A DNA stretch of 44,335 nt, taken from contig NZ_JADYTF010000014.1 in assembly GCF_021530995.1 (NCBI RefSeq), positions 1-44,335 of the forward strand, in the 5' to 3' direction. Both the position numbers and the translations under genes were made by a program. Source of the DNA: Bacteroides caecigallinarum. Its GTDB lineage: Bacteria; Bacteroidota; Bacteroidia; Bacteroidales; Bacteroidaceae. Numbering within the stretch: position 1 is the first letter of the stretch; each line of letters begins with the position of its first letter. This document shows, one piece after another, positions 1 through 44,335 of this stretch. The notes below the pieces were generated by a model. That model was not told the DNA's origin, searched no databases, and worked only from the letters and a program-made list of their open reading frames with translations.

Positions 1-17
1 TGAGGCGATCAGCCTCA
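1..17. terminator. Possible terminator hairpin at window edge
   Basis: TGAGGC and GCCTCA form a perfect 6-bp stem around the loop GATCA. It lies about 115 bases past the stop of the leftmost minus-strand gene, where a terminator for that operon would be expected. Any T-run on the minus strand falls outside the window, so this stays tentative. Confidence 0.3.
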
Positions 18-130
18 CTCAATTCAAGCACTTTTATATGTTTCATGATTCAATTTCTAAAATATCATGAGACAATATTAATAATTTATGCTGAATATAA
101 AAATATTTTAGATCACTTACTTATAAATTA

Positions 131-1156
131 TTATAGTTTCGCTTTTGCGGATTCACTTCCCATCTTAGCCGCTGTTTTAAAATACTTTCTTGCCATCATG
201 GCATTGGCTGCAACATTTCCGCATCCTTGTTCATATATGACGCCAAGCATATAGTTTGATTCAGCACTACCGGAAGATTTAAAATATTTAATAGCATCGA
301 GCCCTTCCTTGGATTGATAAGCTTTCATTCCTTTTTCATAATTGGAATCTGTTACCTTTTCTGTTGGGGTAGCTGTCTTCTTTGTACTTGCAGGAGCTGT
401 TTTGACCTCTGTGAACTCTTCACTAGGTACTTGTCTGGTTGCAGGTTGTTCTGTATAACCGCTTCCTGCTACCTCTTTAACTTGTTCTTGTGGGGTAGGC
501 TCTTTTTGTTGGGGCGTAGTTTCTCCTGGTGTTTTAAAAACAAAAAACAGACCAACTACAACGGCTATTCCAATACATGCGGCAATTATTTTCATTGTAT
601 TGCCATTGGTGTTCTCCCCCGTTTTAGGTTTAATTCCTTGGTCGCCGGCTATTGCGCCTATACCTTTTTGGTTCTTGTCGTTCGGGACACCTTGTGGGGT
701 AGGATTAATTTGCTGAGGTCCACCAGGATTAAAATCAGGTATTCCCTGTCCTTGGTTTGGTATTTGCGGTCCTCCCTGTACCGGATTCTGATAAATAATG
801 TTGTATGTGACATTATTAGTATTAGAGTTGACCACTTTTTGAGAATTGTCCACATTTGAAGTGCTGATACTATTGGTAGTATTAGCCTCTACATGTGTAT
901 TGTTATTCTCTGTCATAGATTGTGTTTCAATCTTACGCCCAGTTATGCCACCTACCACATTACTTCTGCTGCCAATCTGGATGCCATCTTTTGATGCCTC
1001 ACTGTCTTCCAATATAGATTGCGCTTTTTTTAGTGCTTCATTTTCATTAGTCTTTACAGAAGCTTCGTCCACAAGATTTTCTCCGCAGTTGGGACAAGTC
1101 TCCATCTCGGGAGTGGTAGGTTCTCCACAAGATGGACAAAATTTATTCGCATTCAT
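131..1156 (-). CDS. Zinc-ribbon, single-TM protein with Sel1-like C-terminus
   Basis: This is a 341-residue protein of unknown function. Residues 7-24 form a double-CxxC zinc ribbon (C7, C10, C21, C24). A low-complexity Asn/Thr-rich and Pro/Gly/Gln-rich stretch follows (about 75-180), then one hydrophobic segment (about 187-207), a Thr/Pro-rich linker, and at 273-341 a helical repeat with the Sel1/TPR pattern (YxLGxIYEQG, then KYFKTAAKMGS). With no signal peptide, the ribbon is predicted cytoplasmic and the Sel1 part outside the inner membrane. The gene is last in the five-gene minus-strand operon and overlaps the preceding stop codon by 4 bases (ATGA), so its translation is coupled to, or fused by frameshifting with, that gene. 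The ribbon-plus-TM layout recalls B. subtilis YdjG, but that comparison is my inference. Confidence 0.85.
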   Translation of the reverse strand: MNANKFCPSCGEPTTPEMETCPNCGENLVDEASVKTNENEALKKAQSILEDSEASKDGIQIGSRSNVVGGITGRKIETQSMTENNNTHVEANTTNSISTSNVDNSQKVVNSNTNNVTYNIIYQNPVQGGPQIPNQGQGIPDFNPGGPQQINPTPQGVPNDKNQKGIGAIAGDQGIKPKTGENTNGNTMKIIAACIGIAVVVGLFFVFKTPGETTPQQKEPTPQEQVKEVAGSGYTEQPATRQVPSEEFTEVKTAPASTKKTATPTEKVTDSNYEKGMKAYQSKEGLDAIKYFKSSGSAESNYMLGVIYEQGCGNVAANAMMARKYFKTAAKMGSESAKAKL

Positions 1157-1587
1157 CTCTTTTTTCTTTTAAAATTATTGTTACTTTTTTTCTTCTTTTT
1201 TCTTTGTGCGAGAACAAGTTTGTTCATGGCCGGTTCTTTTTTTTCGTTTATACAAACTGTTTTCTCGTCTGAAGCTTCTTCCTTTTCTTCTTTTGGCATA
1301 AAAACCAAATCAGATGGAAATGAAGTTTGTTCCGGTACATGGATTAGTTTCCCTTCTGAAGTCTTTACAGATATGGTACATATAAATCCTGTATTTTCCA
1401 ATTCGCCGTTGATTTCAACTTCTTGCTGATCAAACTGTTTGAAGAAACTGTCGTTTATATCAAAAGTTCCTTTTCGGTATAATCTGTATGACTCCCCTGA
1501 TGGAGTAATCAGATAAGTCATAAAACCTTCTGATTTCGATCCTTGTCCGGCTAACTTATATTCAATATGACCTTTGTAGGTATCCAT
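1153..1587 (-). CDS. Small protein with beta-rich N-terminus and Lys-rich tail
   Basis: This 144-residue protein is not assigned to a family. Residues 1-80 alternate in a way that suggests a small beta barrel, possibly OB-like. Residues 90-115 are acidic, and the last 20 residues are dominated by Lys and Arg. It has no signal peptide or membrane segment, so it should be cytoplasmic. It lies 27 bases after the SPFH gene and overlaps the next gene by 4 bases. The tail is encoded by A-runs holding two in-frame A AAA AAG heptamers; only the second leads into an open -1 frame. The basic tail could bind nucleic acid or acidic lipid head groups, which is a guess from composition. Confidence 0.8.
   Translation of the reverse strand: MDTYKGHIEYKLAGQGSKSEGFMTYLITPSGESYRLYRKGTFDINDSFFKQFDQQEVEINGELENTGFICTISVKTSEGKLIHVPEQTSFPSDLVFMPKEEKEEASDEKTVCINEKKEPAMNKLVLAQRKKKKKSNNNFKRKKR
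1159..1165 (-). promoter_or_regulatory. Candidate -1 frameshift heptamer A AAA AAG
   Basis: The last codons of the upstream gene read AGA AAA AAG AGA TGA, which places A AAA AAG in the exact X XXY YYZ register used for -1 slippage. After slipping, the ribosome would read GAG and then the ATG of the next gene in frame. The A-rich stretch could instead simply be the ribosome-binding region of the next gene, since Bacteroidota favour A-rich sequence over Shine-Dalgarno sites. Confidence 0.45.
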
Positions 1588-1614
1588 TTGTTTTCAGTTT
1601 ATTGATATAGACTC

Positions 1615-3768
1615 TTAAATTTGTTCACCGCATTCTGGGCAAACTTTTGTATCTTTGCTTATTGAAGCACCACATCCGGGACAATACATTTTTTCGTTTT
1701 CATTCGATTTCGATATTGTACTTTGTTTTTCTTCATTTTGTTGTGTTACCGGTACTGTTTGTCCTTGCTGTAAAGGCCTGTTTGCCAGTTCACTTGGGGC
1801 ATATCCTTGTCTTGTTGTATAATTTAAAGATTGGTTATAAGCATTGTCAGCCCTTTGTTGCTGGTAGAATGTCTGCTGTGTCTGAAGATTTGCCTGATTT
1901 GCCTGATTGTCAAGCATGCGGTTCATCAATTGATACATCATCTCTTGGTTTCTACGCTGTTCTTCATTCAGACGTTCGCTTGCGGCTCTTTCTACCTCAG
2001 CATTATTTCGGGCTGTGTAGGAGCGTGCAAATTCCAAGGAAACTTCCCCGCCGCTCATTGCCAATATTTGCTCTGGAGTCAGATTACTTTGGATGTTGGC
2101 CATATTTTCATTGTGGGCAAATTGTTGTGCCTGCATGTCGGCCTGGTGTCTCCGCTCGTTTTCTTTGCTCGCTTCTTGAGCCTGCAGAATTTGCATGAGC
2201 CTTTCCTGTTGCTGCCTGTCTTCTTCCATCTCCAGCTCATGTTCGCGCTTACGTTGTTCAAATTGCAGGTCAGCATCACGTTTACGTTGCTGGTAATCAA
2301 AATCTGCGTCCCTTTGTCTGTTTGCCGCTTTTTGATCTTCAAGCATTTGTTGGATGTGGAGTTCAGTCTTGGCTTTTTCTACCATCATCTCGTTTTCGCC
2401 CTGCATTCTAATACGCTCAAACTCAATACTGTCTTTAAGCTGAGACAATCGCAGAGCCATACCACGTTGATATGCATGTTGTTCGCTAAGGGCTCTGATT
2501 TCTGCCAGATCGTCTTCTCTTATTAGTCTGGTTCTTTCAATTTCTGCCAAGGCTGCTTCACGTTCTTCCTTGGTGCGTGCTTCTCGCAGCAAACGCTCGT
2601 TTTCGAGTAGCATGACGAATTTATTCATTTCGTCTTCTGTCAGTAACTGGTCTCTGTTTATCTCGTTAAGCCTTTGCTGTAATTCTACGGCAGTGCGCGC
2701 TGTATGTATTTGCTGACTGTTGTTGACGTCTGCAAGTCTGTTCTTAAAATCATTTGTACGTCGGAGATAGTCCAGTTCCTGTTCGGAAAGATACATCTCA
2801 TGACTTAAATTATTGAATCGCTGTATATCTTCATTGTCAGCAGAAATCTCAACGATACGCACAATTTCCAATCCCCAGAAAGCTTCTGCTGCCGCAATGT
2901 TCAGTTGCTCTTTTATTACCGTCAATAGCTCGGCTGGTATTCTGTTTGATGTAATCGGTTTATCATACAGAACTTCTTGAATTGTTGTTCTTACAGTTTC
3001 AGCTATTTCATCTATCAGTATTGCTGTATTAAGATATTGTTTATCTACGAGATAATGTAATATGAATTCTTCCTGTTTCTTTATTCGGAAATAAGCATTC
3101 AAACCGATATTCATGTCATGGTGTTGTGTATGGATAATCATCGGTTTGAAATTATTGTAATCATCCAGATTTTTTTGCTTAGCTCCTATAAGCATCGGAA
3201 ATGCCCTGTCTAGCAGGATTACAATCGAGAATGACGCTCCTGCTTTTGCTTGTGCAAAAATATCTCTTTGCTGTTTGGCGTGCATTTCTACCTTTGATTC
3301 TTCCTCGGGTTTGTTTTCCAGCTGTTTTCTTCGGCTCTTGAATAAGTCGATGATAATTTGCCATGCATTACTTATGCATGTAGATACAGTTTCTCCAACC
3401 GAAGTACGTCTTGGCTGGAAATCATAAGAACCACCGCTGATGCTTGCTATTGTCGTACCATTTGCGCGGATAAACGCAGTTGTTCCTTCGGCTATAATAA
3501 TGCCTTCAACATCCTTGTAAGTTGCCATTTCCTGTTCGGTTATGACACGTGCCACCTGACCTGGAGTGATATTCCAGTGAATACGCTGGTTTGTAACAAT
3601 CAGATCTTCCTTCAGATTTTCCTTTTCATTTTTATTGCCCTGTTGGACATCTGTAGGTTGATTCTGAGGTTGTGTTGCTTCAGGTATATTTCCGGAAACT
3701 TTAGTTCCACATTTTACACAAAACTTGGCACCTGGTTTTAATGGAGCGCCACATTTAGAACAATTCAT
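1615..3768 (-). CDS. SPFH/virion-core-like coiled-coil protein with zinc ribbons at both ends
   Basis: This is a 717-residue cytoplasmic protein. A zinc ribbon at 3-20 (C3, C6, C17, C20) is followed by a domain at about 80-310 with the pattern of SPFH/band-7 proteins of the YdjI or 'virion core protein' type. A long, highly charged coiled coil (about 320-545), a Gln/Asn-rich stretch, and a second zinc ribbon (C696, C699, C710, C713) complete it. SPFH proteins oligomerise at membranes as scaffolds, and coiled coil after SPFH is the usual layout. In B. subtilis a comparable protein is encoded with a PspA homologue and small zinc-ribbon partners in ydjFGHI. No PspA homologue is visible here; the neighbours are a C25-type protease and zinc-ribbon proteins. 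The family call is from residue pattern only. Confidence 0.8.
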   Translation of the reverse strand: MNCSKCGAPLKPGAKFCVKCGTKVSGNIPEATQPQNQPTDVQQGNKNEKENLKEDLIVTNQRIHWNITPGQVARVITEQEMATYKDVEGIIIAEGTTAFIRANGTTIASISGGSYDFQPRRTSVGETVSTCISNAWQIIIDLFKSRRKQLENKPEEESKVEMHAKQQRDIFAQAKAGASFSIVILLDRAFPMLIGAKQKNLDDYNNFKPMIIHTQHHDMNIGLNAYFRIKKQEEFILHYLVDKQYLNTAILIDEIAETVRTTIQEVLYDKPITSNRIPAELLTVIKEQLNIAAAEAFWGLEIVRIVEISADNEDIQRFNNLSHEMYLSEQELDYLRRTNDFKNRLADVNNSQQIHTARTAVELQQRLNEINRDQLLTEDEMNKFVMLLENERLLREARTKEEREAALAEIERTRLIREDDLAEIRALSEQHAYQRGMALRLSQLKDSIEFERIRMQGENEMMVEKAKTELHIQQMLEDQKAANRQRDADFDYQQRKRDADLQFEQRKREHELEMEEDRQQQERLMQILQAQEASKENERRHQADMQAQQFAHNENMANIQSNLTPEQILAMSGGEVSLEFARSYTARNNAEVERAASERLNEEQRRNQEMMYQLMNRMLDNQANQANLQTQQTFYQQQRADNAYNQSLNYTTRQGYAPSELANRPLQQGQTVPVTQQNEEKQSTISKSNENEKMYCPGCGASISKDTKVCPECGEQI

Positions 3769-3794
3769 ATATTATATGATTTTTAGATTAAACA

Positions 3795-5507
3795 TTATTT
3801 GGTAATTCTGACACTTCTTATTTTTCCATTCATGTCGGACGATACGCTCATCAGATTGTAAAATCCGTCCGGCGCACTTTTATGCTCATCCAAATTGTAT
3901 TGAATTTCATACCCTTTTTGTCCGCTAACAGATGTTGTCCGGCTCATGCTGATCGGTTTTCTAGGGCTTATACCCCATTCCTTGTAGAGCTGGTCGTTTA
4001 TTTTCGATTGAATTTCTGCGATGTTTGCGTCAACCTGTGCTCTAACTTGTGCCAATAAAGACATAGGTTTTGTTTCTTCTTCTAGTGGTATAGGTACGTT
4101 TTCCAGTTTGCAGGAAGCTGTTGTCGGATTTATCAATGTCCCGATATTGGTATTTGTTGCAGGTTTTGAAGCTTTGTTCATTTTCTTGTTCATGATGAAC
4201 AGTGTCGGATCGCCAAATAGGTTAAACTCTACTAGAGTTGTTGATTCTACAGGTCCGATTTCAGAAGTCTGATGCATAATTCTTTTGGCTTCGAACAATG
4301 CAGCTCCAGCCGGCAGACCATCCAGCAAATTGTTTACAAATTCTCCGGTAATAACGTCTGCGTTATTCATTAGGACAGGAGAGTTTGCTTCATGAGGGTC
4401 AGGTTGACCGTATGCCACGCGTGACGCACCCAGATATATTAATGTGTTTGTACTCATAGCAGTCAAAAGCATACTATGTTCCTTGTCAAAACCAATGAAA
4501 CGGGCTCCATAACAAGCTTCTGATACAATTACGTTAGGTTGGTTGCATGCGGCGATTGCTGCAGGGAAAACAGCAATTCTCCAGTCTTCGGAGTCCTTTG
4601 TAGATTGTCCCAAAAAATAGAATGTATCTTTGGCAGCAGAGCCATGTAAATTAAAGAAAAACAGCTGTGCATTTGTATTAAATACCTGACCGATTATTTT
4701 ATGATCAACTTCGGGTGTAAGAAATAATTGTCCATATAATATTTCTTTTGGTAATGGCTTGTAACAAGGAAACAGCTGTTCTCTGCTCATCCTGTTTGTT
4801 ACTTTGGCTGTTACTTTCATCCAGTGAGGGTCACACTGTCCATATCCTGCATCTATCTCAATAACAGGATTTTCGACAACTCTTTGCAGATAGCCGGCAA
4901 GATCCTGATATACTGCATCTGTCGCTAACGGTAATCTGCCAACATAAAACAGTGCATCATAAAAAAATATTTCTCCGGATCGGATTGCGTCATTCATCTT
5001 TGCTCCATAGGGATATGCATATAATAAATCCGTATCAATTTTTTTATCAGGGTCACTTGCTTTATCCCCTAAATAATGTGGTATGGCAGGCATAGGTATT
5101 ATGTCATCTCCACCTATGATAAACAGGAATGTTGATGGCTCTTCACGCTTTCGTGTTTCTTCATCGTGAATTTGTTTAAGTATGTCGGCATATTCATGCC
5201 ATGGAGAATCCTGGGTAAGGCTTCTTTTACTGAAGAACCCTTTTTGTTCAACTCCTGCATCAGCCAGTCTATAGAGGATACCTTGTTCCGCTTTAAGTTG
5301 GATAAAGGAATTTAAAAGGTCAGTTATATCCTGTTGGCTGACTGATAATTTTCTGGCCAGATAGGGTATATGTGTAAACAATATGCCTTTTAATACCGGA
5401 GCGTCATAACTTTTTTCGTATTCCTGCTCGACTTTAGTTCCGCATTCAGGGCAGAACAACATGTCATCATCTAGTTGGTTTCCACATTCGGGACAAAACA
5501 TAGGCAT
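3795..5507 (-). CDS. Cytoplasmic gingipain-like (peptidase C25, clan CD) protease with zinc ribbon
   Basis: This 570-residue protein starts with a zinc ribbon (C5, C8, C19, C22). Residues about 126-440 follow the C25 pattern: a strand ending in GGDDIIPMP, then VGRLP, then FFFNLHGS with candidate catalytic His288, then VSEACYGA with candidate catalytic Cys332, and the closing FNLFGDPTLF. That His-to-Cys order and spacing is the clan CD (caspase/gingipain/CHAT) signature. Known gingipains are secreted and carry a type IX secretion signal; this protein has neither a signal peptide nor such a C-terminal domain, so it should act in the cytoplasm. Residues 440-570 are an unassigned helical and beta segment. 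It lies 26 bases before the SPFH gene and shares the zinc-ribbon module with it. Substrates are unknown. CHAT is the main alternative label. Confidence 0.82.
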   Translation of the reverse strand: MPMFCPECGNQLDDDMLFCPECGTKVEQEYEKSYDAPVLKGILFTHIPYLARKLSVSQQDITDLLNSFIQLKAEQGILYRLADAGVEQKGFFSKRSLTQDSPWHEYADILKQIHDEETRKREEPSTFLFIIGGDDIIPMPAIPHYLGDKASDPDKKIDTDLLYAYPYGAKMNDAIRSGEIFFYDALFYVGRLPLATDAVYQDLAGYLQRVVENPVIEIDAGYGQCDPHWMKVTAKVTNRMSREQLFPCYKPLPKEILYGQLFLTPEVDHKIIGQVFNTNAQLFFFNLHGSAAKDTFYFLGQSTKDSEDWRIAVFPAAIAACNQPNVIVSEACYGARFIGFDKEHSMLLTAMSTNTLIYLGASRVAYGQPDPHEANSPVLMNNADVITGEFVNNLLDGLPAGAALFEAKRIMHQTSEIGPVESTTLVEFNLFGDPTLFIMNKKMNKASKPATNTNIGTLINPTTASCKLENVPIPLEEETKPMSLLAQVRAQVDANIAEIQSKINDQLYKEWGISPRKPISMSRTTSVSGQKGYEIQYNLDEHKSAPDGFYNLMSVSSDMNGKIRSVRITK

Positions 5508-5521
5508 TAAAAATTAGTTTG

Positions 5522-6964
5522 TTATTTGATGTATTTTTCTCTTTTCTTAGTTACACCTTTCACATAATTACGAGCTTCGGCTGTGCTCAGTTTATTAGTC
5601 AGATGGTGGTATAACTTAGTGTAGTCAAGCTTGTTGATTTCGTTATAGGCATTACTTACACGTGTTGTTCCAATGAACGCGCGGCTTACATTTCCCGCTC
5701 CTGTATTATAGCTTGCTATTACGCATAATCTTCTGCAATGTACATTTTTAACCTTCTCAAACGTATTATATAAAATTCTCAGATAGGCTGTTCCCAATTC
5801 AATGTTCCGTTCTGGATCAAACAAATAACTCTTTGTGGGTACTTTCTCTATACCATAAACGAAGCTATATGCATGTACTCCACCGGATGTTGGAACTAGC
5901 TGCATGAGTCCGTATGCCGGAATATGACTTGTGGCTTGAGGATTGAAACTTGATTCCTGTTCCATAACCGCAAAGATCAGTGGCTGTTCAATCTGGAATT
6001 TATTGCTGTATTTTTTAACGATGTCTTTATATAAAGCTGCAGACTTGGATATATTGTCACTAACTAAAGGTAAATTAATATAAACAACTTTGCGATTACT
6101 TCCGTCTTTTCCTGTTACTTTAGTTACAGATTTGTTGATTTGCTTTGCAACTTGGTAGGCAATGTTTTCCTTGGATTTATTGCTGAGATTTTGCTTCTCT
6201 TCACTTTGCGGCAGAGCAACTTCTTTTTTATTTTTTTCTTTCTCTTCCAATTTAATTCTCGCCAGTGTCTTGTCTTTTTGCGAACGCTTTTGAGATTCAG
6301 TCTTTTTAGGTATTTTCAGTTCTCCACCTCTGACTATAGGCTGGGGAGGAGTCTTTTTCTTATTTGAGGTTGGGCTTTTGTGGCTCTTCATATTTTCTGA
6401 AGTCAAATCTATATGATAGTCTGACAAGTCCAATAATCCGTCTAATACCGGATTTTGGGTTATGGGCTTGGACTGATCTACTTGTGAACGGTAGGGACAA
6501 GTGCTGCCTCGGCTGACCATTAAATTGTATATAGCTTCTGTAAGCTTTTCGTCAATTTCTTCCTGATTGGCGTTCGGATCAACTGCAATTTCTACCAAAG
6601 CATTGCCTTTCTCGAAATTTACAATAGAACGTGAAAGGAAATCGTCACTGTACTCAACCCATTCATATTTTGAATCAAGTACTATGGAATCTCCTCCCCA
6701 AACTTTTTGGATATTGTTTTTATATATGTTAAATTCAGCTGTCGCTTTCTCAATATAGTCATTATAAGCTTTTTTTACGGAGTCGGCATATTGCTCAAAG
6801 TCATTTTTTTCTGCATTGATACGGGCATTAAAATCTCTGACCAATGAATTCAATTCATCTTCCGTTGTTTGTGCTTTTATAGGTATATGACAAACAACTA
6901 GTAATATAAATGCGTATATTACCAACCTTAAAAATTGTTGTTTGTAGTCGTATGGTTTCATCAT
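5522..6964 (-). CDS. MltC-like lytic transglycosylase (DUF3393 plus SLT domains)
   Basis: This 480-residue protein is predicted to cleave the MurNAc-GlcNAc bond of peptidoglycan with 1,6-anhydro ring formation. Residues 1-31 are a signal peptide ending IKAQ; there is no lipobox (Val precedes Cys25), unlike E. coli MltC, which is a lipoprotein. Residues about 38-150 match the MltC N-terminal domain (KVWG, then YSDDFLSRSIVNFEKG). A Lys-rich linker (200-270) leads to the SLT domain, with catalytic Glu337 in ESSFNP, then YGLMQLVP and ASYNTGAGN. It is the first gene of the minus-strand operon, 14 bases before the C25 protease gene. Finding it with cytoplasmic zinc-ribbon proteins suggests the operon acts on the envelope. 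Confidence 0.9.
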   Translation of the reverse strand: MMKPYDYKQQFLRLVIYAFILLVVCHIPIKAQTTEDELNSLVRDFNARINAEKNDFEQYADSVKKAYNDYIEKATAEFNIYKNNIQKVWGGDSIVLDSKYEWVEYSDDFLSRSIVNFEKGNALVEIAVDPNANQEEIDEKLTEAIYNLMVSRGSTCPYRSQVDQSKPITQNPVLDGLLDLSDYHIDLTSENMKSHKSPTSNKKKTPPQPIVRGGELKIPKKTESQKRSQKDKTLARIKLEEKEKNKKEVALPQSEEKQNLSNKSKENIAYQVAKQINKSVTKVTGKDGSNRKVVYINLPLVSDNISKSAALYKDIVKKYSNKFQIEQPLIFAVMEQESSFNPQATSHIPAYGLMQLVPTSGGVHAYSFVYGIEKVPTKSYLFDPERNIELGTAYLRILYNTFEKVKNVHCRRLCVIASYNTGAGNVSRAFIGTTRVSNAYNEINKLDYTKLYHHLTNKLSTAEARNYVKGVTKKREKYIK

Positions 6965-7268
6965 TCAACTGTTTTTCATAAATTAATCAAATACGATATA
7001 ATTCTCTTTTTCGCAAAGTTAACAGATTACTTATTTTTTAAAAAGAAAATTTAATAAAAAATGTTAGAACTGTTATATAACACTTTTGTATATATTTTAT
7101 GCCGTATATGGGGTGATGATTTGATGTTTATACTGTAATTTTTACGTATATTTATATTATAAGAGTGATTACTTTATTCTTTTTGTAATAATAATTGTTA
7201 TATTATGGAATGTCTTTTTATTATAATAATAGAGAAGGAAGTTAAATATATACAACCATTTTTTATAT
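6965..7268. other. Long AT-rich intergenic region
   Basis: This stretch is very AT-rich with no credible ORF, tRNA or strong hairpin. Its only recognised content is the candidate promoter at 7014-7021. The rest, about 7030-7268, shows nothing I can assign. Confidence 0.6.
7014..7021 (-). promoter_or_regulatory. Candidate promoter of the zinc-ribbon/C25/SPFH operon
   Basis: The minus strand reads TAACTTTG, a perfect match to the Bacteroidota -7 element TAnnTTTG, about 50 bases upstream of the transglycosylase start. No TTTG stands at the ideal -33 distance; the sequence there is only A/T-rich. Confidence 0.45.
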
Positions 7269-7310
7269 AAAAAAACGGCGGTGCAAAATTCATTATGAAC
7301 TTTTCACCGC
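7269..7310 (-). terminator. Rho-independent terminator of rfbB
   Basis: GCGGTG (7278-7283) pairs with CACCGC (7305-7310). On the minus strand the stem is followed by a run of seven T (complement of 7269-7275), just past the rfbB stop. Confidence 0.75.
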
Positions 7311-7329
7311 TTATGTTTTATGAAAACAT

Positions 7330-8469
7330 TTATTTGTTTTTATACATGTTTTCGTAATAATTCTGATAATCCCCGCTTGTTACATATTTCACCCATTCCT
7401 GATTGTTCAGATACCATTCGATGGTTTTTACTATACCGTCCTCAAATTTTGTTTCCGGTGTCCATCCTAACTCTTCAGAAATCTTTGTTGGATCGATCGC
7501 ATAACGCTTGTCGTGTCCCAATCTGTCTTTTACGTAAGAAATTAGCGAATCATTAATCCAGTCTATAGATATTTCACCGTTTTCGTTGAGTCCCTTTTTC
7601 TTTAGTATTTTTCTCAATTCAGGTTTCTCCGCCATCATGTCGTGGATGGTGCTTATTGTCAGCTTTACTATATCTATATTTTTCTTTTCGTTATGTCCGC
7701 CTACGTTGTAAACTTCTCCGCATCTGCCTTTGTTTACCACCAGGTCAATGGCCTTGCAGTGGTCTTCCACATACAGCCAGTCTCTCACATTCGATCCGTC
7801 GCCATATACAGGCAGTCTTTTTCCTTCAAGTATATTCTTTATGATGAGCGGAATAAGTTTTTCAGGGAAGTGATACGGCCCATAGTTGTTTGAACATCTG
7901 GTAATTGTAACCGGCATCTTGTATGTGTCATGATATGCCATGACAATCATGTCCGCACTTGCCTTTGATGCACTGTAAGGGCTATGTGGACATAATGGAG
8001 TGGTTTCAGTGAAATATCCTTCCGAACCTAACGAGCCATAAACTTCATCTGTAGAAACTTGATGGAATCTCACGTCCTTTCTCCATGTTGGATAACCTGT
8101 CTCGTCTTTACCCGTAACCCAAGCTCTGCGGGCTGCATCCATGAGGTTTTGTGTGCCTAATATGTTGGTCTGTAGAAACAACTGAGGGTCTTCTATGCTG
8201 CGGTCAACGTGACTTTCTGCTGCAAAATTCACGATACAGTCGAATTTATAGTCAGCAAACAGACGTTCTACAAGTTCGCTGTCGCATATATTACCTCTTA
8301 CAAAAAAGCAGCGTTCATTGTCAATATCGTTGGCTATTGTAGCCAGATTTCCGGCATACGTCAAAGCATCCAATATTACGACTTTAATATCATCGTGTTT
8401 TTTCAGAATGTATTTGATGTAATTTGAACCAATGAAGCCTGCTGCTCCTGTGACTAAATACGTTTTCAT
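7330..8469 (-). CDS. rfbB: dTDP-glucose 4,6-dehydratase
   Basis: RfbB converts dTDP-glucose to dTDP-4-keto-6-deoxyglucose, the second step toward dTDP-rhamnose and related sugars for surface polysaccharides. The 379-residue protein has the Rossmann NAD motif GAAGFIG at 8-14, the STDEVYG catalytic segment (T140, D141, E142), and the YxxxK pair Y165/K169 in YSASK, all typical of the extended SDR family. The other dTDP-rhamnose genes (rfbA, rfbC, rfbD) are not next to it; the gene appears to be a single transcription unit with its own promoter and terminator. Confidence 0.95.
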   Translation of the reverse strand: MKTYLVTGAAGFIGSNYIKYILKKHDDIKVVILDALTYAGNLATIANDIDNERCFFVRGNICDSELVERLFADYKFDCIVNFAAESHVDRSIEDPQLFLQTNILGTQNLMDAARRAWVTGKDETGYPTWRKDVRFHQVSTDEVYGSLGSEGYFTETTPLCPHSPYSASKASADMIVMAYHDTYKMPVTITRCSNNYGPYHFPEKLIPLIIKNILEGKRLPVYGDGSNVRDWLYVEDHCKAIDLVVNKGRCGEVYNVGGHNEKKNIDIVKLTISTIHDMMAEKPELRKILKKKGLNENGEISIDWINDSLISYVKDRLGHDKRYAIDPTKISEELGWTPETKFEDGIVKTIEWYLNNQEWVKYVTSGDYQNYYENMYKNK

Positions 8470-8492
8470 AAAAAGTGTTTATAATTCGAGTG

Positions 8493-8524
8493 CAAATTTG
8501 GGAAAGATTTCTTTAACAGACAAA
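8493..8524 (-). promoter_or_regulatory. Candidate rfbB promoter
   Basis: On the minus strand TTTG (complement of 8521-8524) is followed after exactly 20 bases by CAAATTTG (8493-8500), one mismatch from TAnnTTTG. The spacing fits the -33/-7 layout of Bacteroidota promoters. It lies in the 66-base gap upstream of rfbB. Confidence 0.5.
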
Positions 8525-8535
8525 TATTTTTCCAA

Positions 8536-9033
8536 TTAATCTTTTAGTTCTATAACTTCCAGATTGGAAAAATTACCATTGTTTATATTAAATCTGACAA
8601 GCGTCCTTACTGTATGGAAACCATACTTTCCAGCTGCACCAGGGTTTATGTGCAACAATCTGAAATCTTTGTCGTATTTAACCTTCAATATGTGTGAGTG
8701 TCCGCTTATGAACAAGTCCGGAGAGTTTGTACTGCTGCTGATTATCTTTTTTATTGCGGGGTCATATTTCCCGGGATATCCGCCTATGTGTTTCATCAGT
8801 ACATTTGCTCCCTCGATATGGAAGGAGTTTATTTCCGGTAGTATTTTTCGTAAATCCTGCCCGTCAATGTTTCCGTATACACCTCTGAATGGTCTGAATT
8901 CCATAAGTCGGTCCATAACCTCTTTTGAACCTATGTCCCCAGCATGCCATATCTCGTCACATTCATCGAAATACTTAAGATATCTGTCGTCCCAGTATCC
9001 ATGAGTATCCGACAATAATCCTATTCTTTTCAT
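8536..9033 (-). CDS. YfcE/MJ0936-type metallophosphoesterase
   Basis: This 165-residue protein is a small cytoplasmic two-metal phosphodiesterase. The metal-binding series is complete: SDTHGYWD near the N-terminus, HAGDIG, GNIDG, and SGHSHILK followed by HINPGAAG. Members hydrolyse model phosphodiesters, but the natural substrate is usually unknown and cannot be read from the sequence. It starts 13 bases after the stop of the upstream secreted metalloprotease-like gene, so the two are probably cotranscribed. Confidence 0.88.
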   Translation of the reverse strand: MKRIGLLSDTHGYWDDRYLKYFDECDEIWHAGDIGSKEVMDRLMEFRPFRGVYGNIDGQDLRKILPEINSFHIEGANVLMKHIGGYPGKYDPAIKKIISSSTNSPDLFISGHSHILKVKYDKDFRLLHINPGAAGKYGFHTVRTLVRFNINNGNFSNLEVIELKD

Positions 9034-9046
9034 CCTTATAGAGGCA

Positions 9047-9994
9047 TTATTTTAGTATGGATGCTATTTTTTCCGGTATCTCAGGGTTTGGCAAATCTTT
9101 TTTCTGTATAAGCAGATATGCAAAGTTATCTGCCAGAATTTCTTCAGGATTGATTATATATTTGGTGTTTCTGCCTATTTTATCGTAGAAATCTTCTGCT
9201 TGTTCGATGTTGTAGATTGTTGTCTTTCCGTCATTCTGTATAGGGATAAGATCATCGTTCAGCGGGATCAGTCCCACGCTTAAATAGTCTGACAATGTTT
9301 TTTCCGGCGAGAATGGTATTTGTGAATAAATAATCATCGAACATTTCTGTTTCTTTCCGTTTATTGTAAATTCTGCATAGCTGTCATACAGTTCGATGTC
9401 AGGATTTGAAATTCTTTTCTCAATAATATCAATAGGGAAGAAAAGCTCTCTGTCGGCTACATTAAAACCAATGACAGAGTAAACAGATTTTTTGAAATCC
9501 TTGTCACTCCTTGTTAAAAGATGAAACATTTCATGAGCCAGCAGGTATTCGAGCTCTTCTTTTGTAGATTCGTTTATGCATTTCTCACCAAGAGCTATCC
9601 AGTTTTTTCTGGTATATGCTGCTACATTCATTTCTTCCTTCATGGATGTTTTTACCAATATCACTTCCTGAGGATAGTTTATTTTCAGTTTCAGCTTGTC
9701 TATTTTTGTTTGTAGAGATTTGAATGCATCTGTAATTTTCTTTTTTTCGTCTTCTCCCCAATTTAGAGTTTCATTCATGGCAAGCCTGAGCAATTCCGAT
9801 TTCCTGCCGTCATTCTTACCGAGTCGCAAGTTGATATCAAAACTGTTCAGCTTGTTTGTGAAATTGTCGATATCTGTTATCAGCATCTGTGCTTCAGCTT
9901 TGGTAGCAAAGCGATATGAAATTTTTTTCTGTGCCACAGCTGTAAGTGAAACACAACATAATATTACGGATAGTAACCAGTGCGATATTTTCAT
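9047..9994 (-). CDS. Secreted zincin-like protein with HEMFH motif
   Basis: This 315-residue protein has a signal peptide (1-21, ending AVAQ), so it is exported. At 154-158 it has HEMFH, a full HExxH zinc motif, and downstream PEEILADNF (E284/E285, D289), which is where gluzincins provide the third zinc ligand. A metallopeptidase role is therefore likely, although the family could not be named. It precedes the phosphoesterase gene by 13 bases and lies downstream of the recA terminator. The substrate is unknown. Confidence 0.75.
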   Translation of the reverse strand: MKISHWLLSVILCCVSLTAVAQKKISYRFATKAEAQMLITDIDNFTNKLNSFDINLRLGKNDGRKSELLRLAMNETLNWGEDEKKKITDAFKSLQTKIDKLKLKINYPQEVILVKTSMKEEMNVAAYTRKNWIALGEKCINESTKEELEYLLAHEMFHLLTRSDKDFKKSVYSVIGFNVADRELFFPIDIIEKRISNPDIELYDSYAEFTINGKKQKCSMIIYSQIPFSPEKTLSDYLSVGLIPLNDDLIPIQNDGKTTIYNIEQAEDFYDKIGRNTKYIINPEEILADNFAYLLIQKKDLPNPEIPEKIASILK

Positions 9995-10058
9995 AATTCT
10001 TATGTTTTTAAATGGTTTTATGTGTTTTTAATTTTATACTCACAGCGTAAAATTAAAC

Positions 10059-10143
10059 AAAAAAAAGCCATTCACGCCTATGCAGATATATCTTTTACGT
10101 TTTTTTTATAGATTAAAAAGAAGATATTCTGTCCGTGAATGGC
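10059..10143 (-). terminator. recA terminator with unusually long loop
   Basis: GCCATTCACG (10067-10076) and CGTGAATGGC (10134-10143) form a perfect 10-bp stem. On the minus strand it is followed by eight T (complement of 10059-10066). The 57-base loop can itself fold, because ATATCTT-like and AAGATAT-like segments face each other inside it. Confidence 0.75.
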
Positions 10144-10164
10144 CTTTTGTTATAGCAGTATGCT

Positions 10165-11214
10165 TTATTCTTTATCTTTCAGCGCTGCAAATATCTGTGC
10201 TTCCAGTTCTTCTGCGAGTTCAGGATTGTCTTGTATACATACCTTTGCTGCATCACGTCCCTGGCCAAGTTTTGTGTCGTTGTAGCTATACCATGAACCG
10301 CTTTTCTTGATTATTCCAAGTTCTGCACCAAGGTCTATTATTTCGCCGCTCTTTGATATACCTTCGCCAAACATAATGTCGAATTCAGCTTTGCGGAAAG
10401 GAGGAGCTACCTTGTTCTTCACAACTTTAACTCTTACCTGGTTACCGATTATTTCTTCACCGTCCTTGAGCTGTGTGGCACGGCGGATATCAAGTCTTAC
10501 TGAAGCGTAGAACTTAAGGGCATTACCACCGGTAGTTGTTTCAGGGTTACCAAACATTACACCGATTTTTTCACGCAACTGGTTGATGAAGATACAAGTA
10601 GTGTTTGTCTTGTTAATGGTTGATGTAAGTTTTCTCAGTGCCTGCGACATAAGTCGTGCCTGAAGTCCTACACGGTTGTCGCCCATGTCGCCTTCTATTT
10701 CAGCTTTAGGAGTAAGTGCAGCTACAGAGTCGATAACGATGATGTCGATAGCTGATGAACGGATCAGCTGGTCTGCAATTTCGAGAGCCTGTTCACCGTT
10801 GTCCGGCTGTGAGATAAGCAGATTGTCGATGTCAACTCCAAGTTTTGCTGCATAGAAACGGTCGAAAGCATGTTCAGCATCGATGAAAGCTGCTATACCG
10901 CCTGCCTTCTGTGCTTCTGCAATGGCATGTATTGCCAGAGTGGTTTTACCTGATGATTCAGGACCGTAGATTTCTATGATACGTCCTTTAGGATAACCGC
11001 CTACACCAAGTGCGGCATTAAGTCCTATAGAACCGCTAGGAATTACTTCAACTTCTTCCACATGGTCATCACCCATTTTCATGATTGAACCTTTTCCGAA
11101 GTTCTTTTCTATCTTGTCCATGGCAGCCTGCAGTGCCTTCAGTTTTTCCGAGTTATTAGGCTTTGAAGGGCTGTCTATACCGCCTTCAAATTCCAGTTCG
11201 TCTTTCTTTGCCAT
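10165..11214 (-). CDS. recA: Recombinase RecA
   Basis: RecA forms ATP-dependent filaments on single-stranded DNA, carries out strand exchange and triggers the SOS response. The 349-residue protein is of normal length. Walker A is GPESSGKT at 84-91. [22 protein letters not shown], the MSQALRKL segment, [17 protein letters not shown] (loop 2 region) and [11 protein letters not shown] are all present. It lies 25 bases downstream of bcp on the same strand with no clear promoter between them, so it is probably cotranscribed with that peroxidase gene. No SOS-box-like operator could be recognised. Confidence 0.98.
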
Positions 11215-11239
11215 ATATGATTAGGTTTATATGTTATTA

Positions 11240-11689
11240 TTATTTCAAAATCTGTGCTGCGTGGTCTTTTGTCTTCACCTCTTTAGGAGAAATGATTCTT
11301 TCTATCACCCCTTCTTCGTTGATGATGAAGGTAGTACGGAAAGTTCCCATATATTTTCTTCCGTACATGCTCTTTTCACCCCAAACACCGAATTCCTGAA
11401 CCAGTTTCTGTTCCGTATCGGCAATGATGGTGAATGGCAGACTGTTCTTTTCAATGAATTTCTGGTGCGATTTAGCATCTTGTATGCTTGCACCTATAAT
11501 TTCGTAACCTGCATTTTGCAGAGCTTCGTAGTTGTCGCGCAGATTGCATGCCTGTGCAGTACATCCGCTGGTCATGTCTTTAGGATAGAAGTAAAGTACT
11601 ACTTTCTTTCCTTTGTAATTGCTCAGGCGTATTTCTTCGCCTTTTTCGTTCAGTCCCAAAAAGTCGGGTGCCTTGTCTCCTACATTCAT
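11240..11689 (-). CDS. bcp: Thioredoxin-dependent thiol peroxidase (Bcp/PrxQ)
   Basis: This 149-residue peroxiredoxin of the Bcp/PrxQ class reduces hydroperoxides with electrons from thioredoxin. The peroxidatic Cys43 lies in YPKDMTSGCTAQACNLRD, and Cys48 is the resolving Cys five residues on, as in atypical 2-Cys PrxQ proteins. The FGVWGEK segment and the GxFRTTFIINEEG strand near the C-terminus also fit. There is no signal peptide, so it is cytoplasmic. It is followed 25 bases later by recA, joining an oxidative-stress enzyme to DNA repair in one apparent transcript. Confidence 0.95.
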   Translation of the reverse strand: MNVGDKAPDFLGLNEKGEEIRLSNYKGKKVVLYFYPKDMTSGCTAQACNLRDNYEALQNAGYEIIGASIQDAKSHQKFIEKNSLPFTIIADTEQKLVQEFGVWGEKSMYGRKYMGTFRTTFIINEEGVIERIISPKEVKTKDHAAQILK

Positions 11690-11712
11690 GGTATATATAA
11701 AGATAATTAAAG

Positions 11713-11760
11713 CCCGCTCCGGAATAAGTCATACTGAGGATACATATTCCGAAGCGGACT
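11713..11760 (-). terminator. Terminator after carboxyspermidine dehydrogenase gene
   Basis: Arms at 11713-11727 (GCCCGCTCCGGAATA) and 11746-11760 pair over 15 positions with two G-U wobbles around an 18-base loop. It lies 14 bases past the stop codon. T-rich sequence follows on either strand, with TTTAATTA on the minus strand. Confidence 0.65.
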
Positions 11761-11774
11761 TTTATGTTAGTGTA

Positions 11775-12968
11775 TTAAAGTTCCAAATCTCCGTCGAACA
11801 CTTCATGCCATGGCAATCCGTACATGTTCAATGCTTCCATAAATGGATCCGGATCGAATTCTTCCACGTTCCATACTCCCGGACGTTTCCACAATCCTTT
11901 CAGGAACATCATGGCTCCGATCATTGCCGGAACACCTGTAGTATAGCTCACTCCCTGCATACCTGTTTCCTTGTAGGCTTCCTGGTGAGAGCAGTTGTTG
12001 TAAACGTAGTAAGTACGTTCTTTGCCGTCTTTCACACCACGGATACGGCATCCGATAGAAGTTTCACCTTCGTAGTTTTCGCCAAGATCCTGTGGGTTAG
12101 GCAATACGGCTTTCAGGAACTGCAATGGAACGATTTCCATTCCGTTGTAGTTGATAGGCTCGATGCTTGCCATACCGATGTTCTGTATCACTCTCAGGTG
12201 AGTGAGGTATTCCTGACCGAAAGTCATCCAGAAACGTGCACGCTTGATAGTAGGGAAGTTCTTAACCAAAGATTCAAGTTCTTCGTGATAAAGCAGGTAT
12301 GAATCGCGAGGACCGATGTTTGGATAAGTCAGATCCTTGTGGAATTCCAGAGGTTTTGTAGTTACCCATTTCCCGTCTTCCCAGTAACGTCCGTTCTGAG
12401 TGATTTCGCGGATATTTATTTCAGGGTTAAAGTTTGTTGCAAATGCCTTGTGGTGATTTCCTGCATTACAGTCAACGATGTCGAGGTAGTGCATTTCGTC
12501 GAAGTGGTGTTTAGCTGCATAAGCAGTATATACACCGCTCACTCCCGGGTCGAATCCGCATCCGAGGATGGCAGTCAGACCTGCATCTTCGAAACGTTTC
12601 TTGTAAGCCCACTGCCAGCTGTATTCGAAGTGAGCCTCGTCTTTAGGCTCATAGTTGGCTGTATCAAGATAGTTCACACCGGCCTGCAAGCAAGCTTCCA
12701 TGATAGTCAAATCCTGATAAGGAAGAGCTACGTTAATAACGATTTCGGGTTTAAAACTGTTGAATAAAGCCACCAGTTCGGCCACATTGTCTGCATCTAC
12801 CTTAGCGGTTTTGATGTTTGGGTTACCGATTGCCTTTACAATCGCGTCACATTTTGACTGGGTGCGGCTAGCTATCATCACTTCTGTGAAAACTTCAGGA
12901 TGCTGAGCCACCTTGTGTGCAACAACGGTACCTACACCGCCTGCACCGATAATCAATACTTTACTCAT
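11775..12968 (-). CDS. Carboxynorspermidine/carboxyspermidine dehydrogenase
   Basis: The enzyme reductively condenses aspartate semialdehyde with a diamine to give carboxy(nor)spermidine, which a decarboxylase then converts to (nor)spermidine. This is the polyamine route of many gut Bacteroidota. The 397-residue protein begins with the Rossmann motif GAGGVGTVVAHK. It keeps the landmarks I recall for the Vibrio enzyme: IASRTxxKC, DTANYE, GCGFDPGVSGVY, NAGNHHKAFATNFNPE, YTTGVPA and DPDPF. The general saccharopine dehydrogenase family label also applies, but these segments favour the polyamine enzyme. The decarboxylase gene is not in the window. The gene stands alone between a promoter/palindrome and a strong hairpin. 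Confidence 0.9.
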   Translation of the reverse strand: MSKVLIIGAGGVGTVVAHKVAQHPEVFTEVMIASRTQSKCDAIVKAIGNPNIKTAKVDADNVAELVALFNSFKPEIVINVALPYQDLTIMEACLQAGVNYLDTANYEPKDEAHFEYSWQWAYKKRFEDAGLTAILGCGFDPGVSGVYTAYAAKHHFDEMHYLDIVDCNAGNHHKAFATNFNPEINIREITQNGRYWEDGKWVTTKPLEFHKDLTYPNIGPRDSYLLYHEELESLVKNFPTIKRARFWMTFGQEYLTHLRVIQNIGMASIEPINYNGMEIVPLQFLKAVLPNPQDLGENYEGETSIGCRIRGVKDGKERTYYVYNNCSHQEAYKETGMQGVSYTTGVPAMIGAMMFLKGLWKRPGVWNVEEFDPDPFMEALNMYGLPWHEVFDGDLEL

Positions 12969-12997
12969 TTAATATATTAATGTGAAATTTTAATTCC

Positions 12998-13029
12998 CGG
13001 TAAACGTTACCGTTCAATATGCAAAGATA
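12998..13029 (-). promoter_or_regulatory. Candidate promoter and palindromic operator of the polyamine gene
   Basis: The minus strand has TATCTTTG at 13022-13029, a perfect TAnnTTTG -7 element. Just downstream, at the predicted transcription start, is the palindrome CGGTAAACGTTACCG (12998-13012; 6-bp arms, 3-base centre). A palindrome placed there could be a repressor site. No good -33 element was seen. Confidence 0.45.
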
Positions 13030-13112
13030 AGACTTTTTTCATAACTGCATGCAGTATTGCGCAAATATCGCAATTTTTATATCAGAACAGATTGGGCGAT
13101 AATATTGTTTAT

Positions 13113-13120
13113 TACTTTTG
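13113..13120 (+). promoter_or_regulatory. Candidate promoter of the META lipoprotein gene
   Basis: TACTTTTG matches TAnnTTTG, with TTGG at 13092-13095 as a weak -33 element about 17 bases upstream. The predicted start lies about 50 bases before the ATG. Confidence 0.45.
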
Positions 13121-13179
13121 TATGAACAATAGATTGTTGCTTTTGTTATTGTATTTTAGAATATATAGAAGAAAACATT

Positions 13180-13965
13180 ATGAAGAAAATTTTAATGAGT
13201 GTGGCTGTATTTGCCGCAGTTATGTTGTCATCTTGCGGAACAGCAAGTAAATCAGTTGACATTTCTGGCGAGTGGAATGTCGTATCAGTAGAAGGACACG
13301 AAGTTGCAGGAAATCCTTATATAGGTTTTAATGTGGAAGAAGGCCGTTTGTACGGGAATGCTGGGTGCAACAGAATTATGGGTGGAGTAGAATTGGATTC
13401 AATCAATCCTGGCAAGATAGGTTTTACTGGAGTCGCTTCTACGCGTATGATGTGTCCTGACATGGAAACAGAACAGAAGGTGCTTGAGGCATTGAACGAG
13501 GTTGCAGGATATCAGGCTTCGGCTACAGGTGTTGAACTGACGGACAAGGACGGTAAGGTTCTTATTTCGCTCGAGAAGAGAGAGGCTTCGGCAGTTTCGG
13601 TAAATGATATCAATGGCGAATGGATTATTTCAAAGGTAGACGGCGTTGTGGTTGAAGTAGCCGACAAGACTCCGTTCCTTTCATTCAATGTCGCTGACAA
13701 TGCTGTTCACGGTAATGGCGGATGCAACATCATCAACGGTTCGTTCTCGCAGGAGGAAGGAAATGCTTCATCTTTGAAGTTCGGTCAGATGATAAGTACA
13801 ATGATGGCTGGTCCTGGAATGGAAACAGAAGGTAAGGTCCTTGAGGCAATGAACAAGGTAGCTTCATTCGTAGTGAACGAAGACGGAACTTTGTCGCTTA
13901 TGGATGCCGGAAACAATGAGGTTCTTCTTCTGGTGAAAAATACAGGAAAAACATTGAGCGAATAA
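13180..13965 (+). CDS. Lipoprotein with two META (HslJ-like) domains
   Basis: This 261-residue protein has a lipoprotein signal peptide with lipobox LSSC (Cys19), so it is anchored in an envelope membrane. Two META domains follow in tandem, about 25-125 and 140-250. Each starts with GEWxxxxVxG, has an F-N-V...GNxGCNxIxG core, and ends with METExKVLEAxNxVA. The first copy has MMCPDMETE where the second has MMAGPGMETE, so only the first keeps that Cys. META-domain proteins such as E. coli HslJ are linked to stress and antibiotic tolerance, but their biochemistry is unknown. It is transcribed alone and converges on nadD. Confidence 0.9.
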   Translation: MKKILMSVAVFAAVMLSSCGTASKSVDISGEWNVVSVEGHEVAGNPYIGFNVEEGRLYGNAGCNRIMGGVELDSINPGKIGFTGVASTRMMCPDMETEQKVLEALNEVAGYQASATGVELTDKDGKVLISLEKREASAVSVNDINGEWIISKVDGVVVEVADKTPFLSFNVADNAVHGNGGCNIINGSFSQEEGNASSLKFGQMISTMMAGPGMETEGKVLEAMNKVASFVVNEDGTLSLMDAGNNEVLLLVKNTGKTLSE

Positions 13966-13997
13966 GTCAATTTCAAATGCTGAAAAGCCTTGAAAAA

Positions 13998-14062
13998 AAC
14001 ACGGGCAAGTTTTGGTTAAAACGCGGGCAAGTTTTAATGAAAACATGCCCGTGTTTTATTTT
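13998..14062. terminator. Bidirectional terminator with duplicated left arm
   Basis: AACACGGGCA (13998-14007) pairs with TGCCCGTGTT (14046-14055). A second copy of the left arm, GCGGGCAAGTTTT from 14023, can pair with the same right arm through a compact nested hairpin. T-rich sequence follows on the plus strand and an A-run precedes on the left, so it can stop both the META lipoprotein transcript and the nadD operon. Confidence 0.75.
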
Positions 14063-14107
14063 GGGTATTTGGAATAGAAAAATCTTAGGATAATTGTATA
14101 GATTTAT

Positions 14108-14692
14108 TCATTTATATAGTCCCTCATTATTTATAATCTCATACACCGCTGGATGCAGAAAATACCGTATGTCTTTCCTTTGCGCTATACTTTCGCGGAT
14201 AAATGTTGAACTTACCTCTATCAGGGGACTGTCAACTGCTCTTACGTTTTGTGGTAATGTTTCGGGAATATCATATCCTAATCGTGGATAGACCAATACG
14301 TGATGCCTTGACATGATTTCTTCCGGTGATTTCCAACGGTCGAAAGCCGCCCAGTTGTCGGCACCTATTAAGAGATAGAAATCCCTGTCGGGATAAGTCT
14401 CTGACAGCTTGTTTAGTGTGTTTATTGTGTACGAAGGTTTTGGAAGATTGAATTCAAAATCGGAAGCGTGAAAATGCGGGTAGCCTTTTATGGCAGCCTT
14501 TACCATTTTCAGACGGATAGAATCGTCCAGTAATGTCTGATTTTGCTTGAACGGATTTTGTGGAGATACGAGAAACCATAATTCATCTACATATCCGTTT
14601 TCACACAAATAGTTGGCCAGAGCCAGATGTCCTATGTGGATTGGATTAAACGAGCCTCCGAAAATGCCTGTCCTCAACTTCTTTTCTTCCAT
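14108..14692 (-). CDS. nadD: Nicotinate-nucleotide adenylyltransferase
   Basis: NadD transfers AMP from ATP to nicotinate mononucleotide, giving deamido-NAD in NAD biosynthesis. With the start at 14692 the protein has 194 residues and begins a few residues before the nucleotidyltransferase motif [14 protein letters not shown] (9-22). [15 protein letters not shown] and SSTFIRESI (ISSTxIR motif) are also present. An upstream ATG at 14716 would add eight residues; the later start is chosen because it lies nearer the conserved core and overlaps the upstream gene less (19 rather than 43 bases). It is last in the yicC-gmk operon. Confidence 0.95.
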
Positions 14693-14856
14693 AATCTGTA
14701 GTTGACTATCTGCCATGCTGCTACCAGTATCATGGCTGTAGCTATGATATATTCTTCTTTAGCTATTGCCACAATGCCTACAGCCAAAGCGGCAAAACCA
14801 ATGACGATTGTAAGAATCATCATCAGTTTCATTATTTTTTTGGGATTTCTTGCCAT
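14674..14856 (-). CDS. Small two-helix membrane protein
   Basis: This 60-residue protein has two hydrophobic segments (about 10-32 and 36-53) with basic ends ([10 protein letters not shown] and LWKKRS), typical of a small inner-membrane hairpin protein. I do not recognise a family. It starts 2 bases after the gmk stop and overlaps nadD by 19 bases, so it is translated as part of this operon, which supports it being real. Confidence 0.75.
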
Positions 14857-14858
14857 AA

Positions 14859-15422
14859 TTACTTATTCAGGAAATTACTGATGGTTTCAAGTGCTTCCGC
14901 CTGTGCTTTTTCCAGCACGTCGTTCACAATCACTACGTCGAACTTGTCGGCATAGCTTAGTTCGAACTCAGCTTTTGCTATACGGCTTTCTATCACTTCT
15001 GGAGAGTCTGTACCACGTCCGTTCAGTCGTTTGCGCAGTTCTTCCACTGATGGTGGCTGGATGAATACGGAGAGTGCACGTTCGCCATAGAATTTCTTTA
15101 TGTTGCATCCGCCTACTACGTCCACATCGAATATCACGTTCTGACCTTCCGAAAGTTGTTTCTCGACTTGCGATTTCAGTGTTCCGTAGAAACGGTCGGT
15201 ATACACTTCTTCGTATTCAAGGAACTCTCCGTTTGCTATTTTCTGTCTGAACTCGTCAGGAGTCAGGAAGAAATATTCCACTCCGTTCTGCTCCGTACCG
15301 CGTGGCGGACGGCTCGTTGCCGAGATTGAAAAAGCCAGATTAAGATTCTGCTGTAGAAGATAATTGATGATTGTAGATTTGCCTGAACCTGATGGCGCTG
15401 AAAATATGATAAGCTTTCCCAT
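14859..15422 (-). CDS. gmk: Guanylate kinase
   Basis: Gmk phosphorylates GMP to GDP with ATP and is essential for GTP supply. The 187-residue protein has the P-loop SAPSGSGKST at 8-17, the GMP-binding segments SATSRPPRGTEQNGVEYFF and FLEYEEVYTDRFYGT, the VIFDVDVVGG strand, and the Arg-rich lid RLNGRGTDSPEVIESRI. Length is normal. It starts 2 bases after the yicC stop codon, which agrees with the common yicC-gmk pairing. Confidence 0.97.
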   Translation of the reverse strand: MGKLIIFSAPSGSGKSTIINYLLQQNLNLAFSISATSRPPRGTEQNGVEYFFLTPDEFRQKIANGEFLEYEEVYTDRFYGTLKSQVEKQLSEGQNVIFDVDVVGGCNIKKFYGERALSVFIQPPSVEELRKRLNGRGTDSPEVIESRIAKAEFELSYADKFDVVIVNDVLEKAQAEALETISNFLNK

Positions 15423-15424
15423 AA

Positions 15425-16300
15425 TTACATTACATTTAGAACCTGTTCCTTTATTTGTTCCAGCTCGTCTTTCATCTGGACCACAATGTTTTGCATCTCT
15501 GCGTGGTTTGACTTGCTTCCTGTAGTGTTGATTTCACGTCCCATTTCCTGAGCTATAAAACCAAGCTTTTTGCCCTGTCCGTGTCCGCCTGCCATCGTTT
15601 CGCGGAAATATTTCAGATGGTTCGTCAGACGCTGTTTCTCTTCGTTTATATCAAGTTTTTCGATATAATATATCAGTTCTTGTTCCAGGCGGTTCTTGTC
15701 GTAGTCCACACTGATAGTCTTTTCGAGTGCATCAGTGATTTTTTCCCTGATACGTGCCACTCTTTCTTTTTCGTATGGTTCTATTGATGCAAGAAGACGC
15801 TCTATGTTGTCAATTTTTTCATTGAATTTCTTTTCAAGTGCTTCACCTTCTTGTTTGCGGAAGTTTACCAGAGCATTGATAGCTTCTTCCACTGCACCTT
15901 TGGCTACTTCCCATTCCTCGTCTTCCAGAGTCTGTATGTCAACTTTTGTAAGTACGTCGGGCATGCGTAGCAGTGTTGCAAACCAGTCGGAAGGCAAAGG
16001 TATGTTACATGATTCTGATATATTCTTGATTTGTGTATAATAGTTCTGTAGGAGAGCTGCATTGATAGGGGTAGCTGCGTCTGAAACTTCTTTTTCAATC
16101 CAAAGGCTGAAGTCAACTTTTCCGCGTTCCAGACTTTTAGAAATCATGTTTCTTATTTCCATTTCTTTTTCTCTGTACAAAGGAGCAATTCTTGCAGAAA
16201 CGTCGAGCGCCTTGCTGTTGAGTGATTTTATTTCTACGATAATTTTCTTATCGTTATAAGTAACGGTTGATTTTCCGTAACCGGTCATTGATTGTATCAT
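15425..16300 (-). CDS. YicC/YloC family endoribonuclease
   Basis: This 291-residue protein begins MIQSMTGYGK, the family hallmark, and ends with GKKLGFIAQEMGREINTTGSKSNHAEMQ and a C-terminal helix, matching the YicC_N and DUF1732 regions over the full length. Members have been reported as endoribonucleases involved in RNA turnover. It is the first gene of the operon yicC-gmk-small membrane protein-nadD, reading from a promoter that faces tsaB. Confidence 0.93.
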   Translation of the reverse strand: MIQSMTGYGKSTVTYNDKKIIVEIKSLNSKALDVSARIAPLYREKEMEIRNMISKSLERGKVDFSLWIEKEVSDAATPINAALLQNYYTQIKNISESCNIPLPSDWFATLLRMPDVLTKVDIQTLEDEEWEVAKGAVEEAINALVNFRKQEGEALEKKFNEKIDNIERLLASIEPYEKERVARIREKITDALEKTISVDYDKNRLEQELIYYIEKLDINEEKQRLTNHLKYFRETMAGGHGQGKKLGFIAQEMGREINTTGSKSNHAEMQNIVVQMKDELEQIKEQVLNVM

Positions 16301-16319
16301 AACAAATTCTATTTTTTTG

Positions 16320-16327
16320 CAAAAGTA
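16320..16327 (-). promoter_or_regulatory. Candidate yicC operon promoter
   Basis: The minus strand reads TACTTTTG, a match to TAnnTTTG about 20 bases upstream of the yicC start. No clear -33 element was found. Confidence 0.42.
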
Positions 16328-16371
16328 AGGAAAAGTGAGGAAATTATAGAAAAGGAGTGGGATAAAAAGTG

Positions 16372-16379
16372 TATATTTG
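16372..16379 (+). promoter_or_regulatory. Candidate tsaB operon promoter
   Basis: TATATTTG matches TAnnTTTG 28 bases upstream of the tsaB ATG and faces away from the yicC promoter. No good -33 element was found. Confidence 0.42.
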
Positions 16380-16406
16380 CGGACAATAATGTATTATAAG
16401 TAAACT

Positions 16407-17096
16407 ATGTCGTGCATTTTACATATTGAAACATCTACAGAAGTTTGTTCCGTATCTGTGAGCCAGGACGGAGCTTCTATTTTTACTAAGGAGGATTTTA
16501 ACGGACCGTCGCATGCCACAGTCCTTGGCGTTTATGTGGACGAGGCCTTGTCGTTTGTTGATAATCATGCCATTCCGCTGGATGCTGTTGCCGTGAGTTG
16601 CGGTCCAGGATCATATACCGGACTTCGTATCGGTGTATCTATGGCCAAGGGTATCTGCTACGGAAGGAATATACCTTTGATTGGCATTCCGACTCTTGAA
16701 GTTATGTGTGTACCTGTTCTTCTTGAGCATGATTTGCCTGACGATGCTTTGCTCTGTCCTATGATAGACGCACGCCGTATGGAGGTTTATGCAGCCATTT
16801 ACGATCGTTCCCTTAAAGCATGCCGTGAGATTGGTGCTGACATTATAGACGAAAATTCTTATAAGGAATTTTTGGATGAACACCCTGTATATTTCTTCGG
16901 GAATGGTGCCGCAAAATGTCGTTCAAAGATTACTCATCCAAATGCTCATTTTATCGATGATATCCATCCTTTAGCTAAATGGATGTTTCCTTTGGCCGAA
17001 AAGGCAGTCGCAAAAGAAGAATATAAGGATGTGGCCTATTTTGAGCCTTTCTACTTGAAAGAGTTTGTAGCTTCTACTCCTAAAAAATTACTTTGA
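16407..17096 (+). CDS. tsaB: tRNA threonylcarbamoyladenosine biosynthesis protein TsaB
   Basis: TsaB is the scaffold partner of TsaD and TsaE in transferring the threonylcarbamoyl group to A37 of ANN-decoding tRNAs. The 229-residue protein starts ILHIETSTEVCSVSV and has the diagnostic SCGPGSYTGLRIGVSMAKGI segment and MIDARRMEVYAAIY. Length is close to the E. coli protein. It opens the long plus-strand run that continues through the S9 peptidase gene. Confidence 0.95.
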   Translation: MSCILHIETSTEVCSVSVSQDGASIFTKEDFNGPSHATVLGVYVDEALSFVDNHAIPLDAVAVSCGPGSYTGLRIGVSMAKGICYGRNIPLIGIPTLEVMCVPVLLEHDLPDDALLCPMIDARRMEVYAAIYDRSLKACREIGADIIDENSYKEFLDEHPVYFFGNGAAKCRSKITHPNAHFIDDIHPLAKWMFPLAEKAVAKEEYKDVAYFEPFYLKEFVASTPKKLL

Positions 17097-17114
17097 TAAA
17101 TTAATTTGAAATAT

Positions 17115-17735
17115 ATGGAATATAATACCCAGCAACGACGTCTTCCGCTTCCTGAGTATGGGCGCAGTGTACAGAATATGGTGGATCATGCTCTAACTAT
17201 AGAAGATCGTGAAGAAAGACAGATTTGTGCTAATACTATAATAAAAATTATGAAGGGTATGTTCCCTCAGCTTAAGGATAATGCAGAGTTGAATCAGAGG
17301 CTTTGGGATCATCTTGCAATAATGTCTGATTTCAAACTTGATATAGATTATCCTGTGGAGATTGTCAAGAAAGAGAATCTTAATGTGAAACCTGAAAGAG
17401 TTCCTTATCCTCAGTCAAAACTGAAATATAAGCATTACGGACGTTTTGTTCAGGATATGATAAATGTCGCTGCAGGATATGAGGAAGGTGAGGAGAAAAA
17501 ACAACTCATCAATCTTATTGCCAACCAGATGAAAAAAGATTATCAGAACTGGAATAAGGATGGGGTGGATAATCAGAGAATAATTGATGACTTGTGTGAG
17601 TTGTCAGATGGCAGAATAAAGATTACTTTAGACGATGTGAAGATGTTTGAACATCGTGTGTTTACACAGCGTCGCCGTCAGACAAATAATAATAATAACC
17701 AACAGAAGCGCAAGAATAACAACAATGATAAATGA
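17115..17735 (+). CDS. DUF4290 family protein
   Basis: This 206-residue protein is predicted cytoplasmic and mostly helical, with a short low-complexity tail rich in Asn, Gln and Lys encoded by AAT/AAC repeats. MEYNTQQRRLPLPEYGRSVQNMV is the conserved start of DUF4290, a Bacteroidota family of unknown function. The ATG at 17115 is preferred over the in-frame TTG at 17106. It lies 18 bases after tsaB and 31 before murA. In the genomes I know it sits beside murA and rimM, but its role is not established. Confidence 0.88.
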   Translation: MEYNTQQRRLPLPEYGRSVQNMVDHALTIEDREERQICANTIIKIMKGMFPQLKDNAELNQRLWDHLAIMSDFKLDIDYPVEIVKKENLNVKPERVPYPQSKLKYKHYGRFVQDMINVAAGYEEGEEKKQLINLIANQMKKDYQNWNKDGVDNQRIIDDLCELSDGRIKITLDDVKMFEHRVFTQRRRQTNNNNNQQKRKNNNNDK

Positions 17736-17766
17736 TTGTTGGTTTAATTTTAAAAGCTAAAATTAT

Positions 17767-19071
17767 ATGGGCTCATTTGTAATAGAAGGTGGACATAAAC
17801 TTCATGGCGAAATAACCCCTCAGGGGGCCAAGAACGAAGTGTTGCAGATTTTGTGTGCTACATTGCTCACATCGGAGGAAGTTACAGTACATAATATACC
17901 GAATATACTTGATGTGAACAATCTTATTCAGCTTATCAGTGATATGGGTGTCAAGGTATCTAAACTGAATGCTGATACTTATTCGTTTAAGGCTGATAAT
18001 GTTAATCTGTCATATCTTGAGAGTGATGAATTCCTGCAAAGATGTTCCAAATTGCGTGGTTCTGTAATGCTTATAGGTCCTTTGCTTTCGCGTTTTGGTA
18101 AGGCCATGATTTCAAAACCGGGTGGCGATAAGATTGGACGTCGTCGTCTGGATACTCATTTTATAGGTGTATTGAAACTGGGGGCTTCTTTTGATTATGA
18201 ACCGGTGCGCGGAGTATATACCTTAACTGCGGAAAAGCTTAAGGGAACATATATGTTGCTCGATGAAGCTTCAGTCACAGGTACTGCCAATATTATAATG
18301 GCAGCCGTTCTTGCCGAAGGTGTTACGACTATATATAATGCCGCATGCGAACCTTATCTTCAGCAATTGTGCAGAATGCTTAACCGTATGGGAGCTAAGA
18401 TTTCAGGCATAGCATCGAATTTGCTCACAATAGAAGGTGTGAAAGAACTTAAGGGATGTACGCATACGGTGTTGCCAGATATGATTGAAGTTGGAAGCTT
18501 CATCGGAATGGCTGCTATGACAGGAAGTGAGATTACCATAAAGAACGTATCTTATGAAAATCTTGGTATTATTCCTGAAAGTTTTCGACGTCTGGGCATT
18601 ACGCTTGAGCAGAGAAACGATGACATATTTATTCCGCAACAGGATCATTATGAAATAGAATCATTCATGGATGGCTCTATTATGACTATAGCCGATGCCC
18701 CGTGGCCGGGACTTACTCCAGACTTGCTCAGTGTTATGTTGGTTGTGGCTACTCAGGCAAAGGGTAGTGTACTTATTCATCAGAAGATGTTTGAAAGCAG
18801 ACTGTTCTTTGTCGACAAACTTATTGATATGGGAGCACAGATAATACTTTGCGATCCGCACAGGGCTGTAGTAATAGGCCATGATCATAATTTCAGCCTG
18901 AGAGGAGGAAATATGACTTCTCCTGATATCCGTGCCGGTATTGCATTGCTTATAGCTGCTCTTGGTGCCGAAGGTACAAGCCGTATTCACAATATCGAAC
19001 AGATAGACCGTGGATATCAGAATATAGAGCAACGTCTGACTGAGCTTGGAGCACGTATAACTAGAATTTAA
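17767..19071 (+). CDS. murA: UDP-GlcNAc 1-carboxyvinyltransferase, Asp variant
   Basis: MurA transfers enolpyruvate from PEP to UDP-GlcNAc, the first committed step of peptidoglycan synthesis. The 434-residue protein has QGAKNEVLQ near the N-terminus (catalytic Lys and Asn), SKLRGSVMLIGPL, LDEASVTGTANIIMAA, and APWPGLTPDLLS. The loop that is PGGCAIG in E. coli reads PGGDKIG here, so Asp121 replaces the Cys that fosfomycin alkylates. Asp at this site is known in naturally fosfomycin-resistant MurA enzymes. The gene lies 9 bases before rimM. Confidence 0.96.
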   Translation: MGSFVIEGGHKLHGEITPQGAKNEVLQILCATLLTSEEVTVHNIPNILDVNNLIQLISDMGVKVSKLNADTYSFKADNVNLSYLESDEFLQRCSKLRGSVMLIGPLLSRFGKAMISKPGGDKIGRRRLDTHFIGVLKLGASFDYEPVRGVYTLTAEKLKGTYMLLDEASVTGTANIIMAAVLAEGVTTIYNAACEPYLQQLCRMLNRMGAKISGIASNLLTIEGVKELKGCTHTVLPDMIEVGSFIGMAAMTGSEITIKNVSYENLGIIPESFRRLGITLEQRNDDIFIPQQDHYEIESFMDGSIMTIADAPWPGLTPDLLSVMLVVATQAKGSVLIHQKMFESRLFFVDKLIDMGAQIILCDPHRAVVIGHDHNFSLRGGNMTSPDIRAGIALLIAALGAEGTSRIHNIEQIDRGYQNIEQRLTELGARITRI

Positions 19072-19080
19072 GCAACAGAG

Positions 19081-19596
19081 ATGATAAGAAAAGAGGAAGT
19101 ATATAAAATAGGAGTAATAAACAAGCCACATGGAGTGAAAGGAGAGGTGTCGTTCACCTTTACCGACGATATTTTTGACCGTGTGGACTGTGATTATCTT
19201 ATATTGCTTATGGACGGAATACTGGTTCCATTCTTTATTGAGGAATACCGTTTCCGCTCTGATAATTCTGCATTGGTAAAGTTTGAAGATATTGATACCG
19301 CTGAAAAGGCAAGAATGTTTACTAATGTAGAGGTATTTTTTCCTATGAAATATGTTGAAGAACAGGATGAGATTTCTTCATGGAATTATTTTGTTGGATT
19401 TGCAGTTGATGATGTAAATCACGGAACACTTGGAGTTATATCCGATGTGGATGATGCTACCATGAATGTACTGTTTGTGATTGAAAAGGAAGATGGAGGA
19501 GAAATTTTACTTCCGGCCCACGAAGAGTTTATTCTGGACATAGATCATAAAAAGAAACGTGTGAAAGTAGACATTCCTGAAGGATTGTTGGATTAA
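19081..19596 (+). CDS. rimM: 16S rRNA processing/30S maturation protein RimM
   Basis: RimM binds S19 and helps mature the head of the 30S subunit. The 171-residue protein has the N-terminal barrel ([19 protein letters not shown]) and the C-terminal PRC-barrel (YFVGFAVDD, then [29 protein letters not shown]). Length and ends fit the family. It is separated from murA by 9 bases and from the M23 gene by a few, so it is part of the same transcript. Confidence 0.95.
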
Positions 19597-19609
19597 AAAA
19601 CTGGTGAGT

Positions 19610-20467
19610 ATGAGGAAGAAAGGACGTAAGGCTTTTTGGCATAATATCAAATTTAAGTATAAACTTACCATTATAAACGAGAATACACTTGAGGAAGTGG
19701 TAGGGATACATGTATCCAAACTGAATGGTCTTTCAGTCCTTTTGTTTGCCTGTACTATTATATTCATTATTGCCGCTTCCATTATAGCTTTTACACCATT
19801 GCGTAACTATTTGCCGGGATATATGAATTCTGAAGTGCGCGAGATGGTTGTTTCAAATGCGCTTCGTGCCGATTCATTGCGTTTGGCCTTAGAAAAACAG
19901 AATAGGTATATAATGAATATACAGGACATATTCAGTGGAAAGATACATGTAGACACTATTCAGTCCATAGACTCTTTGACCAATCTACGTGCCGAGCAGC
20001 TTATGGAAAGGACAAAAGAGGAGGAGGAGTTCCGTCAGCAGTATGAAGAGAAGGAGAGATATAACTTACGTGCTATTGACAATAGTAATGCAGTCTCCGG
20101 TCTTATATTCTTCAAGCCGGTAAATGGCGTGAAAGAAGTGAATTTCAATCCCGAAGAGAAGCATTACGGTATTGATATTCTGACCTCCGATAATGAGAAT
20201 GTGGTGGCTATATTGGATGGAACTGTCATTATGGCTACTTATACTGTGAGCGACGGGTATGTGATACAAGTTCAGCATGCACAAAATTTTATCAGTATAT
20301 ATAAGAACTGTGGTTCATTGATGAAAGAACCCGGCGACAAGGTTAAAGGTGGAGATGTCATTGCTTTGGTAGGAAAAGGAAATGACGAACATAAGGAATC
20401 TTACCTTCATTTTGAACTTTGGCGTAGGGGGATACCAATAAATCCGGGAAATTATGTAGTATTCTAA
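19610..20467 (+). CDS. Membrane-anchored M23 (LytM) family protein, probably degenerate
   Basis: With the ATG at 19610 (a GTG lies 6 bases earlier) this is a 285-residue protein with one membrane segment (about 42-62), a periplasmic coiled-coil stretch (about 85-150), and a C-terminal LytM domain. The domain keeps the zinc ligands of HYGID (H185, D189) and the His of the final strand (H267). The catalytic His of the usual HLHFE motif is replaced by Tyr265 (YLHFE). Known LytM proteins cleave peptide crosslinks in peptidoglycan, but degenerate members such as EnvC act as amidase activators. A regulatory role is therefore as likely as hydrolysis. Confidence 0.88.
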   Translation: MRKKGRKAFWHNIKFKYKLTIINENTLEEVVGIHVSKLNGLSVLLFACTIIFIIAASIIAFTPLRNYLPGYMNSEVREMVVSNALRADSLRLALEKQNRYIMNIQDIFSGKIHVDTIQSIDSLTNLRAEQLMERTKEEEEFRQQYEEKERYNLRAIDNSNAVSGLIFFKPVNGVKEVNFNPEEKHYGIDILTSDNENVVAILDGTVIMATYTVSDGYVIQVQHAQNFISIYKNCGSLMKEPGDKVKGGDVIALVGKGNDEHKESYLHFELWRRGIPINPGNYVVF

Positions 20468-20471
20468 GGTT

Positions 20472-21629
20472 ATGAAAAAACAGATAGTAATTCTTGGGTC
20501 TACGGGTTCTATAGGAACCCAGGCCTTACAAGTGATAGAGGAACATCCTGACCTTTATGAGGTATATGCCCTTACTGCAAACAATAGGGTAGATAAACTT
20601 ATTGAACAGGCCAGAAAGTTCCAGCCTGAGGCTGTGGTCATTGCTAATGAAGACAAATATCAGCAACTGAAAGACGCACTTGCAGACCTTCCTATAAAGG
20701 TATATGCCGGAGCCGAGGCTTTGTGCGAAATTGTGGAATCAGGACCTGTAAATATTGTATTGACAGCTATGGTAGGATATGCAGGTTTGAAACCTACTAT
20801 CAATGCTATCAGAGCCGGCAAAACTATTGCATTGGCTAATAAGGAGACTCTTGTAGTGGCAGGTGAGCTTATTACTGAACTGGCACAACAGTATAGAACT
20901 CCCATCTTGCCTGTCGACTCTGAACACTCTGCGATTTTCCAGTGTCTGGAAATGAATAATCCTATAAGTAAGGTAATTCTTACCGCATCTGGTGGTCCAT
21001 TCCGTACTTTCAGTATGGAACAGCTTGCCACTGTTACCAAGGAGCAGGCTCTTAAGCATCCAAATTGGTGTATGGGGGCAAAAATTACCATTGATTCGGC
21101 TTCTATGATGAACAAGGGTTTTGAGGTTATTGAGGCTAAATGGCTTTTCGGTGTAAAACCTGAACAAATAGAAGTGGTTGTTCATCCACAATCTGTCATC
21201 CACTCTATGGTAGAATATAAGGACGGTGCGGTAAAAGCACAGCTTGGTGTGCCTGATATGCGTTTGCCTATACAATATGCCTTTTCTTACCCTAAGCGTG
21301 AGACACTTTCCGGCGAGCGGTTGGATTTTATTAAGTGCAATACTCTTACATTCGAAGCTCCTGATACAAAACGTTTCAGAAATCTTGCTTTTGCGTACGA
21401 AGCAATGAACCGTGGTGGAAATATGGCCTGCATATTGAATGCGGCCAATGAGGTGGTAGTAGCGGCATTCCTTAAGGATCAGATATCTTTCTTGGGTATG
21501 AGTGATGTAATAGAAAAAACAATGAATAGGGTAACGTATATCAGCAATCCTACATATCATGACTATGTGGAAACTGACGCTATAGCCCGCCGTATAGCAG
21601 CCGAGTATGTCATAAACTCAGGCTTTTAA
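20472..21629 (+). CDS. dxr: 1-deoxy-D-xylulose 5-phosphate reductoisomerase
   Basis: Dxr (IspC) converts DXP to MEP with NADPH, the second step of the MEP isoprenoid pathway. The 385-residue protein begins with the NADPH motif ILGSTGSIGTQAL and has ALANKETLVVAGELI, LPVDSEHSAIFQC (acidic metal ligands), ASGGPF, MGAKITIDSASMMNKGFEVIEAKWLF (ligands) and VHPQSVIHSMVEY. It starts 4 bases after the M23 gene, with rseP 31 bases downstream; dxr next to rseP is a common arrangement. Confidence 0.97.
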   Translation: MKKQIVILGSTGSIGTQALQVIEEHPDLYEVYALTANNRVDKLIEQARKFQPEAVVIANEDKYQQLKDALADLPIKVYAGAEALCEIVESGPVNIVLTAMVGYAGLKPTINAIRAGKTIALANKETLVVAGELITELAQQYRTPILPVDSEHSAIFQCLEMNNPISKVILTASGGPFRTFSMEQLATVTKEQALKHPNWCMGAKITIDSASMMNKGFEVIEAKWLFGVKPEQIEVVVHPQSVIHSMVEYKDGAVKAQLGVPDMRLPIQYAFSYPKRETLSGERLDFIKCNTLTFEAPDTKRFRNLAFAYEAMNRGGNMACILNAANEVVVAAFLKDQISFLGMSDVIEKTMNRVTYISNPTYHDYVETDAIARRIAAEYVINSGF

Positions 21630-21660
21630 TTATTAATTTAAAAAAAGTAAGAAAAAACAG

Positions 21661-23001
21661 ATGGAGACATTTTTTATCCGTGCCCTTCAGTTGGTGCTAA
21701 GTTTGTCTATTTTGGTTATAGTACACGAAGGAGGACACTTCTTTTTTGCGCGTCTATTCAAAATCAGGGTAGAGAAGTTCTATATCTTTTTTGACCCATG
21801 GTTCTCTTTATTCAAATTCAAACCTAAAAATTCTGAAACAGAATATGGTGTAGGATGGTTGCCTTTGGGTGGATATTGTAAAATATCTGGTATGATAGAT
21901 GAGTCTATGGATACAGAACAGATGAAACAGCCGGCCCAGCCTTGGGAATTCCGTTCCAAACCTGCATGGCAGAGGCTGCTCGTTATGATAGGTGGTGTGA
22001 TGATGAACTTTATTCTGGCTCTATTTATTTATTCCATGATATTGTTTACCTGGGGCGACAAATATATCGCGCTCAAGGATATGAGTTACGGATTGAAGTT
22101 TAACGAAACAGCACAGAACATAGGATTCAGAGACGGAGATATACTTCTTAGTGCAGATGGCAAAGAGCTTGAGCGTTTCGGAATGGATATGATTCGTGAT
22201 GTAGTTGAGGCTAAGGAAGTAAAGGTATTGCGTAACGGTGAGACTGTAAGTATAGCAATGCCTGAATTGAGCCTTATTGATGTAGCCCAGCAAGATCCTA
22301 TGTTTGTTGATGTATTCCATCCTAATGTGGTTGATTCTGTTGTTGCAGGCGGTGGTTTTGCAAATGCAGGCATACAGAAAGGCGACTCGCTTATAGCTGT
22401 CAACGGAAAGACTCTTAATTCATGGAATGATTTCCAGAATCAGATGGCTGATTTGAAACTTAGAGCCGAGGTAGCGGAAAAGACTACTGCTGATTTTACT
22501 CTGGTATATTCACGTGCTGGTGTTAGAGATACTGTAAACGTGACTACAGATGAGCAGTTCAAGGTGGCTGCCATAGGCGGTATGCTTAATTATACTCCAA
22601 CAGTACGTACTTTCGGTTTTTTTGAATCTTTCCCGGCAGGAGTAACTTTAGGGGTAAACACCCTGAAGGGATATGTAAACGATCTTAAGTATGTGTTTAC
22701 AAAAGAAGGAGCCAAGAGTGTAGGCGGTTTCGGAACAATTGGAAGTATATTCCCTAAAGTGTGGGACTGGCAGCGTTTTTGGTCTATGACAGCATTCTTG
22801 TCAATAATTTTGGCATTTATGAACATTTTGCCTATTCCAGCACTCGACGGAGGACATGTATTGTTCCTTATTTATGAGATTGTAGCTCGTCGTAAGCCTA
22901 GCGATAAGTTCCTTGAATATGCCCAGATGGTTGGTATGTTCCTGCTTTTTGCTTTGCTCATTTGGGCTAACTTTAATGACGTACTTAGATTCTTATTGTA
23001 A
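21661..23001 (+). CDS. rseP: Site-2 intramembrane zinc protease RseP
   Basis: This 446-residue multi-pass S2P protease cleaves membrane substrates such as anti-sigma factors. The catalytic HEGGH (H22-H26) lies in the first transmembrane helix. The third zinc ligand Asp396 is in NILPIPALDGGH in a late helix. Between them are the conserved loop YGVGWLPLGGYCKISGM, further hydrophobic segments and PDZ-like regions (FRDGDILLSADG and IQKGDSLIAVNG). The length is typical. It is followed 15 bases later by a secreted S9 peptidase. Confidence 0.95.
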   Translation: METFFIRALQLVLSLSILVIVHEGGHFFFARLFKIRVEKFYIFFDPWFSLFKFKPKNSETEYGVGWLPLGGYCKISGMIDESMDTEQMKQPAQPWEFRSKPAWQRLLVMIGGVMMNFILALFIYSMILFTWGDKYIALKDMSYGLKFNETAQNIGFRDGDILLSADGKELERFGMDMIRDVVEAKEVKVLRNGETVSIAMPELSLIDVAQQDPMFVDVFHPNVVDSVVAGGGFANAGIQKGDSLIAVNGKTLNSWNDFQNQMADLKLRAEVAEKTTADFTLVYSRAGVRDTVNVTTDEQFKVAAIGGMLNYTPTVRTFGFFESFPAGVTLGVNTLKGYVNDLKYVFTKEGAKSVGGFGTIGSIFPKVWDWQRFWSMTAFLSIILAFMNILPIPALDGGHVLFLIYEIVARRKPSDKFLEYAQMVGMFLLFALLIWANFNDVLRFLL

Positions 23002-23016
23002 TTTAACACTGATTTT

Positions 23017-25443
23017 ATGAAGAGAATATTGTTTTCTGCAATATTGGGCGGTATGATGCTTTCGTCTGCTATTGTTGTAGCTCAGGAAAGACTTCCCGAA
23101 TATCTGCAGGCAGAAAAGTTTACGGAGAGCAAGCTAAAAAATATGCTGTTTTCTACTACTGTTGACCCTCACTGGTTTCAGAATGGAAAAGGTTTCTGGT
23201 ATGAGTATAAAACATCCGAAGGTACATTCTGGTATGTGGTAACTCCTTCGCAGAAAAAGAAAGAAATGCTTTTCTACCGTGACAAGTTGGCGGCACAGCT
23301 GACGGAGATTGTAAAGGACCCTTTTGAGGCTAGACAGCTTCCGGTGAAGAATCTTAAAGCAGAAGCCGACGGTCGTACTTTTACTTTCGAAGTAGTGTCA
23401 TCACAGGATGAAAAACAGGAAAAGGATAAAAAAGAGAAAGCCGAAAAGAAGGTTTTCTATTTTTCATACGATTTCCCAACTAAGAAACTTACACATCTTG
23501 CCGATAAGGAAAAAGAGCCAAAGAAACTTGATTGGGCTTCTGTTTCTCCGGACGGTCAGTCTGTGGTATATGCAAAGGACTGTAACCTGTATCGTATGAG
23601 CATAGCCGACTATCGCAAGGCACAGAAGGATGAAAAGGACAGCACAATCGTTGAAATTCAGCTTACTACAGACGGTATGCCGGATTTCGGTTATGGTATA
23701 CCTTACAGCCTTCTAAATACAGACACTCTTTGTAATGGCAAGCGTCGTAAGGCATGGGGATGCTGGTCGCCTGACTCAAAACATTTTGTGACTATAGTTT
23801 CGGATGACAGGGCTGTAAAACCTCTTTGGGTAATCAACTCAATAGCTGAGCCACGTCCAACACTTGAAACATACAAGTATCAGATGCCTGGAGAAATGGA
23901 AGCTCCAGAGGAACATCTTTATATATTCGATATGACATCGAATACACGTAAGGAAATCAAGGTGTCGGCATGGAAGAACCAGTGGTTAGGACTGGAGTAT
24001 AAGCCAATGGAGAAAAAACAGAGAGACATGGAGTTCCGTCCTTCTGTATGGCAAGGCGATAATAAACGTTTCTTTGTGACAAGATACAGCAGAGATCTTC
24101 ATCGTATCGACGTATGTACATATACAGTAGGAGAGGATTCTATTGTTCCTATCGTTAAGGAGCGTATGAACACCTATCAGGAGACACGTCCTATACATGT
24201 GATAAACGGTGGAAAGGAATTCATACAGTGGAGCGAGCGCGATGGCTGGGCACACCTTTATCTATACGATGATAAGGGAAATCTTAAAAACAGAATTACC
24301 GAAGGACCATGGCATGTAGAACAGGTCTTGAAGATAGATGAGGCAACACGTACTGTATATTTCCTCGCAAACGGAAAAGAAAAAGACGAGAACCCTTATT
24401 ATGAACATCTGTATAAGGTAAACGTAAACGGTAGCGGATTGACAAGACTTACTAAAGGTGATTACTTCCATCAGATTTCATTATCAGATGATGCACAGTT
24501 TGCGGTAGATAATTTTTCTCGTGTAAACACAGTGCCATGTGCAGACCTGATTGACAGGAATGGAAATAAGGTAATGACCATCCAGGAAAGTGATTTCTCA
24601 AATCTTAAGGCTGCAGGATATAAGTTCCCTGAACTCTTTAAGGTTAAGGCTGCCGATGGTGTGACAGACCTTTATGGAGTGATGTACAAACCATACGATT
24701 TCGATTCTACAAAAGTATATCCTATCATAGATTACGTATATCCAGGACCTCAGGTTGAGGCTGTATATTATCCGTTTACACGTATGAGTATCCGTACAGA
24801 CCGTTTGGCTCAGGCAGGATTTATTGTCATTTCTGTAGGACAGAGAGGAGGACATCCAAGCCGTTCGAAGTGGTATCATAATTACGGTTACGGCAATATG
24901 CGTGATTATCCTTTGGCAGACCATAAGGCTGCAGTTGAGCAGTTAGCTGCACGATATAAATATATCGATATAAATAAGGTAGGTATTCACGGTCATTCCG
25001 GTGGAGGTTTTATGTCGACAGCCGCAATATGCCAGTATCCTGATTTCTACAAGGCAGCAGTATCATGTGCCGGAAATCACGATAACCGCATCTATAACCG
25101 TTGGTGGAGTGAAACGCATCATGGAGTGAAAGAGACTATAACAGAGAAAGGCGATACAACATTCGTGTATAAGATAGCTACCAACCCTGAGATCGTAAAA
25201 CAACTGAAAGGTCATCTGTTGCTGGTACATGGCGATATCGACAACAATGTTCATCCGGCAAATACTACACGCGTGGTAAATGCACTCATCAGGGCAGGTA
25301 AGCGTTTCGATATGCTATATCTTCCGGGACAACGTCATGCTTTTGGAGATATGAATGAATATTTCTACTGGAGACTTGTAGATTATTTCTCAGAGCATCT
25401 GAAGGGACAAAGTGAAAAATCGGTAGATATTCCGAAGAGGTAA
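23017..25443 (+). CDS. S9B dipeptidyl-peptidase IV-like serine peptidase
   Basis: This 808-residue exported protein has a signal peptide (about 1-22, ending VVAQ). Residues about 60-560 form a beta-propeller-type N-terminal domain (DWASVSPDGQSVVYAKD and similar blades). The alpha/beta-hydrolase domain has nucleophile Ser661 in GHSGGG, Asp742 in HGDIDNNVH, and His774 in GQRHAFGD. YPGPQVEAV and the HxNYGYGNMRDYPLADH region are typical of DPP-IV relatives. Such enzymes remove N-terminal X-Pro or X-Ala dipeptides in the periplasm or at the surface; the exact specificity is not readable here. A strong terminator follows, making it the last gene of the run. Confidence 0.93.
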   Translation: MKRILFSAILGGMMLSSAIVVAQERLPEYLQAEKFTESKLKNMLFSTTVDPHWFQNGKGFWYEYKTSEGTFWYVVTPSQKKKEMLFYRDKLAAQLTEIVKDPFEARQLPVKNLKAEADGRTFTFEVVSSQDEKQEKDKKEKAEKKVFYFSYDFPTKKLTHLADKEKEPKKLDWASVSPDGQSVVYAKDCNLYRMSIADYRKAQKDEKDSTIVEIQLTTDGMPDFGYGIPYSLLNTDTLCNGKRRKAWGCWSPDSKHFVTIVSDDRAVKPLWVINSIAEPRPTLETYKYQMPGEMEAPEEHLYIFDMTSNTRKEIKVSAWKNQWLGLEYKPMEKKQRDMEFRPSVWQGDNKRFFVTRYSRDLHRIDVCTYTVGEDSIVPIVKERMNTYQETRPIHVINGGKEFIQWSERDGWAHLYLYDDKGNLKNRITEGPWHVEQVLKIDEATRTVYFLANGKEKDENPYYEHLYKVNVNGSGLTRLTKGDYFHQISLSDDAQFAVDNFSRVNTVPCADLIDRNGNKVMTIQESDFSNLKAAGYKFPELFKVKAADGVTDLYGVMYKPYDFDSTKVYPIIDYVYPGPQVEAVYYPFTRMSIRTDRLAQAGFIVISVGQRGGHPSRSKWYHNYGYGNMRDYPLADHKAAVEQLAARYKYIDINKVGIHGHSGGGFMSTAAICQYPDFYKAAVSCAGNHDNRIYNRWWSETHHGVKETITEKGDTTFVYKIATNPEIVKQLKGHLLLVHGDIDNNVHPANTTRVVNALIRAGKRFDMLYLPGQRHAFGDMNEYFYWRLVDYFSEHLKGQSEKSVDIPKR

Positions 25444-25466
25444 ATATCATATAAACATATAAATAA

Positions 25467-25507
25467 GGCTCATACTATCCATTTTGGGTTGGTGTGAGTC
25501 TTTTTTT
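25467..25507 (+). terminator. Terminator after the S9 peptidase gene
   Basis: The arm at 25467-25480 (GGCTCATACTATCC) pairs with 25487-25500 over about 13 positions including G-U pairs, around the loop ATTTTG, and is followed by seven T. Confidence 0.85.
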
Positions 25508-25519
25508 ATGGTGTAAATA

Positions 25520-25551
25520 AAAAAGAGCCAACCTTTTTTAAAGTCAGCTCT
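25520..25551 (-). terminator. Terminator of the DUF4468 gene
   Basis: On the minus strand AGAGCTGACT (complement of 25542-25551) pairs with GGTTGGCTCT (complement of 25524-25533) allowing G-U pairs, followed by T-rich sequence. It converges with the S9 terminator. Confidence 0.75.
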
Positions 25552-25572
25552 TAGTATTTATCTAAAATTAAA

Positions 25573-26598
25573 TTATTGATTAATAACAGCCGAAGTCACT
25601 TCACAAATATACATTATATATTCTTTGTTAGTGTCAACGCTCTGATTAAGCGATTTCAGTTCTTCTGCAGAAAGTTCCTGAGTCATCGTTTTCTTGCACT
25701 CTATCACGATTTCAGCTTTTGACGATTTGTCTTTATAGAAAGAAACTGTGTATAATGGTGAACTTTCCATGTTCTTGCATATATCAGACTGTTTTTTGTC
25801 AATCAGAATGTATGCCACATCTTTATTGAAAAGTTTGCCGAATCCTCCCCAAGAGTTTGAATCAAGCTGTGTTTCCTTTCCGTTAGCTTTTATTGTTATT
25901 TTTCCGTTGGTAGCCATCTGTGCAAGATTTTCCGGCAACTCCGAAACTGCTACGACACCTGTTTTCTTTTCTACGTTTGGAACTACAGTGTTTGAGGATG
26001 GAGTGTCAAGAATTTTTTGACCCAGGCATTCTCTTACCGATGCAAACAGTGCGTCTTTCAAATCGATAGTCTCACGACGGAATTTTCCGCATATAGGGGC
26101 AAGTTTCGTTTTTTTCTTGTTCAGTGCCATATCGTCGGTAATCCATTCTTCGGCTGTATAACGTTCGCCTCCATCGCGATTCTCGTCGTACCAGTATCTG
26201 ATACGGCTCATGTTGAGACTACATTTGCCATCTTCTGTCAAAATGTAAAAATGATAGTAAATTCTGGTCCTGTCAAGCGAAAGTGCTGTTGAACTGAACA
26301 CCATGTATTCTTCTGCTGATGCTACAATCTCTCCCTTTCCCTCATTTTTATACACTACACGGCTATTGAGCTTTCCTTCGGAAACAAAGCGTTTTTCTGC
26401 CCATTGGAGCATTGTGGAATAAAGTTCCTCTTTTTTCATTGAAGGAACTTTGATTTCATCTTCGAAAACTATTTTATCGTCTTTAAAGGTTATTGCTCCT
26501 TCCAAATACTTAGGATTGGAATTATCGTCCTTTTTATTGTCTTTTGCATTGGCGAAAAAAGGTAAACATGCCAGGATTAATAAAAGTAAATTTTTCAT
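25573..26598 (-). CDS. Exported DUF4468 domain protein
   Basis: With the start at 26598 this is a 341-residue protein with a signal peptide ending FANA (about 1-18), so it is periplasmic or surface exposed. The region around VPSMKKEELYSTMLQWAEKRF, followed by alternating strands up to MSRIRYWYDE, fits the DUF4468 'TBP-like fold' family of Bacteroidota, whose function is unknown. A second region (about 225-330) has a similar strand pattern. The in-frame ATG 36 bases upstream is rejected because it would place hydrophilic residues before the signal peptide. The gene is monocistronic and diverges from rsmE. Confidence 0.82.
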   Translation of the reverse strand: MKNLLLLILACLPFFANAKDNKKDDNSNPKYLEGAITFKDDKIVFEDEIKVPSMKKEELYSTMLQWAEKRFVSEGKLNSRVVYKNEGKGEIVASAEEYMVFSSTALSLDRTRIYYHFYILTEDGKCSLNMSRIRYWYDENRDGGERYTAEEWITDDMALNKKKTKLAPICGKFRRETIDLKDALFASVRECLGQKILDTPSSNTVVPNVEKKTGVVAVSELPENLAQMATNGKITIKANGKETQLDSNSWGGFGKLFNKDVAYILIDKKQSDICKNMESSPLYTVSFYKDKSSKAEIVIECKKTMTQELSAEELKSLNQSVDTNKEYIMYICEVTSAVINQ

Positions 26599-26627
26599 GT
26601 TTGGGTTGTTTTTGTTATTAATAGCAG

Positions 26628-26635
26628 CAAACATA
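26628..26635 (-). promoter_or_regulatory. Candidate promoter of the DUF4468 gene
   Basis: The minus strand reads TATGTTTG, a perfect TAnnTTTG, about 30 bases upstream of the ATG. Confidence 0.45.
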
Positions 26636-26701
26636 CAAAAAATCTTTTTTTTGATGATATAAAGTCTTATTTCTATATGTTTTTATTTGTTAAATAAAAC
26701 A

Positions 26702-26767
26702 ACAGGTCGTTTGACTTTAAATGACAGGTTATTTTATTTTAAATGAACTGTCGTTTTAATTTAAGTG
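26702..26767. repeat. Three tandem 22-bp imperfect repeats
   Basis: Copies span 26702-26723, 26724-26745 and 26746-26767 with no spacer. Each has the form ACAGGT/ACTGTC, a T-rich centre, then TTTAAATG or TTTAAGTG. The 22-base period is about two helical turns, so all copies would face the same side of DNA. They sit in the intergenic region between the DUF4468 gene and rsmE, upstream of both candidate promoters. Confidence 0.7.
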
Positions 26768-26799
26768 TGTCCGGCATCCGAAGTGTCGGAAAAAATGGT

Positions 26800-26807
26800 T
26801 ACATTTG
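26800..26807 (+). promoter_or_regulatory. Candidate rsmE operon promoter
   Basis: TACATTTG matches TAnnTTTG 27 bases before the rsmE ATG; no good -33 element was found. Confidence 0.42.
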
Positions 26808-26834
26808 TTCGGTTTTAATTTCAATTATATCATT

Positions 26835-27536
26835 ATGCACGTATTTTATACCCCTGATATACTAACGGATTCTGAACTTCCGGCAGAGGAAGCAGGACAC
26901 TGTGTAAGAGTTTTACGACTGAATATAGGTGATGAGATTACACTGACCGACGGCAAAGGATATTTTTATAAAGCTGCCATAAGTGCTGCTTTGGGCAAGA
27001 GGTGTCAGGTCAGAATTCTGGAGAAAACATTTCAGGAACCTTTGTGGAAAGGACATTTGCATATAGCCATGGCTCCTACGAAAATGATGGACCGCATAGA
27101 GTGGTTTGCCGAGAAAGCTACTGAGATAGGTTTGGATGAGATTACTTTCCTTAACTGCCGTTACTCGGAGAGAAAGGTCATCAAGACTGAGAGGGTGGAG
27201 AAGATTGTGGTTTCAGCCGTAAAGCAATCGCTGAAAGCCCGTAAGCCGGTAATAAACGAAATGACAGACTTTGAGAAGTTTATGAATATGGATTTTAAGG
27301 GGGATAAATTTATAGCCCACTGTAATGAGGGAGAGAAAACTTTGCTTAAGGATGCTATAGTGCCTGGAAATGATGCTTTGGTACTGATAGGTCCTGAAGG
27401 GGATTTCAGTAAGGAGGAAGTGGAAATGGCATTAAAGAAAGGATTTAAGCCGGTTAGTCTGGGTAAGTCTCGTTTGCGTACTGAAACCGCCGCTTTGGTG
27501 GCTGTGCATACTATGAATCTTCTTAATGCTGAATGA
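26835..27536 (+). CDS. rsmE: 16S rRNA (uracil-1498-N3)-methyltransferase
   Basis: RsmE methylates N3 of U1498 in 16S rRNA with S-adenosylmethionine, in the trefoil-knot SPOUT fold. With the ATG at 26835 the protein has 233 residues. Conserved parts are the N-terminal PUA-like region (HVFYTPDILTDS, then HCVRVLRLNIGDEITLTDGKG), KATEIGLDEITFL with YSERK, and the knot signature IGPEGDFSKEEVEMALKKG then LGKSRLRTETAALVA. An in-frame TTG 30 bases upstream is not used, because MHVFYT is the family's normal start. DUF4836 follows 32 bases later. Confidence 0.95.
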   Translation: MHVFYTPDILTDSELPAEEAGHCVRVLRLNIGDEITLTDGKGYFYKAAISAALGKRCQVRILEKTFQEPLWKGHLHIAMAPTKMMDRIEWFAEKATEIGLDEITFLNCRYSERKVIKTERVEKIVVSAVKQSLKARKPVINEMTDFEKFMNMDFKGDKFIAHCNEGEKTLLKDAIVPGNDALVLIGPEGDFSKEEVEMALKKGFKPVSLGKSRLRTETAALVAVHTMNLLNAE

Positions 27537-27568
27537 TATCAGACGATTAACAAATAAATCAATAATTA

Positions 27569-29098
27569 ATGATGAAACTGAAATATTTATCCGTTCCGGT
27601 GCTGGCTTTGCTTATGGCTGCCTGTGGAAGTGCACCGGATTACAAAAATGCTATTCCTGCAAAATCAGCGGCCGTGGTTGCTGTTGATGCTAATTCTATG
27701 GCTGAGAAGGGGGGATTGAGCGGCGAAAATGCTGATAAAGAACTTCTCGCTAGATTGGAAAACATGGTGAAGAGTGGCCTTTCAAATTCTGATGCTCTTG
27801 TGGAGAAGATTTTTCGTGACGGTAAGGAGAGTGGTCTGGGACTGAAAGAAAAGATTTATCTTTTTATGGGAGAACAGGCGAAGATAGGTGGACTGCTGGT
27901 TAAGGTGACAGACAAGGATAAACTGGAAGACGTGTTGGAAGCTCTTAAGAAGCAGCAGCTCTGTCAGGAAATAAAAGAAACTGATGGATGCGAATGGACT
28001 GTAATGGGTAGTTGGCTCCTGGCATATAATGATGGGGCCATGATACTTGCGGCTGATAACAAGGGTACAGATCCTAAATCGCTTGTCAGACAGGCTTCTA
28101 TGTGGTTGCGACAGAAGGATGGTGAAGGTTTCTCTGCATCCGAGGACTTCAGACTGATGGAGCAGAAGAAAGGTGATATAATAGTATGGAGCTCGCTTGA
28201 GGTACTGCCTCATGAAGCTGTCTATCCTCTTACTATGGGTGTGTCGGCAGAATTGCGTCTGAAAGATATTAAGGCTATTTCTACAGTAGATTTCACTATT
28301 GGAAAGACTGTGATGGACGTAGAAGTGATGGTGGCTGACAAAGTTATGAAAGGCATTATGGAGAAGAAACAACAGGTCACTGCAAATGTAAAAGGTCATT
28401 ATCTTGATATATTCCCTCAGAATACTCCTTTTTGGGCTACGGCTAATATAAAAGGTGGAGAGTTTTATGACTTTTTATGCGGGAACCCTTCGTTGAGAAG
28501 ATATTTTGAGAAGTCGATGATACCGCTTGACTTCCGTTCTATTTTCAGTGCGATAAATGGTGATGTGGCTTTGGCTATGTCAGGACCAGATGGAGGTGAG
28601 TTTATAGCTTATGCTGACGTGTCGTCGGATGGTTTCATGAAGTCGTTTGAAACTCTGAAATCAATGGCTGCGCTTACAGGCGGACAGGTGATATTGCGCA
28701 ATCATGGTGAAAACGGATATGAATTCAAGACTGTGGATGGAAGCATGGTTGGACTTTCTTCAGGATATTTGGCTTTGTGGATAGGAGTAAAGGATGGCAG
28801 ATTCTATGTTACAAATAAGGAATCTCTGATTGAAAGGCGAGTGCTGGGACTTTCACTCCGCGACCGTGACTGGGGAAATAGAGTGGAAGGACAAAGGTTT
28901 TTCATGGTTTCGGACCTGTCGTCGCTTGACCGTCTGTTTGATTTGAGTAAAATAGAGGGAAGCATGGCTTCGGTTTTGGCTTTCTTTGGTGGGTTGGATT
29001 ATCTTACGGTGGAGAGTGCCGATGGTGGTAATGTCCATATAGAAATCATTATGAAGGACAAGAATCGTAATCCGCTTACTACATTATTTAATAATTAA
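27569..29098 (+). CDS. DUF4836 family lipoprotein
   Basis: This 509-residue protein has a lipoprotein signal peptide with lipobox MAAC (Cys19). After it, PDYKNAIPAKSAAVVAVDANSMAEKGGL is typical of DUF4836, a family of Bacteroidota envelope proteins without a known biochemical role. The body alternates strands and helices in two similar halves, each with MxGPDGG-like and VxDKxxL-like segments. It lies between rsmE and an ABC transporter pair, with only 5 bases before the ATPase gene. It could be an envelope partner of that transporter, which is inferred from position only. Confidence 0.88.
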   Translation: MMKLKYLSVPVLALLMAACGSAPDYKNAIPAKSAAVVAVDANSMAEKGGLSGENADKELLARLENMVKSGLSNSDALVEKIFRDGKESGLGLKEKIYLFMGEQAKIGGLLVKVTDKDKLEDVLEALKKQQLCQEIKETDGCEWTVMGSWLLAYNDGAMILAADNKGTDPKSLVRQASMWLRQKDGEGFSASEDFRLMEQKKGDIIVWSSLEVLPHEAVYPLTMGVSAELRLKDIKAISTVDFTIGKTVMDVEVMVADKVMKGIMEKKQQVTANVKGHYLDIFPQNTPFWATANIKGGEFYDFLCGNPSLRRYFEKSMIPLDFRSIFSAINGDVALAMSGPDGGEFIAYADVSSDGFMKSFETLKSMAALTGGQVILRNHGENGYEFKTVDGSMVGLSSGYLALWIGVKDGRFYVTNKESLIERRVLGLSLRDRDWGNRVEGQRFFMVSDLSSLDRLFDLSKIEGSMASVLAFFGGLDYLTVESADGGNVHIEIIMKDKNRNPLTTLFNN

Positions 29099-29103
29099 AA
29101 GGA

Positions 29104-29757
29104 ATGTTGAAAGTGGATAGGATAGAATTGGATAATCTGTTGCCTGGTGTTTTTTCCGGACGTGAACATATAGTCTCTGATGTATGGTGCCGAAAACAGG
29201 TTTTTGAGAAGGGAAAATCTTATCTGATTGAGGCTGCTTCCGGAACCGGTAAATCATCGCTGTGCAGCTTTATTTATGGCTACAGAAAGGATTATGAGGG
29301 AGTAATCCGTTTTGATGGTACAGACATAAGAAAAATGTCCGGTAATGAATGGACTGATGTGAGAAAGAGAAATTTGGGGATGATGTTTCAGGAATTGCGT
29401 CTGTTTCCGGAACTTACGGCAGGCGAGAATGTGATTCTGAAAAATAATCTGACACATTTCAGGGACGAGGAGCAGATTAGAAAATGGTTTTCCATGCTTG
29501 GAATAGATGATAAGTGGGCGGAACCGGTAGGGAAAATGTCCTTCGGACAGCAGCAAAGGGTGGCTTTCGTCAGGATGTTGTGTCAGCCTTCCGATTTTCT
29601 GTTTATGGACGAACCGGTTAGCCATCTGGATGATGCCAACGGAAATGTTATGGCAAAAATTCTTGAAGGTGAAATTCGTGAAAGGGGAGTGGGCGTGATA
29701 GTGACTTCCATAGGCCGTCGTCTGAACATTAATTACAATGTCGAAATGAAACTTTAA
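29104..29757 (+). CDS. ABC transporter ATPase, LolD/FtsE-like, with degenerate motifs
   Basis: This 217-residue ATPase partners the permease that begins 19 bases later. Walker A is AASGTGKS (44-51), with Ala in place of the first Gly. The Q-loop is FQELRLFPELTAGENV, the signature is MSFGQQQR (145-152) rather than LSGGQ, and Walker B is FLFMDEP (D169, E170) with a D-loop. The switch His that normally follows VTH is missing (VTSIGRR). Family members drive lipoprotein release or mechanical signalling across the inner membrane. The missing His suggests slow or altered ATP hydrolysis. Confidence 0.9.
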   Translation: MLKVDRIELDNLLPGVFSGREHIVSDVWCRKQVFEKGKSYLIEAASGTGKSSLCSFIYGYRKDYEGVIRFDGTDIRKMSGNEWTDVRKRNLGMMFQELRLFPELTAGENVILKNNLTHFRDEEQIRKWFSMLGIDDKWAEPVGKMSFGQQQRVAFVRMLCQPSDFLFMDEPVSHLDDANGNVMAKILEGEIRERGVGVIVTSIGRRLNINYNVEMKL

Positions 29758-29776
29758 AACATACAGAGGAATCAAG

Positions 29777-30955
29777 ATGCTTTGGAGATTATTAAAACAG
29801 CATATCAGCGTGGCACAGCTGGCAGGTTTCTTTATTGCCAATCTGTGTGGTATGGTGATAGTGATGCTGGGAATACAGTTCTATAATGATGTTTTGCCTG
29901 TGTTTACCCAGGAAGACAGTTTTATAAAGAAGGATTATATTGTAGTAACAAAAAAGGTGAGCACCCTGGGAAGTATTGCCGGAAAAAGCGGTACTTTCTC
30001 TTCATACGAGGTGGACGATCTGAAATCGCAGCCTTTTACGGTTGAAGTGGGAGCTTTCCAGCCTGCACAGTTTAAAGTTTCGGCTGGCATATCTTTCGGA
30101 GGAATGGATCTTTCTACTGCTATGTTTCTAGAATCAGTTCCAGACAATTTCGTGGATGTAAAGGCTGATGCATGGAGATACACTGAAGGACAGAAAGAAA
30201 TACCAATCATAATACCACGCAATTATCTCAATCTTTATAACTTCGGGTTTGCCAGAAGCCGCAATCTGCCACAATTGTCTGAGGGTATGGTTGGACTGGT
30301 ATCGCTCAATTTATATCTATCAGGCAATGGCATGAGAGATGTAAAGAAAGGGCGCATAGTGGGATTCTCCAACAGACTTAATACTATATTGGTGCCGGAA
30401 GCATTTATGAGAAGCGCCAATGCTTCATACGGTGGAAATAAGGCTTGGGAACCGTCCAGGCTTATAATAGAAGTGGATAATCCTGCCGATGAAAGGATAG
30501 CGGAATATTTCAGCGATAACGGTTACGAGACAGAGGATAACAAGCTGGATGCAGGAAAAATTACTTGGTTCCTGAAGCTTGCTGTCGGAGTGGTTATGAC
30601 TGTCGGGTTGGTTATAAGCCTGCTTTCATTCTATATATTATTACTAAGTATCTATTTATTATTACAGAAGAATACCGACAAGTTGGAGAATCTTATTCTT
30701 ATGGGTTATAGCACTCAGAGTGTAGCCAAACCATATCAGATATTGACAGTAGTGATGAATTTCTCAGTTTTACTGCTATCTGTTATTGTGCTGCTATTCG
30801 TAAGAGAAATATATATGGATGCCCTTTCTGACATTATATCAGCAGAAAGTGAAGGAAATATGATGTGTGCATGTTTTTGTGGTGTGCTTTTGTTTGTCCT
30901 GGTGTCTGTTTATAATGTTATTGCTATAAGGAAAAAAATCAATTCCATAATGTAA
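29777..30955 (+). CDS. FtsX/MacB-type ABC transporter permease
   Basis: This 392-residue membrane protein has one N-terminal helix (about 13-34), a large periplasmic domain (about 35-262), and three C-terminal helices (about 263-298, 325-348, 362-385). That is the topology of the type VII (LolC/MacB/FtsX) superfamily. It forms the transporter with the ATPase just upstream. Position after a DUF4836 lipoprotein gene suggests lipoprotein or envelope work, but the substrate is not known. The downstream gap leads to the atp promoter without a clear terminator. Confidence 0.88.
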   Translation: MLWRLLKQHISVAQLAGFFIANLCGMVIVMLGIQFYNDVLPVFTQEDSFIKKDYIVVTKKVSTLGSIAGKSGTFSSYEVDDLKSQPFTVEVGAFQPAQFKVSAGISFGGMDLSTAMFLESVPDNFVDVKADAWRYTEGQKEIPIIIPRNYLNLYNFGFARSRNLPQLSEGMVGLVSLNLYLSGNGMRDVKKGRIVGFSNRLNTILVPEAFMRSANASYGGNKAWEPSRLIIEVDNPADERIAEYFSDNGYETEDNKLDAGKITWFLKLAVGVVMTVGLVISLLSFYILLLSIYLLLQKNTDKLENLILMGYSTQSVAKPYQILTVVMNFSVLLLSVIVLLFVREIYMDALSDIISAESEGNMMCACFCGVLLFVLVSVYNVIAIRKKINSIM

Positions 30956-31071
30956 AAGGCCATTTTTAGTTTAAAAAGTCTTTATTCACTGTGATAATAT
31001 GTAAATGGTATTGGGAAATATTTCTCATATTATGTCCTATAACATTGTTTAAGGACTAAAAAATGTTACTT

Positions 31072-31107
31072 TTTGGTACATTGTTACTGGATAAAACATT
31101 AAATTTG
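31072..31107 (+). promoter_or_regulatory. Candidate atp operon promoter
   Basis: TAAATTTG (31100-31107) is a perfect TAnnTTTG, with TTTG at 31072-31075 as a -33 candidate at slightly long spacing (24 bases). GTTAC occurs twice nearby. It lies about 40 bases upstream of atpD. Confidence 0.5.
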
Positions 31108-31142
31108 TGGTAATCAATTAAGATAATAATTTAACAGATTAG

Positions 31143-32672
<1,530 letters not shown>

Positions 32673-32677
32673 CGACT

Positions 32678-32950
32678 ATGGACAGGAAGAATTTGAATCT
32701 GGTGATTATTTCACCGGAGCGCACTCTCTTCGATGGTCCTGTCAACTGGGTGGAACTGCCTGGTGAACTTGGTAAATTCCAGTTGCTTGTAAACCATGCT
32801 CCGATAATATCTTCGCTGAAAGAAGGTGAAGTTGTCTATCAGTGTGGCGAAGCGCAGTACAGGGTAAAGAGAGATACGCAAAGATTGAAAATTACAGGAG
32901 GATTCGTTGAGGTTAAAGATAATTTGGTCTCAGTGTGCGTAGAATTATAA
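32678..32950 (+). CDS. atpC: F1Fo ATP synthase subunit epsilon, short form
   Basis: This 90-residue protein has the epsilon beta-sandwich (LNLVIISPERTLFDGPVNWVELPGELGKFQLLVNHAPIISSLKEGEVVY, then ITGGFVEVKDNLVSV). It ends right after the sandwich and lacks the C-terminal helical pair that in E. coli (about 139 residues) can insert into F1 and inhibit ATP hydrolysis. There is no frameshift: the stop is clean and the next gene starts 19 bases later. Confidence 0.95.
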   Translation: MDRKNLNLVIISPERTLFDGPVNWVELPGELGKFQLLVNHAPIISSLKEGEVVYQCGEAQYRVKRDTQRLKITGGFVEVKDNLVSVCVEL

Positions 32951-32969
32951 ACCGAAAAATCTGAAAAAC

Positions 32970-33389
32970 ATGTTTTTGCTAAAGGCAAAGAGGATATTTA
33001 TAAAAAAAATGACAATATTGACTTTGATATTGTCTGTTGTGATAGGTTTGATTTACCATTTGTTTATACCAGACAGGTATTTTCCGTGGTTTCCTGCCAT
33101 TCCTGTGTTTTTTTACCTCTTCGGTCTGTTCTACATCAACATGTTTTCCATGGCTTATCGGCTGGGAGAGGACAAGATGATTCCACTGTTCCTGGTTTGT
33201 AAAGGAACCAAGTTTCTTGTAAGCATTCTGATTGTTTCAATATACTGTTATGCGGTACAGCATGAAATTGTGGCTTTCTTTGCAACATTTGTGGTATTCT
33301 ATATTTCTTTTTTGATATTCGAGACTGTATATTTTACCAGTATCGAACTGAGACTTATTAAGAAGAAAAAACTAAAACAGAAACAATGA
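32970..33389 (+). CDS. AtpI-like four-helix membrane protein
   Basis: This 139-residue protein has four predicted membrane helices (about 15-33, 43-60, 75-95, 101-122) and a Lys-rich C-terminal tail. It lies inside the atp operon, between epsilon and subunit a, and overlaps atpB by 4 bases (ATGA). That location and topology suggest the role of AtpI or a related assembly factor for the c-ring or magnesium supply, although sequence similarity to AtpI is not obvious. Confidence 0.8.
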   Translation: MFLLKAKRIFIKKMTILTLILSVVIGLIYHLFIPDRYFPWFPAIPVFFYLFGLFYINMFSMAYRLGEDKMIPLFLVCKGTKFLVSILIVSIYCYAVQHEIVAFFATFVVFYISFLIFETVYFTSIELRLIKKKKLKQKQ

Positions 33390-34447
33390 GAAAAGTACGT
33401 TACATATGGACTTTAGTATTACTGATGGTTTTTACATCAGGTTTCGCATCTGCCGAGACTTCTGACGAAGGCGGTGAAGTGGATGTCAACGAACTGGTGT
33501 TCGGACATATCAACGACTCTTATTCCTGGCACATAGTAACTATTGGAGATACTCATATCACTATTCCACTTCCGGTAATAGTTAAAAGCAGTACCGGATG
33601 GCATGTGTTTTCTTCAGAGAAACTGGAAGAAGGAGAATATGAGGGCCTTTATATAGCTGAAGGTGGAGCATACGACGGAAAGATTGTAGAACGTAATGCC
33701 GCTGGCGAGGAGGTTCGTCCTTGGGACATGTCCATAACAAAGAATGTTGTTGGACTCATGATAAACAGCGCTATTTTGGTGTGGATAGTTCTTGGATGTG
33801 CCAGATGGTATAAAAAACATCCTGTTGAGAATGGAGCACCAAGAGGCGGTGTTGGTATGGTAGAGTCAATGGTGCTGATGATTTATAACGACGTTATCAA
33901 GGAAGGAGTAGGTCCTAGTTATGAACGTTATGCACCGTATCTGCTGACTGCATTTTTCTTTATATTGGTAAATAACCTTATGGGACTTATTCCAATATTC
34001 CCGGGTGGTGCCAATGTAACAGGTAATATAGCAATCACGCTTGTGCTGGCTTTGTTGACTTTCTTTTTTACTAATGCTTTTGCAACCAAAGAATATTGGA
34101 AAGATATATTCTGGCCTGACGTACCGGTATGGCTTAAGGCTCCTATACCTATGATGCCAGTGATAGAGTTCTTCGGTCTGTTCACTAAGCCTTTCGCTCT
34201 TATGATTCGTCTTTTTGCCAATATAATGGCAGGTCATGCAGCTATTCTCAGTTTGCTGTCCATCATTTTCATAACAGTGAAAATAGGTCCGCTACTGAAT
34301 GGTGCAATGACTTTTGTGTCAGTAGCGTTTGGTATATTCATGACGGCTCTTGAGCTTCTGGTGGCTTTCATCCAGGCTTATGTGTTCACTATGCTTTCGG
34401 CTGTATTTATCGGTCTTTCCAAGGTAAAGGAAAAAGAGGAAAACTAA
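33386..34447 (+). CDS. atpB: F1Fo ATP synthase subunit a
   Basis: Subunit a forms the proton half-channels next to the c-ring. The 353-residue protein is longer than E. coli AtpB because of an N-terminal signal peptide (1-23, ending ASA) and a periplasmic stretch with short strands (about 25-115). Five or more helices follow. The essential Arg275 lies in FALMIRLFANIMAGHAAIL. LLVAFIQAYVFTMLSAVFIG is the conserved final helix. It overlaps the AtpI-like gene and is followed by a 106-base gap with a hairpin before atpE. Confidence 0.95.
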   Translation: MRKVRYIWTLVLLMVFTSGFASAETSDEGGEVDVNELVFGHINDSYSWHIVTIGDTHITIPLPVIVKSSTGWHVFSSEKLEEGEYEGLYIAEGGAYDGKIVERNAAGEEVRPWDMSITKNVVGLMINSAILVWIVLGCARWYKKHPVENGAPRGGVGMVESMVLMIYNDVIKEGVGPSYERYAPYLLTAFFFILVNNLMGLIPIFPGGANVTGNIAITLVLALLTFFFTNAFATKEYWKDIFWPDVPVWLKAPIPMMPVIEFFGLFTKPFALMIRLFANIMAGHAAILSLLSIIFITVKIGPLLNGAMTFVSVAFGIFMTALELLVAFIQAYVFTMLSAVFIGLSKVKEKEEN

Positions 34448-34466
34448 AACAAACAAAAAAAACAAT

Positions 34467-34511
34467 TGTGATAAACAGATATATGGCTAAGTAGCCGTAA
34501 CAGACTTATCA
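34467..34511 (+). promoter_or_regulatory. Hairpin in the atpB-atpE gap
   Basis: GTGATAA (34467-34473) pairs with TTATCAC (34505-34511). Inside it GGCT (34484-34487) pairs with AGCC (34492-34495). No T-run follows, so it is not a typical terminator. It lies in the only sizeable gap of the atp operon, before the gene for the high-copy c subunit, and could protect or process the mRNA. Confidence 0.55.
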
Positions 34512-34541
34512 CTTTATAAATTTTAAAAATAACAAACTTAA

Positions 34542-34808
<267 letters not shown>

Positions 34809-34818
34809 TAATCAGCGT

Positions 34819-35319
34819 ATGGGATTGTTGACTCCGGATCCGGGGTTACTGTTCTGGATGGTAGTGGTATTCGGTATTGTCTTCTTTTTGTTGGCAAAAT
34901 ACGGATTTCCTGTTATCATCAAGATGGTAGACGACCGGAAGGCATATATCGATAACTCTCTTAAAGCCGCACGCGAAGCCAATGCACAATTGGCAAACGT
35001 AAAGGCCGAAAGCGAGAAAATCCTTGCTCAGGCTCATGAAGAACAAGCTAGAATTCTGAAATCAGCCACTGAAACACGTGACCGCATCATAAAAGATGCT
35101 CAGGAGAAGGCTCGTTTGGAAGGTGACCGTCTGATGGAAGAAATGAAAAAGCAGATTGAGACTGAAAAAGAAAGTGCAATCCGAGATATCCGTCGTCAGG
35201 TGGCTTTGCTTTCAGTAGGTGTTGCCGAAAAGGTAATACGTACCAAATTGGCCGATGCTAAGGAACAGACTGAACTTATAAGTCGATTAGTAGACGAGAT
35301 GGTTGAATCTTCTAAATAA
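34819..35319 (+). CDS. atpF: F1Fo ATP synthase subunit b
   Basis: This 166-residue stator subunit has an N-terminal membrane helix (about 8-28: LLFWMVVVFGIVFFLLAKYGFP) and then a long charged helix that forms the peripheral stalk. PVIIKMVDDRKAYIDNSLKAA is the usual junction. It is followed by atpH after 6 bases, and the order c-b-delta is conserved. Confidence 0.95.
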   Translation: MGLLTPDPGLLFWMVVVFGIVFFLLAKYGFPVIIKMVDDRKAYIDNSLKAAREANAQLANVKAESEKILAQAHEEQARILKSATETRDRIIKDAQEKARLEGDRLMEEMKKQIETEKESAIRDIRRQVALLSVGVAEKVIRTKLADAKEQTELISRLVDEMVESSK

Positions 35320-35325
35320 CCGGTT

Positions 35326-35880
35326 ATGAATATAGGAGTAGTTTCAAAGCGTTATGCCAAGGCTTTATTGGACTTTGCAATAGCCAGAGGCAATGAAGAA
35401 AAAATATACAAGGAGGTTGAAACGCTGGCCGGACATTTTGGTAACGTACCTGATTTGAAAAAAACAATAGAAAATCCTGTTGTGACAAGAAAGGCCAAAT
35501 TGGATTTGCTGATTGAAGCATCAGGCGGAAAGAATGTCAGTGAAGAAATGAAACGTTTCCTTCAACTCGTGATTGACGGAAAAAGAGAGAAATTCTTGCA
35601 TTTCATGACATGGTCGTTCATAGACCAGTACCGGGAAAGGAAGCATATATTGATGGGTAGACTGACTACGGCTGTTGAAGCTCCTGAACTTGTTAGACAT
35701 CTGGAGGAAATCGGTGCGCTCAAGACTGAATCAAAGGTGGTAATCGAAGCTAATATTGATCCTTCCATTATTGGGGGTTATATTATGGAAATTGACGGAT
35801 ACCGTTTGGATGCAAGTGTAGCCAACCAGCTTAGAAATATCAGACGTCAGTTTATTGATAAAAACAGAAGAATAGTATAA
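35326..35880 (+). CDS. atpH: F1Fo ATP synthase subunit delta
   Basis: This 184-residue subunit links the peripheral stalk to the top of F1. VSKRYAKALLDFAIARG at the N-terminus and IGGYIMEIDGYRLDASVANQLRNIRRQF at the C-terminus are the family signature. It lies 6 bases after atpF and 19 before atpA. Confidence 0.95.
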   Translation: MNIGVVSKRYAKALLDFAIARGNEEKIYKEVETLAGHFGNVPDLKKTIENPVVTRKAKLDLLIEASGGKNVSEEMKRFLQLVIDGKREKFLHFMTWSFIDQYRERKHILMGRLTTAVEAPELVRHLEEIGALKTESKVVIEANIDPSIIGGYIMEIDGYRLDASVANQLRNIRRQFIDKNRRIV

Positions 35881-35899
35881 TTATTTGAATTGATTAATA

Positions 35900-37489
35900 A
35901 TGGCAGATAATACTATAAAACCCAGCGAAGTCTCGGAAGTATTGCTACAGCAGCTTGAAGGTATCGACACTTCACTGAAATTTGATGAGGTGGGTACCGT
36001 GCTGCAGGTGAGCGATGGTGTGGTCCGTATATATGGCTTGCGTAATGCAGAAGCCAACGAGCTGCTGAAATTCGAGAACGGAGTTATGGGTACCGTAATG
36101 AATCTGGAAGAGGACAATGTGGGTGCCGTCCTGCTTGGTCCTACTGACCAGATTAAGGAGGGAATGATAGTAAAACGTACCAAACATATCGCTTCAATCA
36201 ATGTAGGTGAGGGTATGTTGGGACGTGTAATCGACCCTCTGGGTGTTCCATTGGATGGACGCGGCGACATCTTAGGTGAAACATTCGAGATGCCGCTTGA
36301 ACGTAAGGCTCCGGGAGTTATCTTCCGTCAGCCTGTAACTGAACCGTTGCAGACTGGTCTGAAAGCTATCGATGCTATGATTCCTATAGGACGCGGACAG
36401 CGTGAGTTGATTATCGGCGACCGTCAGACAGGTAAGACTGCAATAGCTATTGATACAATCATCAATCAGCGTTCAAATTATGAAGCAGGAAATCCGGTTT
36501 ACTGTATATATGTAGCAATAGGTCAGAAAGGTTCTACTGTGGCAAGTATAGTTAATGCACTTCGTGAACGTGGTGCTATGGATTATACAGTGGTAGTTGC
36601 AGCTACAGCCTCAGACCCTGCAGCAATGCAGTATTTCGCTCCGTTTGCCGGTGCTGCTATCGGTGAATATTTCCGTGATACCGGTCGTCATGCATTGGTT
36701 GTATATGATGACTTGTCAAAACAGGCGGTAGCTTATCGTGAGGTATCACTTATCCTTCGCCGTCCTTCAGGACGTGAAGCATATCCTGGTGATATCTTCT
36801 ATCTGCATTCACGTTTGCTTGAACGTGCTGCAAAGATAATCAGCCAGCAGGAAGTGGCAGAACAGATGAATGACTTGCCTGAAAGCCTGAAAGGAAGAGT
36901 TAAGGCCGGTGGTTCGCTCACAGCATTGCCTATCATTGAAACTCAGGCAGGCGACGTATCAGCATATATCCCTACAAACGTGATTTCAATCACTGACGGT
37001 CAGATATTCCTTGAAACAGACCTCTTTAACCAAGGTTTCCGTCCTGCTATCAACGTAGGTATCTCTGTATCACGTGTTGGTGGTAGTGCGCAGATCAAGA
37101 GTATGAAGAAGGTGGCAGGTACACTGAAAATTGACCAGGCGCAGTATCGCGAACTTGAAGCATTCTCAAAGTTCAGCAGTGATATGGACCCTGTTACAGC
37201 AATGGCTATCGACCGTGGACGTAAGAATAACCAGTTGCTTATTCAGCCACAGTACTCACCTATGCCGGTAGGAGAACAGATTGCAATTCTTTATTGCGGT
37301 ACTCACGGATTGATGCGTGAAGTTCCACTTGATAAAGTACGTAGCTTCCAGGATACATTCCTTTCAACTCTTCGTGTGAACCATAAAGAAGATGTGATAG
37401 ATGTTTTGTCCAGCGGACAGATAAATGATGCTGTAACGGCTATTATAGAAAAAGTGGCAGCAGAAACTGCAGTTCAATATAAACAGTAA
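35900..37489 (+). CDS. atpA: F1Fo ATP synthase subunit alpha
   Basis: Alpha carries the non-catalytic nucleotide sites and alternates with beta. The 529-residue protein has the P-loop GDRQTGKT at 173-180, GIRNAEA-like N-terminal barrel sequence ([16 protein letters not shown]), [47 protein letters not shown], and [17 protein letters not shown]. It starts 19 bases after atpH and ends 5 bases before atpG. Confidence 0.97.
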
Positions 37490-37494
37490 TTATT

Positions 37495-38379
37495 ATGGCA
37501 TCGCTGAAAGAAGTTAAAAGTAGAATAAACTCTATAAACGGTACGCTGAAGATTACTTCGGCCATGAAGATGGTGGCGTCGGCAAAACTGCACAAGGCTC
37601 AGGAAGCTATTGAAAATATGCTTCCATACGAGAATAAGCTCCATGGAATTCTGAGAGATTTCTTGGCGTCCGGCGTTTCTGTTCAGACTCCTTTATCTGT
37701 CAACAAACAGGTAAAGAAGGTGGCTATAGTGGCTTTTGCTTCGAACAGCAGTCTTTGTGGAGGATATAATGCAAATGTTATCAGACATTTGTCAGCCTTG
37801 ATTGACGAGTATTCTGCTAAAGTAGGAAAGGAGAATATCCTGATTTATCCTGTAGGAAGGAAAATAGCTGAGGCAGTAAAGAAAATGGGAATGGAAGTGG
37901 CAGGAGATTATCAGCACATGAGTGGGAAACCTAATTATCAGGATGCTTCCGGTTTGGCTTCTGAGCTCATGAGCAGATTTCTTAAAGGTGAGATACAGAA
38001 AGTTGACTTGCTGTATAATCACTTCAAGTCAACGTCATCACAGATTCTGACTCATGAAACTTATCTTCCAGTTGATGTAAACGGACAGGTTACCAATACT
38101 GATAACTCTGAAGTAAAAGAACATTGTTCCGATTACATTATTGAGCCTTCCTCTGAAGTGATAATGAACTCGCTAGTTCCTAAAGTTCTAAGAATGAAGA
38201 TTTATACGGTATTGCTTGACGCTGCAGCATCTGAACATGCTGCCCGTACGATGGCAATGCAGATAGCTACTGACAATGCCAACGATTTGATCCAGGAATT
38301 GACATTGGTGTACAATAAGAGCCGTCAGCAGGCTATTACCAATGAATTGCTTGATATCGTGGGTGGAACAATGGCTTAA
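37495..38379 (+). CDS. atpG: F1Fo ATP synthase subunit gamma
   Basis: Gamma is the rotating shaft of F1. The 294-residue protein has the N-terminal helix SLKEVKSRINSINGTLKITSAMKMVASAKLHKAQ and the C-terminal helix AASEHAARTMAMQIATDNANDLIQELTLVYNKSRQQAITNELLDIVGG, which form the central coiled coil. It is the last gene of the operon and is followed by a terminator. Confidence 0.97.
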   Translation: MASLKEVKSRINSINGTLKITSAMKMVASAKLHKAQEAIENMLPYENKLHGILRDFLASGVSVQTPLSVNKQVKKVAIVAFASNSSLCGGYNANVIRHLSALIDEYSAKVGKENILIYPVGRKIAEAVKKMGMEVAGDYQHMSGKPNYQDASGLASELMSRFLKGEIQKVDLLYNHFKSTSSQILTHETYLPVDVNGQVTNTDNSEVKEHCSDYIIEPSSEVIMNSLVPKVLRMKIYTVLLDAAASEHAARTMAMQIATDNANDLIQELTLVYNKSRQQAITNELLDIVGGTMA

Positions 38380-38401
38380 TTACATTTTATTATTAATAAA
38401 T

Positions 38402-38452
38402 AAAGGCATTATGATGTGTTGTTTTTAATGACATATTATAGTGCCTTTCTTG
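38402..38452 (+). terminator. atp operon terminator
   Basis: The arms 38402-38419 (AAAGGCATTATGATGTGT) and 38431-38448 pair over most of 18 positions, and T-rich sequence follows. It lies 22 bases past the atpG stop. Confidence 0.75.
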
Positions 38453-38525
38453 TATCCCTATACATTGTAGGGAAATTCCTCTCAAACTATAGGATTTTAC
38501 TTTATAAATACTTGTCGGAAGTATA

Positions 38526-38533
38526 TACCTTTG
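38526..38533 (+). promoter_or_regulatory. Candidate promoter of the small lipoprotein gene
   Basis: TACCTTTG is a perfect TAnnTTTG about 33 bases before the ATG, with TTTA at 38501-38504 as a weak -33 element 21 bases upstream. Confidence 0.5.
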
Positions 38534-38566
38534 TACCAAGGAAATAAAGAAGAACAGGAGGTAGAT

Positions 38567-39001
38567 ATGAAACGGTTATATAGGATTTTTGTGTTTCCGG
38601 CATTAATCTTTGCTTTTACAGTTTTATTTTCATCGTGTGAATATGTAGGGATTGGAATTGAGATTGGAAACGGTACTAACGATTATCGTGAGTCTACTTA
38701 TTATTTATGTAGTAGGACATGGGTAGAGGAGTGGACCGATAATTACGGAGATTATCATTGTCAGGAGCTTCGTTTTTATGACAACAATACAGGAGTAGAT
38801 TATATATTGACAGTGGACCGTCGTGGCTTTCGTCAGGAATCTTCCTATACATTTGTATGGGACTGGTATGATGCTAATTACACAAGTTTACGTTTGAAGT
38901 ATGGAGCTAATGATTATTCATATATGAACAATATTTTTATGGGTAATAATCGTTTGGAATGTCTTCTTGATGGATATCCGGCTTATTTCTATGGAAATTA
39001 A
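38567..39001 (+). CDS. Small lipoprotein of unknown function
   Basis: This 144-residue protein has a lipoprotein signal peptide with lipobox FSSC (Cys24). The mature part is rich in Tyr, Trp, Asp and Asn, with alternating strands (RTWVEEWTDNYGDYHCQELRFYDNNTGVDY and SYTFVWDWYDANYTSLRLKY), which suggests a small lipocalin-like barrel. I do not recognise the family beyond its general likeness to small Bacteroidales lipoproteins. The start is set by an unusually strong AGGAGG at 38556-38561. Its own promoter and the atp terminator upstream show that it is a separate unit. Confidence 0.8.
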   Translation: MKRLYRIFVFPALIFAFTVLFSSCEYVGIGIEIGNGTNDYRESTYYLCSRTWVEEWTDNYGDYHCQELRFYDNNTGVDYILTVDRRGFRQESSYTFVWDWYDANYTSLRLKYGANDYSYMNNIFMGNNRLECLLDGYPAYFYGN

Positions 39002-39110
39002 ACAAAAGTAATGAACAAAAATAGCTTTAGATTTGTTGTATATAAAAATAAGAAAAGTAAAACTCATAGATAGTATTTAAGATAATTAATTTTTTAGTTT
39101 ATTCGTGTGG

Positions 39111-39153
39111 CTGTACCTCATTGTTTTCAGGATAATGTAGGTACAGTTTTTTT
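39111..39153 (+). terminator. Plus-strand terminator at the chromosome/element border
   Basis: CTGTACCT (39111-39118) pairs with AGGTACAG (39139-39146); CATT and AATG extend the stem past one bulged T. Seven T follow directly. Confidence 0.85.
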
Positions 39154-39175
39154 GTATGCTGTTGATATAAAGAAA

Positions 39176-39207
39176 ACGAGGTAGATAATAAAAAATATCT
39201 ACCTCGT
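39176..39207 (-). terminator. Minus-strand terminator of the repressor unit
   Basis: ACGAGGTAGATA (39176-39187) and TATCTACCTCGT (39196-39207) form a perfect 12-bp stem with an 8-base A/T loop. On the minus strand TTTTCTTTA follows. It converges with the plus-strand terminator 22 bases to the left. Confidence 0.8.
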
Positions 39208-39228
39208 AAATTTATTAAATTGCAAATA

Positions 39229-39405
39229 TTATTCCTCTATCGCAGCTTGGGCCTCTCCAATACATATCTGTGTTTCAACAAGATGCAATCTTTGTGTATG
39301 TAATCTGTATGCATCTTGATATAATCCCATACAATGCTTGGAACAGTTGCAATAGATATTAAGGATGAATGATTTGACCTCTCTGTAACGAGATGACGCA
39401 TTCAT
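39229..39405 (-). CDS. Small Cys-containing protein after the repressor gene
   Basis: An open frame of 58 codons runs from ATG at 39405 to TAA, between the repressor stop (17 bases upstream) and the minus-strand terminator. The product starts MNASSRYREVKSF and has C19, C21 and C25 in YCNCSKHC, then a hydrophilic helix ending in IEE. The placement inside the same transcript as the repressor supports it; the weak ribosome-binding region and small size argue for caution. No family was recognised. Confidence 0.45.
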   Translation of the reverse strand: MNASSRYREVKSFILNIYCNCSKHCMGLYQDAYRLHTQRLHLVETQICIGEAQAAIEE

Positions 39406-39422
39406 TTAAATTTCAGTATTGT

Positions 39423-39875
39423 TTATTTCCTATCTTTCAATAGTTCAATAATCACGTCCTTATCCTTAAGGTTTGAATCAAGACGTAAAATCTGTGAGTT
39501 CAGACTCTCTATCTGCTCCTTCAGAAGCTTGATTGTTTCCCTCAAGTTCTCAGTTTCTTTCTTTTCGCTGGATAACTGTACGGCCAGTTCCGCATCACCT
39601 ATCAGGTTGTTTGCATTACCGTCCAATGCAACGGCTGCAAGGTGTGCCGATATATTATGCTGTCTCGGACAGAAAAGGGAAAAGAAATTGAAGTCCAATG
39701 CTTCGCTGACTTTAATAAGCCTGCTCGTTTCCATTGTCTCCCTTTCCAGTATTCGGTTTATGTGCTGCTGCGGCACACCGATTTTGCGCCCAAGCTCAGA
39801 TTTGCTCAATCCAAGCTCGTTGCGTCTTTTGTCGATAGCCTGACCTACATGCACGTGTTTTATGTCATTATCCAT
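39423..39875 (-). CDS. XRE-family helix-turn-helix regulator with coiled-coil tail
   Basis: This 150-residue protein has an HTH at about 12-60 (IDKRRNELGLSKSELGRKIGVPQQHINRILE), the Cro/CI-type fold. Residues about 100-150 form a Leu-heptad coiled coil (ENLRETIKLLKEQIESLNSQILRLDSNLKDKD), probably for dimerisation. It reads away from the primase-helicase run, across a region packed with inverted repeats and overlapping promoters, which is the usual layout of a mobile-element repressor. It probably controls itself and the small HTH genes. Confidence 0.87.
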   Translation of the reverse strand: MDNDIKHVHVGQAIDKRRNELGLSKSELGRKIGVPQQHINRILERETMETSRLIKVSEALDFNFFSLFCPRQHNISAHLAAVALDGNANNLIGDAELAVQLSSEKKETENLRETIKLLKEQIESLNSQILRLDSNLKDKDVIIELLKDRK

Positions 39876-39924
39876 GCGATTCCTTCAATAAATACATCTT
39901 AAACAATAAATCATCAAACAAATA

Positions 39925-39991
39925 TTTGGTTATATAAACCATTTTATGTTACTTTGTGGTGTAACCTATTCATTTGGTGAATACAAAGTTA
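39925..39991. promoter_or_regulatory. Divergent promoters with three operator-like inverted repeats
   Basis: Plus promoter: TTTG 39925-39928 and, 20 bases on, TTACTTTG 39949-39956. Minus promoter (for the repressor): TAACTTTG as the complement of 39984-39991. Inverted repeats: TGGTT-5-AACCA (39927-39941), GTTAC-8-GTAAC (39948-39965) and ATTCA-5-TGAAT (39968-39982). The repeats overlap both promoters, as expected for a repressor switch. Confidence 0.6.
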
Positions 39992-40019
39992 AACATTAAA
40001 TATTAAACATCCAACAATT

Positions 40020-40211
40020 ATGTCTGAAAACTTAGAAAAAATCCGTCCGGCACTTGTTGCCCTTGAAGTAGGTGAATCCGTTTCATTCCCCATTTCACGT
40101 TTGAAAAGCGTCCGTACACAGGCCTCAGAGCTTGGTGCCATCTACAACCGCCAGTTCAAGACCAGGACTGACAGGGAAAACCATACCATTACGGTCAAAC
40201 GGACAGTATAG
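40020..40211 (+). CDS. Small basic protein of unknown function
   Basis: This 63-residue protein reads SENLEKIRPALVALEVGESVSFPISRLKSVRTQASELGAIYNRQ-like across its length, with a predicted strand, helix, strand order and a basic C-terminal strand (HTITVKRTV). I cannot name the family. Such short beta-alpha-beta proteins are common in early regions of Bacteroidales mobile elements and phages. It is first in the plus-strand run, directly after the divergent promoter region, and 18 bases before the next gene. Confidence 0.75.
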   Translation: MSENLEKIRPALVALEVGESVSFPISRLKSVRTQASELGAIYNRQFKTRTDRENHTITVKRTV

Positions 40212-40229
40212 AAACCAAATCAGGTTTAT

Positions 40230-40544
40230 ATGAAGATATTACAGTTTCTGGACCATCTTATACCATATGAAACATTCCTGAATGACCTGTCCTCCAGAAT
40301 TGTCAGGCAACTGAAAGCCGACAAGGATGATCCTGAATTCATCAGCCAGAGAAAGGCATACGAGCTTTTTGGCCGCAGGAATGTGGAACGGTGGAAACGT
40401 CAGGGAAAGGTGGTTTCCTATAAAAGACCGGGTAAGGTGGAATACCGCACGGCAGACCTCAGGCTCCTGCAGCGTACCACCCAGGATTATTTTGATGAAA
40501 GTCAGCCGAAACAGGCTGAAAGACCAGTCAAAAAAGACAAATAA
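40230..40544 (+). CDS. Small protein with MerR/excisionase-like helix-turn-helix
   Basis: This 104-residue protein has a possible winged helix at about 35-80: FISQRKAYELFGRRNVERWKRQGKV with a basic strand KRPGKVEYRTADL. An N-terminal helix (1-30) and a charged tail rich in Lys and Gln surround it. The pattern fits the excisionase/MerR-type HTH_17 group that binds DNA in mobile elements, but no family match can be proven. It is 18 bases after the 63-residue protein gene. Confidence 0.7.
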   Translation: MKILQFLDHLIPYETFLNDLSSRIVRQLKADKDDPEFISQRKAYELFGRRNVERWKRQGKVVSYKRPGKVEYRTADLRLLQRTTQDYFDESQPKQAERPVKKDK

Positions 40545-40556
40545 TAAACGTATTAT

Positions 40557-40601
40557 GGCTAACACTCTAATGTTGATAAACTTTATTTGTTTAGTTTAGC
40601 C
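40557..40601 (+). promoter_or_regulatory. Nested hairpin with short reading frame
   Basis: GGCTAA (40557-40562) pairs with TTAGCC (40596-40601), and TAAAC (40577-40581) with GTTTA (40589-40593) inside it. A 14-codon frame (ATG at 40555, MANTLMLINFICLV) spans it. It may be part of a leader for the downstream HTH gene. Confidence 0.4.
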
Positions 40602-40646
40602 GTGATACTCTATGAAATATAAAGAAAGCAATTATAGTAGGTACAG

Positions 40647-40716
40647 GAATGTGCGTCAGTAACCTTTGTTCACCAGCTTAACAATAAAGCCGGCAGGTCT
40701 TTTGTATCGCACATCC
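40647..40716 (+). promoter_or_regulatory. Structured element before the second HTH gene
   Basis: An outer stem of ATGTGCG (40649-40655) and CGCACAT (40708-40714), flanked by GG and CC with one bulged A, encloses ACCT/AGGT (40662-40665 and 40694-40697) and GCTT/AAGC (40676-40679, 40687-40690). It ends 18 bases before the ATG at 40734. It could be a cis-acting RNA leader or an origin/recombination site. Confidence 0.5.
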
Positions 40717-40733
40717 ATAATGATTTTATAATA

Positions 40734-40937
40734 ATGAAAGAAATCAGACCAGCGTGCGATCCAAACGGTGTCTATTCAGTCAAGCGCACCTGTGCTGAAC
40801 TCGGTATCAGCAACAAGACACTCAAAAAATACAGAGAAAACGGGTATATCCAACCGCTCAATCCTAATAATGTCAGCCGTCCTAAATACTCCGGCCAGTC
40901 AATAATCGATTGTTGGAACCTGCTCAGTACGTTATGA
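40734..40937 (+). CDS. Excisionase/MerR-like helix-turn-helix protein
   Basis: This 67-residue protein has a single HTH: VYSVKRTCAELGISNKTLKKYRENGYIQPL followed by SRPKYSGQSIIDCW. That is the compact HTH_17/MerR arrangement used by excisionases and by small replication or transfer regulators. It overlaps the primase-helicase gene by 4 bases (ATGA), so the two are translationally coupled, which suggests a role in initiating or controlling replication of the element. Confidence 0.78.
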   Translation: MKEIRPACDPNGVYSVKRTCAELGISNKTLKKYRENGYIQPLNPNNVSRPKYSGQSIIDCWNLLSTL

Positions 40938-43900
40938 TAAGCGAAACAACCATACGTAAAGTAAGGGAACTTGCCATAGAAGAAGTACTCAGTCCTTATG
41001 TCAGGCTGTCCAGAAAAGGCTCAACCCTGATGGGACTTTGTCCTTTCCATACTGAGAAGACCGGTTCCTTTGCTGTCACTCCCAGCAAGAATCTCTTCCA
41101 CTGTTTCAGCTGTAACCGTGGCGGTGATTCTATTACTTTTATAATGGAAAAGGAAAAACTTTCCTTCAGTGCCGCCGTGGAATTTATTGCCAGGAACCAT
41201 AATATTCCGGTAGAATACATCAGTGAAGAGCGCAGTGAGGAACAGCTGGCCGAAGCTAGGCACCGGGAGTCTCTTCTGACAGTTCTCGACACAGTACAGT
41301 CTTTCTTCCTGCAAAATTTAAGAGCAACAGACAAGGAAGAGAGCCTTGATGCCAGAACCTACGCATACAGCCGGTGGCATGAGGAGCTCTGTGCCTTTGC
41401 CGGAATAGGCTATGCACCGAAGGACGGTCAGGCCTTTATGGATTTCTGCAGAAGCAAGGCTTTGAACGAAGAACTGCTGTACGAACTCGGTATGTTCAAG
41501 CGTGGCGAGGACGGCAACACATACGCCATGTTCCGACAGCGTATCATGATTCCAGTGAGAAACAGATGGGGACGCATCATTGCCTATACGGCCAGATACA
41601 TCGGAGACAACAGGAAAGCTCCCAAGTATATCAACTCGGCAACAAGCATGATTTACTCCAAGGGAGAAACAGTATTCGGCATTGACCGTGCCGTCAGATT
41701 GCGTGATGCCGACTATTATATCATTGTGGAAGGTGCTCCTGATGTCCTGAGAATGCAGTCGATTGGATACGACAATACAGTAGCGTCACTTGGAACAGCT
41801 TGGAGTGACGTCCAGTTTGAGCAGCTGAAGAAATATGTATCCTCACTCTGTTTCATTCCAGATTCGGATATTGCGGAAGGCAAGCCATACGGACCTGGAT
41901 TTGAGGCGGTGATGTCTAATGGAGCTGCAGCCATAAGAAAAGGATTCCATGTAACAGTCAGGGAACTTCCTTTCGCAGAAATACCATCCGGGACAGAAGG
42001 AGAAGTACAATATGCCAAGAATGATGCCGACAGCTATATCCGCAGCAGGGAGGATTACACTTCACTTCCTGAAAAGCATTTCATTATCTGGCTTGCACAG
42101 AAACGTTTTCTGGTAGCCGGTTCCATGGTAGAGGAAAGAAAGTGTGTTGCGGAAATAGCAGACCTGCTGCGCTATATAAAGGACCAGCTTGTGTATGACC
42201 AGTGCATAGAACAGCTCTCCAGACTGCACGGCAAGGTAAAGCTATGGCGTGATGCCGTTACCCAGGCACGTGGAGAAGCCAGGAGAAGAAATGACAAACC
42301 TGCGGCCATGAACGAGATGCAGCGTGAAGCGGAGCTGCTGCGCCAGTTCGGACTGTTCGTCAGGGAAAACTGTTACTACTCCATCGGTGAAGATGATGAT
42401 GAACCGTCAAGAATCTCCAACTTCATCATGGAACCGCTGTTCCATATCGAGGATGAGATAAACGGAACCAGAATCTTCCGCATGAGGAATATGTACAATG
42501 TATGCAGGGTCATAGAACTGAAGGAGTCTGAATTATGCTCGCTGAGCAACTTCCAGCAGAAGGTCGGTTCACTGGGCAATTATGTATGGCTCGCCAAGAT
42601 AGACAAACTTAACCGTGTAAAGGAATACCTGTATTCAAAGACCGATACGGCAGAACGTATCAGAAAACTCGGCTGGAATGCGGCTGAAGGAATCTTTGCT
42701 TTTGGTAACGGAATATTTTTTGCAGGCACATTCAATACCGTAGATGAATTGGGTATTGTCCGTGGAATCAACGGCAAGGCCTTCTATATACCGGCCACTT
42801 CAAAAATCTATCTAAACAATCCGGAGATATTCCAGTTTGAGAGACTTATGGTACATGAGAACCGTAACGGGATAAAGCTGCATGACTTTGTAGGCAGACT
42901 AATGGAAGTGTTCGGTGAGAATGCAAGCGTAGCCTTCTGTTACCTTCTTGCCACCCTCTTCCGTGACATCATATTCAGACGTACCCGCCACTTTCCCATC
43001 CTGAACCTTTTCGGTGAGAAAGGAACCGGTAAGACAACCCTGGCTACTTCCCTCCAGTCCTTTTTCCTGCACGGAGTAGATCCGCCCAACCTTGGAGTAA
43101 CCTCTGTACCGGCCATGAACGACCGTGTGTCACAGGCCGTCAATACTCTTGCCGTGCTTGATGAATACAAGAACGACCTCGACATCCGCAAGATAGCCTA
43201 TCTGAAAGGACTCTGGGGCGGTGGTGGCCAGACCAAAAAGAATACGAATACAGACGGGATGGCAGCACAGACCATTGTCACAACAGGTGTTGCCCTTTGC
43301 GGCCAGGACAAGCCTACTCAGGATATGGCACTCTATACCCGTGTCATTTTCCTTGCCTTTTCAAGGACATCATTCAACCAGAATGAGAAAAGGGCCTATG
43401 AAGACCTTGTATCAGTCTGCAATATGGGACTAACCCACCTCACTCTGGAGATACTGGGACACCGGGAACTGTTTGAAAAGAACTTTCCGGAAATATATTC
43501 CATTACCAAGCGTGAGCTGGCTGCGAAACTGGAAAATGAAACCATCCATGACCGTATATTCGGGAACTGGGTTATTCCATTGGCCACCTTCAGAACACTG
43601 GAAACTGTCATTGACATGCCTTTCAGCTATGCAGAATTGTTTGATACGGCAGTCAAAGGAATACGCAACCAGAATGAGCTGGCTCAGGAAAGTTCAGAAA
43701 TAGCGGACTTCTGGAGTATGCTTCAGGGATTCCAGACTTCAGGGAAATGTATCGAGAAGGCACATTACCGCATAAGGTATATGAAATCCTTCCGTCCATT
43801 GTCCGTAAAGGAAGATATAGAATTTAAAGAAGCACGTCCAATTCTTTATCTGAACACGGCAGCCGTGGCGTCACTGTTCAACAGCCGGAATGCAGGTTCA

Positions 43901-44149
43901 ACTTCCAACCGCTCGAACTGGTCCACCATCATGTCTTACCTGAAATCCCATGCCTCATACCTTGGATTGAAGCAGGACAGATTCACCATACTTCTGCCCA
44001 GCGGACTTCCTGACTATACCATTGACATTGTGAATGGCGAGCAGGTTAAGAAGGTAAAGGTAAACCGACCAAAGGCACTGTGCTTTGATTATCTCCAGCT
44101 GAAAGAGACTTTCGGACTGGATCTTGAAACTGAGGTTGTAGCTGAGTAA
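40934..44149 (+). CDS. CHC2-Toprim primase fused to P-loop helicase
   Basis: With the ATG at 40934 (in-frame TTG at 40910 rejected) this is a 1,071-residue replication protein. Residues 33-66 are a DnaG-type CHC2 zinc finger (C36, H39, C57, C60). Residues about 200-250 resemble the DnaG core, and a Toprim domain follows with VEGAPD (E266) and PDSD (D310, D312). The C-terminal half has Walker A GEKGTGKT (694-701) and Walker B VLDEY (D743, E744), with the loops of a ring helicase. Primase plus helicase in one chain resembles the alpha protein of phage P4 and Rep proteins of integrative elements. Its G+C looks higher than the chromosomal genes, a sign of transfer. Confidence 0.85.
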   Translation: MISETTIRKVRELAIEEVLSPYVRLSRKGSTLMGLCPFHTEKTGSFAVTPSKNLFHCFSCNRGGDSITFIMEKEKLSFSAAVEFIARNHNIPVEYISEERSEEQLAEARHRESLLTVLDTVQSFFLQNLRATDKEESLDARTYAYSRWHEELCAFAGIGYAPKDGQAFMDFCRSKALNEELLYELGMFKRGEDGNTYAMFRQRIMIPVRNRWGRIIAYTARYIGDNRKAPKYINSATSMIYSKGETVFGIDRAVRLRDADYYIIVEGAPDVLRMQSIGYDNTVASLGTAWSDVQFEQLKKYVSSLCFIPDSDIAEGKPYGPGFEAVMSNGAAAIRKGFHVTVRELPFAEIPSGTEGEVQYAKNDADSYIRSREDYTSLPEKHFIIWLAQKRFLVAGSMVEERKCVAEIADLLRYIKDQLVYDQCIEQLSRLHGKVKLWRDAVTQARGEARRRNDKPAAMNEMQREAELLRQFGLFVRENCYYSIGEDDDEPSRISNFIMEPLFHIEDEINGTRIFRMRNMYNVCRVIELKESELCSLSNFQQKVGSLGNYVWLAKIDKLNRVKEYLYSKTDTAERIRKLGWNAAEGIFAFGNGIFFAGTFNTVDELGIVRGINGKAFYIPATSKIYLNNPEIFQFERLMVHENRNGIKLHDFVGRLMEVFGENASVAFCYLLATLFRDIIFRRTRHFPILNLFGEKGTGKTTLATSLQSFFLHGVDPPNLGVTSVPAMNDRVSQAVNTLAVLDEYKNDLDIRKIAYLKGLWGGGGQTKKNTNTDGMAAQTIVTTGVALCGQDKPTQDMALYTRVIFLAFSRTSFNQNEKRAYEDLVSVCNMGLTHLTLEILGHRELFEKNFPEIYSITKRELAAKLENETIHDRIFGNWVIPLATFRTLETVIDMPFSYAELFDTAVKGIRNQNELAQESSEIADFWSMLQGFQTSGKCIEKAHYRIRYMKSFRPLSVKEDIEFKEARPILYLNTAAVASLFNSRNAGSTSNRSNWSTIMSYLKSHASYLGLKQDRFTILLPSGLPDYTIDIVNGEQVKKVKVNRPKALCFDYLQLKETFGLDLETEVVAE

Positions 44150-44216
44150 TAGGATTTGTAGGACAGGATTCTTAGCGTATAAAGTTATATGCAGATAGGT
44201 CAAAAAACTGTAGATT

Positions 44217-44240
44217 CCAAAACGAAGTGCAACGTTTTGG
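44217..44240. repeat. Inverted repeat after the primase-helicase gene
   Basis: CCAAAACG (44217-44224) and CGTTTTGG (44233-44240) form a perfect 8-bp stem with an 8-base loop. TCTTTA follows, so weak termination is possible. TAGATTC occurs as a direct repeat at 44211-44217 and 44254-44260 around the stem. Confidence 0.6.
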
Positions 44241-44274
44241 TCTTTAAAAGTAGTAGATTCAAGGAGGAAAGTGT

Positions 44275-44335
44275 TAACTTTGCCTCGTGGATCAAAGAGG
44301 AGGCGAGCTCTGCTGAGGAGCAACTCGACCAAGCA
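44275..44335 (+). promoter_or_regulatory. Promoter-like element and inverted-repeat cluster at window end
   Basis: TAACTTTG (44275-44282) matches the -7 pattern. It is followed by GCCTC/GAGGC (44282-44286, 44300-44304), CGAG/CTCG (44304-44307, 44324-44327) and CTC/GAG (44308-44310, 44315-44317). This G+C-rich, repeat-dense stretch could be the leader of a next gene or a transfer origin; the window ends here. Confidence 0.35.

Follow-up and report, generated by a model that had tools for sequence, protein, structure and literature searches.

A conserved gene set of some gut Bacteroidales that appears to join an intracellular caspase-like protease to cell-wall and outer-membrane proteins

The window, the 44,335-nucleotide stretch of a Bacteroides caecigallinarum contig that we analysed, carries near its start five minus-strand ORFs with intergenic spacings of −4, 27, 26 and 14 bp (Table 1), in line with the close-packed genes claimed by the preliminary description. 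Zinc ribbons with two CxxC motifs each stand at the N-termini of the 341, 717 and 570 aa proteins and another at the C-terminus of the 717 aa protein. Thus, three proteins do open with ribbons and a second ribbon closes one of them, but these had also been called near-identical, and the four window ribbons share 33-50% identity over 24 residues. In a profile search, the ribbon regions all fell in Pfam zinc-ribbon families.

A nine-gene module begins with these five genes and is interrupted after them by the contig end. The remaining four genes, encoding an LpoB/CsgG-like protein, a DUF6175 protein, an LPP20-like protein and a small lipoprotein, lie on a separate contig of the same genome (C335). 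The multi-copy sequence at the window's edge has 100% identical copies on 5 other contigs, C335 itself opens with 115 bases that also recur on 2 other contigs, and ORFs are broken at both of these ends. We looked for a complete copy of the element on contig C5 and found none there, so an insertion between the module halves is something that we infer. Base composition showed no clear anomaly, the two module blocks having a GC content of 0.40 and 0.38 against 0.37-0.43 elsewhere.

Table 1. Features of the module and of the adjoining contig edge (window coordinates unless a contig is named).
Feature	Position	Strand	Basis
Multi-copy sequence, terminal part, at contig edge	1..123	.	100% identical copies elsewhere
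Zinc ribbon - single TM - Sel1 repeat protein, 341 aa	131..1156	-	Pfam, hydropathy
TM segment of ribbon/Sel1 protein, aa 190-208	533..589	-	Hydropathy 2.64 over 19 residues
Small predicted OB-fold protein, 144 aa	1153..1587	-	AlphaFold2 model, Foldseek, VIA-align
Zinc ribbon - SPFH domain (predicted) - long coiled coil - zinc ribbon, 717 aa	1615..3768	-	AlphaFold2 model, Foldseek, VIA-align, ribbons, hydropathy
SPFH protein C-terminal ribbon, aa 696-713	1630..1683	-	Pfam, CxxC positions
SPFH domain (predicted), ~aa 62-318	2815..3585	-	Predicted fold; profile-profile match
SPFH protein N-terminal ribbon, aa 3-20	3709..3762	-	Pfam, CxxC positions
Zinc ribbon + Peptidase_C25 (caspase-type) protein, 570 aa	3795..5507	-	Pfam C25, invariant columns, hydropathy
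C25 protein N-terminal ribbon, aa 5-22	5442..5495	-	Zn_Ribbon_1 1.3e-8; CxxC at 5 and 19
MltC-like lytic transglycosylase, 480 aa, SLT aa 316-430	5522..6964	-	Pfam, hydrophobic N-terminus
Last four module genes	G000:C335, locus L080, 148-4284		

The first gene had been described as a secreted MltC-like transglycosylase, and its product indeed has a signal-peptide-like N-terminus and matches both SLT (E 3.2e-27) and Mltc_N (5.4e-9), the SLT domain plus MltC N-terminal domain that define MltC; it scored below the NCBIfam MltC equivalog cut-off (193.7 bits vs 375).

The second protein matched Peptidase_C25 at 26.6 bits against a Pfam cut-off of 23, and 36 of 39 relatives matched PF01364 with E values of at most 0.1, the lowest being 3.4e-15. 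In the alignment, built from 39 of the 42 listed proteins (L039, L043 and L055 were excluded; L050 had been dropped earlier by a length limit), H288, G289 and C332 are invariant in all 39 sequences, and we take H288 and C332 to be the catalytic residues of C25. By its domain and conserved His/Cys pair the protein is a predicted member of Peptidase C25, and proteolysis is predicted for it. Gingipains and PorU are examples of this family; the window protein shares with it the domain match and the conserved His/Cys positions, but differs in having an N-terminal zinc ribbon, no signal peptide and no clear TM segment (hydropathy), and in being predicted cytosolic. A 95% identical C25 protein was found in a genome of another genus (G093). 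Its plasmid matches were all distant (22-25% identity) and came from nine Rhizobium, Bradyrhizobium and Novosphingobium plasmids; in two annotated neighbourhoods of such matches, where many genes are called "hypothetical", no SPFH or ribbon gene was named.

The 717 aa protein had been proposed to be an SPFH scaffold. Its predicted fold is that of SPFH, but sequence profiles gave this part of the claim no support: no SPFH/Band_7 Pfam profile matched the window protein at E 1 or any of 42 relatives at E 0.001, and the ten Pfam families that these 42 did match were all ribbon-type or DUFs (42 of 44 proteins were aligned, leaving out L050, which is cut, and L055, which is close to L053). We therefore gave up identification through sequence profiles and used the predicted fold instead. 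The AlphaFold2 model (mean pLDDT 73.7) has a helical insert in the SPFH domain at ~aa 134-176 and a long helix at aa 418-560. Foldseek returned exclusively SPFH entries in rows 1-23 (E 2.2e-6, probability 1.00), and VIA-align matched the model to prohibitin with Z 10.6 and rmsd 3.7 (190 aligned), the first non-SPFH entry being FliL at Z 7.3. With hhalign, the domain aligned to Bacteroidota Band_7_1 proteins over aa 64-318 at a probability of 72.4 (E 3.3e-5), against 0.5 for an unrelated control, while HMMER gave no match. From its model, the protein is predicted to carry an SPFH/band 7 fold followed by a coiled coil, a label that rests on the fold. It has no clear TM segment, its sole hydropathy peak (1.6 at aa 178) lying on predicted strands of the SPFH domain. 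PDB sequence searches with this protein and with the C25 protein returned ribbon-type and other short matches. Lower VIA-align rows for the model held FliL, a vault protein and ribosomal proteins, which we took as likeness of arrangement only.

The small protein encoded next has a predicted barrel at aa 2-83, an SKSEG motif and a polybasic tail. Its AlphaFold2 model (pLDDT 94-97 over aa 1-80) shows strands and one helix in OB order, and its structural matches, weak but consistent (E values over 0.001 in Foldseek, Z no higher than 7.0 in VIA-align), are mostly OB-fold entries; we therefore predict an OB fold for this product. A PDB sequence search gave a single match, which we judged meaningless. 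The gene directly follows the SPFH gene in 40 loci (38 of the 40 proteins were aligned, L048 and L051 being excluded for an uncertain start). The last of the five proteins matched Zn_ribbon_3 (1.7e-6, above cut-off) and Sel1 (8.6e-5, under cut-off), and with its single TM segment it is predicted to be an inner-membrane link.

We compared 44 loci including the window, every one located via its SPFH gene. At 25 bits, the C25 gene was present in 43 of 44, the ribbon/TM/Sel1 gene in 43 (one of them at just 29 bits), the OB gene in 40 and DUF6175 in 39; in locus L054 the adjacent C25 and OB genes are both missing. At 60 bits, all nine genes were found, with their order kept, in 20 of 44 loci, and no strand break occurred among module hits in any. 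In 151 genomes of the family and 393 of the order, a C25 body match was found in 8 and 3, respectively, and C25 and SPFH body matches shared genomes with one exception, in which the contig stops straight after C25 (per genome of the order sample, at most two candidates were scored with the SPFH alignment and at most three with the C25 alignment). The idea that these genes form one module is hence borne out: relatives hold them jointly, in the same order and on the same strand, and across the 44 loci they are not usually set apart.

The ribbons are retained in 44 of 44 SPFH proteins, in all 41 TM proteins examined and in 41 of 42 C25 proteins, the remaining one being truncated at the N-terminus. 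Ribbons of this type nevertheless occur in many proteins across the order, where 94 of 97 matching genomes gave ribbon-only matches, which weakens the view of the ribbon as a specific docking tag. Within loci, the identity of the C-terminal SPFH ribbon to the C25 and TM-protein ribbons beat all 2000 shuffles, and that of the other four pairs was equalled by 293, 514, 1010 and 1484 of 2000; since this test ignores relatedness, we draw no conclusion on ribbon co-evolution. Protein distance correlations, in which kinship is likewise ignored, were 0.79-0.87 among C25, SPFH and ribbon/Sel1 proteins, 0.74 between the LpoB/CsgG-like and DUF6175 proteins and 0.36-0.43 between C25 or SPFH and that pair; the TM protein was intermediate (0.55-0.58), as a protein linking two sub-complexes would predict.

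The periplasmic part varies more. The transglycosylase is present in 24 of 44 loci; in 6 a different, weakly transglutaminase-like gene takes its place (E 0.03-0.1 in the two that were scanned), and in 14 neither gene was found, 9 of these having at least 8 kb upstream of C25. It is an optional member of the module, and the proposed link to cell-wall turnover is partly supported. Of the 151 family genomes, 39 have DUF6175, and a C25 body match is missing from 31 of these. With the transglycosylase often absent and DUF6175 commoner than the core, the periplasmic half seems partly interchangeable. A Mediterranea relative of gene 6 matched LpoB above cut-off (9.2e-8) and CsgG (0.0038) and FlgT_M (0.082) under it; relatives of gene 8 matched LPP20, as did one gene 9 relative under cut-off. 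These matches tie the module to the LpoB/CsgG/FlgT and LPP20 families, but, unlike in CsgG/FlgT systems, no curli or flagellar genes were noticed by inspection in the loci viewed.

Several known systems share parts of this design. HflK/C and prohibitin complexes scaffold a protease, and FtsH is an ATP-dependent membrane protease. They have the SPFH fold in common with the module and are among the best structural matches of its SPFH model, whereas the module's enzyme is a C25 protein without a clear TM segment. YdjI of Bacillus subtilis presumably belongs to PF13421 (Band_7_1), a model that does match in B. subtilis but, at E 0.001, in 0 of 42 module SPFH proteins. As excerpts of the source describe it, the pspA-ydjGHI operon resembles the module in that its SPFH protein, YdjI, is predicted to be soluble, carries a zinc finger close to the C-terminus and depends for its recruitment to the membrane on YdjG/H, membrane partners encoded in the same operon (PMC8581546). 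The PspA family, in contrast, is missing among the Pfam hits of the nine constant module members, and the excerpts describe no counterpart of the module's C25 protease, OB protein or periplasmic genes (PMC8581546). SPFH proteins are also paired with NfeD or an NfeD-protease fusion, or work with FtsH (PMC2636767, in part), and the NfeD OB domain binds FloA (PMC11222466, in part). Like these stomatin/flotillin systems, the module has an SPFH gene beside an OB-fold gene and an associated protease (PMC2636767, PMC11222466), but the window OB protein has no hydrophobic or TM segment (hydropathy), so that the membrane part of NfeD is missing, its protease is separate and caspase-type rather than ClpP-like, and its SPFH protein bears ribbons and lacks a clear TM segment. 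Archaeal Meth_adaptin loci likewise contain a membrane-related operon whose SPFH protein has a coiled coil and a zinc ribbon, but are tied to adaptin-like and ESCRT-type proteins, with no C25 or wall enzymes in the excerpts of their description (PMC10936438).

Direct support for the module comes from gene order, co-occurrence, the predicted SPFH and OB folds, the invariant C25 His/Cys and the hydropathy topology, and the five genes are the cytoplasmic and inner-membrane half of this conserved envelope module. Its core is similar to an SPFH/NfeD/protease system in which the protease is of the caspase type and the ribbons are like those of YdjGHI, and a single-TM protein would connect this core to a periplasmic set. 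The gene set, found in some gut Bacteroidales, appears to join an intracellular caspase-like protease to wall and outer-membrane proteins. By analogy, its most likely role, to which we give about an even chance, would be envelope quality control or damage response, acting against envelope damage or misfolded envelope proteins much as stomatin/NfeD-protease, HflKC-FtsH and PspA-YdjGHI do. The SPFH protein would form a cytosolic ring or cage at the inner membrane and bind the OB protein, as flotillin or stomatin bind NfeD OB domains, with the caspase-type protease as the enzyme held on this scaffold. The ribbons would tether both to the ribbon/TM/Sel1 protein, which may reach across the membrane to the LpoB/CsgG-like, DUF6175, LPP20-like and lipoprotein set, joined in many genomes by the transglycosylase. 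More tentatively, the ribbon-held cage might store the protease; a periplasmic LpoB/LPP20/DUF6175 complex sitting on the wall and outer membrane would sense damage, the single-pass protein would report it, and the cage would then release the protease; if true, this would be a caspase-like pathway reading the outer envelope from inside the cell. SPFH proteins are already known as organisers of membrane proteases, and Bacillus has one with a zinc finger that is linked to envelope stress. A conserved operon in which such a scaffold stands together with a caspase-type protease and an OB partner akin to NfeD, and which continues across the inner membrane to wall and outer-membrane proteins, would offer a tractable way to study the control of proteases by SPFH assemblies and the response of Bacteroidota to envelope damage.

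A role in defence or cell death, in which membrane or phage damage would be detected by the SPFH cage and the ribbon proteins and the protease set free, with the transglycosylase or an RNase-like partner aiding the killing, seems unlikely. The patchy spread of C25 and its 95% identical copy in another genus do point to transfer (or a binning error). In two loci the TM gene is followed by an extra gene without a Pfam hit; its relative in a third locus forms a fusion with C25 (E 2e-15, 9e-11), and its RN-x-x-[SA]-H motif resembles that of HEPN RNases. Caspase-like peptidases are frequent in conflict systems (PMC7159879, in part); the constant gene set, large periplasmic part and lack of an obvious variable effector set the module apart from such systems as described there. 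The five window proteins gave just two PADLOC matches, both weak (E 0.0049, 0.014), and made up no PADLOC system model. A scan of up to two ORFs of at least 110 aa per side (at least 117 ORFs, some possibly on the wrong strand) revealed no supporting defence neighbourhood: among the best 25 of 36 PADLOC families, none matched more than two of 117 flanking genes at E 1e-15 in a scan run without a control set, and the commonest flanking Pfam families (best 25 of 125) are metabolic. A mobile origin, which we also considered, was not borne out: the SPFH protein had no match in plasmid or phage records and C25 none in phage records, and neither protein had a relative that pattern scans of viral contigs could confirm.

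Many envelope-spanning machines come with a wall-opening enzyme, and the transglycosylase could play this part in a trans-envelope export or assembly machine with CsgG/LpoB-like and LPP20-like outer-membrane parts, the TM protein as its component in the inner membrane, and the SPFH cage and C25 protease handling or processing cargo. The LpoB and LPP20 matches of genes 6 and 8 fit such a machine, but we consider it quite improbable: no ATPase or polytopic channel was found among the nine members (Pfam and hydropathy), no recurrent cargo-like gene was noticed in the loci, and the transglycosylase is missing from many of them. Finally, the genes could be neighbours without shared function, with the ribbon as a widespread cytoplasmic domain and an independent operon formed by the periplasmic genes. 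The ribbon-only matches, the wider spread of DUF6175 and the lower distance correlation between the halves are what this would produce; it is nonetheless very improbable, given the order kept in the 20 complete sets, the unbroken strand and a C25 body that stands without an SPFH body just in the one genome where the contig ends.

We scanned bacterial and archaeal genomes with an alignment of the SPFH protein and confirmed 43 loci, to which the window adds a forty-fourth. By their record titles the 43 belong to the Bacteroidales; carriers include Mediterranea massiliensis, Butyricimonas synergistica, Muribaculum sp. An289 and Alistipes MAGs. The genes usually follow the order transglycosylase, C25 (zinc ribbon plus Peptidase_C25), SPFH, OB, ribbon/TM/Sel1 (TM protein), LpoB/CsgG-like, DUF6175, LPP20-like and small lipoprotein. 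Members were counted with profiles built from these loci; SPFH is present in 44/44 by construction. C25 and TM genes were each found in 43 loci (one TM gene at only 29 bits), OB in 40, DUF6175 in 39, LpoB/CsgG-like in 34, the small LPP20-like lipoprotein in 32, the LPP20-like gene in 27 and the transglycosylase in 24. The proposal that these genes stay together as one module held: 20 of the 44 loci carry all nine, 40 carry C25, SPFH, OB and TM genes, and mixed strands among module hits of at least 60 bits were found in none. Five loci lack DUF6175, namely the window, which is truncated and whose copy of the gene sits on a separate contig, three in which the sequence stops within or directly after the core (L043, L048 and L050), and L078, where other genes are present instead. 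Periplasmic genes lie upstream of C25 in seven loci (L061, L067, L068, L069, L072, L074 and L077). The core of L078 is itself divergent (C25-SPFH-ribbon/TPR), and the secreted proteins encoded after it form a different set.

In the window, which makes up all of contig C55 (44,335 bases) of genome G000, the five genes lie on the minus strand as initially described; successive genes are −4, 27, 26 and 14 bp apart. Pfam placed a zinc ribbon at the N-terminus of three of the proteins and an additional one at the C-terminal end of the 717 aa SPFH protein, in agreement with the preliminary description. The proposed C25 protease and MltC-like transglycosylase were likewise supported, the former by a Peptidase_C25 match of 26.6 bits (cut-off 23) in the 570 aa protein and the latter by SLT and Mltc_N matches in the first gene. 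Calling the ribbons near-identical was too strong, as their pairwise identity is 33–50% across 24 residues. They are of a common type, since most SPFH and C25 profile matches in the order sample (n = 393) fall outside the protein bodies. At E 0.001 the SPFH profile matched 97 genomes, only three of them in the body (G000, the window's genome, G227 and G260), while the matches listed for the remaining 94 lie at profile positions 1–94 or 620–739, the ribbon-bearing ends; the C25 profile matched 83 genomes, and its body only the same three. At least one ribbon is kept in 41/42 C25 proteins (the exception is cut), 44/44 SPFH proteins and 41/41 TM proteins.

Coordinates of the genes and segments discussed
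Feature	Sequence	Positions	Strand
Ribbon/TM/Sel1	window	131-1156	-
OB	window	1153-1587	-
SPFH	window	1615-3768	-
C25	window	3795-5507	-
Transglycosylase	window	5522-6964	-
Repeated contig end	window	1-123	
Repeated contig end	L080 (contig C335)	1-115	
C25 with C-terminal extra domain	L078	845-3289	
Separate extra-domain gene, after TM gene	L068	13765-14487	
Separate extra-domain gene, after TM gene	L074	13758-14561	
Gene at transglycosylase position	L069	6396-7907	
Gene at transglycosylase position	L058	5877-7601	
C25 gene in a genome of another genus	G093, contig C81	1876-3585	

A Mediterranea DUF6175 relative used as query gave one match in G000, on contig C335, which carries, in this order, the LpoB/CsgG-like, DUF6175, LPP20-like and lipoprotein genes. 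The window's repeated end has identical copies on five other contigs, and that of C335 recurs on two others. The broken ORFs at both contig ends resemble the two termini of a transposase gene, presumably IS630-like. We infer that a multi-copy element (IS) inserted between genes five and six in G000; contig C5 yielded no complete copy of it.

Among the 151 genomes of the family sample, the SPFH body was found in seven and the C25 body in eight, namely those seven and G093, where the contig stops ~45 bases past the C25 match; with that exception, the two bodies occur in the same genomes, as the module idea had proposed. Their genes are adjacent in 6/7 genomes and on different contigs in G134, and neither body was found in the eight other genomes of the window's genus in this sample. 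DUF6175 is wider, being present in 39/151 genomes: all eight with C25 and 31 others. These counts indicate that the core is sporadic yet cohesive and that the periplasmic family is not confined to genomes that have it. The C25 protein of G093, on a 3.6 kb contig, is 95% identical to the window's and reflects either a recent transfer or a binning error.

The predicted SPFH model (42-row alignment, mean pLDDT 73.7, pTM 0.47) matched HflK/C (E 2.2e-6), 7vhq, erlin, flotillin and stomatin in Foldseek, the first 23 matches all being SPFH entries. Whole-model TM-scores by query length were low (0.11–0.22) because a single domain matches; stomatin SPFH domains gave 0.57–0.69 by target length. VIA-align placed prohibitin at Z 10.6 (rmsd 3.7, 190 residues); outside the SPFH entries the top score was Z 7.3. 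Profile-profile comparison with Bacteroidota Band_7_1 proteins gave a probability of 72.4 and E 3.3e-5 over aa 64–318 (0.5 with an unrelated control profile), and no SPFH family of Pfam was found among the 42 members at E 0.001. The SPFH identity proposed earlier therefore stands by predicted fold, but not by Pfam profile. The 144 aa protein was modeled as a barrel (pLDDT 94–97 over aa 1–80) whose strands and single helix follow the OB arrangement. Foldseek retrieved ribosomal S12 and others (E 0.009–0.09 among the matches listed, none <0.001), and VIA-align SSB, PriB and NigD-like proteins (Z up to 7.0, none ≥8), which we take to be mostly OB-fold entries; single matches are weak, and it is their agreement on one fold that points to a predicted OB fold.

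Hydropathy gave no clear signal or TM segment in the C25, SPFH and OB proteins, one TM segment (aa 190–208) in the ribbon/Sel1 protein, and N-terminal signal-like segments in the transglycosylase as well as in all four C335 proteins, the last of which has a Cys fit for a lipoprotein. In the C25 protein, H288, G289 and C332, presumably the catalytic residues, are invariant in 39 relatives, 36 of which match PF01364, so it is likely to be an active enzyme. On a Rhizobium leguminosarum plasmid (L104), a distant C25 peptidase has a caspase family protein, a chitosanase and an L,D-transpeptidase in its vicinity.

Distance-matrix correlations were 0.65–0.87 among transglycosylase, C25, SPFH and TM protein and 0.74 between LpoB/CsgG-like and DUF6175, and lower between the halves (0.25–0.43 for transglycosylase, C25 or SPFH against either of the pair). 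The TM protein was intermediate (0.55 and 0.58 with the periplasmic pair), and the short OB protein gave 0.49–0.63 with the core and 0.35–0.39 with the pair. In 20/21 pairs the observed value was never reached in 300 permutations, which do not correct for the shared species tree, so only the contrast between pairs was used; 18/300 reached the transglycosylase versus LpoB/CsgG-like value.

In six loci the transglycosylase position is taken by a different gene for a secreted product, whose C-terminus is weakly transglutaminase-like in the two of the six that were scanned. Both genes were never found together in the 44 loci, and 14 have neither, nine of these with at least 8 kb upstream of C25. 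The wall enzyme hence lies outside the constant core, and the suggested link to cell-wall turnover is partly supported, a transglycosylase being present in 24 of the 44 loci.

The likeliest function, in our view, is quality control of the envelope or a response to damage, a reading that holds about half of our confidence. A defence system is possible, given the patchy distribution, the caspase theme and an extra domain that is fused to C25 in L078 and encoded separately in L068 (E 9e-11) and L074 (E 2e-15). This domain, of ~200 residues, has an RN-x-x-[SA]-H motif, to us reminiscent of HEPN RNases; neither separate gene has a Pfam match, and the fusion ties C25 to the module operon. However, PADLOC gave two weak matches only for the five window proteins and no family in more than two of 117 flanking genes (25 of 36 families listed), the most frequent Pfam families in the flanks are metabolic (25 of 125 listed), both flank counts being read without a control set, and C25 and SPFH were absent from phage records and unconfirmed in the viral contigs searched. 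It is also possible that the module is an export machine, as the LpoB/CsgG-like genes and wall enzymes could suggest, but neither an ATPase nor recurrent cargo was seen.

In the open PMC literature, to which these negatives are limited, we found no paper on DUF6175, on SPFH with zinc ribbon in Bacteroides, on C25 with zinc ribbon in Bacteroid-, or on any three of FlgP, FlgO, LPP20, LpoB and CsgG together. SPFH, caspase and zinc ribbon were co-mentioned only via SPFH in a reference list, and papers joining SPFH with lytic transglycosylase, or three of LPP20, CsgG, SPFH, Bacteroidetes and lytic transglycosylase, were unrelated by title. Published work describes B. subtilis YdjI, an SPFH protein that is predicted to be soluble, has a zinc finger close to its C-terminal end and depends on the membrane proteins YdjG/H (PMC8581546), binding of the NfeD OB domain to the bacterial flotillin FloA (PMC11222466), SPFH operons with NfeD or NfeD-protease fusions and SPFH acting with FtsH (PMC2636767), and archaeal Meth_adaptin loci with an SPFH protein carrying a coiled coil and zinc ribbon (PMC10936438). 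By membership the module is neither an NfeD system, whose TM segments are missing in the OB protein, nor Psp, as no PspA family was seen among the nine members. The core combines the themes of these papers: an SPFH protein that bears ribbons and has no clear TM segment, a separate OB protein, a protease and a ribbon-bearing membrane anchor.
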